Assembly (NCBI GenBank): GCA_943355055.1
Contig: CALREA010000008.1
Location: forward strand, 1 to 38,515
DNA length: 38,515 nucleotides
Reading direction: 5' to 3'
Source of the DNA: Candidatus Peribacteria bacterium
Lineage (GTDB): Bacteria > Patescibacteriota > Gracilibacteria > UBA1369 > UBA12463
Positions within the stretch are counted from its first letter, which is position 1. Every line of letters begins with the position of its first letter. The notes below the pieces were generated by a model. The model made no database searches, was not told where the DNA came from, and saw only the letters and a program-made list of their open reading frames with translations. Position numbers and translations under genes: made by a program. Shown here in pieces: positions 1-38,515 of this stretch.

Positions 1-302
1 TCGCATCAACAAGCCACAAAAATCATCTTCCGGAATTAGAAGATTATTTCGCCACCCCTCATGATTTTGAAAAAATCAAAAAGAACTGCAAAAAATTTAT
101 TCTGATATTTTCCGATAACGATCCATACATCAATACGGAAACCGGTCCATACTACCAACACCAACTCGGCGAAAATACCGAGCTGTTTATGATTCACGAC
201 GCCGGCCACTTTATGGGACGAGACGGGTATGAAACATTTCCCATGATACTGGAGTTCATTCAAAAAGCCTATCCCCTACTCTCCCACCTCCACGCCGACT
301 GA
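1..302 (+). CDS. RBBP9/YdeN-like serine hydrolase, C-terminal part
   Basis: This is the last 99 codons of a gene that begins before the window; the frame starts at base 3 and ends in TGA at 300-302. The C-terminal half carries an acid motif SDNDPYI and an AGHF motif, the spacing expected for the Asp and His of the catalytic triad in small alpha/beta hydrolases of the RBBP9/YdeN (Ser_hydrolase) family. The nucleophile serine lies outside the window. Family members are small cytoplasmic hydrolases with poorly known substrates. The gene overlaps the end of the convergent galE by about 34 bases. The call rests on motif recognition only. Confidence 0.7.
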   Translation, partial: ASTSHKNHLPELEDYFATPHDFEKIKKNCKKFILIFSDNDPYINTETGPYYQHQLGENTELFMIHDAGHFMGRDGYETFPMILEFIQKAYPLLSHLHAD

Positions 303-1267
303 ATAATATCCTTCAAATCAGGGTGTTTCGGAGTCCAACCAAGAATAGATTGAGCCTTTGAGCTGTCCGCAACCAGTACGGCCGGATCTCCCTCACGCCG
401 TAATTCTTCAACAACATTCAATGTTTTTCCCGTTATTTCTTCAACAATACGAATTACCTCTTTCACGGTGAATCCATTCCCATTTCCCAAGTTGAATACA
501 TCACTTTTCCCAGCTCCGAATAAATATTCCAGTGCAAGTAAATGCGCATCAACCAAATCTTGCACATGAATATAGTCCCTTACGCACGTACCGTCTTTCG
601 TAGGATAATCAGTTCCGTAAATATCGAGACGCTTTATTTCGCCCTTTGCCGCCTGCAACACGCGCGGAATCAGATGTGACTCATGCGGGTGCCACTCACC
701 AATCTCGGCACTCTCATGCGCTCCCGCCGCATTGAAATACCGCAGTGCCACATACGAAAATCCCCTATCTGGTTTACTCGCCTCGATCTCCAGGCGCTTT
801 TCGAACTCCAACTTCGTCATGCCATAATAATTCACCGGTCGAAGAACGGCATCTTCCTTGATTGGAATTTCTTCCGGCTCACCATACACCGCCGCCGTAG
901 AAGAAAAGACGAAATGCTTCACATTAAAATCTTCACAAAGCATCAGTAGGCGCTCTCCGCAGGCCACATTATTATAAAAAAAATCATCACGCTCTGCGGC
1001 CGACAATCCTGCCTCAATTCTTCCAGCAAAATGCATCACCGCATCAATAGGAATCCCCTTCTCTTTTTGTTGCTGAAAAATCCCTCGCATCATCGCCATA
1101 TCACCAATATCACACTCAAAAAAATGCGCATCAGGATGAACAAATTCGAGGTGGCCGCGCTTGAGAAAATCTACAACCGTCACTTCGTACTCGGCCGCAA
1201 GAAGCGCGCGTACGGCGTGTGATCCAATGTAGCCCGCTCCTCCGGTAACGAGAACATGATGTTTCAT
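269..1267 (-). CDS. galE: UDP-glucose 4-epimerase
   Basis: This 332-aa protein is an extended short-chain dehydrogenase that interconverts UDP-glucose and UDP-galactose with bound NAD, supplying sugar nucleotides for surface glycans. The N-terminus has the Rossmann motif GGAGYIG (residues 9-15). SST at 122-124 and Tyr148-x3-Lys152 give the catalytic Ser/Thr-Tyr-Lys set. RYFNAAGA and the RDYIHVQDL segment are typical of GalE. The length matches the family (about 330-340 aa). It starts 5 bases after the ftsK stop, so it is probably the second gene of an ftsK-galE transcript. Other nucleotide-sugar epimerases share this fold, so substrate preference is not certain. Confidence 0.9.
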   Translation of the reverse strand: MKHHVLVTGGAGYIGSHAVRALLAAEYEVTVVDFLKRGHLEFVHPDAHFFECDIGDMAMMRGIFQQQKEKGIPIDAVMHFAGRIEAGLSAAERDDFFYNNVACGERLLMLCEDFNVKHFVFSSTAAVYGEPEEIPIKEDAVLRPVNYYGMTKLEFEKRLEIEASKPDRGFSYVALRYFNAAGAHESAEIGEWHPHESHLIPRVLQAAKGEIKRLDIYGTDYPTKDGTCVRDYIHVQDLVDAHLLALEYLFGAGKSDVFNLGNGNGFTVKEVIRIVEEITGKTLNVVEELRREGDPAVLVADSSKAQSILGWTPKHPDLKDIIQSAWRWESRG

Positions 1268-1272
1268 AATAT

Positions 1273-3717
1273 TTAAATTTCTTCCGGTACATCCGCAGGG
1301 ACATCATTGACGTAGATTTCTCGAGCCTTGGCGCCATGAGAAGGACCGATGTAGCCACGCTCCTCCATCACGTCGAGGAGGCGCGCTGCGCGCGCATAGC
1401 CAACTTTCAGGCGTCGCTGTAACAAACTCGCCGAGGCCTTGCGACTCTCAACAACAAGCTTAATCGCCTCTTTCACCATCGCGTCATCATCCATGTCCTC
1501 TTCCTCTGTTGCGTATTTTGAGTCAGGAACGCCCATGACAGACTCGTCGGCCATTTTGCGATTGGTAATGCCCTCGTCGTATTGTGGCGGCATCGTTACC
1601 TTGGCGTGGTTCGTCACTCGCTCAATCTCCTCGGTAGAAACAAAGATTCCTTGTACGCGAAGTGGCTTGGACATGCCGCCGGGAAGGTACAACATATCGC
1701 CTCGGCCCAGCAGGTCCTCGGCTCCCACCGCATCCAAAATCGTCCTGGAATCAATCTGTGAACTCACCGCGAATGAAATTCTCGAAGGAATATTCGCCTT
1801 GATCAAGCCCGTAATAACATCAACGCTTGGACGTTGTGTCGCAATAACCAAGTGAATTCCGACCGCGCGAGCCATCTGCGCAATTCTACAAATCGAGGCC
1901 TCCACCTCACTCTTCGCCGTCATCATCAGATCGGCCAACTCATCGATCACCACGACAATTTTTGGCAATCGCTCACCAACATCGTCTGATCCCATTGCGG
2001 CCATATAATCAGCAATATTTCTCTGCCGAGCCGACGACAACAACTTATATCGTCGCGTCATCTCCGCGACCGTCCATCGCAAAGCGATCGCCGCCTTTTC
2101 CGGCTCGGTAATTACCGGAGTCAATAAATGCGGAATACCATTATACAAATCCAATTCCACGCGCTTCGGATCAATCATAATCAACTTCAAATCTTCGGGA
2201 CCATTCTGATAAATCAACGACATCAATAACGCATTCATTCCAACAGACTTACCGGAACCCGTACTACCAGCAATCAAAAGATGGGGCATGGAAGCCAAAT
2301 CCCCCACCACCGGTCTACCGGAAACATCGCGCCCAATCGGGAATCTCAAATTCGAATCGATCTCTCCAAACTCTCGACTCTCCAAAATTTCACGCAGGTG
2401 AACCGCCGTGCGCTTATCATTCGGAATTTCAATTCCAACCAAAGACTTACCTGGAATTGGCGCCTCGATACGAATCGACTTAGCGGCAAGCGCCAATGCG
2501 ATATCGTTCTTCAAATTCGTAATCTTCGACAATTTCACGCCCTCATGTGGCTTAAGCGTGTATTGAACAACCGTTGGTCCGACATTGATTTCATTCATCT
2601 GAACATCAATATCAAACTGCTTGAACTTGCTCTTAATTTTTTCCGCCTTTTCTCTCAAAACATTTTCATCAATTTTCCCGGTTTTTACGGCTGGATTCAA
2701 CAAGTCAAAAGAAGGAAACTCCCAGAAAAATTGAGTTTCATCGACTTCAGGAGATGAAATGTTTCCGTTTTCATCTTCATTCTCTACAATTTCCCCCGTT
2801 TCCTCATTAACAATAACTTTTTTTTCCATTTTGATCGGCTTCACCTCCTTCAAAACAACATCCTCCTCCCCTTTGTGCTGGTTCATTTCGATACTGAGCA
2901 TTTTTAATCGCTCCTCTTCCTCATCGTTCTCGTTTTCATCCTTTTCTCGGCGAGCGCGAGCGGCTTCTTTTTTGGTGTAGGCACCGCTGACGACTTGGCG
3001 CGCGAGCTCGGCGAGCGCGTCATCTGTCATCTGATTCTTACGAATAAATAATTCCGGCTCCTCACCATTCATCTCATTATCCTCTTCCTCATCAGCCGTT
3101 TCAACCATAATTCTCTTCAGGGCAATAGTAGAACGGAAAAAACTGGCAATTTGCCGTAACGACAACTCGAACGTGAGCATCGCACCAATAATAAACATAG
3201 CAACAAACACGATCGTCGCGCCTATATGCCCAATCTGCAAAGCCCCACGTAGCAAAAAGTTCAGGACGAATCCTACATACCCTCCAAACTTTCCGGCATT
3301 CGCTACAGAATAAAGCTCATTAATATCCACCGACAAATGCAAGATACTCAAAAAAGAAACCATAATGGTGATCAAGCCGACAACTCTCGCCGCTCCAAAC
3401 CGAACAGACTTGGAGAAAAAAAGCATTACGGAAATAAACGCGAAAATGAAAGGAATTACATAGATACCGTATCCAAGAACAGGCCTAAAAACTCCAATAA
3501 GTTCCGTTCCTACAAGACCAAAATTTCCCTGAAGGCTTAGAACCATCACGGCTGCCAGCAAAAAATACATCGTCGCGGAAATATCTCGGGCCACATGCGA
3601 CTTCACCTCAAACGAAAGAGGCGTTAATCCTTTCTTGCTTCGAGTAGTACGTCCGCGTCTTTCACGACTCGTTCGTTTACCAATACCAAGACCTGATGTT
3701 TTGCGTTTTCGAGCCAC
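1273..3717 (-). CDS. ftsK: DNA translocase FtsK/SpoIIIE
   Basis: This 814-aa septum-located ATPase pumps chromosomal DNA during division. The N-terminal 200 residues hold about four membrane helices (near 50-65, 82-101, 110-130 and 165-185). An acidic, low-complexity linker (about 205-330) is short compared with E. coli FtsK. The motor has Walker A GSTGSGKS (484-491) and Walker B VVVIDELAD (about 588-596). The C-terminal 65 residues form the winged-helix gamma domain that reads KOPS-like polarity sites (ASASLLQRRLKVGYARAARL region). The start is GTG, 6 nt after a good -10 box, so the mRNA is probably leaderless. galE follows closely in the same direction. Confidence 0.95.
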   Translation of the reverse strand: MARKRKTSGLGIGKRTSRERRGRTTRSKKGLTPLSFEVKSHVARDISATMYFLLAAVMVLSLQGNFGLVGTELIGVFRPVLGYGIYVIPFIFAFISVMLFFSKSVRFGAARVVGLITIMVSFLSILHLSVDINELYSVANAGKFGGYVGFVLNFLLRGALQIGHIGATIVFVAMFIIGAMLTFELSLRQIASFFRSTIALKRIMVETADEEEDNEMNGEEPELFIRKNQMTDDALAELARQVVSGAYTKKEAARARREKDENENDEEEERLKMLSIEMNQHKGEEDVVLKEVKPIKMEKKVIVNEETGEIVENEDENGNISSPEVDETQFFWEFPSFDLLNPAVKTGKIDENVLREKAEKIKSKFKQFDIDVQMNEINVGPTVVQYTLKPHEGVKLSKITNLKNDIALALAAKSIRIEAPIPGKSLVGIEIPNDKRTAVHLREILESREFGEIDSNLRFPIGRDVSGRPVVGDLASMPHLLIAGSTGSGKSVGMNALLMSLIYQNGPEDLKLIMIDPKRVELDLYNGIPHLLTPVITEPEKAAIALRWTVAEMTRRYKLLSSARQRNIADYMAAMGSDDVGERLPKIVVVIDELADLMMTAKSEVEASICRIAQMARAVGIHLVIATQRPSVDVITGLIKANIPSRISFAVSSQIDSRTILDAVGAEDLLGRGDMLYLPGGMSKPLRVQGIFVSTEEIERVTNHAKVTMPPQYDEGITNRKMADESVMGVPDSKYATEEEDMDDDAMVKEAIKLVVESRKASASLLQRRLKVGYARAARLLDVMEERGYIGPSHGAKAREIYVNDVPADVPEEI

Positions 3718-3723
3718 GGGCGA

Positions 3724-3752
3724 AGTATAATGGAAAAAGTCGGCTTTCTCAA
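3724..3752 (-). promoter_or_regulatory. ftsK promoter (leaderless)
   Basis: On the minus strand TTGAGA (3747-3752) and TATACT (3724-3729) are separated by 17 nt. The GTG start of ftsK follows only 6 nt after the -10 box, so transcription would begin at or next to the start codon. Confidence 0.6.
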
Positions 3753-3776
3753 CGTCAATTCAAGCTCTCATTCCAC

Positions 3777-3805
3777 TTGCCAAATCTCTTTATTTCCTCT
3801 TGAAT
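3777..3805 (+). promoter_or_regulatory. gltX promoter (leaderless)
   Basis: TTGCCA (3777-3782), a 17-nt spacer and TTGAAT (3800-3805) precede the ATG at 3812 by 6 nt. The possible TTG start at 3800 falls inside the -10 box, which argues for the ATG. Confidence 0.45.
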
Positions 3806-3811
3806 AAGGAC

Positions 3812-5305
3812 ATGAACATCCGAACCCGCTTCGCACCATCCCCTACGGGCTATCTCCACGTTGGAGGAGCCAGAACGGCACTATACGCTTACCTTTTTGC
3901 CAAAAAAAACGGGGGCCAGTTCCTCCTTCGTATCGAGGACACCGACCAGAAACGTTTCGTTGAAGGAGCCACAGAAAGCCTCATGAAATCATTAAAATGG
4001 CTTGGACTTGAATGGGACGAGGGGCCGGATATCAACGGACCACACGCGCCCTATACGCAATCATCCAGAACGGAAAAGTATCTCAAGGCCGTCAACGAAC
4101 TCATGGAAAAAGATGCCGCCTACAAATGCTTCTGCACACAGGAAGAACTGGACGAAATGCGCAAACGACAAGAAGCTCGGCATGAAGCCCCAATGTACGA
4201 CCGACGATGTCTCAAGCTCTCAAAAGAAGAAATCGAGAACAAAATCGCCTCGCAATTACCACACGTCATTCGTCAAAAAATCCCGGAAGGTATGCTCGTT
4301 ATCGACGACATGATTCGCGGAAAAGTTCGATTCGATTCCAAAACTATTGATGATCAAGTTCTTATCAAATCTGATGGATTCCCTACCTATCACCTCGCTA
4401 ATGTCGTCGACGATCATGATATGGAAATCACCCACGTCATTCGCGGAGAAGAATGGCTTCCGTCTACTCCAAAACATATCTGGCTCTATGAAGCCTTCGG
4501 ATGGACACCACCGCAATACGCACACCTTTCTCTGCTTCTCAACGCGGACAAAACAAAACTCTCCAAACGTCAGGGCGACGTCGCCGTGGAAGAATACATT
4601 CAAAAAGGTTACCTACAGGAAGCCATTATCAACTTCATCGCCTTCCTCGGATGGCATCCAGGAAAAGGCAGCGAACAAGAGATATATTCAATGAACGAAC
4701 TCATCGAAACCTTCTCCCTGGAAGGCGTCCACAAATCAGGCGCCATATTCAATCTGGAAAAACTCGACTGGTACAACTGGCAATGGAGACGAAGAAAATT
4801 TCTCGAAGTGGTAGAAAAAGACCCATCGCAACGAACCACGCTTCTCCTGAAAGAGTGTGAACCATATCTCGATTCGCAATTCAAGAACCTGGGCAATGGC
4901 AATGCTAAACAACTTCTCGCGCGCGCCATCGAAACTGTTGAAGAAAAAATTCTTCAGGATCCTAAGCCTGTTAATCAATATATTGGATTCTACTTCACAC
5001 CTCCTGAGTTCAAACCCGAGGTCGTCTATAGTGAAAAAATGAAGGTTGATAGCGAGATCGTAAAAACATTGCTCCCTGCCGCGATTGCGGCACTATCAGA
5101 AATTTCTCAAGAAAATTGGAGTGAAGAACAAGTAAAACTCTCCCTCGTAGGCGTAGTCGCCGCATTAGGTCTCAAAAATGGCCAAGTCTTCTGGCCGCTC
5201 CGCGCCATCCTCACCGGCGAGCAATTCTCCCCCGGCGTCTTCGAAGTAATTTGGGCACTTGGGAAGGAGGAAACCCTCACACGACTGAAAAACGTGAAGA
5301 TATAG
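3812..5305 (+). CDS. gltX: Glutamyl-tRNA synthetase
   Basis: This cytoplasmic class I aminoacyl-tRNA synthetase charges tRNA-Glu (and possibly tRNA-Gln for later transamidation). The N-terminus reads RTRFAPSPTGYLHVGG, containing the HIGH-type signature, followed by LLRIEDTD. The KMSKS-type loop is KLSKRQGD near residue 248. A CFC...C segment near residue 110 resembles the zinc-binding region of GluRS. About 497 aa is normal for bacterial GluRS. I chose ATG 3812 over TTG 3800 (four codons longer) because 3800 sits in the -10 box and the family motif begins right after the ATG. A tRNA-Glu gene lies elsewhere in the window at 23092. Confidence 0.95.
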   Translation: MNIRTRFAPSPTGYLHVGGARTALYAYLFAKKNGGQFLLRIEDTDQKRFVEGATESLMKSLKWLGLEWDEGPDINGPHAPYTQSSRTEKYLKAVNELMEKDAAYKCFCTQEELDEMRKRQEARHEAPMYDRRCLKLSKEEIENKIASQLPHVIRQKIPEGMLVIDDMIRGKVRFDSKTIDDQVLIKSDGFPTYHLANVVDDHDMEITHVIRGEEWLPSTPKHIWLYEAFGWTPPQYAHLSLLLNADKTKLSKRQGDVAVEEYIQKGYLQEAIINFIAFLGWHPGKGSEQEIYSMNELIETFSLEGVHKSGAIFNLEKLDWYNWQWRRRKFLEVVEKDPSQRTTLLLKECEPYLDSQFKNLGNGNAKQLLARAIETVEEKILQDPKPVNQYIGFYFTPPEFKPEVVYSEKMKVDSEIVKTLLPAAIAALSEISQENWSEEQVKLSLVGVVAALGLKNGQVFWPLRAILTGEQFSPGVFEVIWALGKEETLTRLKNVKI

Positions 5306-5322
5306 ACACGCTTCACGAAACT

Positions 5323-5862
5323 TCAATATGACCGATACGGATCCCTATAAAGGCCGATTATTTCAAGTATGGTAACAAAATACGACCTTTCCATATGAGT
5401 CATTTTGATGTTATCCCCATAGATAGCATGGAGCGGAACAAGGAACTCCCTCGCCCAATCCGGATAAAAATCAACCACATCGGAAAAATCAATGTCAATC
5501 TTCGCATCAAGTGGCATCGTTTCCAGTGTTGGCTGAAAATCATGCCATGCTCGTTTACCATCCTCCGACGAAGATAATTTCGTACCGAAATTACTCAACA
5601 ATATCACAACGGGTTCTGAAACTTTTTCCATCATCTGAGCAGCATCGGATAGAGCTGACTTTTTCTTGATGAAAATCAAAACATCGACTTTTCGATAATA
5701 TCTCCTACTAGCAGAGTACAATCGCACCGCGCTCAATATGCCTGTCCGGTCCCATCGTCGTAATGTTATCGGCGCAACTCCCAGAAGCCTCGAAACTTCA
5801 CCAATCGACAGCATTTGATTTTCGTCTTCTTGAATCGCATTTTTAGCAGCCTGTAAATCCAT
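5323..5862 (-). CDS. MerR-type HTH protein with STAS-like C-terminal domain
   Basis: This 179-aa protein has a MerR/excisionase-like DNA-binding domain at about residues 17-60 (LSIGEVSRLLGVAPITLRRW, then Arg-rich wing residues). The C-terminal part (about 110-179) has a hydrophobic strand, KIDIDFSDVVDF, and a helix, WAREFLVPL. These resemble STAS-like DUF4325 domains, which often follow HTH or ATPase domains. No metal-binding cysteine cluster of classical MerR sensors is seen. It may bind DNA and switch through protein contacts of the STAS-like part; this is inference. It is convergent with gltX. Direct repeats of TCACGA with following T-rich sequence upstream of the start could be an operator, but this is weak. 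Confidence 0.6.
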   Translation of the reverse strand: MDLQAAKNAIQEDENQMLSIGEVSRLLGVAPITLRRWDRTGILSAVRLYSASRRYYRKVDVLIFIKKKSALSDAAQMMEKVSEPVVILLSNFGTKLSSSEDGKRAWHDFQPTLETMPLDAKIDIDFSDVVDFYPDWAREFLVPLHAIYGDNIKMTHMERSYFVTILEIIGLYRDPYRSY

Positions 5863-6155
5863 AACAAAATAGTATCACGCCAATCTAACAAAAGTCTGAA
5901 AAAATCGTGAATTTTTGTTGAAATTTTCGTGACACGCGCCCTGAAGTTCGAAACTGAAAAAAGCATCGTAAGAGAGAGGAGTATCTCGGAAATGGTCAGG
6001 TATACAAAGTTGCACATTGTTAATCAAGATTACTCATGTAGAGGAATGTACAACCGATACAAAAAGGGTAATCCCGACCGTCTATCATCACATAATCCAA
6101 AGCTAAACAAAGCTGAAATTAGCACCAATTATTAACTAAAACACAAAAATAACTT

Positions 6156-6184
6156 TTGACAAGAATATGGATATATGGTAAAAA
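6156..6184 (+). promoter_or_regulatory. Candidate promoter of the GC-rich structured transcript
   Basis: Consensus -35 TTGACA (6156-6161) is followed after 17 nt by TAAAAA (6179-6184, 4 of 6 matches). The hairpin-dense leader begins about 10 nt downstream, so this would give a leader of roughly 340 nt before the ATG at 6533. Confidence 0.4.
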
Positions 6185-6190
6185 CTATCG

Positions 6191-6532
6191 CGGTCTATTA
6201 TTTACAGCCACAAGCTGCCATTTAATAGCCCCGGTTCCTTAAAAACTAGCAGAGTCAATCAAACGATACCAAGCTGTGCCCTCTTTGGACGCAAGTGGCC
6301 CGTGGAAAATTGCAGAATACCTCATTCTCCAGCTTTCCGCGTGTCACCTACCAATGGAGCCGACCTACATGGTCGTTTAACACTGATATGGTGTCTACGG
6401 TTTGTCCACCAATGAGGACAAGGGCACGTTGCCCAAAAGTTCATTTCAAGTTCCAGGCAAGTTCATTCGCGGATACGTACTATCCGCCACTTTGCACGTC
6501 CACAAGGATGTGCGCACAAGGCAAGGCTATCC
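6191..6532 (+). ncRNA. Hairpin-array leader RNA (unknown)
   Basis: This stretch holds no convincing ORF but at least eight stem-loops in a row. They are CTATTA/TAATAG (6195-6228) enclosing CAGC/GCTG; GTGGAAA/TTTCCGC (6302-6340) enclosing GAAT/ATTC; CGACC/GGTCG (6361-6375); ACAC/GTGT (6380-6394); TTGTCC/GGACAA (6402-6421); GGGCA/TGCCC (6422-6434); GCGGATA/TATCCGC (6469-6487); and GCACGTCC/GGATGTGC (6494-6513, one wobble pair). The last ends 19 nt before the ATG at 6533, so the array could be a regulatory leader or part of a large ornate RNA. It matches no RNA class I recognise: the conserved motifs of RNase P RNA, tmRNA and SRP RNA are absent. Base composition is clearly more GC-rich than the neighbours. 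Confidence 0.5.
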
Positions 6533-7015
6533 ATGCAGACCCAGAAAACCAGCCCCCGCTCGGGTAAAACCGGGAAACAGAAGGCGATCACCGCCAAGTC
6601 CACTCAGGCGCCCAAGGAAAAGTTCCAGACGCAACCCCCGATCGAATTCGGCCCGGACACGATCATGATTCCGGTTGAGCACGTGGACACCAATCACGAG
6701 CTCTTCGGCTTCGCCTCGACCATCGTCGTTCACGAAGGAAAAGTCGTGATCAACCCGGGCACGTTCATCCCCGACAAAGTCGACACGGTAATCGTGTCCG
6801 CCGAGCTGCGCAAGAACTTCGCAGAGATCGTCTACATCGGCAAGGTGCCGGGGACGAAGATCGCGATCGCGATTCTGGGCACCGTCATGATGGGGGAACT
6901 CGAGACCTACCAGCATGGGTTCTTCGAGAGCAACATCGTCACCGAGCGCCTGATCCTGGGTCGCCGTGAAGATGGTACCCTGTTCGTGATCGAGAACGCC
7001 GCCGAAGTTGCCTAA
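6533..7015 (+). CDS. Unknown 160-aa protein in GC-rich island
   Basis: I do not recognise this protein. The first 40 residues are Lys/Thr/Gln/Pro-rich and probably disordered. From about residue 42 it looks like a compact beta-rich domain with alternating hydrophobics (DTIMIPVEHV, STIVVHEGKVVINPG, DTVIVSAELR, KIAIAILGTVMMGEL, EDGTLFVIENA). There is no signal peptide or membrane helix. Codon use is strikingly GC-rich (ATC, GTC, CTG, CGC, GGC preferred) compared with the A/T-ending codons on both sides, which suggests transfer or a special expression need. AAGG at 6519-6522 is a weak ribosome site 10 nt before the ATG. Structured non-coding sequence lies on both sides. The coding call rests on length, codon bias and protein-like composition. 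Confidence 0.6.
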   Translation: MQTQKTSPRSGKTGKQKAITAKSTQAPKEKFQTQPPIEFGPDTIMIPVEHVDTNHELFGFASTIVVHEGKVVINPGTFIPDKVDTVIVSAELRKNFAEIVYIGKVPGTKIAIAILGTVMMGELETYQHGFFESNIVTERLILGRREDGTLFVIENAAEVA

Positions 7016-7215
7016 TCAGCGACCGAGGCAAAAAACGAGGTGAATTGAGGAATAACTATCCTCCCTCACCGAGTGTGGAAGCCGTCAAGCGACTCTGCTA
7101 CATCTGAAATACAGTCCAGTAGGACGTGTCAGGTGCGTAGGACGAAAAATGGAGGGAGTTAGTTGTAGTGGGAATGGTCAGACCGACCGTTCACGCCGCA
7201 GCCGACTCCCTCCGC
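7016..7215 (+). other. Structured 3' region of the GC-rich island
   Basis: There is no ORF. Hairpins seen are GGTGA/TCACC (7039-7070) enclosing GAGGA/TCCTC, GTCC-AGTA-GGAC (7114-7125), and a long-range 9-bp stem GGAGGGAGT (7151-7159) with ACTCCCTCC (7205-7213) enclosing GGTC-A-GACC. No strong U-tract follows the last stem, so it is not a textbook terminator, although it could close the transcript. The sequence keeps the GC-rich character of the upstream gene and leader. Confidence 0.4.
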
Positions 7216-7264
7216 TTCCCAAAAAATTCTTTCATCAATAAACAATCAGTGTTAAAATCGAGAC

Positions 7265-7510
7265 GTGAAACAAACTCCATCAATCACGCTCATCGCGTTA
7301 CTCGCAACAAGTTTACTTGTTTTTTCAGGCTGCGAAATGATTGATCAGATCACAGGGGATTTTTCCAAAAGCGTCGACAACGTAAAAAAAGAAGCGGAGA
7401 AAGTGCAGACAAATCTGAAAGATGCGAGAGAAAATGTAGACCGAAAAATTCAAAAAGTGGAAAACGTCGTCAACGCGGTTGGAGATCTCCAAAAGGAGCT
7501 CAAAAACTAG
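7265..7510 (+). CDS. Small coiled-coil lipoprotein
   Basis: This 81-aa product has a hydrophobic signal sequence and a lipobox ending at Cys23 (LVFSGC), so it should be lipid-anchored outside the membrane. The mature part (about 30-81) is highly charged with heptad-like hydrophobics (VDNVKKEAEKVQTNLKDARE and onward), predicting a helical coiled coil. The start is GTG, with a TAAAAT box 6 nt before it (7253-7258), so it may be leaderless. The PHP gene follows after 12 nt. No specific function can be assigned; small Lpp-like spacers or membrane tethers are the nearest analogy. Confidence 0.7.
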   Translation: MKQTPSITLIALLATSLLVFSGCEMIDQITGDFSKSVDNVKKEAEKVQTNLKDARENVDRKIQKVENVVNAVGDLQKELKN

Positions 7511-7522
7511 CCAAATATCTTC

Positions 7523-8296
7523 ATGAAACCCCTCAAAGTTCAGTTCCACGTTCATACCAAGGATGATCCGTTGGACAAGCCAAAACATACCGCAAAAGAA
7601 ATGTTGGATTTTGCCGCGTCCGCACAATATGATGTTGTATCAATTACGCATCATGATGGATATTTTTTTAATGAAGAAATTTTCGCATATGCTGAAAAAC
7701 TGGGGATTCTCCTCGTTCCAGGAATAGAAAAAACCATAGAACGCAGACATGTATTGATCATCAACGCCACGCCTGATGTCGAAAAAATCGTTACTTTTTA
7801 TGATCTGAGTAAGTACAAAAAATCACATCCTGATTGCCTGATAATCGCACCACATCCGTATTTTCCAAGAGGATTCTGTTTACAGGAAAAACTTATTAAA
7901 AATATAAATATATTTGATGCCATTGAATATTCATGGTTCTTCACAGAAAATATTAATCAATTCAACAAGAAGGCGGAAAAAATCGCAAAACTTCACCGCA
8001 AGCCGATCATAGCAACATCAGATAATCACATTTTGAAATATTTTAATCAAGGATATACGGTAGTACATGCGGAAAAAACATGGCCAGCCATTCGCAATGC
8101 CATTCTAGAAAATCACATTGAGATATATACAACACCACTGACGTTGGAACAATTTTTCAAAATAACCTTGGAGATGATTATAAAATTTGATATTCCGTGG
8201 CAGTTCAGAAGAATAGTCCCTTGGGTGGGGCAGTTCAGAAGTCTTACATCTTCGACAAAAAAATGTTACGCTAAAGATGTCACGATAAAAAAATAA
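7523..8296 (+). CDS. PHP-domain phosphoesterase
   Basis: This 257-aa protein of the polymerase-and-histidinol-phosphatase family is a metal-dependent phosphoesterase. Metal-ligand motifs are visible in order: HVHT (His9, His11), THHDG (His43, His44, Asp45), GIE (Glu69), RRHVLI (His76), PHP (His111) and SDNH (Asp167, His169). This set matches a stand-alone trinuclear PHP enzyme rather than a polymerase-attached one; the substrate is unknown. It lies in a tight run lipoprotein-PHP-pta-ackA (gaps of 12, 7 and 12 nt). Near the end an 11-bp direct repeat (CAGTTCAGAAG at 8201 and 8231, 30 bp apart and in frame) indicates a small internal duplication giving WQFRR...GQFRS. Confidence 0.8.
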   Translation: MKPLKVQFHVHTKDDPLDKPKHTAKEMLDFAASAQYDVVSITHHDGYFFNEEIFAYAEKLGILLVPGIEKTIERRHVLIINATPDVEKIVTFYDLSKYKKSHPDCLIIAPHPYFPRGFCLQEKLIKNINIFDAIEYSWFFTENINQFNKKAEKIAKLHRKPIIATSDNHILKYFNQGYTVVHAEKTWPAIRNAILENHIEIYTTPLTLEQFFKITLEMIIKFDIPWQFRRIVPWVGQFRSLTSSTKKCYAKDVTIKK

Positions 8297-8303
8297 CTTC
8301 GTT

Positions 8304-9305
8304 ATGAAAAACCTCCTCGCACGCATTGTCGATCACGCGCAGAAGAATCCGCAAAGAATCGTTTTTGCCGAGACGGATGATCCAAGAACATTGAAAGCAA
8401 TTGCGTACTTGAACGAACACAAAATTGTAATCCCCGTACTAATTGGCAACAAAGAAAAAATCACCGAAATAGCCAAGAAAAATAAAATAGAGCTTCCTAT
8501 CGAACGAATTGAAATAGTCGATATTGATGGAGCAGAGACGAAAGAACGACTAGAAAAATATACACAAGAATTATTTTCGCTCAGAAAAGAAAAAGGAATG
8601 ACGCTGGAAGACGCCGCGAAATGGATCCGGATGCCGGATTATTTTGGCTGTATGATGACCCATTTCGACGATGTAGATGGAATGGTCTCGGGAGCAAATT
8701 CGCACTCGAGCGATTTTTTGATGCCTATTTTTCAAATTATCGGAACGAAAGAAAAATTTCACAAAGTTTCGGGGGTATTTTTTATGGTGTTGAAAAAAAG
8801 ATTGATGCTGTTCGCAGACTGCTCGGTACAGGTAACGCCGGGAGCGCATGAACTAGCGGATACAGCCATTGATACCGCCGAGACTGCAAAACGATTTGGC
8901 ATAGAACCACGAATCGCATTCCTCGCTTTTTCTACGCATGGTTCATCAAAAGATCCATCGCTCGATCACGTTCGAGAAGCGGTTTCTATCACGCGTGATC
9001 GTCGTCCGGATTTAATTATTGATGGCGAAATTCAGCTAGACGCTGCCATCGTTCCGGAAGTAGCGAAGAAAAAATACCCCGATTCACCACTAAAAGGAAA
9101 CGCGAATGTGCTGATTTTTCCGGATCTGAACTCTGCCAATATCGGATATAAATTATGCGAACGTCTCGCGAAAGCCAGCGCTATCGGACCAATATTGCAA
9201 GGCTTGCGCAAGCCGGTAAATGACCTGTCGCGCGGTTGCACCTGGACAGATATCGTTTACACCGCCGCCATCACCGCCTGTGAAGCCATGTCGATAGATT
9301 ATTAA
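8304..9305 (+). CDS. pta: Phosphate acetyltransferase
   Basis: This enzyme converts acetyl-CoA and phosphate to acetyl phosphate and CoA. At 333 aa it is the short Pta form without the N-terminal regulatory domains of E. coli Pta. Recognisable segments are IVFAETDDPRTLKA near the N-terminus, DGMVSGANSHSSD with the conserved SGA turn, DGEIQLDAAIVPEVA, and LIFPDLNSANIGYKL near the C-terminus, all typical of the PTA_PTB family. ackA follows after 12 nt, giving the acetate/ATP branch of fermentative metabolism. Phosphate butyryltransferase is the main alternative, but the DLNSANIGYK region and the ackA neighbour favour Pta. Confidence 0.92.
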   Translation: MKNLLARIVDHAQKNPQRIVFAETDDPRTLKAIAYLNEHKIVIPVLIGNKEKITEIAKKNKIELPIERIEIVDIDGAETKERLEKYTQELFSLRKEKGMTLEDAAKWIRMPDYFGCMMTHFDDVDGMVSGANSHSSDFLMPIFQIIGTKEKFHKVSGVFFMVLKKRLMLFADCSVQVTPGAHELADTAIDTAETAKRFGIEPRIAFLAFSTHGSSKDPSLDHVREAVSITRDRRPDLIIDGEIQLDAAIVPEVAKKKYPDSPLKGNANVLIFPDLNSANIGYKLCERLAKASAIGPILQGLRKPVNDLSRGCTWTDIVYTAAITACEAMSIDY

Positions 9306-9317
9306 CCTCACTTCCTC

Positions 9318-10448
9318 ATGCTCATTCTTGTATTCAATGCTGGCTCTTCAAGTCTCAAGTGTCAACTGATCGAAACAAAAAGCGGCAAGTCGTTATTCAA
9401 GTCGATCATGGATAGAGTGGGAAAGAAGGAGTGCGAGTTTCGCATGGAGGTAGGCAAAAAAATGCTTACCCTTCACCCAAAAGTTCGCACGATTACCGAG
9501 GCGATGAAAGTTACCACGGAGATGCTTTTCAGTCAGAAGATTTTTGGAAAGGAGAAAATTGTGGCGATCGGTCACCGCGTAGTACACGGTGGAGAGAAGT
9601 ACACGAAACCAACCACCATTACACAAAAAGTACTCAAGGAAATTACAGCACTATCAAGCCTTGCGCCGCTACACAATCCTCCGAATATCGAAGGAATAAA
9701 GGCAGCTCAAAAGATGTTCAAAGGTCTCCCGCAAATCGCCGTTTTCGATACGGGATTTTACAACAATCTTCCCATTGAAACCTATCTCTATCCGGTACCA
9801 ATCGAGTGGTACAATCATTTCGGCGTGAGAAAATATGGATTTCACGGGATTAGCCATGAATACGTAACGCTACAGGCCTTGAAAAAAATGAAAGGATTTC
9901 TTTCATTTAGTAAGCAAAAAAATGTAAAAATTATTTCATGCCACCTCGGAAACGGATGTAGCATTACGGCATCACTTGGGGGCAAAGCGCTAGACACAAG
10001 CATGGGATTTACGCCGCTAGAAGGCATTCCCATGGGAACAAGATCGGGATCTATTGATCCGGCATTGGTTCCATATCTAGCGAAGAAACTAAAAGTAACG
10101 GCAGAAAAAGTGGTAGACCTTCTTAATAAAGAATCCGGACTCAAGGGAGTCTCCGGAGGACTATCGAGCGATATGCGGACAATTCATATCGAGGCAACAA
10201 AGAACAATGCGGCCGCGCAACTAGCGTATATGATATTTATTGATCGGACAGCGAAACAGATTGCCAGCTACACTTCGGTGTTGCGTGGCCTCGACGCCCT
10301 CGTATTCACGGCAGGTATCGGAGAAAACGCTACCTATGTGCACAAAGACATTTTGAGTAGACTCGCCCACCTCAACAAGTTCAAAACATTCATCATTCCA
10401 ACCAACGAAGAGTTGCATATTGCTCAGCTTTCCGCCAAACTGCTGTAA
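9318..10448 (+). CDS. ackA: Acetate kinase
   Basis: This enzyme makes ATP and acetate from acetyl phosphate and ADP, completing the pathway begun by the adjacent pta. Family signatures are clear: VFNAGSSSLK at the N-terminus, GHRVVHGGEKY, FDTGFY, KYGFHGISHEYV, SCHLGNGCSI, MGTRSGSIDPAL and FTAGIGENA. At 376 aa it is slightly shorter than most AckA (about 395-400), but no catalytic motif is lost. The stop codon directly abuts the ATG of the next gene, so the genes are co-transcribed. In a fermentative, reduced genome this is probably a main source of ATP (inference). Confidence 0.95.
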   Translation: MLILVFNAGSSSLKCQLIETKSGKSLFKSIMDRVGKKECEFRMEVGKKMLTLHPKVRTITEAMKVTTEMLFSQKIFGKEKIVAIGHRVVHGGEKYTKPTTITQKVLKEITALSSLAPLHNPPNIEGIKAAQKMFKGLPQIAVFDTGFYNNLPIETYLYPVPIEWYNHFGVRKYGFHGISHEYVTLQALKKMKGFLSFSKQKNVKIISCHLGNGCSITASLGGKALDTSMGFTPLEGIPMGTRSGSIDPALVPYLAKKLKVTAEKVVDLLNKESGLKGVSGGLSSDMRTIHIEATKNNAAAQLAYMIFIDRTAKQIASYTSVLRGLDALVFTAGIGENATYVHKDILSRLAHLNKFKTFIIPTNEELHIAQLSAKLL

Positions 10449-11759
10449 ATGAACACTCGAACCAGCGGTAAAACAATAGCCATTATCGGCGGCGGCGCGG
10501 CAGGCATGATGGCCGCGGCAAGATTAGCCGAAGGCATAAAAAGTTTACAAGAAAAGAACTCCACGCAAGAAATCAAGATAGTACTCTTCGATAAAAACGA
10601 TCACCTGGGAGCCAAGGTTATTATTAGCGGCGGTGGCCGCTGCAACGTAACAACGGGAATTGCGGACATCAAAAAACTCCTGGAAAACTACCCTCGTGGC
10701 GCAAAATTCCTTCGAACCGCCATGCATAATTTTTCACCATCAAAAGTAATGGAATGGTTCGAATCTCACAGCGTACCACTCAAAACCGAGGAAGACCTCC
10801 GTGTTTTTCCACAATCTGACAACGGAAAGGACATCGTCGGCGCCCTGGAAAAAGCCCTAGCACCAATCACCAAACTTCACCTACGAACAAACGTTACGAA
10901 TATCAGCAAGCGAACCGGATTTATCATCCAGACAAAGAAAGAAACCATCACCGCTGACTACCTCCTGATAGCAACCGGCGGAAGCGCCTACAGACAGACC
11001 GGATCAACGGGCGACGGCTACGCATTCGCCCAAGCACTGGGCCATACGATTACTGGGCTCGCCCCATCACTCAGCTCTTTCATCACCAAAGAACCTTATC
11101 CAAAAGACCTGGCCGGTGTTTCTTTCACACAAACAGAAATCACCCTCGCCTCAAACACTTCACCCACCGAAACCAAACACTTTACCCGGAAAGGCCCGCT
11201 CGTTTTCACCCACCGCGGCGTCAGCGGTCCTGCGATCTTCGCCCTATCGGGTATGGCAGCCTACGAGACATTTTCACCGGAAAAACCGCACCAACTCAGC
11301 ATCAACTTTGTCCCGAAACTATCCCACACGGAACTTCTCAATAAACTTCAGGAACAAGCCAACCTTCACGGAAAAAAAGAGTTCAAAAATTTCCTCGATA
11401 TCTTCCTCCCTAAATCTCTCTGCGAGGTTATCACGCACATACTTATCAAACAAAAAAAACTCACCTCCGAAGACATGCACGCAGGCCAGATGAACGCCGA
11501 ACTCAAAAAAGAAACCGCGAAACTCATCCAGGCATTTCCTCTCACCATAACAGGCCGAAGTCCGGGCGAAGAGTTCGTCACGGCCGGTGGCGTACCGCTC
11601 ACCGAAGTAGACCCAAACACTATGGAGTCAAAGATCTGCCCCAACCTCTACTTTGCCGGCGAGGTCTTGGACATTGACGGTTTCACCGGCGGCTTCAACC
11701 TCCAAGCCTCATGGGCTAGCGGATATTTGGCTGGAGAGAGCATATTATCTCAAGTGTAA
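10449..11759 (+). CDS. BaiN/HI0933-like FAD-dependent oxidoreductase
   Basis: This 436-aa flavoprotein belongs to the HI0933/BaiN family, also annotated as aminoacetone oxidase or NAD(P)/FAD-dependent oxidoreductase. FAD-binding signatures are IGGGAAGMMAA at the N-terminus, ISGGGRCNVT, LLIATGGSAYRQTGSTGDGY, and the C-terminal LYFAGEVLDIDGFTGGFNLQ, in which the flavin contacts a conserved G-x-T-G-G-[FY]-N. The physiological reaction of most members is not established. It begins immediately after the ackA stop and is the last gene of the run that began at 7265. A hairpin lies 22 nt after its stop. Confidence 0.88.
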   Translation: MNTRTSGKTIAIIGGGAAGMMAAARLAEGIKSLQEKNSTQEIKIVLFDKNDHLGAKVIISGGGRCNVTTGIADIKKLLENYPRGAKFLRTAMHNFSPSKVMEWFESHSVPLKTEEDLRVFPQSDNGKDIVGALEKALAPITKLHLRTNVTNISKRTGFIIQTKKETITADYLLIATGGSAYRQTGSTGDGYAFAQALGHTITGLAPSLSSFITKEPYPKDLAGVSFTQTEITLASNTSPTETKHFTRKGPLVFTHRGVSGPAIFALSGMAAYETFSPEKPHQLSINFVPKLSHTELLNKLQEQANLHGKKEFKNFLDIFLPKSLCEVITHILIKQKKLTSEDMHAGQMNAELKKETAKLIQAFPLTITGRSPGEEFVTAGGVPLTEVDPNTMESKICPNLYFAGEVLDIDGFTGGFNLQASWASGYLAGESILSQV

Positions 11760-11781
11760 ATAAGCCAAAAAATCATGATGA

Positions 11782-11804
11782 GCAGCTTGCACAAAGCTGC
11801 CTTT
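11782..11804 (+). terminator. Possible weak terminator after the BaiN-like gene
   Basis: A perfect 7-bp stem, GCAGCTT (11782-11788) with AAGCTGC (11794-11800), has a 5-nt loop and is followed by CTTTC. The short T-run makes it a weak terminator. The same bases overlap the -35 region of the next promoter, so the stem might instead be an operator. Confidence 0.4.
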
Positions 11805-11815
11805 CGTGATATAAT
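11787..11815 (+). promoter_or_regulatory. Promoter of the AMP phosphorylase operon
   Basis: TTGCAC (11787-11792), a 17-nt spacer and a perfect TATAAT (11810-11815) lie 38 nt before the ATG at 11854. The -35 box is inside a 7-bp inverted repeat (11782-11800), which may allow regulation. Confidence 0.65.
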
Positions 11816-11853
11816 AGACAGAAAGAAAAATACCCTTTGTAACCCCTCACGTT

Positions 11854-13329
11854 ATGATTCTCAAGGCACGCAAAATTCCTATCAAGGTCGGACACAAGTA
11901 CATCGTAGTGTTCAATGAGAAAGTTGCTCATATGCTGGATGTTCAGCCATCCGATCGTGTATCGGTGCGTAACGGCTCCAGGCAGATAACCTGTATCGTA
12001 GAAATTACCGAGAGTCATGATGTCAAAGATACGGAAATTGGTCTGCATGTTGAAACATGGGACGAGCTGAAAGCCGATCGAGGAGACAAGATGTTTGTGA
12101 CATTGGCGGAAAAACCGGAGTCAAATAAATATATTAGAGAAAAACTCGACGGAAAGGAGCTTTCAAAAGAAAAAATTGACACGATCGTTCGTGACATCGT
12201 ACACGATGATCTTTCTGACGTAGAAATGACCTATTTTGTATCAGCGTGTTACATGAAGGGACTAAACAACGAAGAAACAGCAAACCTCACGAAATCAATC
12301 GTAGAGCACGGAAATCGCATTATACCTAAAAGCAAAATCATCGCGGACAAGCACTGTATCGGAGGTGTTCCGGGAAATCGAACCACCATGGTGGTTATTC
12401 CGATTATAGCCGCAGCCGGTATTACCATTCCAAAAACCTCATCACGAGCTATTACAAGCCCATCCGGGACGGCTGATACTATGGAGGTAATGTGCAATGT
12501 TACCAACGATGCAAAGAAGCTACAGAAAATTTTGGAGAAAGTTGGGGCCTTCATCACCTGGGGTGGTGGGGTGGATCTAGCGGCAGCAGACGATCGCCTG
12601 ATTCGCGTACGTCATCCTATGAGCCTCGATCCAAAAGGCATGCTCCTAGCATCAATTATGGCTAAAAAATACGCCGTAGGATCAACGCATGTATTGATCG
12701 ATATTCCATACGGGCCACAGGTAAAAACAAGTACGCTCACGCAAGCCCTGGAATTGAAGAAAGATTTCGAACGGCTAGGAAAAATGCTTGGGATGAACGT
12801 AAAAGTAATTGCCACACGCGGCGATGCGCCAATCGGTCGAGGAATCGGACCGGTTCTGGAAGCCATCGATGTGATGTCTGTTCTGGAAAATAAACCGGAC
12901 GCACCGAAAGATCTTCGCGAAAAGGCGATATTCATGGCGGGAGAGCTATTAGAGCTATGCGGGAAATCAAAGAAGGGAACGGGGGAAACCCTCGCTGAGA
13001 AAATTCTCAGCTCGGGTTCGGCACTGAAAAAAATGAACGAGATCATCGACGCCCAGGGACGCAAAAAAATGCCAAAGGTGGGAAAACTCACTCACGCCGT
13101 CTTGGCTGAGAAATCAGGAAAAATCACCGGCGTGGATAACAAATTAATATCGCACGTCGCCCGCGTAGCGGGCGCCCCGAAAAACCCAGGTGCCGGCGTG
13201 CTGATCACAAAAAATCTCAATGATATGGTAAAAAAAGGAGATATCCTCTACACCATATATGCCGAAAACAAGCAGCGCCTGAGTAACGCCATCGCAGAAT
13301 CAAAAGCAAAAGTATATACCATCTCGTAA
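11854..13329 (+). CDS. deoA: AMP phosphorylase (archaeal-type DeoA homologue)
   Basis: This 491-aa protein matches the long archaeal-type thymidine/AMP phosphorylase family, which carries an extra N-terminal domain (about 1-85) before the pyrimidine-nucleoside phosphorylase fold. It phosphorolyses AMP to adenine and ribose 1,5-bisphosphate. Signature segments are KHCIGGVPGNRTTMVVIPI, KTSSRAITSPSGTADTMEV (the phosphate- and nucleobase-binding glycine/serine-rich loop), TWGGGVDLAAADD, SIMAKKYAVGS and ATRGDAPIGRGIGPVLEA. The next gene encodes the enzyme that takes the product onward, which strongly supports AMP over thymidine as substrate. Other CPR bacteria pair these genes with a form II/III RuBisCO; none is in this window. 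Confidence 0.9.
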   Translation: MILKARKIPIKVGHKYIVVFNEKVAHMLDVQPSDRVSVRNGSRQITCIVEITESHDVKDTEIGLHVETWDELKADRGDKMFVTLAEKPESNKYIREKLDGKELSKEKIDTIVRDIVHDDLSDVEMTYFVSACYMKGLNNEETANLTKSIVEHGNRIIPKSKIIADKHCIGGVPGNRTTMVVIPIIAAAGITIPKTSSRAITSPSGTADTMEVMCNVTNDAKKLQKILEKVGAFITWGGGVDLAAADDRLIRVRHPMSLDPKGMLLASIMAKKYAVGSTHVLIDIPYGPQVKTSTLTQALELKKDFERLGKMLGMNVKVIATRGDAPIGRGIGPVLEAIDVMSVLENKPDAPKDLREKAIFMAGELLELCGKSKKGTGETLAEKILSSGSALKKMNEIIDAQGRKKMPKVGKLTHAVLAEKSGKITGVDNKLISHVARVAGAPKNPGAGVLITKNLNDMVKKGDILYTIYAENKQRLSNAIAESKAKVYTIS

Positions 13330-13351
13330 TGTCGCATAATACAGACAAAAA

Positions 13352-14212
13352 ATGACCTACAAAGACATCAAGACCGGTATCAAAAATCTCACTATTCAGG
13401 GCGCGGAGAATATCGCCATTGCCGCGGTAGACGCCCTGGCACAAGTTCTCGCGCAAACCCACGACGCCAAAAAGATCCAACGCGTCTACGCTGAACTAAT
13501 TTCACTCCGCGCCACCGAACCAGCACTACGCAATGGGCTTAATTACGTTCTTGCCAATTTCAAAAAAGTAAAAGATCCGGCAAAAAAAGTCAAAAAACAC
13601 TTCTCCGATTCGCAAAAAAAAATAGCTGAATACGGCGCCAAAAAAATCTTCAACGGGATGAACGTCTTCACGCACTGTCACTCTTCTACCGTAGAAAATA
13701 TTCTCATCCTCGCGCACAAACAGGGTAAGAAATTCACCGTTTACAACACCGAAACCCGTCCAAAATTCCAAGGTAGAATCACCGCTACCAACCTCGCAAA
13801 AGTAGGCATAAAAGTCGTCCATATGGTCGACAGTGCCGGCCGCACCGCCCTGAAGAAGGCCGACATCTTCCTCTATGGCTGCGATTCATTCTCATCCGAG
13901 GGTAAGACAATCAACAAGATCGGCACCGAGGCGCTGGCCGAGGCCGCCAACAAAGCCCGCATCCCCGTCTACTGCTGCACCAACACCTGGAAGTTCAACC
14001 CACAAACGATTCAAGGATTTGAAGAAGTCGTAGAACTTCGCGACCCCAAGGAAGTATGGGACAAAGCCCCAAAAGGCGTTACCATCTTCAACCCCGCGTT
14101 CGAGATCATCTCCCCCGACATCATCACCGGTTGCATCACCGAAATCGGCATCTTCAAACCGGAAAGCATTGTAAACAGGATCGCCACAATATATCCGTGG
14201 CTTGTACCATAA
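13352..14212 (+). CDS. Ribose-1,5-bisphosphate isomerase
   Basis: This 286-aa member of the eIF2B/MtnA/R15P-isomerase superfamily converts ribose 1,5-bisphosphate to ribulose 1,5-bisphosphate. The catalytic Cys and Asp of the archaeal enzyme appear as THCHSST (Cys109) and YGCDS (Asp178), 69 residues apart, the same spacing as Cys133/Asp202 known from Thermococcus. YNTETRPKFQG matches the phosphate/sugar-binding segment of the family. It lies 22 nt after AMP phosphorylase in the same operon. Alternatives such as an eIF2B-like protein or methylthioribose-1-phosphate isomerase are less likely given the neighbour. The RuBisCO that would use the product must be elsewhere in the genome, or the product feeds another route. 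Confidence 0.88.
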   Translation: MTYKDIKTGIKNLTIQGAENIAIAAVDALAQVLAQTHDAKKIQRVYAELISLRATEPALRNGLNYVLANFKKVKDPAKKVKKHFSDSQKKIAEYGAKKIFNGMNVFTHCHSSTVENILILAHKQGKKFTVYNTETRPKFQGRITATNLAKVGIKVVHMVDSAGRTALKKADIFLYGCDSFSSEGKTINKIGTEALAEAANKARIPVYCCTNTWKFNPQTIQGFEEVVELRDPKEVWDKAPKGVTIFNPAFEIISPDIITGCITEIGIFKPESIVNRIATIYPWLVP

Positions 14213-14230
14213 AGCTGATTTCGCATTTTT

Positions 14231-14259
14231 TTGATTTATTCCCATATATTTGCTATAAT
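14231..14259 (+). promoter_or_regulatory. Promoter of small RNA copy R0
   Basis: TTGATT (14231-14236), exactly 17 nt, then a perfect TATAAT (14254-14259). Exactly 8 nt later the outer stem of the RNA hairpin begins. The two other copies of this RNA (at 36.77 and 36.95 kb) have the same 17-nt and 8-nt spacings. Confidence 0.7.
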
Positions 14260-14265
14260 AAAGAT

Positions 14266-14318
14266 GTAAAAGCTCTCGGCCGTAGTTTATGCACTACACT
14301 TAAGCGGGGGGCTTTTTT
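14266..14318 (+). ncRNA. Small structured RNA, copy R0
   Basis: This is a predicted ~50-nt transcript. An outer stem AAAAGC (14268-14273) with GCTTTT (14311-14316) runs into a U-tract (14313-14318). An inner 5-bp stem GTAGT (14282-14286) with ACTAC (14293-14297) closes a 6-nt loop. CGGCC lies before the inner stem and ACTT...GCGG after it. Copies R1 and R2 share these parts while both stems change in a paired way. The 5' end is itself in the stem, so the RNA is nearly a closed hairpin. The U-tract ends exactly at the stop codon of the opposing unknown gene (14318-14680), an arrangement repeated by R1. It also acts as a plausible terminator for the upstream operon. Confidence 0.65.
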
Positions 14319-14680
14319 CATATCGGAAATATGGAAATAAGATACTTTTGTCCGTTCTTTTTAAACTCCTTTATCTGTACCATAAACTTATCCCCTTCTT
14401 TTGTTTTTCCCAGAAATCGATGAAGGATTTCATCTTTTTTATCAGGATTATCTTTTGAGGTAGGGGCAACTCTCGTTTTCGCTATAAGTTCCAATGCAGC
14501 CGGAAAACATTTTAATCTCCTCATGCGATCTCTCCAATTCACCTTTTGAAATAAGTGCTCCCAAAAATAATGGAGGAAAATCTTATTTTTATCAAAATAT
14601 ATAGAACGAATATATGGCTTGCGCTTTGATTTACGCTTGATTGCCAAAAAATAATCAAAGGCCTCGTCGGCTACTATCAT
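14318..14680 (-). CDS. Unknown small basic protein, paralogue 1 of the RNA-linked family
   Basis: This 120-aa, Lys/Arg-rich protein has no signal peptide or membrane segment. It aligns over about 100 residues with the product of 36331-36738 (65 identical positions by hand alignment). Shared segments are KRKPxIRS, KIFLxxFWEH, RDRxRRLKxF, AAxELIxKT, EILHRF, VQIKE and QKYLISxFP. Invariant candidates for function are the His in FWEH, the His in LHRF and the Arg in RDR and RRLK. The size, basic charge and conserved His/Arg/Lys would suit a small RNA-binding protein or RelE/colicin-D-like nuclease, but this is only a guess. It stands alone, ends at the U-tract of small RNA R0, and has a TATAAT one base before the ATG, so the true start could be slightly downstream. 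Confidence 0.65.
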   Translation of the reverse strand: MIVADEAFDYFLAIKRKSKRKPYIRSIYFDKNKIFLHYFWEHLFQKVNWRDRMRRLKCFPAALELIAKTRVAPTSKDNPDKKDEILHRFLGKTKEGDKFMVQIKEFKKNGQKYLISIFPI

Positions 14681-14783
14681 AATTATAGAGGCTGATCAAG
14701 GTATTACAGGCTTAAATAAGCCAAGAATATGTCATCTTTTTGTCAGAAAATTTTCAGGAATCTTTCAGAATTTTGACAGCCAC

Positions 14784-14813
14784 ATGACACGCCATCCTCC
14801 CCCATGCTACAAT
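14784..14813 (+). promoter_or_regulatory. Promoter of the deaminase-glycosyltransferase operon (leaderless)
   Basis: ATGACA (14784-14789), an 18-nt spacer and TACAAT (14808-14813). The ATG at 14821 comes 7 nt after the -10 box, as expected for a leaderless mRNA. Confidence 0.5.
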
Positions 14814-14820
14814 ACCCACA

Positions 14821-15306
14821 ATGATAACCTCCGAAGACAAAAAATTCCTCGAACTCCTCGACCAATCCGAGCCGAAGGCCCTCTGTCTACGCGCACAGAT
14901 CAGCGCGCTCTTCGCGAAAAAAGGAAAACTCCTCATCCAACATACCAACGACTGGCACAAGGAATATAACTGCTCCAAGATCGGCTGCATCAGGAATGAG
15001 ATGCAAATCCCATCCGGTCATCGTCGTGAAATATGCTATGGGATATGCGCCGAACAGTGGTGTCTCGCTCTCGCAGCACGCGACGGCATCAGCCTGGAAG
15101 GTTCAACTCTCTACGTCACTAAACACCCCTGCCGAATATGCGCCAGCATGATCGCGATCGTCGGTGTCAAGCGTGTCGTCTATCAGGAAGGATACCCCGT
15201 CGCTATGGCAAACTTTGATATTTTCAAAGCAAAAAAAATAAAAGTCGAGATTGGTCCAAACACGAAATACAAGGATCCGAAAGCCATCAAAGCACACTCG
15301 ATTTAA
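14821..15306 (+). CDS. dCMP/cytidine deaminase-family protein
   Basis: This 161-aa zinc-dependent deaminase has the catalytic zinc site as CAE (Cys76-Ala77-Glu78) and PCRIC (Cys104, Cys107), followed by GVKRVVYQEGYP, the usual 'GIxxVxYxxxY' of dCMP deaminases. A second cysteine set (Cys51, Cys56, Cys72) matches the extra zinc region seen before HAE in dCMP deaminases. The normal first ligand of dCMP deaminases is His (HAE); here it is Cys, as in cytidine deaminases. It probably deaminates dCMP to dUMP for dTTP supply, or a free nucleoside. The next gene starts 1 nt after its stop. Confidence 0.8.
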   Translation: MITSEDKKFLELLDQSEPKALCLRAQISALFAKKGKLLIQHTNDWHKEYNCSKIGCIRNEMQIPSGHRREICYGICAEQWCLALAARDGISLEGSTLYVTKHPCRICASMIAIVGVKRVVYQEGYPVAMANFDIFKAKKIKVEIGPNTKYKDPKAIKAHSI

Positions 15307-15307
15307 T

Positions 15308-16021
15308 ATGAAACTTTCAGTTGTCATTCCTGCCTACAACGAAGAAAAATATCTTCCAGGCTGTCTCGAATCTCTGAAAAATCAAACATTTCGCGATTTT
15401 GAAATTATCGTCATTGATAATAACTCCACCGATACAACAGCGGAAATCGCCATGCAGCACGGAGTCAACATCATTCACGAAGCAAAAAAAGGCGTTGGCG
15501 CAGCCAGAAAAAAAGGCTTCTCGCAGGCACGCGGAGAAATCATTGTTTCTACCGATGCTGACTGCACCTTTCCACCTGACTGGCTGGAGAAAATAGCTCA
15601 CGCATTCGAAAATCCAAACACAATCGCCGTATACGGCACTACCATAATCGAAGACCCATCTATTTGGAAACGACAACTTTCATACTATGTAATGAACATT
15701 TTTTATCAAATCAACGACCGGCTCAACAAAAAACAATTTCAAGGTTCAAACTCAGCCGTACGAAAAACCGCTTACGAAAAAACCACCGGCTACGACTCAT
15801 CCCTCGGCGCTCTCGAAGATGCCGATCTTTGCAAAAAACTCATGAAAATCGCTACCCCATCCGCAATCTTCTTCGATCCGTCCATCAAAATCATCACCTC
15901 CGCGCGACGCCTCAAAAATGGAAACTTTCTCAAAAGCCTCTGGACTTATCTCACCTGGTACTACCAAACATGGTGGAAACAGTCATCAAAAAAAATTCAA
16001 ACCGTTGAAGATATTCGTTAA
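15308..16021 (+). CDS. Family 2 glycosyltransferase
   Basis: This 237-aa GT-A fold glycosyltransferase begins KLSVVIPAYNEEKYL, the GT2 nucleotide-binding start. It contains VIDNNSTDTT and the metal-binding DxD as STDADCTFP, and later GYDSSLGALEDADLCKK, where ED supplies the acceptor/catalytic acid. There is no clear membrane helix, although hydrophobic or aromatic C-terminal residues could touch the membrane. I start it at ATG 15308, directly at the conserved N-terminus; a longer frame from 15251 would add 19 unconserved residues overlapping the upstream gene. It probably builds a glycolipid or surface polysaccharide together with the next gene. Confidence 0.88.
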   Translation: MKLSVVIPAYNEEKYLPGCLESLKNQTFRDFEIIVIDNNSTDTTAEIAMQHGVNIIHEAKKGVGAARKKGFSQARGEIIVSTDADCTFPPDWLEKIAHAFENPNTIAVYGTTIIEDPSIWKRQLSYYVMNIFYQINDRLNKKQFQGSNSAVRKTAYEKTTGYDSSLGALEDADLCKKLMKIATPSAIFFDPSIKIITSARRLKNGNFLKSLWTYLTWYYQTWWKQSSKKIQTVEDIR

Positions 16022-16030
16022 TATCCCCCC

Positions 16031-17194
16031 ATGCGCATCGCCATTTTCACCGACGTCTTTCCTCCATCCATCAATGGGGTATCTTCATCGATTCTTCTTC
16101 TCAGTAAAGAACTTGTCCGACGTGGTCATTTCGTGAGAGTATTTACGCCAAAAATTAGAAAGGGACAGCTGACAAAAACACAACTCGAGGGGGTGAACGT
16201 CTCATACTCATCATCGATTCCAAGCCTCTTCTACCCTGACGTGAAACTCGCCATACCGGTGTATCCAAAAACCGTATACCGACTCATCAAAGACAAGATC
16301 GATATTGTACATTTTCACACTCCCCTACCGATTGGCGCCGATGGTATTCTCGCGGCAAAACTTCTGGGTCTACCGGTAATAGGAACCTTCCATACCTATT
16401 TCATGGAGCCGGAATATCTCAAAGTAATGGGTCTCGATCGAGCGGGGAAAGGCATGACCAACCTCCTCGTAAAACTAGGTTGGAAGTACTCTAACCTCTA
16501 CTACAACGCCGCCAATCTGATAACCTCACCCTCGCACTACACACAAAAAATGTTGATCAAAAACAACATCAAGAAAAAATCAATCGTCATTCCGAATGGA
16601 ATAGATATTCCAATACTAAATAAAAAAACACTCACCATTCGTGATACAAAAACCTGTCTCTACGTAGGCCGCATCAGTAAGGAAAAAAATATAGCCACAC
16701 TCATCGAAGCATTCGAACTCGTTCACATCAAAATCCCCGATGCAAAACTAATCATTGTCGGAGATGGTCCGGATTTAAAAAAAATAACCAAACTCGTCGA
16801 AAAGAAAAATCTTCAAAAAATCATCACCCTCACCGGGAAAATTCCTTACGAAAAACTTCTCAACTCTCCTCTCTATCGAGAATCAACTCTCTTTGTAACG
16901 GCTTCCACATCAGAAAATCAACCAATGTCACTTCTCGAAGCCATGGCATTTGGACTCCCAATTGTTGCCGTAGCCAAACGCGGAATTCCCGAACTCATCA
17001 CGGACAACGGACTCCTCTGCAAGAACGATACACCAAAAGAACTTGCTACGCACATGATCACCATTCTCAATAACTCAAAAAAGGCGCAGACAATGTCCCA
17101 AGCCGCCCTGCAACACGCCAAAAAATTCACCATTGGTCACGTCGCGAAGCAGTTCGAAAATGCTTATCGCGAACTTATAGGCCTTACAGACTAA
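16031..17194 (+). CDS. Family 4 glycosyltransferase
   Basis: This 387-aa GT-B glycosyltransferase opens with MRIAIFTDVFPPSINGVSSS, typical of lipid glycosyltransferases such as diacylglycerol glucosyltransferases and PimB-like enzymes. HFHTPLPIGADG and GTFHTYF are in the N-terminal acceptor domain, VIPNGIDI in the linker, and LYVGRISKEKNIATLIEAF with ENQPMSLLEAMAFGLPIVAV (the E-x7-E nucleotide-sugar motif) in the C-terminal domain. It follows the GT2 gene by 9 nt, so the two probably act in one glycolipid or polysaccharide path. Its end overlaps the convergent PP2C-like gene by 11 bases. The exact sugar and acceptor cannot be told. Confidence 0.88.
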   Translation: MRIAIFTDVFPPSINGVSSSILLLSKELVRRGHFVRVFTPKIRKGQLTKTQLEGVNVSYSSSIPSLFYPDVKLAIPVYPKTVYRLIKDKIDIVHFHTPLPIGADGILAAKLLGLPVIGTFHTYFMEPEYLKVMGLDRAGKGMTNLLVKLGWKYSNLYYNAANLITSPSHYTQKMLIKNNIKKKSIVIPNGIDIPILNKKTLTIRDTKTCLYVGRISKEKNIATLIEAFELVHIKIPDAKLIIVGDGPDLKKITKLVEKKNLQKIITLTGKIPYEKLLNSPLYRESTLFVTASTSENQPMSLLEAMAFGLPIVAVAKRGIPELITDNGLLCKNDTPKELATHMITILNNSKKAQTMSQAALQHAKKFTIGHVAKQFENAYRELIGLTD

Positions 17195-19166
17195 GAGAAT
17201 ACATTTTCTGGGCCCCAAGCAAGTAGAGCTTACCCGTACTCTTGTCCAGAGAAATATCACGAATATCACTGAGCCCGTCAACGATAATTTGATACATGTA
17301 AACCAATCCTTGAGTCTTTGGCTCCTTTGTATAGACAAAAATTCTGGCACCATCCAATACAAACAGCTGACTCATTTCCGAATCGGTATATATTTTAGTT
17401 GGATGGGTCATTGGCGCAAAAGGAGCCTTGTCGATCTGAAGCGCCTGTTTCACGCCACCATAATATCTCTCAAGAACACCATCGCTGTTAACAACAAAGA
17501 CGTTCGAATCTATGGTAAAGGCCACCGCGCTACTCATTTTTCCGTCAGTTTTGTAGCCTTCAGCGGCTCCGAAGCTATCCTTACTTTTTACAAAAGGATA
17601 CCTCCACAATTGGTCGGAAGTGGGATCCAAAACATATAATCTGCTTCCCCAGTCGGTAATTTGCACACCTTTACGGAAACCACCCTCCTGCGTAGTCATT
17701 TGACGAAGACTCCCGGCCTTCAACTCATACAGTTTCCCGCTCTTGGAAAAGAAAACCGGTTCATCTTTTTCATCAAAATACGTACCCGAAATAATAGCCT
17801 CATTCTGTTCGAAACTGAGAGGAGCCTGAACTTTATCAAGCATAACCTGATACAACTTCTGGGCATCAAAAACATAGTAACGATCCTTACCTGAAATCAT
17901 GCCGATGGCGCTATCCACACCCTGGGAAGAAAGATCAGCCGTTACCGTCGCGGTAACATGTTTGATATTATCCATAACATCACGGGCGCTTTGAATTTTC
18001 GTCAAGATTTCTCGCGCCTTGTCCCGATACTGACCGGAATTCAAAACCTCCTTCACTCTATCCTCAGCTGATTGCAAAATCACTCCAGCCGCCTTCTTAT
18101 CAGTCTGCGCCTGACTCTCCGCGTCACTGATCATCTGGGACGACCCCTGTAATTTCTGTTCATAGGAAAGTAGCTCGGCACTCTTGATTTGCCCATGTCG
18201 AACCATCCAGATTCCACCGGACAAAAGGAGAATAACAACAATAAACAATGCCAAAATTTTGTCTTTAGTGATGCCATCTTCCCGCGTCAGGCGATACTGA
18301 ACATTGCTGGCAAAGCGTCCAAAAAGACCGGTCTTTTCGAAAATCTTCGACCCTCGTACGCGATCCATCATAATTCGATGATACTTCTTTGCTTTTTGCA
18401 TTAACGGACCAAACGAGGCCACCACGCTCGTTTTCTCACCAGTTCCATAATCTTCAAACACCTCCGTGTCCTCCTCTTCAAGGCTCTTCTTTTCCATCAA
18501 AAGCGAAGTGCCAACGCCAACAAATCCGATCCTTCCCAAAATTTCTCCGGAGAGATGGTCACGCAAATCAGAAAGTGTTCGCTGAACGCTATTGGCAAGT
18601 ATTATTCGAGAAAGATCAACTTTTGTGATATATCGCAAAACTCGCGTCGTGCAGAAAAGCACAAAATCCCCGGGTTCCAAATCGCCATTGGCAATACTCA
18701 TAAATAGATCTCCATCCTTCTGGGACGGGTCATACAAACCTTCACTCACAATACTTACAAATCGCTTCCTAATGAGATAGGCCTCACTATCACCGCACTG
18801 ACTCAGATAGAGTGAACTACCCTCGATAGCCGCCACAACCGCATGAACAGTACCGATGTGCTTATTGAGCTTCCCTTTTCGGAAGTCCGATATGGCCCTA
18901 TTAATCGCCTTTAATGAATTTTCAAAACGCAAATACCCCTCATGCACCTCCCCTCCCTCAGCCTCTGCGAAAAACGTCGTCTTCAAAGCTGAAAAAACTG
19001 CCTCCCCCATGGCTTCAGCCTCAGAAGGATTATTTTGAATCTCCAAACACACAAAAACATGCCCACCGCTCCCTCTATGCTCATTTACCTCATAAGCATA
19101 ATTCTCCAGGAAGCTGCCTTCATCCCTTCCTGCAAACAAAAACTCGTATTGAACCTTGAGCGCCAT
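17184..19166 (-). CDS. Membrane PP2C-like protein with extracytoplasmic sensor part
   Basis: This 660-aa protein has three parts. Residues about 1-235 resemble a PP2C-family phosphatase (GTVHAVVAAIEGSSLYLSQCGDSEAYLI has the core strand and G-D of PPM enzymes; GDFVLFCT is also typical). One membrane helix follows (about 303-322, ILALFIVVILLLSGGIWMV). The remaining 330 residues outside the membrane start with an Ala/Gln/Lys-rich coiled coil (about 325-420) and continue as repeated short beta segments (YYVFDAQKLYQV, KLYELKAGSLRQM, RLYVLDPTSDQLWRY, LYLLGAQKMYSL) like a beta-propeller. Not all metal ligands of active PP2C are evident, so catalysis is uncertain. The start is ATG 19166; a longer frame from 19238 adds 24 residues without support. 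Confidence 0.65.
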   Translation of the reverse strand: MALKVQYEFLFAGRDEGSFLENYAYEVNEHRGSGGHVFVCLEIQNNPSEAEAMGEAVFSALKTTFFAEAEGGEVHEGYLRFENSLKAINRAISDFRKGKLNKHIGTVHAVVAAIEGSSLYLSQCGDSEAYLIRKRFVSIVSEGLYDPSQKDGDLFMSIANGDLEPGDFVLFCTTRVLRYITKVDLSRIILANSVQRTLSDLRDHLSGEILGRIGFVGVGTSLLMEKKSLEEEDTEVFEDYGTGEKTSVVASFGPLMQKAKKYHRIMMDRVRGSKIFEKTGLFGRFASNVQYRLTREDGITKDKILALFIVVILLLSGGIWMVRHGQIKSAELLSYEQKLQGSSQMISDAESQAQTDKKAAGVILQSAEDRVKEVLNSGQYRDKAREILTKIQSARDVMDNIKHVTATVTADLSSQGVDSAIGMISGKDRYYVFDAQKLYQVMLDKVQAPLSFEQNEAIISGTYFDEKDEPVFFSKSGKLYELKAGSLRQMTTQEGGFRKGVQITDWGSRLYVLDPTSDQLWRYPFVKSKDSFGAAEGYKTDGKMSSAVAFTIDSNVFVVNSDGVLERYYGGVKQALQIDKAPFAPMTHPTKIYTDSEMSQLFVLDGARIFVYTKEPKTQGLVYMYQIIVDGLSDIRDISLDKSTGKLYLLGAQKMYSLSL

Positions 19167-19253
19167 AGGACAGTCATTTGAGATATACAAAGCAAAATCA
19201 AGCCAAACTATACACGTACCGCAAGACATTTTCAACATAATGATGACTGATTA

Positions 19254-19282
19254 TTGACATGGATAACAATCCACGATAAGCT
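19254..19282 (+). promoter_or_regulatory. Promoter of rpmH-rnpA-yidC-khpB
   Basis: A perfect TTGACA (19254-19259) is followed after 17 nt by TAAGCT (19277-19282). A CTGCC/GGCAG inverted repeat lies just downstream. The rpmH ATG is about 40 nt after the -10 box. Confidence 0.5.
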
Positions 19283-19321
19283 GCCGTGGCAGTAACGAAA
19301 GCAATATCATCAATTTTTACT

Positions 19322-19450
19322 ATGTTAGCGAAACTAAAAAAACGAAAACGCGCTCGAACGCACGGCTTCCTGAAGCGATCAAAATCGGTCGGAGGTAGAA
19401 AAGTGCTCGCGGCACGTCGAAGAAAGGGTCGAAAGAGTCTCACCGTATAA
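19322..19450 (+). CDS. rpmH: 50S ribosomal protein L34
   Basis: This is a 42-aa, extremely basic protein. Its sequence around [19 protein letters not shown] and [11 protein letters not shown] is the hallmark of bL34 (usual form: R-x-H-G-F-x-x-R...GR-x-V-x-x-x-R-R-x-K-G-R-x-x-L). It binds 23S rRNA in the large subunit. It stands first in the conserved rpmH-rnpA-yidC order, with rnpA 5 nt downstream. The normal extra residues at the N-terminus (MKRTYQPS) are replaced by [10 protein letters not shown]. Confidence 0.92.
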
Positions 19451-19455
19451 ACCCA

Positions 19456-19806
19456 ATGCTTCCAAAACTCAATCGTCTCAGCACGAAGGAGATCGACCTG
19501 CTGTTTAAAAAAGGGGCTACGTTTCGAACACCTCTCGCTATCATTCGGAGACGCGTAACCGACAGCACACTGGCACGATTTGCCGTGATGTTCGCCAAAA
19601 ACAACAAACTCAGTTCGGTGGAGCGCAATCACATCAAGCGTCAAGTCTACACCATAATAAGAAAAGAGCTAGAACAGTACGAAACAGGAGCGGACTATGG
19701 CATACTACTATCACAAAGAATGATTACCATGAAAGATGACAAAAGAGCGGAAGAGCTGTCGCCAATCCTCAAGCATCTTATGAAGTCTAACAAAACCGAT
19801 GTATGA
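19456..19806 (+). CDS. rnpA: Ribonuclease P protein component
   Basis: This 116-aa basic protein aids the RNase P RNA in maturing tRNA 5' ends. The conserved RNR-like motif appears as ERNHIKRQVYTIIRKEL (consensus R-N-x-x-K-R-x-x-R-E). The N-terminal LNRLSTKEIDLLFKKGATFRTP matches the family's first helix and strand, and FAVMFAKNNKLSSV the central strand. Its position between rpmH and yidC is the classic context. The TGA overlaps the ATG of yidC, implying translational coupling. Confidence 0.93.
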   Translation: MLPKLNRLSTKEIDLLFKKGATFRTPLAIIRRRVTDSTLARFAVMFAKNNKLSSVERNHIKRQVYTIIRKELEQYETGADYGILLSQRMITMKDDKRAEELSPILKHLMKSNKTDV

Positions 19807-21014
19807 ACAAAAAAATGCTGAACAACGTTCTCAAGTTCCTCGTTATTTTTCTGATAATCAATTATTTATATGGAGTTTTTATTCCGAAACAAGGAGCAAC
19901 AACGGTCGCCGCCGAACCGGTGAGAATCGTAATGAGTAATAACGAATACGGCAAAGAAGCGCTCGTAACCGCCACAATAGAGAACAACACCGACAAAGAT
20001 CTAGTGATTCCGAATGACTGCCCGAGTGAACCTCTGGATGTATCCATATATACAGGAGGAGCATGGAAGCAGATACAGGCAACTCCGGATATCGCATGCG
20101 GAGCAGAAAAGACTATCACCATTAAAGCAAAAACATCCCTCAAGGTTCCTTATGATAATTGGAACTACGCCCTTTTTGGAAACAACGGTCGTTACAAAAT
20201 CTCCCTGAAAGCCGAAGATGCCAAACAGTATGAGTCACCGGAATTCACCATCGTGAATCAAAATATATTCAAATCACTCTGGACGGTCATATTTTATCAG
20301 CCAATTTACAACGTCCTGATCTTCCTCACGACGAAACTCCCCTATCACGATCTTGGGTTCGCTATCATTCTGTTGACGATGTTGATTCGCATTATTCTCC
20401 TGATACCATCACAAAAAGCCCTCAAATCACAGAAGAAAATGCAGGAGCTACAGCCAAAACTTGAAGAAATAAAAGAAAAACACAAAGGCGACCAACAAAA
20501 AATATCTCTTGAGACCATGGAGCTCTGGAAAACGCACAAAGTAAATCCATTCGGCAGCTGCTTACCGCTTCTCATTCAATTTCCGGTATTCATAGCGCTT
20601 TTTTACGTCGTCGAGTCGGGACTCAATCCGGATCACGCTCACCTGCTCTACGCAGGTTTTGTTACGGTAGTCTTCAGGGAAATTAATACAAACTTCCTCG
20701 GCATTCTTGAGCTAACCAAGAGCAACACATTTGTGTTACCGTTGATAGTCGGACTTCTTCAGTTTGTTCAAATGAAAATGACGATGAAAAAGTCCGCTCC
20801 CCAAACAGGAAAAAAGTCCGATATGGACATGGCAAATACCGCGATGGTGTATGTAATGCCTGTCATGGTCGCCTTCATTACGGTTTCCGTCCCGGCTGCC
20901 GCCGGGCTCTACTGGGCCACCTCAACGCTCTTTGGAATAGCGCAGCAATATGTGGTAAACAAAGAATCGGAAAAGAAGAATGGACCAAAGCAGATTATAG
21001 AAATTAAGGCATAA
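19803..21014 (+). CDS. yidC: Membrane protein insertase YidC
   Basis: This 403-aa insertase helps Sec-dependent and Sec-independent membrane proteins fold into the inner membrane. An N-terminal membrane helix (LKFLVIFLIINYLYGVFI) is followed by a smaller extracytoplasmic beta-domain (about 35-145). The conserved YidC/Oxa1/Alb3 region comes next: WTVIFYQPIYNVLIFL, DLGFAIILLTMLIRIILL with the groove Arg, KSQKKMQELQPKLEEIKEKH in the cytoplasmic hairpin, NPFGSCLPLLIQFPVFIALF, and PAAAGLYWATSTLFGIAQQYVV at the end. The extra domain is shorter than in proteobacteria. It is translationally coupled to rnpA. Confidence 0.95.
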   Translation: MNKKMLNNVLKFLVIFLIINYLYGVFIPKQGATTVAAEPVRIVMSNNEYGKEALVTATIENNTDKDLVIPNDCPSEPLDVSIYTGGAWKQIQATPDIACGAEKTITIKAKTSLKVPYDNWNYALFGNNGRYKISLKAEDAKQYESPEFTIVNQNIFKSLWTVIFYQPIYNVLIFLTTKLPYHDLGFAIILLTMLIRIILLIPSQKALKSQKKMQELQPKLEEIKEKHKGDQQKISLETMELWKTHKVNPFGSCLPLLIQFPVFIALFYVVESGLNPDHAHLLYAGFVTVVFREINTNFLGILELTKSNTFVLPLIVGLLQFVQMKMTMKKSAPQTGKKSDMDMANTAMVYVMPVMVAFITVSVPAAAGLYWATSTLFGIAQQYVVNKESEKKNGPKQIIEIKA

Positions 21015-21068
21015 ATACGAGTCAAAGACCCCCTTCCTACACTACTATTTCTCTTAACTCCCTCTAAC

Positions 21069-21587
21069 ATGGAACTTGAACGAATGATTCTTCAGATGGT
21101 TGAAGACTTCTCCAAGCGCTTGAACCTACCGGTAACGAACATGGAACTTACCAAATCCGACGATGGAACCTATCGCGTCAACCTGGAGGTGGAAAAAGAT
21201 CAGGCAAATTCGCTTATCGGTCATCACGGTGAAAATCTGATCGCCCTGCAGCACATCATGAAACTCATCCTCTGGAGAGAAATTGACAAAGAAAATGAAA
21301 AGAAAGGTGGAAAAAGCGTAGATAGTGAAACCTTCGGTTTCGTACTCGATATAGAAAACTACCGCAGACGTCAGGAGGAAAATATCATTTCAATGGCCGA
21401 ACAAAAGGCGGAAATAGCCCGAAAGACACGTAAAAACCAAAGCCTCCCACCGATGTCTCCATACTTCCGAAGGCTTATTCACGTCCATTTCACCCAGCCA
21501 CGATTCAGCGATCTCGAGACCGTCAGTGTCGGCGAAGGAGAGTTTCGCTGTCTCACCATCCGCTCCAAGGAATTGATAGAAGAATAA
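21069..21587 (+). CDS. khpB: KhpB/Jag KH-R3H RNA-binding protein
   Basis: This 172-aa RNA-binding protein (Jag/KhpB/EloR) is commonly encoded right after yidC. A KH-II domain with the GxxG loop (IGHHGENLIALQHIMKLIL, about 52-70) comes before an R3H domain at the C-terminus (MSPYFRRLIHVHFT, then VSVGEGEFRCLTI). The N-terminal Jag_N domain of Firmicutes proteins is absent, as in many short forms. In other bacteria KhpB works with KhpA on RNA binding and control of cell elongation and division. It lies 54 nt after yidC in the same direction. Confidence 0.9.
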   Translation: MELERMILQMVEDFSKRLNLPVTNMELTKSDDGTYRVNLEVEKDQANSLIGHHGENLIALQHIMKLILWREIDKENEKKGGKSVDSETFGFVLDIENYRRRQEENIISMAEQKAEIARKTRKNQSLPPMSPYFRRLIHVHFTQPRFSDLETVSVGEGEFRCLTIRSKELIEE

Positions 21588-21598
21588 TATTCAATACC

Positions 21599-22654
21599 AT
21601 GAACCACCGCTTTTCCCCTATAAAACAAGTATTACTCATAATACCGCTCATAACACTTGTGACATTGTATTCGGGAATGAGCGTATACGCGCAAGGCCCT
21701 GTGACTCCGGCCATAGCCCCAGATGCACAACCTATTACCGGAGAAGCCATTCCACAGCCCTCACAGAAGCCATTCGACGACATCGATGTCGGTTCGTCAT
21801 ACTACGTGCAACTCAAATATCTCAAAGACTTCAATCTCATCAACGGTTACGAAGACGGCACGTTTCGTCCGAAGAATATGATCAATCGTGCTGAGGCGGC
21901 GATAGCTATGAACAAGATACTTTTGAATTTTGAAATTCCAACCGGTTTCAAAAATAAGAAGGAAATAGCCTATACGGACATACCATCAAAATACTGGGCC
22001 GAAGAATCCATACAAAAACTCACAACGCTCGGAATAGTAAAAGGCTATACGGAAACAGAGGGAGGAAAAGACACGGGCAAAATAACATTCCAACCGGAAA
22101 AAACCATCAATCTCGCCGAAGCGGTAAAAATGGCCATGAGTATTGAAATGATAAAAGACCAAAATCTCACACTACCAACCGCAATGAAAAGTTCATTCAA
22201 AGACGTCCAAGGCACCGAGTGGTTCGCCCCGTATATCGAGCTAGCCCAGCAAAAAACACTACTCACCTATAGCACCAAACAGCTCATTCATCCAAACGAC
22301 AACATGACGCGAGGAGAATTTATGAATATCCTCTACAAGACGATCAAAACGCGCGAACCGGGACACTTCTTCGGAAGAGGAAGTTTTTATAGTGATTTCT
22401 TCGAGGGACGTAGCACCTCCAACGACGAAAAATACACACAAAACGGCTACACTGCGGCACATCTCACCCTCCCATTCGGTACCAAACTCGAAGTCACCTA
22501 CTTACGAAACGGACAAAAAGTTACTGTACGCGTCAATGATCGCGGCCCTCATACTCCAAGTTTTAGTCTCGACCTGACTCGCAAAGCTTTTGAGGAACTC
22601 GCAAATCCATCAGAGGGAATTATTCCGATCGAGTACCGTATTGTGACAGAATAA
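21599..22654 (+). CDS. Exported protein with three SLH repeats and an RlpA-like domain
   Basis: This 351-aa protein has an N-terminal signal/anchor (residues 11-31). Three S-layer homology repeats follow: about 58-110 (FDDIDVGSSYYVQLKYL...YEDGTFRPKNMINRAEAA), 124-182 and 200-250. A C-terminal double-psi beta-barrel of the RlpA type runs from 255 to 351: GRGSFYSDFFEG, a His at 288, KVTVRVNDRGP with Asp314, and LDLTRKAFEEL. SLH domains bind cell-wall secondary polymers or peptidoglycan. RlpA domains bind, and in some species cleave, denuded peptidoglycan. The protein is probably at the cell surface and involved in envelope remodelling or daughter-cell separation. The fusion order is uncommon. 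Confidence 0.85.
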   Translation: MNHRFSPIKQVLLIIPLITLVTLYSGMSVYAQGPVTPAIAPDAQPITGEAIPQPSQKPFDDIDVGSSYYVQLKYLKDFNLINGYEDGTFRPKNMINRAEAAIAMNKILLNFEIPTGFKNKKEIAYTDIPSKYWAEESIQKLTTLGIVKGYTETEGGKDTGKITFQPEKTINLAEAVKMAMSIEMIKDQNLTLPTAMKSSFKDVQGTEWFAPYIELAQQKTLLTYSTKQLIHPNDNMTRGEFMNILYKTIKTREPGHFFGRGSFYSDFFEGRSTSNDEKYTQNGYTAAHLTLPFGTKLEVTYLRNGQKVTVRVNDRGPHTPSFSLDLTRKAFEELANPSEGIIPIEYRIVTE

Positions 22655-22675
22655 TACTCACGCTATACTCTTTCC

Positions 22676-23023
22676 ATGAACGAAGTAATTCTTCCAAGAC
22701 GAAACTCGAAAATTTTCAGTCGTGAGACTTTTTCCAAACAGACGAACAAAATCATCACGACGTTGGTTCTCCTCCTCGGAGGAATGATCATTATCCTCAG
22801 CGCCGTGTTCATCTCGATGACCAGTTCTACGTCTCAAAAAGGCTACGAGCTCAAACTTCTTCAAAATCAAAACGAAGACCTCCGCGTAGAGAAGGAAAAG
22901 CTCAAAACTAAGCTCAACGAGTCCCAATCCTTCAGCGAGATCGAAAATACCCAAAAATTGAAGGAAATGACCGCCCCCGAAGCCAAACAGTACGTTACGA
23001 GCAAGCGTACACGAACGAAGTGA
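22676..23023 (+). CDS. Small bitopic coiled-coil membrane protein
   Basis: This 115-aa product has about 22 polar N-terminal residues, one membrane helix (about 26-48, IITTLVLLLGGMIIILSAVF) and a charged coiled coil (about 55-90, LKLLQNQNEDLRVEKEKLKT). This is the topology of FtsL/DivIC-type division proteins, but the sequence alone does not prove that role, and similar small proteins are common. It lies 21 nt after the SLH-RlpA gene, which would fit a shared job in envelope or division. It ends in TGA just before the tRNA promoter. Confidence 0.65.
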   Translation: MNEVILPRRNSKIFSRETFSKQTNKIITTLVLLLGGMIIILSAVFISMTSSTSQKGYELKLLQNQNEDLRVEKEKLKTKLNESQSFSEIENTQKLKEMTAPEAKQYVTSKRTRTK

Positions 23024-23029
23024 CTCCCG

Positions 23030-23057
23030 TTGACTTTCCGCAAACAAGCCCTATACT
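23030..23057 (+). promoter_or_regulatory. Promoter of tRNA-Glu
   Basis: TTGACT (23030-23035), a 16-nt spacer and TATACT (23052-23057). The tRNA begins 35 nt after the -10 box, leaving a short 5' leader for RNase P. Confidence 0.65.
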
Positions 23058-23091
23058 TGAGTCCAGTCTATTTCGGTTTACCCCGCAATGT

Positions 23092-23166
23092 GGCGCCATC
23101 GTCTAATGGTTAGGACGCTACCCTTTCAAGGTGGAGATAGGAGTTCAATCCTCCTTGGTGCTACCA
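23092..23166 (+). tRNA. tRNA-Glu (UUC)
   Basis: This is a complete 75-nt cloverleaf: acceptor GGCGCCA paired with TGGTGCT, D-loop containing AATGGTTA, anticodon stem CTACC/GGTGG around a loop with TTC, T-arm AGGAG-TTCAATC-CTCCT, and an encoded ACCA end. The first acceptor pair is G-U and pair 4 is also G-U, which is slightly unusual. A perfect 7-bp hairpin, GACATGC/GCATGTC (23169-23186), follows at once. Confidence 0.95.
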
Positions 23167-23184
23167 CAGACATGCGAATGCATG

Positions 23185-23373
23185 TCAGATCCTATCCCGA
23201 TTGAGCCCTTTCCTGATTACTTTCGCCATTGCTTCATACTCCTTCAGCATGCCTAATGCACAAGCTCTGATATAATTTTCTTTTGAAGTTTTTTCAAAAC
23301 CAATAACATCGTAACCTAAACTAACAGATATAAGATCAAGAAAAAGTCGTATTGTTCTTCCATTACCTTTTTC
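23185..23373 (-). pseudogene. Fic-domain gene remnant
   Basis: On the minus strand an open frame of 62 codons ends at TGA (23185-23187). It starts with EKGNGRTIRLFLDLISVSLG, which is the second half of the Fic active-site motif (H-P-F-x-x-GNGR-T-x-R). It continues as a helical Fic C-terminal segment (SKENYIRACALGMLKEYEAMA). Directly upstream in the same frame is a TAG, and the catalytic HPF and the rest of the domain are absent, so this is a decayed fragment. It sits 19 nt after a tRNA gene, a common integration spot. Fic proteins transfer AMP to target proteins and often act as toxins. Confidence 0.75.
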
Positions 23374-23436
23374 CTATATAAATATCACGCACCTATGGAT
23401 TATTCAAAGCCAAATCCACCTCACTCTCACCGCAAA

Positions 23437-23474
23437 CAAAAAAGCAGACCCCTCTAGAGAGATCTGCCTTTTTA
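23437..23474 (-). terminator. Intrinsic terminator of the lipoprotein gene
   Basis: On the minus strand GGCAGA pairs with TCTGCT around a CTCT/AGAG core, followed by a run of six T (23437-23442). A matching A-run on the other side means it could work in both directions. It lies 15 nt after the stop of the gene at 23490. Confidence 0.75.
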
Positions 23475-23489
23475 TAAATCATAAAAAGC

Positions 23490-23891
23490 CTACTTCAAAC
23501 GAAGATCCGTAACAGCAAGAGCGTCCTTCGTACTCTTGTCGGAAGTGTACTCGACGGTATAAGCGGCGCCATCGATCTTGGTAACTTTGGCATCATAGAA
23601 AGCGGATCCGGTCCATTTAGCTAACAGTACATCACCGACCTTTACACTGCCTGCCTCAGGAACACGTTTAGCAAGAACATTCGCCTTTACAATACAAGTA
23701 GGAGTGGATCCATCAGCCCACTTGACGCTGAAACCACCATCGCACGTAGCCCCAATCGTACCTTCCCACCAGGAAGTAGCATTCCAGAGAGCCAGGACAG
23801 AGTCATTAACCGCCAGCTCCTTCTGGCAACCGGCAGCGACCAAAATAAACATGGATGCCATGAGCAACCCAATAGTAGAAATTTTCTTCAT
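23490..23891 (-). CDS. Lipoprotein with two SH3/Tudor-like repeats
   Basis: This 133-aa protein has a signal peptide and lipobox ending in Cys22 (LVAAGC). The mature part contains two related units of about 45-50 residues: LALWNATSWWEGTIGA...FSVKWADGSTPTCIV, and LLAKWTGSAFYDAKVTKIDGAAYTVEYTSD. The pattern 'V-x-A-x-W-x(4-6)-[WY]-x-[AG]-x-[VI]...Y/F-x-V-x-[WY]-x-D' is that of Tudor/agenet or SH3-like barrels. Such domains bind peptides in eukaryotes; here the ligand is unknown and probably extracytoplasmic. I start at ATG 23891, where the signal peptide begins (MKKIS); the frame to 23951 adds 20 residues that would spoil it. A terminator follows. Confidence 0.7.
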   Translation of the reverse strand: MKKISTIGLLMASMFILVAAGCQKELAVNDSVLALWNATSWWEGTIGATCDGGFSVKWADGSTPTCIVKANVLAKRVPEAGSVKVGDVLLAKWTGSAFYDAKVTKIDGAAYTVEYTSDKSTKDALAVTDLRLK

Positions 23892-23962
23892 AAGGATAAA
23901 AAGAATAAAAAAATAAACACGGAAAATATAACACAAATCAAGTATAAGCAAAATAGAAAATT

Positions 23963-26900
23963 CTATTTTACAACTCGAAATTGAGGAATTTTTCTGAGAA
24001 GACCGGAAGGAAGTTCAATGGCCCGCGAAATTTTGAAGTATTTTTTACGGTACGTCGCATAGGGAATCGGACGTTTTTTGCCATCCTGAATAACGTAATA
24101 CAATCCCCTTCCCTCAAGTTTCAATACCATACCATTCACAAAATTCACGGTAGAGGCTCCAAGAACGATACCGGTTTTGAGTGAGGGAGGAGTAGGGGCG
24201 GGTACGACAGAAACAGGAATCGATGCGAGAGCAGGAGGAATAAAAATTACCGGAGGAGGACTACTAAAACCACCACCGCCGGATGACGCGGGCGCGGAAA
24301 CAACAGGAGCCGGAGGCGGCAAAACAAGAACAGGAGGTATCGCCGCAACGCTCCATGTGGCGGAAATGGCATTCGTTTCGGCGGTATAGTTTCCAAGAGC
24401 ATCGCGGACAATAACCTTCACCGTATGCGATCCTACGCCAAGCGAATTCAACGAGATCGGCGTAGCAACCGGTGTTTCGGAGCTGAATGGACCTGCATCG
24501 AAAGAGAATTTATAAGCTATAACATCAGCTGTTCCTGTAACCGTTATCGAAGCGGAAGTTGAAGTCGTCCCATCGGCAGGCGTACCGCTCAACGCAAACG
24601 CAGGCGGAGTAGCATCGACCGTCCATGAGTAACTCGTTGCCGCTCCAGCATCCTGAAAATCTCCGACATCACTTTTTGCGACAAATTCAATCTTGTGGAC
24701 ACCATCACTCAACGCGCTCGCCTCACTCAAAATCAGCGGCGCATTCACGAGTATCTCTGGAGAAAAATCCCCCACTCCATCCAATCGATATTTGTAAGCC
24801 GTCACGAAGATACCACCAATCGTAAACGTCACTGCAGGGGCGGAAATCAGCGATGGCTTGGTCAAAATCTGTGCCACAATCGGCCCGGCCCACACAGTAA
24901 ATACATCGGTCTTCACCGGCAAACCAATATTACCAAGCGAATCCTGGAATTGCGCGAAGAGCGTACGCTCGCCGTCTAGCGCACTGCAATTTTTCACACC
25001 GGACTTCACATCAAACGTCGTAACCGTATCAACAGCATCAATTGGGTCGAAAAATTCTTTCCCGTCACACGAGAGCTGTACCTTCATTTTGGTACTATCA
25101 TTTTTGTCCACACCACCATCACTCACCGCCAAAGTAAATTGAGGAGTTTTCGTCTTCATCGGACTCAGCGTCGCTACCGCAATGGTTCCTACCGGCGGAG
25201 TAGTATCCACGGTCCACATAGCCACGGTTGGGTGTATCTGCACATTCCCGTTCTCATCTTTTCCATAAACCGATAGTGTATGCGAACCATCGATCAAATC
25301 AGATAATGCAAGAGGCTTACTGATATTGACGAAATCCGTTATGACTCCGGAATCAAACATATACGCATAACTCGCAACATCCGTTCCACCTACGGTGATA
25401 GACGCATCTTTCGATTTTATAAAACCGGAAGGGGCACCCGATAACGTCACGACCGATGGTGGCATAATGTCATTTGACCCAACTACATCACTATCAATGA
25501 CACCATTATTGGTCCGAAATCGAATACGTACATCAGGTGGCAATGGCTTGAGGGCAAGATCGGCGTGATTCAGGTCAACGAAAAAAGAATACTCGGGAAG
25601 CGGCATACCGGAGGTCAGGGATGAAGTTACATATGAGTTCGCGCTCCACGAAGCCCCTGGCGTCACGACACTCATGGCTCCGGAAATATCCGAATTCGTC
25701 GGAGCGGAAAAATTCAATCCCCCGTCCACGCTATATTCGAACTGTTTCAAGGTAATTGGTAAGCCTCCAACAGAATCCGCTAACGTAAACTTCACCAAAA
25801 GTTTACCGACCCCACCGTCAACTCCATCATCCTGCAAAACCGCGCCAGTGATAGCCGGAACCGTCTTCAGGCCATTCAGCGCATTATAAGCATTTATTCT
25901 TTTACCGGTCGATACTTCTTTTCCTGACGACTGCGTAAATGTATCCCCCGTTTTCAAAATATCGTCACGCACCTGTGTCGCGGTTAAATTCACATCATAG
26001 CTCCAAATAAGCGCCGCCAGACCAGCCACATGAGGCGAAGCCATAGAGGTACCACTACTATACACATATCGATTATCAGGAAAAGCACCGGCAATATTCA
26101 CACCCGGCGCCGCAATGTCCACGCTCGTTTTTCCATAATTGGAAAAACTCGCTATCTTATCAGAAGAATCAGTTGCCGCCACGGCAATAACGGTATTCAA
26201 ATCATAATTGGAAGGGTAATTCGGAGTGAGGGGATTATCGTTATCGTCTCCACTTCCATCAATCCCACCGTTTCCTGCTGCTGCCACAAACAATCCCGGA
26301 AAATCCTGGATAGCATCATGCTCAGCCTGTGAAAAATTAAACCCTCCGAAACTCGCGTTCACAATTTTAACTCCATTCTGCTTCGCAAAATTCAATCCCT
26401 TGATCCAAGAATTCGAAGAAATAGAACCGCAAGAATCAGCGACCTTGATCGCCATAATTTTCGCCTGCATATTCACACCGGAAATACCCATGTCGTTATC
26501 TCCCCTAGCAGCGGCAATACTGGAAACATGGGTGCCATGGCCGTGATCATCAGCGGGAGAATTCGGTACAAAGTTCGCGCCGACATTGGAGCACCCATTG
26601 ACATTATCCACAAAATTCCATCCGTGATTCGGGCATCCACCGGGAATAGCGATACCATTTTCATCCTTGCACCCCGCGCTTCCGTCCCACAAATTATCAA
26701 CGAGATCGGGATGCGTAATGTCTATGCCGGTATCCAAAACGCCTACTACCGTCGATGAACTCCCTTTGAAAATACTCCATGCTTCGGGAACATCAATATC
26801 GGCGTCATTCACACCCATGATGCCATTGACATCCTGCGCGGTATTATGCAAACTCCACTGCTTCGCAAAAAAAGTATCGTTGGGGATATGCTGAACAGGA

Positions 26901-27307
26901 GCCGAAATATCAAAAACTTTTCTCAAATAATTCGGGACGACGTATTCCACGCGGGAGTCATCCTGCAATCTATCAATCAACTCCTCGGTAGACTCATTCG
27001 ATTTCGAAGAAAGAAGCGTCACATTCTGCGGAGCAATAGTGTCTTCCTTGTTCAAACCCTTCGCAAAGACAAAAGCATTCAATGAAGCCCGGCCGCTTAC
27101 CTGATCCATATCTATCTTTTTTTCTTTGAATTTTACAAGAACTTCACCCTCAACATGAGGCTCATCAATAATCGTTTCGGATAGAGAGGCATCGAAATTC
27201 GTAGGAATATCGTGAAAACTCTGTGCCGCGACAGGCACCATCATCAATCCGACGAGCAAGAAACCAACCGCACCACGTCGTAATAAAAATTGATTTTTTC
27301 CCTTCAT
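23963..27307 (-). CDS. Secreted subtilisin-like serine protease, multidomain
   Basis: This exported S8 peptidase is about 1114 aa. In order it has a signal peptide (about 8-29), a fervidolysin-like inhibitory propeptide (about 50-125), and a subtilase domain with Asp192 (GVLDTGID), His257 (HGHGTHV), the oxyanion Asn346 (AAAGNGG) and Ser421 (SSGTSMASPHVAG). Several Ig-like repeats of about 80-100 residues follow, with recurring 'AYKYRLDG...LSDGVHKIEF...YSWTVDATPP' patterns. A Pro/Ala/Ser linker precedes a final ~50-residue unit with GRGLYYVIQDGKKRPIPY. That last unit resembles short repeats at the ends of CPR surface proteins. It probably degrades external protein or processes the cell surface. 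ATG 27307 is chosen; an upstream frame starts with TTG. Confidence 0.93.
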   Translation of the reverse strand: MKGKNQFLLRRGAVGFLLVGLMMVPVAAQSFHDIPTNFDASLSETIIDEPHVEGEVLVKFKEKKIDMDQVSGRASLNAFVFAKGLNKEDTIAPQNVTLLSSKSNESTEELIDRLQDDSRVEYVVPNYLRKVFDISAPVQHIPNDTFFAKQWSLHNTAQDVNGIMGVNDADIDVPEAWSIFKGSSSTVVGVLDTGIDITHPDLVDNLWDGSAGCKDENGIAIPGGCPNHGWNFVDNVNGCSNVGANFVPNSPADDHGHGTHVSSIAAARGDNDMGISGVNMQAKIMAIKVADSCGSISSNSWIKGLNFAKQNGVKIVNASFGGFNFSQAEHDAIQDFPGLFVAAAGNGGIDGSGDDNDNPLTPNYPSNYDLNTVIAVAATDSSDKIASFSNYGKTSVDIAAPGVNIAGAFPDNRYVYSSGTSMASPHVAGLAALIWSYDVNLTATQVRDDILKTGDTFTQSSGKEVSTGKRINAYNALNGLKTVPAITGAVLQDDGVDGGVGKLLVKFTLADSVGGLPITLKQFEYSVDGGLNFSAPTNSDISGAMSVVTPGASWSANSYVTSSLTSGMPLPEYSFFVDLNHADLALKPLPPDVRIRFRTNNGVIDSDVVGSNDIMPPSVVTLSGAPSGFIKSKDASITVGGTDVASYAYMFDSGVITDFVNISKPLALSDLIDGSHTLSVYGKDENGNVQIHPTVAMWTVDTTPPVGTIAVATLSPMKTKTPQFTLAVSDGGVDKNDSTKMKVQLSCDGKEFFDPIDAVDTVTTFDVKSGVKNCSALDGERTLFAQFQDSLGNIGLPVKTDVFTVWAGPIVAQILTKPSLISAPAVTFTIGGIFVTAYKYRLDGVGDFSPEILVNAPLILSEASALSDGVHKIEFVAKSDVGDFQDAGAATSYSWTVDATPPAFALSGTPADGTTSTSASITVTGTADVIAYKFSFDAGPFSSETPVATPISLNSLGVGSHTVKVIVRDALGNYTAETNAISATWSVAAIPPVLVLPPPAPVVSAPASSGGGGFSSPPPVIFIPPALASIPVSVVPAPTPPSLKTGIVLGASTVNFVNGMVLKLEGRGLYYVIQDGKKRPIPYATYRKKYFKISRAIELPSGLLRKIPQFRVVK

Positions 27308-27382
27308 ACAAACGAATAATCGCAAAAGTATTAGAGCATAACACTCCCATATTACAGCGAAAAAGTCAAAGAAAGAGTGAAA

Positions 27383-28210
27383 CTAAAAAAGAGTAATCGT
27401 TGAGGCCAGAAGCATGAACGTTCCTATCGTATAAAACGTCAAACGACGATCCTGATAATGTTGCAACCAGAAATATCGGAACGTAATATGCGCCAGAAGA
27501 AGGAGGACGGCATAGAAATATATTTGAGTGATAAGTGCAAGGTTTTCAGCCGAAATTCTATTATTCGAATTCATATTATCGGCCTCATCACCCAAAGAAC
27601 TTCCTGTCATGTTCTGACCATCCGAAACGGACGATACACTGCTTTGTCGCGCGAGAGTCATACTGCGTATCGGACTTACAAACGGTCGCCCAAACATCTG
27701 AACTACGACGATTGTTTGGTTTCCCTGATACAGGCCACGCGCCATTCCGACACCAATTTCCGTATAACGCTTACTCAAGAGATTATCCCGATGGGCAGTA
27801 CTCTGCATCCAGCTCTCCACGACGCGCTCCGCCGAATCGTACTTCATAGCTAAATTTTCTCCGGCATAGAGAAAGTAATATTTTTGCTTGTTCATGAAGT
27901 TCCACGGAGTTTTCCCGTCGGGAGTCGTATGGGAAAAATACTGACGGCGTATGATATCATCAGCCTTTTCCTGCGCCGCGTTTGCGAGTTTCGCCGACGT
28001 TTTGAGTGGAGGGACTTTGTCGGACTTTCTCGCCTGATTCGTCAACTCCACAATTTTTTCATCGGTAATCACGCTCGTGAAAACATCGCTCAGCTGAAAC
28101 GTCGAAGCAAAAAAACTACTCGCAGGAAGTCCCGAAACAATGAGTGTTACTTTTAGGGAAAGAAGTCCGAGGACAAATGCAGCATATTTCTTTGAGAAAG
28201 GCTTAGACAT
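27383..28210 (-). CDS. CAP (SCP/PR1)-domain membrane protein
   Basis: This 275-aa protein has an N-terminal signal/anchor (about 10-36). A CAP domain (about 55-180) includes LTNQARKSDKVPPL, AQEKADDI, YFSHTTPDGKTPWNFM, AGENLAMKYDSAERVVESWMQSTAHRDNLLSKRYTEIGVG and a final strand. The family's conserved His (FSHTTPDG), Glu (GENLA) and second His (TAHRDNLL) are present. Two membrane helices at the C-terminus (about 225-245 and 255-273) are unusual and would hold it in the membrane from both ends. Bacterial CAP proteins are extracytoplasmic and of varied or unknown function. It shares direction with the protease downstream. Confidence 0.88.
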   Translation of the reverse strand: MSKPFSKKYAAFVLGLLSLKVTLIVSGLPASSFFASTFQLSDVFTSVITDEKIVELTNQARKSDKVPPLKTSAKLANAAQEKADDIIRRQYFSHTTPDGKTPWNFMNKQKYYFLYAGENLAMKYDSAERVVESWMQSTAHRDNLLSKRYTEIGVGMARGLYQGNQTIVVVQMFGRPFVSPIRSMTLARQSSVSSVSDGQNMTGSSLGDEADNMNSNNRISAENLALITQIYFYAVLLLLAHITFRYFWLQHYQDRRLTFYTIGTFMLLASTITLF

Positions 28211-28251
28211 GCGATGCTTGATAGTTATATAATCTATATTTCCATTAGATC

Positions 28252-28280
28252 ATTATAACATATACAAAGCTAAATGTCTA
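28252..28280 (-). promoter_or_regulatory. Promoter of the CAP gene
   Basis: On the minus strand TAGACA (28275-28280), a 17-nt spacer and a perfect TATAAT (28252-28257), about 40 nt before the ATG at 28210. The -35 box lies inside the 3' end of the histidine-kinase gene. Confidence 0.6.
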
Positions 28281-29217
28281 CGGCTAAGCTGCTAGCCATT
28301 TCTATAACAAATTTCGCCCCGAATTTACCTTGTTCATGCCTGCTAGGCAAACCGCCATGTGGGACACATTGAATAGTTGCGTCGCACGCCGCAAGCCTCA
28401 TTTTTGCATCTCCTAAGCCAATTCCCGTACTTCCGGATCCGGAAACCCCCAGATCAAAAATAGAGGAGCCAAGTTCATCCGAAACTCCAACTCCGTCATC
28501 GGAGATATTCAAGCGAATACGATTATCGGCGATCGGCTCGGAAACAACATCTATCAAGCCGGCCCGACCACGGAACAAGGCATTTTTGAAAATATTCACA
28601 AGGAGTAAACCAAAAATACCTTCATTGAGTTGAACCTGAAAATCACGGGGAAGATGAACAATAGGCATCGTACCGACACGTCCACTCGTATAAAAAATTG
28701 ACCTCTCCACTATCTTTTCCAGGGAAATCGACGCGACCTGAAGAAGGGATGGATCCGTCCAAAACTGAATATTTTCAATAAAACACCGCACAAACCATTC
28801 CGCGTCCTGCACCGTAGAGTATATATTTGCAATCTGACCATAGAGATCGGGATCATCATGGCACTCTTCCAGTAGATTAAAATAACTATAAAAAACACTG
28901 AGTGGGCCTATGATGTCATGATTCAAAAACGCAAGAAGAAAAGGGTTTTGCGACTGCAGGGTCGCAGATTGAAATCGTCGAATAATCTGAAGAATCTCCT
29001 CTTTGGATACATCGAGAAAACGAAGTGAATCAGCCGTATCGGATAAGCCAACAATGTTTGAAACACCTGCACGAAATAGCTCACGCGTTTGTAAAACTTT
29101 TTCATGACGGAATAAATTCAAAACTTTATTCAGGTCACATTTTATTTCCTGAAATTCTCGAGGAGATATTCTCAATGTGCTATTATCACTCGTTTGCGTC
29201 ACAGAATTATTAAGCAT
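28270..29217 (-). CDS. Soluble sensor histidine kinase-like protein
   Basis: This 315-aa protein has no membrane segment. An unassigned helical N-terminus (about 20-90) is followed by a dimerisation/phosphoacceptor-like segment, LLAFLNHDIIGPLS, with His100 in the place of the H-box. The GHKL ATPase has N-box residues NIFKNALFRGR (about 208-218), G1 as SDDGVGVS (239-246), and G2 as GSTGIGLGDAKMRL (262-275). The H-box is unusual ('LNHDIIGPL' instead of 'SHELRTPL') but resembles some HisKA variants. No response regulator is adjacent. It is divergent from the rrf2-suf operon across 121 bp and may share its control. It has a leaderless-type promoter. Confidence 0.75.
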   Translation of the reverse strand: MLNNSVTQTSDNSTLRISPREFQEIKCDLNKVLNLFRHEKVLQTRELFRAGVSNIVGLSDTADSLRFLDVSKEEILQIIRRFQSATLQSQNPFLLAFLNHDIIGPLSVFYSYFNLLEECHDDPDLYGQIANIYSTVQDAEWFVRCFIENIQFWTDPSLLQVASISLEKIVERSIFYTSGRVGTMPIVHLPRDFQVQLNEGIFGLLLVNIFKNALFRGRAGLIDVVSEPIADNRIRLNISDDGVGVSDELGSSIFDLGVSGSGSTGIGLGDAKMRLAACDATIQCVPHGGLPSRHEQGKFGAKFVIEMASSLAVDI

Positions 29218-29224
29218 AGAGGTA

Positions 29225-29253
29225 ATAATACCAAAATCCCCTCTTGACTACAA
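29225..29253 (-). promoter_or_regulatory. Promoter of the histidine-kinase gene (leaderless)
   Basis: On the minus strand TTGTAG (29248-29253), a 17-nt spacer and TATTAT (29225-29230), then 7 nt to the ATG at 29217. Confidence 0.45.
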
Positions 29254-29285
29254 GAAGCCATTTTGCGATACTACACGGGCTCAGC

Positions 29286-29310
29286 AATTCATACTCACCA
29301 GGTATGAATT
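29286..29310. promoter_or_regulatory. Palindromic operator upstream of rrf2-suf
   Basis: A perfect inverted repeat with 9-bp arms, AATTCATAC and GTATGAATT, is separated by 7 nt. Its inner part, ATAC-N7-GTAT, is the kind of dyad bound by Rrf2-family regulators. It lies 29 nt before the regulator's ATG and overlaps the likely promoter (TAAAAT at 29309-29314), which fits autoregulation of the suf operon. Confidence 0.65.
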
Positions 29311-29338
29311 AAAATATATCACTATTTAGCTTTAAAAA

Positions 29339-29869
29339 ATGTTTCATCTGACCCGAAAAATCGACTACGGACTCGTCCTACTCCTCGAGCTGGCAGAAGG
29401 AAACCAAGAGATGGGCAAAGCTACATCCCCTCTTTCGCTGCGTACACTCTCGAAAAAAAGATATCTTTCGTTTCTTTTTCTCCAAAAAGTAGCTATGGAT
29501 TTACGAAAACATGGCTTAATCGAAGCTAAAAGAGGAAAAATAGGTGGATATTACCTCTCAAAAAAGCCATCAGAAATCACCCTGAAAGAGATATTTGAAG
29601 CCCTGGAAGGACCAATCTCCGTGATGCACTGCCTGGGAATGACCGCAAAAGAGAATCTCGTTCACGAGGTCGGATGCCACTCCCGCAAAGCACTCAATAT
29701 GCTCAATGAAGATATGAAGCAGTCCATGAATAGAATTACGCTCTCAGACTTTATTACTACTACACCGCAGCAGCGGTGGGCACCCCGGAAGGGGCGTCCC
29801 TTGCGGAATCCCGATTCTCCTGCAGTAAAACCTCTAACCAAACCACGACATGTCGCAGCTCATCATTAA
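29339..29869 (+). CDS. Rrf2-family transcriptional regulator of the suf operon
   Basis: This 176-aa protein has a winged-helix domain starting MFHLTRKIDYGLVLLLELA, as in IscR/SufR-type Rrf2 proteins, with LSFLFLQKVAMDLRKHGLIEAKRGKIGGYYL as recognition helix and wing. The Fe-S-binding loop has Cys98 and Cys113 (MHCLG...VGCHS); the usual third Cys is missing, although His residues are near. It may therefore bind a [2Fe-2S] cluster with a non-Cys ligand. It would repress sufCBD when clusters are plentiful (family knowledge). The last ~37 residues are Pro/Arg-rich and encoded by three DNA hairpins (29763-29820), which looks like an added tail. It overlaps sufC by 20 nt. Confidence 0.85.
   Translation: MFHLTRKIDYGLVLLLELAEGNQEMGKATSPLSLRTLSKKRYLSFLFLQKVAMDLRKHGLIEAKRGKIGGYYLSKKPSEITLKEIFEALEGPISVMHCLGMTAKENLVHEVGCHSRKALNMLNEDMKQSMNRITLSDFITTTPQQRWAPRKGRPLRNPDSPAVKPLTKPRHVAAHH
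29763..29820 (+). promoter_or_regulatory. Triple hairpin inside the rrf2 tail, before sufC
   Basis: Three adjacent stem-loops lie here. CACCGC-AGCA-GCGGTG (29763-29778) is a perfect 6-bp stem. GGG..CCCC-GGAA-GGGG..CCC (29778-29800) has a GNRA-type GGAA tetraloop. GGAAT/ATTCT (29805-29817) has one wobble pair. They end about 30 nt before the sufC ATG and could act as an attenuator or mRNA-processing signal. Confidence 0.45.
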
Positions 29870-30608
29870 GAATCTCCACGCCAACGTGGAAGACAAAGAA
29901 ATTTTGAAAGGAATATCACTCACGATCAATGCCGGAGAAATTCACACGATCATGGGACCGAACGGTTCCGGAAAATCAACACTCTGTCATGTGTTAATGG
30001 GCCACCCGAAATACGCGATAACAGGCGGATCAATCACGCTCGATGGTGAAGATATTACCGAGTTAAAACCGGATAAACGTGCTCAGCTCGGTATATTTTT
30101 GAGTTTCCAATATCCACAAGAGGTTCCGGGAGTGAAGTATCCAAACTTCTTGCGACAGGCAAAAAATGCGCTTCTCGCAGCGAAAAAATTACCACCGGTC
30201 AAAATTCCTGAGTTCGTAAAAGTAGTGAAAGAAAAAATGAAACTCTTAAAATTTCCGGAAAACTTCATGGAACGCGCCGTAAACGAAGGATTCTCCGGTG
30301 GAGAAAAAAAGCGTGCAGAAATCCTACAAATGGCCGTATTTGAGCCAAAATTCGCCATTCTCGATGAAACGGATTCCGGTCTCGATGTCGACGCACTGAA
30401 AATCGTGGCAAAGGGAGCCATGGCAATAGCGAAAGAAACGCAGTGTGGCGTCTTGCTCATTACGCACTACCAAAGAATTTTAAATTACATCGCCCCAAAC
30501 TTCGTTCACATCATGGTCGATGGAAAAATCGCCAAAACAGGTGGTGGCGAATTAGTAGAAGAGGTTGAGACAAAAGGATATGAAGCGTTTTTAACCACAC
30601 AAGAATAA
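29850..30608 (+). CDS. sufC: Fe-S cluster assembly ATPase SufC
   Basis: This 252-aa cytoplasmic ABC-type ATPase of the SufBCD scaffold complex has Walker A GPNGSGKST (36-44), Q-loop SFQYPQEVPGV, the SufC-type signature GFSGGEKKRAEIL, and Walker B FAILDETDSGLD, which has the SufC 'DETDSGLD' form. The H-loop is LLITHYQRIL. Its ATP cycle opens SufB-SufD for cluster building. The ATG lies inside the end of rrf2, and the stop abuts the ATG of sufB, so translation is coupled. Confidence 0.96.
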   Translation: MSQLIIKNLHANVEDKEILKGISLTINAGEIHTIMGPNGSGKSTLCHVLMGHPKYAITGGSITLDGEDITELKPDKRAQLGIFLSFQYPQEVPGVKYPNFLRQAKNALLAAKKLPPVKIPEFVKVVKEKMKLLKFPENFMERAVNEGFSGGEKKRAEILQMAVFEPKFAILDETDSGLDVDALKIVAKGAMAIAKETQCGVLLITHYQRILNYIAPNFVHIMVDGKIAKTGGGELVEEVETKGYEAFLTTQE

Positions 30609-32027
30609 ATGGCTACCAAACAACAATCACAAATCACGGAAGAACTCACCGACTACAAGTACGGATTTCACGATTCGGAAAAAGATTATGAATTTAAATC
30701 GGGAAAAGGTCTAACGGAAGAAACCGTGCGGATGATTTCCGCTTACAAAAAAGAACCTCAGTGGATGCTCGATTTTCGGCTTAAAGCTTACAAAATCTAC
30801 CGAGAGAAACCGATGCCCACGTGGGGCAGTCCCTTCTTGCAAGAGATTGATTTTGAAAATATTCATTACTATATCAAACCAACCGACAGAAAATCTCGAA
30901 GTTGGGAAGACGTTCCGGCGGATATCAAAAACACCTTTGATCGATTGGGAATTCCTGAGGCAGAGAAAAAATTTCTCGCTGGTGTAGGCGCACAATATGA
31001 ATCAGAAACGGTATATCACTCACTGCAAAAACATCTCGAAGAAAAAGGTGTGATCTTCGTCGATACCGATACGGCCGTGCAGAAATATCCCGACATCGTA
31101 CGGAAGTATTTCGCAACTGTCGTGCCCATTCGAGACAATAAATTAGCCGCACTAAATTCCGCCGTATGGAGCGGTGGATCGTTTGTATATATTCCAAAAG
31201 GAGTACATGTGGAGCTTCCACTACAGGCCTACTTCCGGATAAATGCGGAGAATGCCGGACAGTTCGAGAGAACGTTAATTATCGCGGAAGAAGGCTCATC
31301 GGTTCACTACACCGAGGGCTGCACTGCGCCAATTTATGCCACCGACTCACTGCACTCGGCCGTCGTAGAAATTATCGTACACAAAGACGCACGCGTTCAA
31401 TACACCACCGTACAAAACTGGTCAAAAAATGTATTTAATCTCGTTACCAAACGTGCCGTCGCCGAAGAAAATGCAACGATGATGTGGCTCGACTGTAATA
31501 TCGGATCGAAACTCACGATGAAGTATCCAAGTATTTATTTGAAAGGGCGCGGAGCACGAGGAGAAATTCTCTCGCTCGCTCTCGCAAATAAAGACCAGCA
31601 TCAGGATGCCGGTGGAAAAATTTACCATCTCGCTCCCGATACGTCATCCGTCATTAATGCAAAATCCGTAAGTCTCCATGGTGGACGCACCTCGTATCGA
31701 GGCATGCTCAATGTCGCCCCAGGCGCAACCCGAAGCCGTTCGCGCGTCACATGTGACGCGCTCCTCCTCGACGAGGACTCCTCTACCGACACCTATCCAA
31801 CCATGCAGATCGACGAAAATAATGTCGCCATCGCTCACGAAGCAACTGTCACCAAAATATCTCAGGAACAATTGTTTTATCTGATGTCCCGTGGCCTCTC
31901 CGAACAGGAAGCGTCAAACATGATCGTGAATGGATTCCTCGCACCGCTTATCAAAGAATTCCCCATGGAGTATGCCCTAGAACTTAACCGCCTCATCGCC
32001 ATGGAGATGGAGGGCAGTGTTGGGTGA
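30609..32027 (+). CDS. sufB: Fe-S cluster scaffold protein SufB
   Basis: This 472-aa scaffold builds the cluster with SufC and SufD. The N-terminal part has [18 protein letters not shown]-like residues ([20 protein letters not shown]), typical of SufB. The beta-helix core includes [34 protein letters not shown] with the conserved Cys, and [12 protein letters not shown]. The C-terminus has [17 protein letters not shown]. Length is normal. It ends in TGA inside a hairpin (32027-32045). It shares the SufBCD beta-helix family with sufD downstream. Confidence 0.96.
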
Positions 32028-32045
32028 TTTTTGCAAAGCAAAAAT
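32027..32045 (+). terminator. Hairpin between sufB and sufD
   Basis: A perfect 8-bp stem ATTTTTGC-AAA-GCAAAAAT begins at the last base of the sufB stop codon and is followed by TTTGAT. It is too A/T-rich and lacks a long U-tract, so partial termination or protection of the sufCB mRNA from 3' decay is more likely than full termination. Confidence 0.4.
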
Positions 32046-32080
32046 TTGATCCCGCTCCCGTTTTCACACTATAAATAATT

Positions 32081-32719
32081 ATGACTCAACTACTCACTAT
32101 ACCGAAATCAGCCAAACAGATCATCCTCCAAGATGCACCTGGGTCACACACGATTACGCTGGAAGAAAGCGCAGAACTCAAATATGTACTCTCTTTCAAA
32201 AACTCCAATCCTGAGGAAAAAAGTGTCATTACTTTCAAGCTCAATGGTGATCACGCACGCGTACATATTATTGGACTTTTTGCGGGGAAAAATTCCGATA
32301 CGGTGAAGTTCGAAACACAAACGATTCACAACGCGAACAATACCTACGGCCACGCGCAGATCAAAACCATGCTCAAAGACAAATCTACTTCAGATTATTT
32401 TGGATTAATTCGCATTGAAAAACATACCCATGAATCCGACGGCCACCTCTCGCATGACACGATGCTTCTCTCAAAACAAGCCAAGTCAAAGTCCGTCCCG
32501 GCGCTTGAAATAGAGGCAAATGACGTGAAGGCCGGACACAGCGCATCCGTAGGTCAGGTCGACGAAGAAACTATTTTTTACCTTTGCTCGCGGGGACTCA
32601 GCGAAGAGCAAGCTCGAGAATTAATGATAGAAGGATTTTTCGAAAGTCTGCTTGATCAAATAAACGATGACAAGATAGCCACACAAGTGAGAGAATCATT
32701 ACAGACAACCCTTTTATAA
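32081..32719 (+). CDS. sufD: SufD-like protein, short form
   Basis: This 212-aa SufB/SufD-family protein is about half the usual SufD length (about 400 aa). It keeps the beta-helix core strands and the C-terminal helical signature CSRGLSEEQARELMIEGFFESLLDQI, together with EIEANDVKAGHSASVGQVDEETIFYL. The His in KAGHSAS is the SufD residue that pairs with SufB at the interface where the cluster forms. The N-terminal domain is missing rather than frameshifted: the ORF is intact and begins with its own ATG. It presumably still forms the SufB-SufC2-SufD complex. Confidence 0.88.
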   Translation: MTQLLTIPKSAKQIILQDAPGSHTITLEESAELKYVLSFKNSNPEEKSVITFKLNGDHARVHIIGLFAGKNSDTVKFETQTIHNANNTYGHAQIKTMLKDKSTSDYFGLIRIEKHTHESDGHLSHDTMLLSKQAKSKSVPALEIEANDVKAGHSASVGQVDEETIFYLCSRGLSEEQARELMIEGFFESLLDQINDDKIATQVRESLQTTLL

Positions 32720-32746
32720 CGTATATTTTCTCTAACTCGCCACTGT

Positions 32747-33076
32747 ATGTTTACGCCAACCGTTACCATAGAAGCACTTCCATCAGGAGAAAAAACCAAG
32801 TTTGAAATCAATGAAATCAAACTCATGATTGCAAATATCAACGGTGTAGCCTATGCAGTACAGCGGATTTGTTCGCATGCAGATGCCGATCTCAGCGAAG
32901 GAACACTCGAGGGATGTGTGATTGAATGTCCACTTCATGGTGGCATGTTCGACGTTCGTGACGGGAAAGTCCTGAGTCTCCCTGCTACACAGCCTCTCAA
33001 AACCTATCCTACAAAAATAGAAAACGGCATGATATTTGTTGATATTCCGGAGGTAGAGACACCTGAATCCGTATAA
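32747..33076 (+). CDS. Rieske-type [2Fe-2S] ferredoxin
   Basis: This 109-aa soluble protein has the two Rieske ligand pairs: ICSHADA (Cys42, His44) and CPLHGGMFD (Cys61, His64). The general fold resembles small ferredoxins of ring-hydroxylating dioxygenases (NirD/BphF-like) rather than membrane Rieske proteins, because there is no anchor and no disulfide cysteine pair. It sits between sufD and sufS (27 and 11 nt gaps). It may be an electron donor for cluster assembly or simply a client protein made with the machinery; both are inference. Confidence 0.9.
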   Translation: MFTPTVTIEALPSGEKTKFEINEIKLMIANINGVAYAVQRICSHADADLSEGTLEGCVIECPLHGGMFDVRDGKVLSLPATQPLKTYPTKIENGMIFVDIPEVETPESV

Positions 33077-33087
33077 TATTTTTCACA

Positions 33088-34338
33088 ATGTTTGACCCAC
33101 ATCTCATCAAAAAAGACTTTCCCATCCTCTCGCGGATGATTGAAAACAAGCCCCTTGTTTATCTCGATAGCGCCTCTACATCACAAAAACCCAAGTCCGT
33201 CATTGATGCCATTACGAACTATTATGCAAACAGTAATGCCAATATTCATCGAGGAGTGTATACCATCGCACAAGAAGCAGATGCCGCATACGAAGCCACA
33301 CGCGAATCCGTAAAAACATTCATCAATGCCAAATCAACTGAGGAAATTATTTTTACGCGCAATACGACGGAAGGAATTAATCTCGTAGCGTACACATGGG
33401 CAGAACAAAATATTCACGAAGGAGATATCATTATTGTCAGCGCTCTCGAACACCACTCAAGCCTCATCCCATGGCAGCAGGTAGCCATCAAGAAGAATGC
33501 AAAACTTGCCGTGATTCCTCTTTCTCGCAACCCTGAAACTCCATACCTCCTCGACATGGAGTGGTTAAAAAAATATCTTACGGAAAACAAATCGGTAAAA
33601 TTAATCGCCATCACGCATGCGAGCAATGTCACAGGAACAATTAATCCTATCAAGGAAATAGCCTCGCTGGCTCACCAGCTCGGCTCCGCCAAAATTCTCA
33701 TCGATGGTGCACAGTCCACCGCTCACCTTCCGATCGACGTTCAAGATTTAGATTGCGATTTCTTTGCATTCTCCAGCCATAAAATGCTCGGGCCCACTGG
33801 CGTGGGCGTCCTCTACGGCAAGAAAAATCTCCTCGAAGAAATGCCCCCATTCCTTTTCGGTGGTGACATGATTCGCGAAGTACACCAGCGCGATGCAACA
33901 TGGAACGACCTCCCATGGAAATTCGAGGCGGGCACGCAAAACATTGCCGATGTGATCGCTTTCAAAGAAGCCATCACCTACCTCACCAACCTGGGAATGG
34001 AAAACGTTCGACAACACGAGCAAAAACTCATTGCTTATGCGCGCGCAAAACTAGAAAATATTAAAAATCTCAAACTCCACATTCCAAAAAACGATACCGA
34101 CATGACCGGCGTAATTTCTTTCGCCATCAGTGGCATTCATCCTCATGATATTGCCGAAGTCCTCAATAGTAAAAACGTCTGCATCCGTGGTGGAAACCAC
34201 TGCGCAAAGCCATTAATGGAGAGTATCTCCGTTCCCGCAACCGCCCGTATCAGCTTCTCCGTGTACAACACCGAAGAAGACATCGACGTCGCGATCGAGG
34301 CCATTCTCAAGGCAAAAAAAATCTTCAACATCTCGTAA
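33088..34338 (+). CDS. sufS: Cysteine desulfurase SufS
   Basis: This 416-aa PLP enzyme (group II, SufS/CsdA type) takes sulfur from cysteine as an enzyme persulfide. YLDSASTSQKPKSVIDAI is at the N-terminus. PLP Lys232 is in FAFSSHKMLGPTGVGVLYGK. His122-His123 (ALEHHSSLIPW) stacks on PLP. DGAQS holds the PLP Asp207. The active Cys372 lies in the short RGGNHCAKPLM loop characteristic of SufS. sufU is 2 nt downstream, as in Gram-positive-type SUF operons where SufU accepts the sulfur. Confidence 0.95.
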   Translation: MFDPHLIKKDFPILSRMIENKPLVYLDSASTSQKPKSVIDAITNYYANSNANIHRGVYTIAQEADAAYEATRESVKTFINAKSTEEIIFTRNTTEGINLVAYTWAEQNIHEGDIIIVSALEHHSSLIPWQQVAIKKNAKLAVIPLSRNPETPYLLDMEWLKKYLTENKSVKLIAITHASNVTGTINPIKEIASLAHQLGSAKILIDGAQSTAHLPIDVQDLDCDFFAFSSHKMLGPTGVGVLYGKKNLLEEMPPFLFGGDMIREVHQRDATWNDLPWKFEAGTQNIADVIAFKEAITYLTNLGMENVRQHEQKLIAYARAKLENIKNLKLHIPKNDTDMTGVISFAISGIHPHDIAEVLNSKNVCIRGGNHCAKPLMESISVPATARISFSVYNTEEDIDVAIEAILKAKKIFNIS

Positions 34339-34340
34339 TT

Positions 34341-34718
34341 ATGGACCTCTACGCAGAAAACATCCTCGATCACTTCCAAAATCCGCGCAATCACGGACGT
34401 CTCACTGCACCATCAATCACCGTCGATGACGCCAATCCCCTCTGTGGCGACAAACTTGTTCTCGACCTGACTGTAGAAAATTCCCATATCAAAGAAATCA
34501 GATTTGACGGCTCAGGATGCGCCATATCACAGGCCGCCATGTCCATCCTTACCGAAGAAATTCTCCACAAATCTCTCACGGACGCAGAAAGCTTCTCCAA
34601 AGACGAACTCTACAAACTCCTCGGCGTCGCTATCTCCCCCGCCCGCGTCAAATGCGCCCTCCTCGGCTACACCCTCCTGAAGAAAGGCATTATCCTCCTT
34701 AAACATCAAGCATCATGA
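34341..34718 (+). CDS. sufU: SufU, zinc-dependent sulfur acceptor
   Basis: This 125-aa member of the IscU/SufU fold takes sulfur from SufS. MDLYAENILDHFQNPRNHG is the common N-terminus. Ligand residues are Cys35 and Asp37 (NPLCGD), Cys60 (GSGCAISQAAMS) and Cys105 (VKCALLGY). The GSGCAIS form is that of SufU. It has the SufU-type insertion only in short form. The stop TGA overlaps the ATG of the next gene. Confidence 0.93.
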   Translation: MDLYAENILDHFQNPRNHGRLTAPSITVDDANPLCGDKLVLDLTVENSHIKEIRFDGSGCAISQAAMSILTEEILHKSLTDAESFSKDELYKLLGVAISPARVKCALLGYTLLKKGIILLKHQAS

Positions 34719-35317
34719 GCACCAAGAAAAAAATCCCGGCAAAGAAAATAACAACGAAGAAACCAATCTTAAAAAAATCTGTTGTTAAAAAACCGGCTGT
34801 AAAAAAAACTCAGACGAAAAAACTCATTGTGAGAAAAATGTTTATTAAAAATCTACCGGTAAAAAAAATCTCTTCCAAAAAAACTACCGCTAAAAAACCA
34901 TCGGCTTCGGTCTTCGGTCCCGACCTCCAAAAGCGCATAGACTACGCCAAAGGAAATGGTCCAAAAATGACAAAAACATTCGACGATCTCCGAAAAGAAA
35001 ATCCAATGATGGAAAAAATCGGCGCCGCGCTCAATGAAATTCTCGATCCGGAAATCGGCATTGGCATCGTCGACCTCGGCCTCATCTACGGCGCAAATCT
35101 GGAAAAACTCCCTGATGACACCTACGACGCCGTGGTAATAATGACCCTCACCTCTATGGGCTGCCCCGTCGGCCCCATGATCATGGAACAGGTTCAAACC
35201 GTCCTCCCCCAACTCGTCCCGGAGATCACCTCCGCCTCCGTCCAAATCGTCTGGGACCCACCCTGGGGCCCCGACAAGGTCAAACCGGAAATTAGAGATA
35301 TGCTGTTTGGGTTCTAA
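34715..35317 (+). CDS. sufT: SufT-like MIP18/DUF59 protein with Lys-rich N-terminal tail
   Basis: This 200-aa protein has two parts. Residues 1-62 are a Lys-rich repeat with KK every 4-6 residues and Pro/Ala/Thr/Val between, like histone H1 or bacterial DNA-binding tails. Residues about 98-200 are a DUF59/MIP18 domain with EILDPEIGIGIVDLGLIYG, MTLTSMGCPVGPMI (Cys150) and WDPPWGPDKVKPEIRDMLGF-like residues at the end. SufT proteins help load clusters onto client proteins. The tail is not part of the family and could contact nucleic acid or membranes. The gene overlaps sufU by 4 nt and closes the operon. Confidence 0.88.
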   Translation: MSTKKKIPAKKITTKKPILKKSVVKKPAVKKTQTKKLIVRKMFIKNLPVKKISSKKTTAKKPSASVFGPDLQKRIDYAKGNGPKMTKTFDDLRKENPMMEKIGAALNEILDPEIGIGIVDLGLIYGANLEKLPDDTYDAVVIMTLTSMGCPVGPMIMEQVQTVLPQLVPEITSASVQIVWDPPWGPDKVKPEIRDMLFGF

Positions 35318-35331
35318 ACAACCATTCAGCC

Positions 35332-36165
35332 CTACAGCGGACTCTCAATTCCCCCAATCGCCTTCCTACTCACATGCGTATACCGTTGCGTCGTGCGGAT
35401 ATTGCTGTGCCCCAATAACTCCTGTACATATCGCACATCCACGCCACGCTCCAGCAGATGCGTAGCAAAACTATGCCTCAGCGAATGAAACGTCGCCGCC
35501 ACACTCACCACCGCCCGTCCCAAAGCCTGCGCAAAAACCTTCTGCGCGCTCCGACTACTCAATCTTCCACCTCGATTACTCCCAAAAACAAAATCCCCCG
35601 CCTCACGTCCGACAATCAACTTCCGCACATCTTCAACTACCATCGAAGGCAACACCGTCACCCGATCTTTGTTTCCTTTTCCCTGCCGCACCGTAATCAA
35701 ACCGCCCCCGAAATCCACATCCCTCACGCGTAACGCCGTAACCTCACTCACCCTCAACCCCGCCCCATACGCCACAGCCAGCATCAACCGATGCTTAAAA
35801 TTCACCGTCCCCTCCAGCATTCTCACAATCTCCCCATGTGACAAAACCACCGGCAACCGCTGCTCCCTCCTCCCAAACTTCAAATCCACCCTCCCCACCA
35901 CCTTCAAAACCTCCCGATACAAAAACAAAATACTATTCAAATACACATTCACCGTCGACGAACTCTTCCCCGCATCAATTTTTAAAAGTAAAAATGCCCG
36001 AACCCTCTCCCGACTCCACTCCAACAATATCCTCTCCTTCAAACCCAAATCTCCCATACAATATAAAAAATAACCCCTCAGACAACCAAGATACACCTTC
36101 ACCGTCCGCCTACTATAATTCCTCAACTTCATCTCCCCTTCAGCCATTTTCAATAATTCATCCAT
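35332..36165 (-). CDS. Tyrosine recombinase (Xer/integrase-like)
   Basis: This 277-aa recombinase has an N-terminal SAM-like core-binding domain (about 1-90). All catalytic residues are present: Arg138 (GAGLRVSEV), Lys163 (QGKGNKDR), His227-x-x-Arg230 (FHSLRHSFATHLLERG), His253 (LGHSNIRTT) and Tyr262 (QRYTHV). The C-terminus, RKAIGGIESPL, resembles the SPLD tails of XerC/IntI relatives. The additional segment that marks IntI between the third patch and box II is absent. The coding strand is very G/T-rich, so the plus strand here is strongly C/A-rich, unlike most genes in the window. The start is ATG 36165; a longer frame to 36216 adds a hydrophobic, unconserved stretch. It faces away from the cassettes at 36.3-38.5 kb. 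Confidence 0.88.
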   Translation of the reverse strand: MDELLKMAEGEMKLRNYSRRTVKVYLGCLRGYFLYCMGDLGLKERILLEWSRERVRAFLLLKIDAGKSSSTVNVYLNSILFLYREVLKVVGRVDLKFGRREQRLPVVLSHGEIVRMLEGTVNFKHRLMLAVAYGAGLRVSEVTALRVRDVDFGGGLITVRQGKGNKDRVTVLPSMVVEDVRKLIVGREAGDFVFGSNRGGRLSSRSAQKVFAQALGRAVVSVAATFHSLRHSFATHLLERGVDVRYVQELLGHSNIRTTQRYTHVSRKAIGGIESPL

Positions 36166-36217
36166 ACGAACAAGAATAACAAATAAAAAAACCAATCCCC
36201 ACACTACCACGCCCACT

Positions 36218-36265
36218 TAACAAATCTCTGACATATTCCTAACAAATTGTTAACAAATTCATGAC
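36218..36265. repeat. Direct repeats upstream of the recombinase
   Basis: TAACAAAT-N3-TGAC occurs at 36218-36232 and again at 36251-36265, spaced 33 bp (about three helical turns). A third TAACAAAT is at 36240-36247, and a TTGTTAACAA palindrome lies between. This is a likely binding array for the recombinase or its regulator, in the place where an integron has attI. Confidence 0.55.
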
Positions 36266-36271
36266 ACGCAA

Positions 36272-36289
36272 ATGGCTAGCGTAAGCCAT
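36272..36289. repeat. Short inverted repeat between recombinase and first cassette gene
   Basis: ATGGCT (36272-36277) and AGCCAT (36284-36289) form a perfect 6-bp inverted repeat with a 6-nt centre. It lies just after the direct repeats and before the promoter of the next gene, and is a candidate crossover or operator site. Confidence 0.3.
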
Positions 36290-36295
36290 AAACGA

Positions 36296-36324
36296 TTGAC
36301 CACCCCTACAAAAAATGATACATT
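36296..36324 (+). promoter_or_regulatory. Promoter of RNA-linked paralogue 2 (leaderless)
   Basis: TTGACC (36296-36301), a 17-nt spacer and TACATT (36319-36324). The ATG at 36331 is 6 nt after the -10 box. Confidence 0.5.
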
Positions 36325-36330
36325 CCAAGA

Positions 36331-36738
36331 ATGCAGTACTATCAAACCAAAACAGGGAGGACGCCAGGTACGGATTTTAGAGAGATTTACGCAAAGGCAT
36401 ATAGTTTCTTTAAAATTTTAAAAAACAAAACAAAGAGAAAACCACATATTCGGTCAGTATATTTCAATAAGCAGAAGATTTTTCTTGATTTTTTCTGGGA
36501 GCATATGCACAACAAAAATCCACGCGATAGGCTTCGTAGATTAAAATATTTTAGTGCCGCAATTGAACTCATTCAAAAGACAAAAATACAACCAGAATCT
36601 AGCAGGAATCCAAACAAAAAAAGCGAGATTCTGCATCGGTTTCGAGGAAGAACACAGGATGGATATTACTTTACGGTGCAGATTAAGGAACTCTCAAAAA
36701 CGAGCCAAAAATATCTCATTTCCCTTTTTCCAGAATAA
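36331..36738 (+). CDS. Unknown small basic protein, paralogue 2 of the RNA-linked family
   Basis: This 135-aa basic protein has no signal or membrane segment. From residue about 34 it aligns with the product of 14318-14680 at 65 of about 101 positions, including FWEH, RDRxRRLKxF, EILHRF, VQIKE and QKYLISxFP. The first 30 residues (YYQTKTGRTPGTDFREIYAKA) have no counterpart there. Function is not recognised. Conserved His, Arg and Lys residues in a compact domain would suit an RNA-binding protein or a RelE/colicin-D-like nuclease, with low confidence. It is the first gene after the recombinase, on the opposite strand, and ends 3 nt from the U-tract of small RNA R1, which points toward it. A second RNA, R2, follows. 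Confidence 0.7.
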   Translation: MQYYQTKTGRTPGTDFREIYAKAYSFFKILKNKTKRKPHIRSVYFNKQKIFLDFFWEHMHNKNPRDRLRRLKYFSAAIELIQKTKIQPESSRNPNKKSEILHRFRGRTQDGYYFTVQIKELSKTSQKYLISLFPE

Positions 36739-36740
36739 CA

Positions 36741-36791
36741 TAAAAGATCCTCCGCAAGTGTGGTACGAAAACCACGGGCCGAAGATCTTTA
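36741..36791 (-). ncRNA. Small structured RNA, copy R1
   Basis: This predicted ~50-nt minus-strand RNA has an outer 7-bp stem AAAGATC/GATCTTT (36784-36790 with 36743-36749) and an inner stem GTGGT/ACCAC (36771-36775 with 36760-36764) around a 6-nt loop. CGGCC lies before and ACTT-GCGG after the inner stem. A U-tract at 36742-36745 ends it, 3 nt from the stop codon of paralogue 2. It has the same layout as R0 with compensating changes in both stems. Confidence 0.65.
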
Positions 36792-36798
36792 CGAAAAT

Positions 36799-36827
36799 AT
36801 CATATCAAAATCGCCTCTCGCAGTCAA
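36799..36827 (-). promoter_or_regulatory. Promoter of small RNA R1
   Basis: On the minus strand TTGACT (36822-36827), exactly 17 nt, TATGAT (36799-36804), then exactly 8 nt to the outer stem of R1. Confidence 0.7.
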
Positions 36828-36926
36828 CTCAAGAAAGTTAACATTCTGTGCAATATATTGCCTATATACAGCCAAATTTCGCATATCCAAAAAGAATCCG
36901 CTTACTATGCGAACTATTTTTAAACA

Positions 36927-36980
36927 AATAAAAAGGCCTTCGCTAATGTGTGGTACGAAAACCACGTGCCAAGGCCTTTC
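36927..36980 (-). ncRNA. Small structured RNA, copy R2
   Basis: This predicted ~50-nt minus-strand RNA has an outer 9-bp stem AAAGGCCTT/AAGGCCTTT (36971-36979 with 36932-36940) and an inner stem GTGGT/ACCAC (36961-36965 with 36950-36954). The 6-nt loop is the same as in R1. A U-tract lies at 36930-36934. It points the same way as R1, about 190 bp behind it. No protein gene ends at this copy. Confidence 0.62.
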
Positions 36981-36987
36981 TAAAGCC

Positions 36988-37016
36988 AGAATAGCGGTTT
37001 CAAAATCAATATGCAA
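36988..37016 (-). promoter_or_regulatory. Promoter of small RNA R2
   Basis: On the minus strand TTGCAT (37011-37016), exactly 17 nt, TATTCT (36988-36993), then exactly 8 nt to the outer stem of R2. Spacings are identical to those of R0 and R1. Confidence 0.6.
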
Positions 37017-37086
37017 TACCACATTTCTATAACTTCACACGCCACTCTTTCATTCCCATACATATTTCGCTACACTTTCCCTGTAC

Positions 37087-37153
37087 ACTTAACCTTTTTG
37101 TTCCGTTTCTATCAAAACTCTAAAGCCGAAGTTCGTATAGAAACCAGTTAGCC
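37087..37153 (+). repeat. Possible attC-like site 0
   Basis: It begins ACTTAAC (37087-37093, fitting RYYYAAC) and ends GTTAGCC (37147-37153, a known variant of the integron core site). Between them is a perfect 8-bp stem, GTTTCTAT (37105-37112) with ATAGAAAC (37137-37144). The unpaired spacer is lopsided (11 nt against 2), and the site differs from the two downstream ones, so this is less certain. Confidence 0.35.
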
Positions 37154-37198
37154 AAAATTGAAAATATTTTTTTATTCCTTTACCTCAAAATCAAAAAC

Positions 37199-37477
37199 AT
37201 GGAACAGTATTTTATTTACACGATAACATTCCTATACAGTATTGGAGGTTTAGTGACGTTCGCAGGATTTTTCCCAACAATGAGAGATTTATGGAAAGGA
37301 AAACCAAGTGCCAATGTGTATACATATATCATATGGTCATTAACAACATTTTTGACTGCCTTATACGCAATATTTGTTGTTAAAGACTTGGTTTTCAGTT
37401 TAGTCATAAGCATCCAATTAGCAGCATGTCTAATTGTTTTGATTTTGAGATTGAGACTGAAGTTAAAAAGAACATAA
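37199..37477 (+). CDS. Small three-helix membrane protein, PQ-loop/SemiSWEET-like
   Basis: This 92-aa protein has three predicted membrane helices: about 7-25 (YTITFLYSIGGLVTFAGFF), 43-62 and 66-86. The segment FAGFFPTMRDLWKGKPSANVYTYIIW, with a Pro at the end of helix 1 and a following short basic loop, resembles half-transporters of the PQ-loop/SemiSWEET type, which work as dimers. The final residues are Lys/Arg-rich. It stands alone between two attC-like sites, so it would be a cassette gene. Its A/T-rich composition differs from the core genes. The substrate is unknown. Confidence 0.7.
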   Translation: MEQYFIYTITFLYSIGGLVTFAGFFPTMRDLWKGKPSANVYTYIIWSLTTFLTALYAIFVVKDLVFSLVISIQLAACLIVLILRLRLKLKRT

Positions 37478-37540
37478 AAAAATCACTTTCAACTCAAGGG
37501 GACGCTGCGCTTTCGCTCTCTTCGGTCGCTCACCCTCGGG

Positions 37541-37644
37541 CTAACAGCGCGTTAGCGGTTCGCTGAGGCTCACCCAAGTTGACTGGTTGTGGCCTTCGGC
37601 ACATTATACAACCAGCCAACTTCGCCAACGCGCGAACGTTATGT
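37541..37644 (+). repeat. attC-like site 1
   Basis: The ends are CTAAC (37541-37545) and GTTATGT (37638-37644), with TAAC/GTTA pairing. Inside, GCGCGTT (37547-37553) pairs with AACGCGC (37627-37633), AAGTTG (37576-37581) with CAACTT (37617-37622), and GGTTGT (37585-37590) with ACAACC (37608-37613). The terminal loop contains CCTTCGGCA. The unpaired spacer is A on the left and GAAC on the right. This is the R-L-L-R plan of integron attC sites, and it closely parallels site 2. Confidence 0.62.
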
Positions 37645-37727
37645 GCCATGTGTGCGATCTTTCCTGGAATCAGAGAAACAGCTTTGAGAGCAGAAAAGAT
37701 GATGGCATAGACTCACACACCACATAA
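37641..37727 (+). other. Mini-cassette without a clear gene
   Basis: Only about 76 nt separate attC-like sites 1 and 2. The stretch holds a 28-codon frame starting in the core site of site 1 (ATG 37641) and ending at the TAA in the left end of site 2, but nothing shows that it is translated. Gene-less cassettes are known in integron arrays. Confidence 0.4.
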
Positions 37728-37843
37728 CAGCGACTATGCGGTTCAGCCTCGCCTAAAGCTCAGCTTCACCCAACTTGCACGGGTGTACACCTTCGGCATA
37801 TCATACACCCGCACAAGTTCGCATGAGTCGCAAACGTTGTGCG
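37721..37843 (+). repeat. attC-like site 2
   Basis: The ends CACATAAC (37721-37728) and GTTGTGCG (37836-37843) pair with one mismatch. GCGACT (37730-37735) pairs with AGTCGC (37826-37831), ATGCG (37736-37740) with CGCAT (37820-37824), AACTTG with CAAGTT, and GGGTGT with ACACCC. The loop again carries CCTTCGGCAT. The spacer is A on the left and AAAC on the right, as in site 1, and both have a one-sided bulge on the left arm ending in CACCC. Left-right asymmetry of this kind is how attC strands are recognised. Confidence 0.62.
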
Positions 37844-38019
37844 ACATATTTTTGAAAAATTTGTTTATTGAAATGTTTTTGGTGGGCTTTAAGAAATAAG
37901 GAATTTGATTTTTTTAATTTTTAAAGAGGGGGGGTATAAGGTGTTTTCTCCGCTATCGCTCCGAAAAAGTTTTAATTTTATGAGGAAACCCACTATTATT
38001 TATATACAATGATGTAATT

Positions 38020-38515
38020 ATGAAATTAATGAACAGATCTTACTATGGCAACTCAATACATAATTTTCTTAGAGAAGATACTTCTTTGATTTTAGGCGAG
38101 CTGACGAAAAATCATAGTCACGCATTAGAAAATGCGCAAAGGAATGCATGGATAAAGCAGATAGAAATTTTAAAAGACAACTTACCAAATAATATTAACG
38201 GACATGTGTTTTTTGAATTTGCCATACCCAGAATGGGAAAGCGCGTTGATAACATAATCATTGTTGATGATCTGATTTTTGTGCTTGAATTTAAGGTAGG
38301 TGATGAAAATTATGAAAAACATACAGTAGACCAAGTGGTTGATTATTGTTTAGATCTTAAAAATTTTCATGAGGGTAGTCATCGCGCAAAATTATTTCCA
38401 ATCATAATATCTACTGAAGCCGAAAGTGTTCACAATACTATTGGTAAGTATCAAGACTTACTATATTACCCATTATTCGCAAACAAACATAACCTATATG
38501 AAGTAATTCAAAGTT
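38020..38515 (+). CDS. DUF2075-like protein, N-terminal nuclease-like part (partial)
   Basis: The first 165 codons of a gene run off the window end. The N-terminus looks like the PD-(D/E)xK-type domain that precedes the ATPase of DUF2075 (Schlafen-like/helicase) proteins: FFEFAIPRMGKRVDNIIIVDD, then VLEFKVG. Asp77 with Glu90-x-Lys92 gives the expected D...ExK core. DQVVDYCLDLKNFHEGSH is also typical. The downstream ATPase domain is outside the window. Proteins of this kind occur in accessory and defence regions. ATG 38020 is used; a TACAAT lies at 38005-38010. It follows attC-like site 2 by about 180 bp. Confidence 0.7.
   Translation, partial: MKLMNRSYYGNSIHNFLREDTSLILGELTKNHSHALENAQRNAWIKQIEILKDNLPNNINGHVFFEFAIPRMGKRVDNIIIVDDLIFVLEFKVGDENYEKHTVDQVVDYCLDLKNFHEGSHRAKLFPIIISTEAESVHNTIGKYQDLLYYPLFANKHNLYEVIQS

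Follow-up and report, generated by a model that had tools for sequence, protein, structure and literature searches.

Short hydrophobic peptides are the usual toxins of type I systems, and in several of these systems, including par/Fst-RNA II, TxpA/RatA and BsrG/SR4, convergent genes share a stem-loop. Type III systems (ToxIN, CptIN and TenpIN; also AbiF-RCd22) combine a protein with a small structured RNA and have no protein antitoxin; type II systems use a protein antitoxin. In type III systems, the RNA lies upstream of the toxin gene on the same strand, in one operon and in repeated units, and it is pseudoknotted in the crystallised members of ToxIN and CptIN (PMC5086642, PMC12373285). BECR-fold RNases show a pattern of a His in an N-terminal helix and a Ser/Thr in a C-terminal strand, and PBECR nucleases occur in large polyvalent proteins and in MuF C-terminal domains (PMC5512222).

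The pair described here couples a gene for a protein of about 135 aa to a structured RNA of about 54 nt, which lies head-on at the gene's 3′ end, and it was found in a window of 38,515 nt, which is the whole stretch of DNA that was analysed. It shares with type III systems a protein accompanied by a small structured RNA, the absence of a protein antitoxin, an RNA ending in an intrinsic terminator and, by prediction only, the endoribonuclease character of the ToxIN group. However, the type III RNA is co-transcribed from upstream, whereas RNA and gene were convergent in 42/42 pairs and the RNA had promoter signals of its own. The tandem-repeat antitoxin of type III contrasts with what is usually one unit here, no pseudoknot is evident, and the type III toxin belongs to the ToxN family, whereas the protein in our pair has a RelE/BECR-like predicted fold and gave no match, ToxN-like or other, in Pfam, NCBIfam or PADLOC (intact gene product P0002). 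To our knowledge, every known type III layout differs from this convergent arrangement with its own promoter, one unit and no evident pseudoknot. Because the layout features of type III (PMC5086642) were not found, we did not file the system there, but it may work like type III despite its different layout.

The geometry resembles that of par/Fst-RNA II, in which convergent genes also meet at a shared stem-loop and the RNA is also short. However, the par/Fst toxin is a small hydrophobic peptide, whereas the protein in our pair has 135 aa, a pI of about 10 and a globular AlphaFold model, and the unpaired RNA bases are conserved across phyla. The predicted fold of the protein (residues ~46-135) weakly resembles that of the RelE, HigB, BrnT, CdiA and PBECR RNases, and it has in common with them a helix His, a last-strand Ser and a basic character; it differs from BECR-fold RNases in having no sequence-family match and an N-terminal extension of about 45 residues, and from type II systems in that its partner is an RNA. 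We found no description of this RNA-gene pair in the literature searched.

Our preferred interpretation, to which we assign a probability of roughly 0.55, is that the RNA serves as the antitoxin in a two-part toxin-antitoxin module with the convergent gene, most likely acting by binding the protein. The gene would encode a basic endoribonuclease-like toxin of the BECR/RelE fold. A sigma70-type promoter belonging to the RNA would drive its transcription in the direction of the gene. The transcript would end at its own outer stem and U-tract, and would bind and block the toxin protein in the manner of type III RNA antitoxins, recognition being through the conserved unpaired GGCC, UUAUA and ACUUAGCG elements.

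Three copies of the RNA lie in the window. The limits given by a covariance model built from 21 copies (R2) are 14266-14319 on the forward strand (copy 1, 63.1 bits) and 36740-36792 and 36929-36981 on the reverse strand (copies 2 and 3). Copy 2 is convergent with the intact gene P0002; copy 3, recognised by sequence and by the model, is a tandem copy without its own gene and has a syntenic counterpart in a congener, G003. A preliminary description had noted hairpins at these three places, all of which were recovered, and its plan of a long outer stem, GGCC-type 5′ junction, 5-bp inner stem, 6-nt loop, GCG(G) 3′ junction and U-tract was upheld. In the refined fold, the outer stem comprises about 12 bp, followed by a G.G mismatch and two G-C pairs, and together with the U-tract it forms a terminator. 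The family was, however, taken to have three members, which is too few: a model search found the RNA at no fewer than seven places in the same genome (three on contig C8 and others on C18, C21, C37 and C42), the C21 copy being a weak match of 30.4 bits.

Evidence for a conserved structure came from two alignments. Among 21 sequences aligned by sequence only, 97.2% of cells were paired, compared with 91.5% after shuffling and at most about 60% when the alignment was slid, and there were 30 two-sided compensatory cells vs 9.0 in shuffled data. With 64 distinct sequences, two-sided changes were seen in 15/19 pairs and in 100 cells (18.7 shuffled), with 96.5% paired, but since this alignment was fitted to the model, and model-fitted alignments are biased toward their model, the 21-sequence figure is the cleaner one. 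A nested stem and an internal loop account for the covariation in the 64-sequence alignment. Thus, the covariation that had been claimed on the basis of the three copies was borne out in a larger alignment, supporting their assignment to a structured RNA family. The model also placed the RNA at the expected site in nearly all loci of a scan with one genome per species. Searching Rfam with the RNA gave no match, either at the gathering threshold or with E relaxed to 1, in agreement with the earlier impression that it belongs to no known RNA family.

The stems contain 121 G-U pairs and 14 A-C mismatches. Because the opposite strand turns G-U into A-C, the selected strand is the one running against the gene, as had been proposed, and the 121:14 ratio implies that selection acts on the strand of the RNA, not on a terminator of the mRNA. 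Several unpaired positions were nearly invariant across phyla, namely the G.G mismatch, the C after GGC, the UUAUA loop and the 3′ GCG junction. No variable guide segment was seen in the RNA alignment.

Most RNA copies are predicted to have a sigma70-type promoter just upstream. That of copy 1 (14231-14259, forward strand) consists of TTGATT at 14231-14236, a 17-nt spacer, an extended TG and TATAAT at 14254-14259; position 14231, where the preliminary description had begun its interval, is the first base of this -35-like hexamer, so that the interval covered both promoter and RNA. On the reverse strand, copy 2 is preceded by TTGACT (36827-36822) and TATGAT (36804-36799), and copy 3 by a weaker promoter, TTGCAT (37016-37011) and TATTCT (36993-36988). 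Among 66 homologous loci, a -35 element with at least 5/6 matches was present at 30 (2.1 shuffled), a -10 element with at least 5/6 matches at 46 (13.9 shuffled) and an extended TG at 37 (8.3 shuffled). Spacing was mostly 16-17 nt and the promoter ended about 6-7 nt before the stem. From this position, the RNA would begin at the foot of the stem and run as far as the U-tract, which suggests a discrete transcript of about 54 nt made from its own promoter.

Linkage between RNA and gene was strict. For each intact gene with a readable downstream flank, the hairpin was located directly 3′ on the opposite strand. A convergent RNA was found at 42/47 gene matches in relatives and a same-strand RNA at 0/47; of the other five, two lay at contig ends, one was a pseudogene, and the last two had a diverged hairpin that could be recognised by eye. 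At its 3′ end, the RNA adjoins the stop-codon region of the gene or runs into it, at a median distance of -1 nt in 37 loci. A short U-run follows the hairpin on the gene strand as well, and the mRNA probably uses the shared hairpin as its terminator. RNA and protein distances were correlated (rho 0.56, 0/2000 permutations), a relationship that joint inheritance alone would also produce. The RNA usually occurs as a single unit, with occasional tandem copies that mostly have their own promoter and terminator.

In the window, module 1 (RNA and gene; 14213-14770, right edge approximate) was delimited by comparison with congeners. It is absent from the orthologous site in three of them, and the flanking genes in G004 are 11 nt apart; RNA and gene come and go as one unit. 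Besides the RNA and the gene, each with its promoter, this module has no space for a protein antitoxin. Among 47 loci, no conserved neighbouring ORF was found, and the two largest small clusters were reading frames across the RNA itself. The lack of a recurrent neighbouring ORF, together with the lack of room in the polymorphic unit, argues that there is no protein antitoxin.

The RNA is also found where the gene is broken or missing. The gene copy in module 1, P0001 (14318-14680, reverse strand), which lies tail-to-tail with RNA copy 1, is decayed: it covers profile positions 19-135 only, lacks the first ~18-20 codons of the family and is 59% identical to P0002 where aligned. Compared with the copies in the genus, the deletion extends from the -10 region into the coding sequence, such that the apparent ATG falls where intact copies have their -10 element. 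Copy 1, which had been labelled the founder of the family, therefore adjoins a broken gene, and the label is inapt. In relatives, 27/69 RNA model matches had no gene match beside them. Several of these 27 were weak, at least one was at a contig end and some were tandem extras; others adjoined gene stumps, with either the N-terminal 32-50 codons fused to the RNA or just the last codons left. An RNA without a gene match was detected in 9/99 genomes, in three of the nine by weak matches only. Loss of the gene with retention of the RNA is the pattern that would be expected of a toxin and its antidote; RNA-only genomes could also reflect a role of the RNA that is independent of the toxin.

Two gene-less loci had distinctive surroundings. 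At one (L187, G129:C1:163700-166000), the RNA faces a BrnT-like/CopG-type toxin-antitoxin pair in convergent orientation, at a distance of 2-3 nt from its end, and a HepT-like gene is located upstream. At the other (L186, G229:C1:1-5000), four RNA copies without an adjoining partner gene are clustered with two DUF3800 genes. Other RNA motifs have been reported next to DUF3800 genes, and DUF3800-linked motifs are reportedly included in a paper on 224 candidate structured RNAs.

The intact gene P0002 (36331-36738, forward strand) encodes 135 aa. Compared with its ortholog in a congener, dN was 0.019 and dS 0.153 (dN/dS about 0.12), indicating that it is under purifying selection. A promoter-like site (TTGACC, 17 nt, TACATT; 36296-36324, forward strand) was assigned tentatively by comparison with copies in the genus. 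Just upstream of its -35 element is an inverted repeat, ATGGCT-N6-AGCCAT (36272-36289), a possible operator, and variants of it occur in the genus copies.

For the protein family, nothing consistent across members was found in Pfam (50 members), NCBIfam, PHROGs, PADLOC or PDB sequences. An AlphaFold2 model based on 50 sequences was globular, with a pLDDT of 94.9 and a pTM of 0.87. Foldseek gave no match at E<=0.001 in PDB or among viral models; its top, non-significant PDB match was RelE. When the Foldseek candidates were aligned by a second structural method, RelE, BrnT, HigB, MqsR-complex and CdiA toxin chains were all within the first eleven rows, with weak matches (Z 3.9-5.4) spanning residues ~46-135. 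The closest viral structural matches, likewise non-significant, were large polyvalent proteins and MuF C-terminal domains. The His/Ser pattern of the BECR fold is present in the family: His58, located in helix 53-60 of the model, was invariant among 50 sequences, and Ser131, located in the last strand (127-134), was conserved in at least 90% of them; both were invariant in a set of 22 sequences. The median pI of the family was 10.1. The partner protein is thus likely an RNase-like toxin, and the weak point of this assignment is the weak fold match, with no Foldseek hit at E<=0.001 and a Z of at most 5.4.

The main rival, because of the par/Fst geometry, is antisense control. An RNA of this kind would pair with the 3′ end of the toxin mRNA through complementary terminator loops, as in RNA II of par/Fst, and would block translation or trigger decay. 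The convergent promoters of par and its shared stem-loop usable on both strands (PMC7472228) match the arrangement described here, as does an RNA that reaches the stop-codon region. In addition, matched duplexes between the RNA and the mRNA 5′ region were slightly better than mismatched ones (P about 0.016), but this weak signal was non-specific, as two coding segments gave comparable or stronger values (P 0.0003 and 0.03), and the pairing test found no specific complementarity to the start-codon region. Antisense pairing needs neither the same unpaired bases across phyla nor G-U-biased pairing, and a 135-aa basic globular protein is not the short hydrophobic peptide of type I systems, which makes this explanation unlikely. 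Direct binding is favoured over it because unpaired bases are conserved across phyla, the RNA strand's own structure is under selection, and orphan RNAs have been retained.

Still less probable is a functional RNP that is not a toxin-antitoxin system, with the RNA as cofactor, guide or substrate, for example in defence or RNA processing. Strict linkage, co-divergence and a basic protein fit any RNA-protein pair, but persistence of the RNA without a detectable gene is the decay expected of an antidote, and the alignment has no variable segment that could serve as a guide. It is very improbable that the hairpin does no more than terminate transcription in both directions, or that it is a mobile repeat hitchhiking with the gene, and the evidence from promoter, strand and inner stem led us to reject the terminator-only and simple-repeat readings: the outer stem and U-tract do form an intrinsic terminator and the modules are dispersed and polymorphic, but the RNA has its own -35/-10 signals, a conserved inner stem and internal loop and strand-specific pairing, copy 2 is 53/53 identical in congener G003 despite a gene dS of 0.153, and inspection of the module edges by eye revealed no terminal repeats.

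The preliminary description had noted neither the convergent gene, nor the RNA's own predicted promoter, nor the spread of the family across CPR. It had called for a search for homologues, and these proved numerous: the RNA family was present in 32/99 related genomes and in 33/380 genomes drawn across the phylum, and the gene family in 24/99 (up to five per genome) and 28/380, all counts resting on draft genomes. The scan with one genome per species found the gene family at 62 loci, nearly all in CPR, including Peregrini/Peribacteria, Magasanik-, Uhr-, Moran-, Kerfeld-, Falkow-, Kuenen-, Buchanan-, Parcu-, Pace- and Saccharibacteria. Outliers, whose assignments are provisional, were one bin with the label Nitrospirae and three of termite-gut type with the label Clostridiales. 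No relatives were found in the viral contigs searched.

The family libraries that were searched contain neither partner, and the pair is found repeatedly in a large part of CPR, a very large group about whose defence and stability systems little is known. Should the RNA neutralise the protein, RelE-like toxins would be controllable by RNA instead of protein, RNA antitoxins would have a second architecture, and a testable two-gene system would be available within 0.6 kb. Copies with a broken gene and a kept RNA provide natural experiments on antidote retention. Whether the pair represents a new class, a BECR-fold RNase toxin restrained by direct binding of a single-unit, convergent structured RNA in a compact mobile cassette of ~0.55 kb characteristic of CPR/Patescibacteria, is a tentative proposal that we rate a little short of an even chance.

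Congener G003 has kept module 2 together with the tandem RNA. The tandem RNAs at 36740-36792 and 36929-36981 share a TTTTCGT loop, the congener's second copy (L048) having TTTATAC, and this sharing between neighbours suggests gene conversion. A tyrosine recombinase gene (35332-36216, reverse strand) lies beside the module; its best NCBIfam match was integron integrase (202 bits, cut-off 265). Two imperfect palindromes of ~100 nt (37541-37646 and 37722-37848) start with TAACAGCG, end near ACGTT and fold as single strands better than their shuffles (z -2.9 and -3.3); these resemble the attC sites of an integron-like array of cassettes, here in a CPR genome. In addition, a 105-bp stretch at 37047-37151 recurs in congener G003 (C6:79908-80012) with 86% identity.
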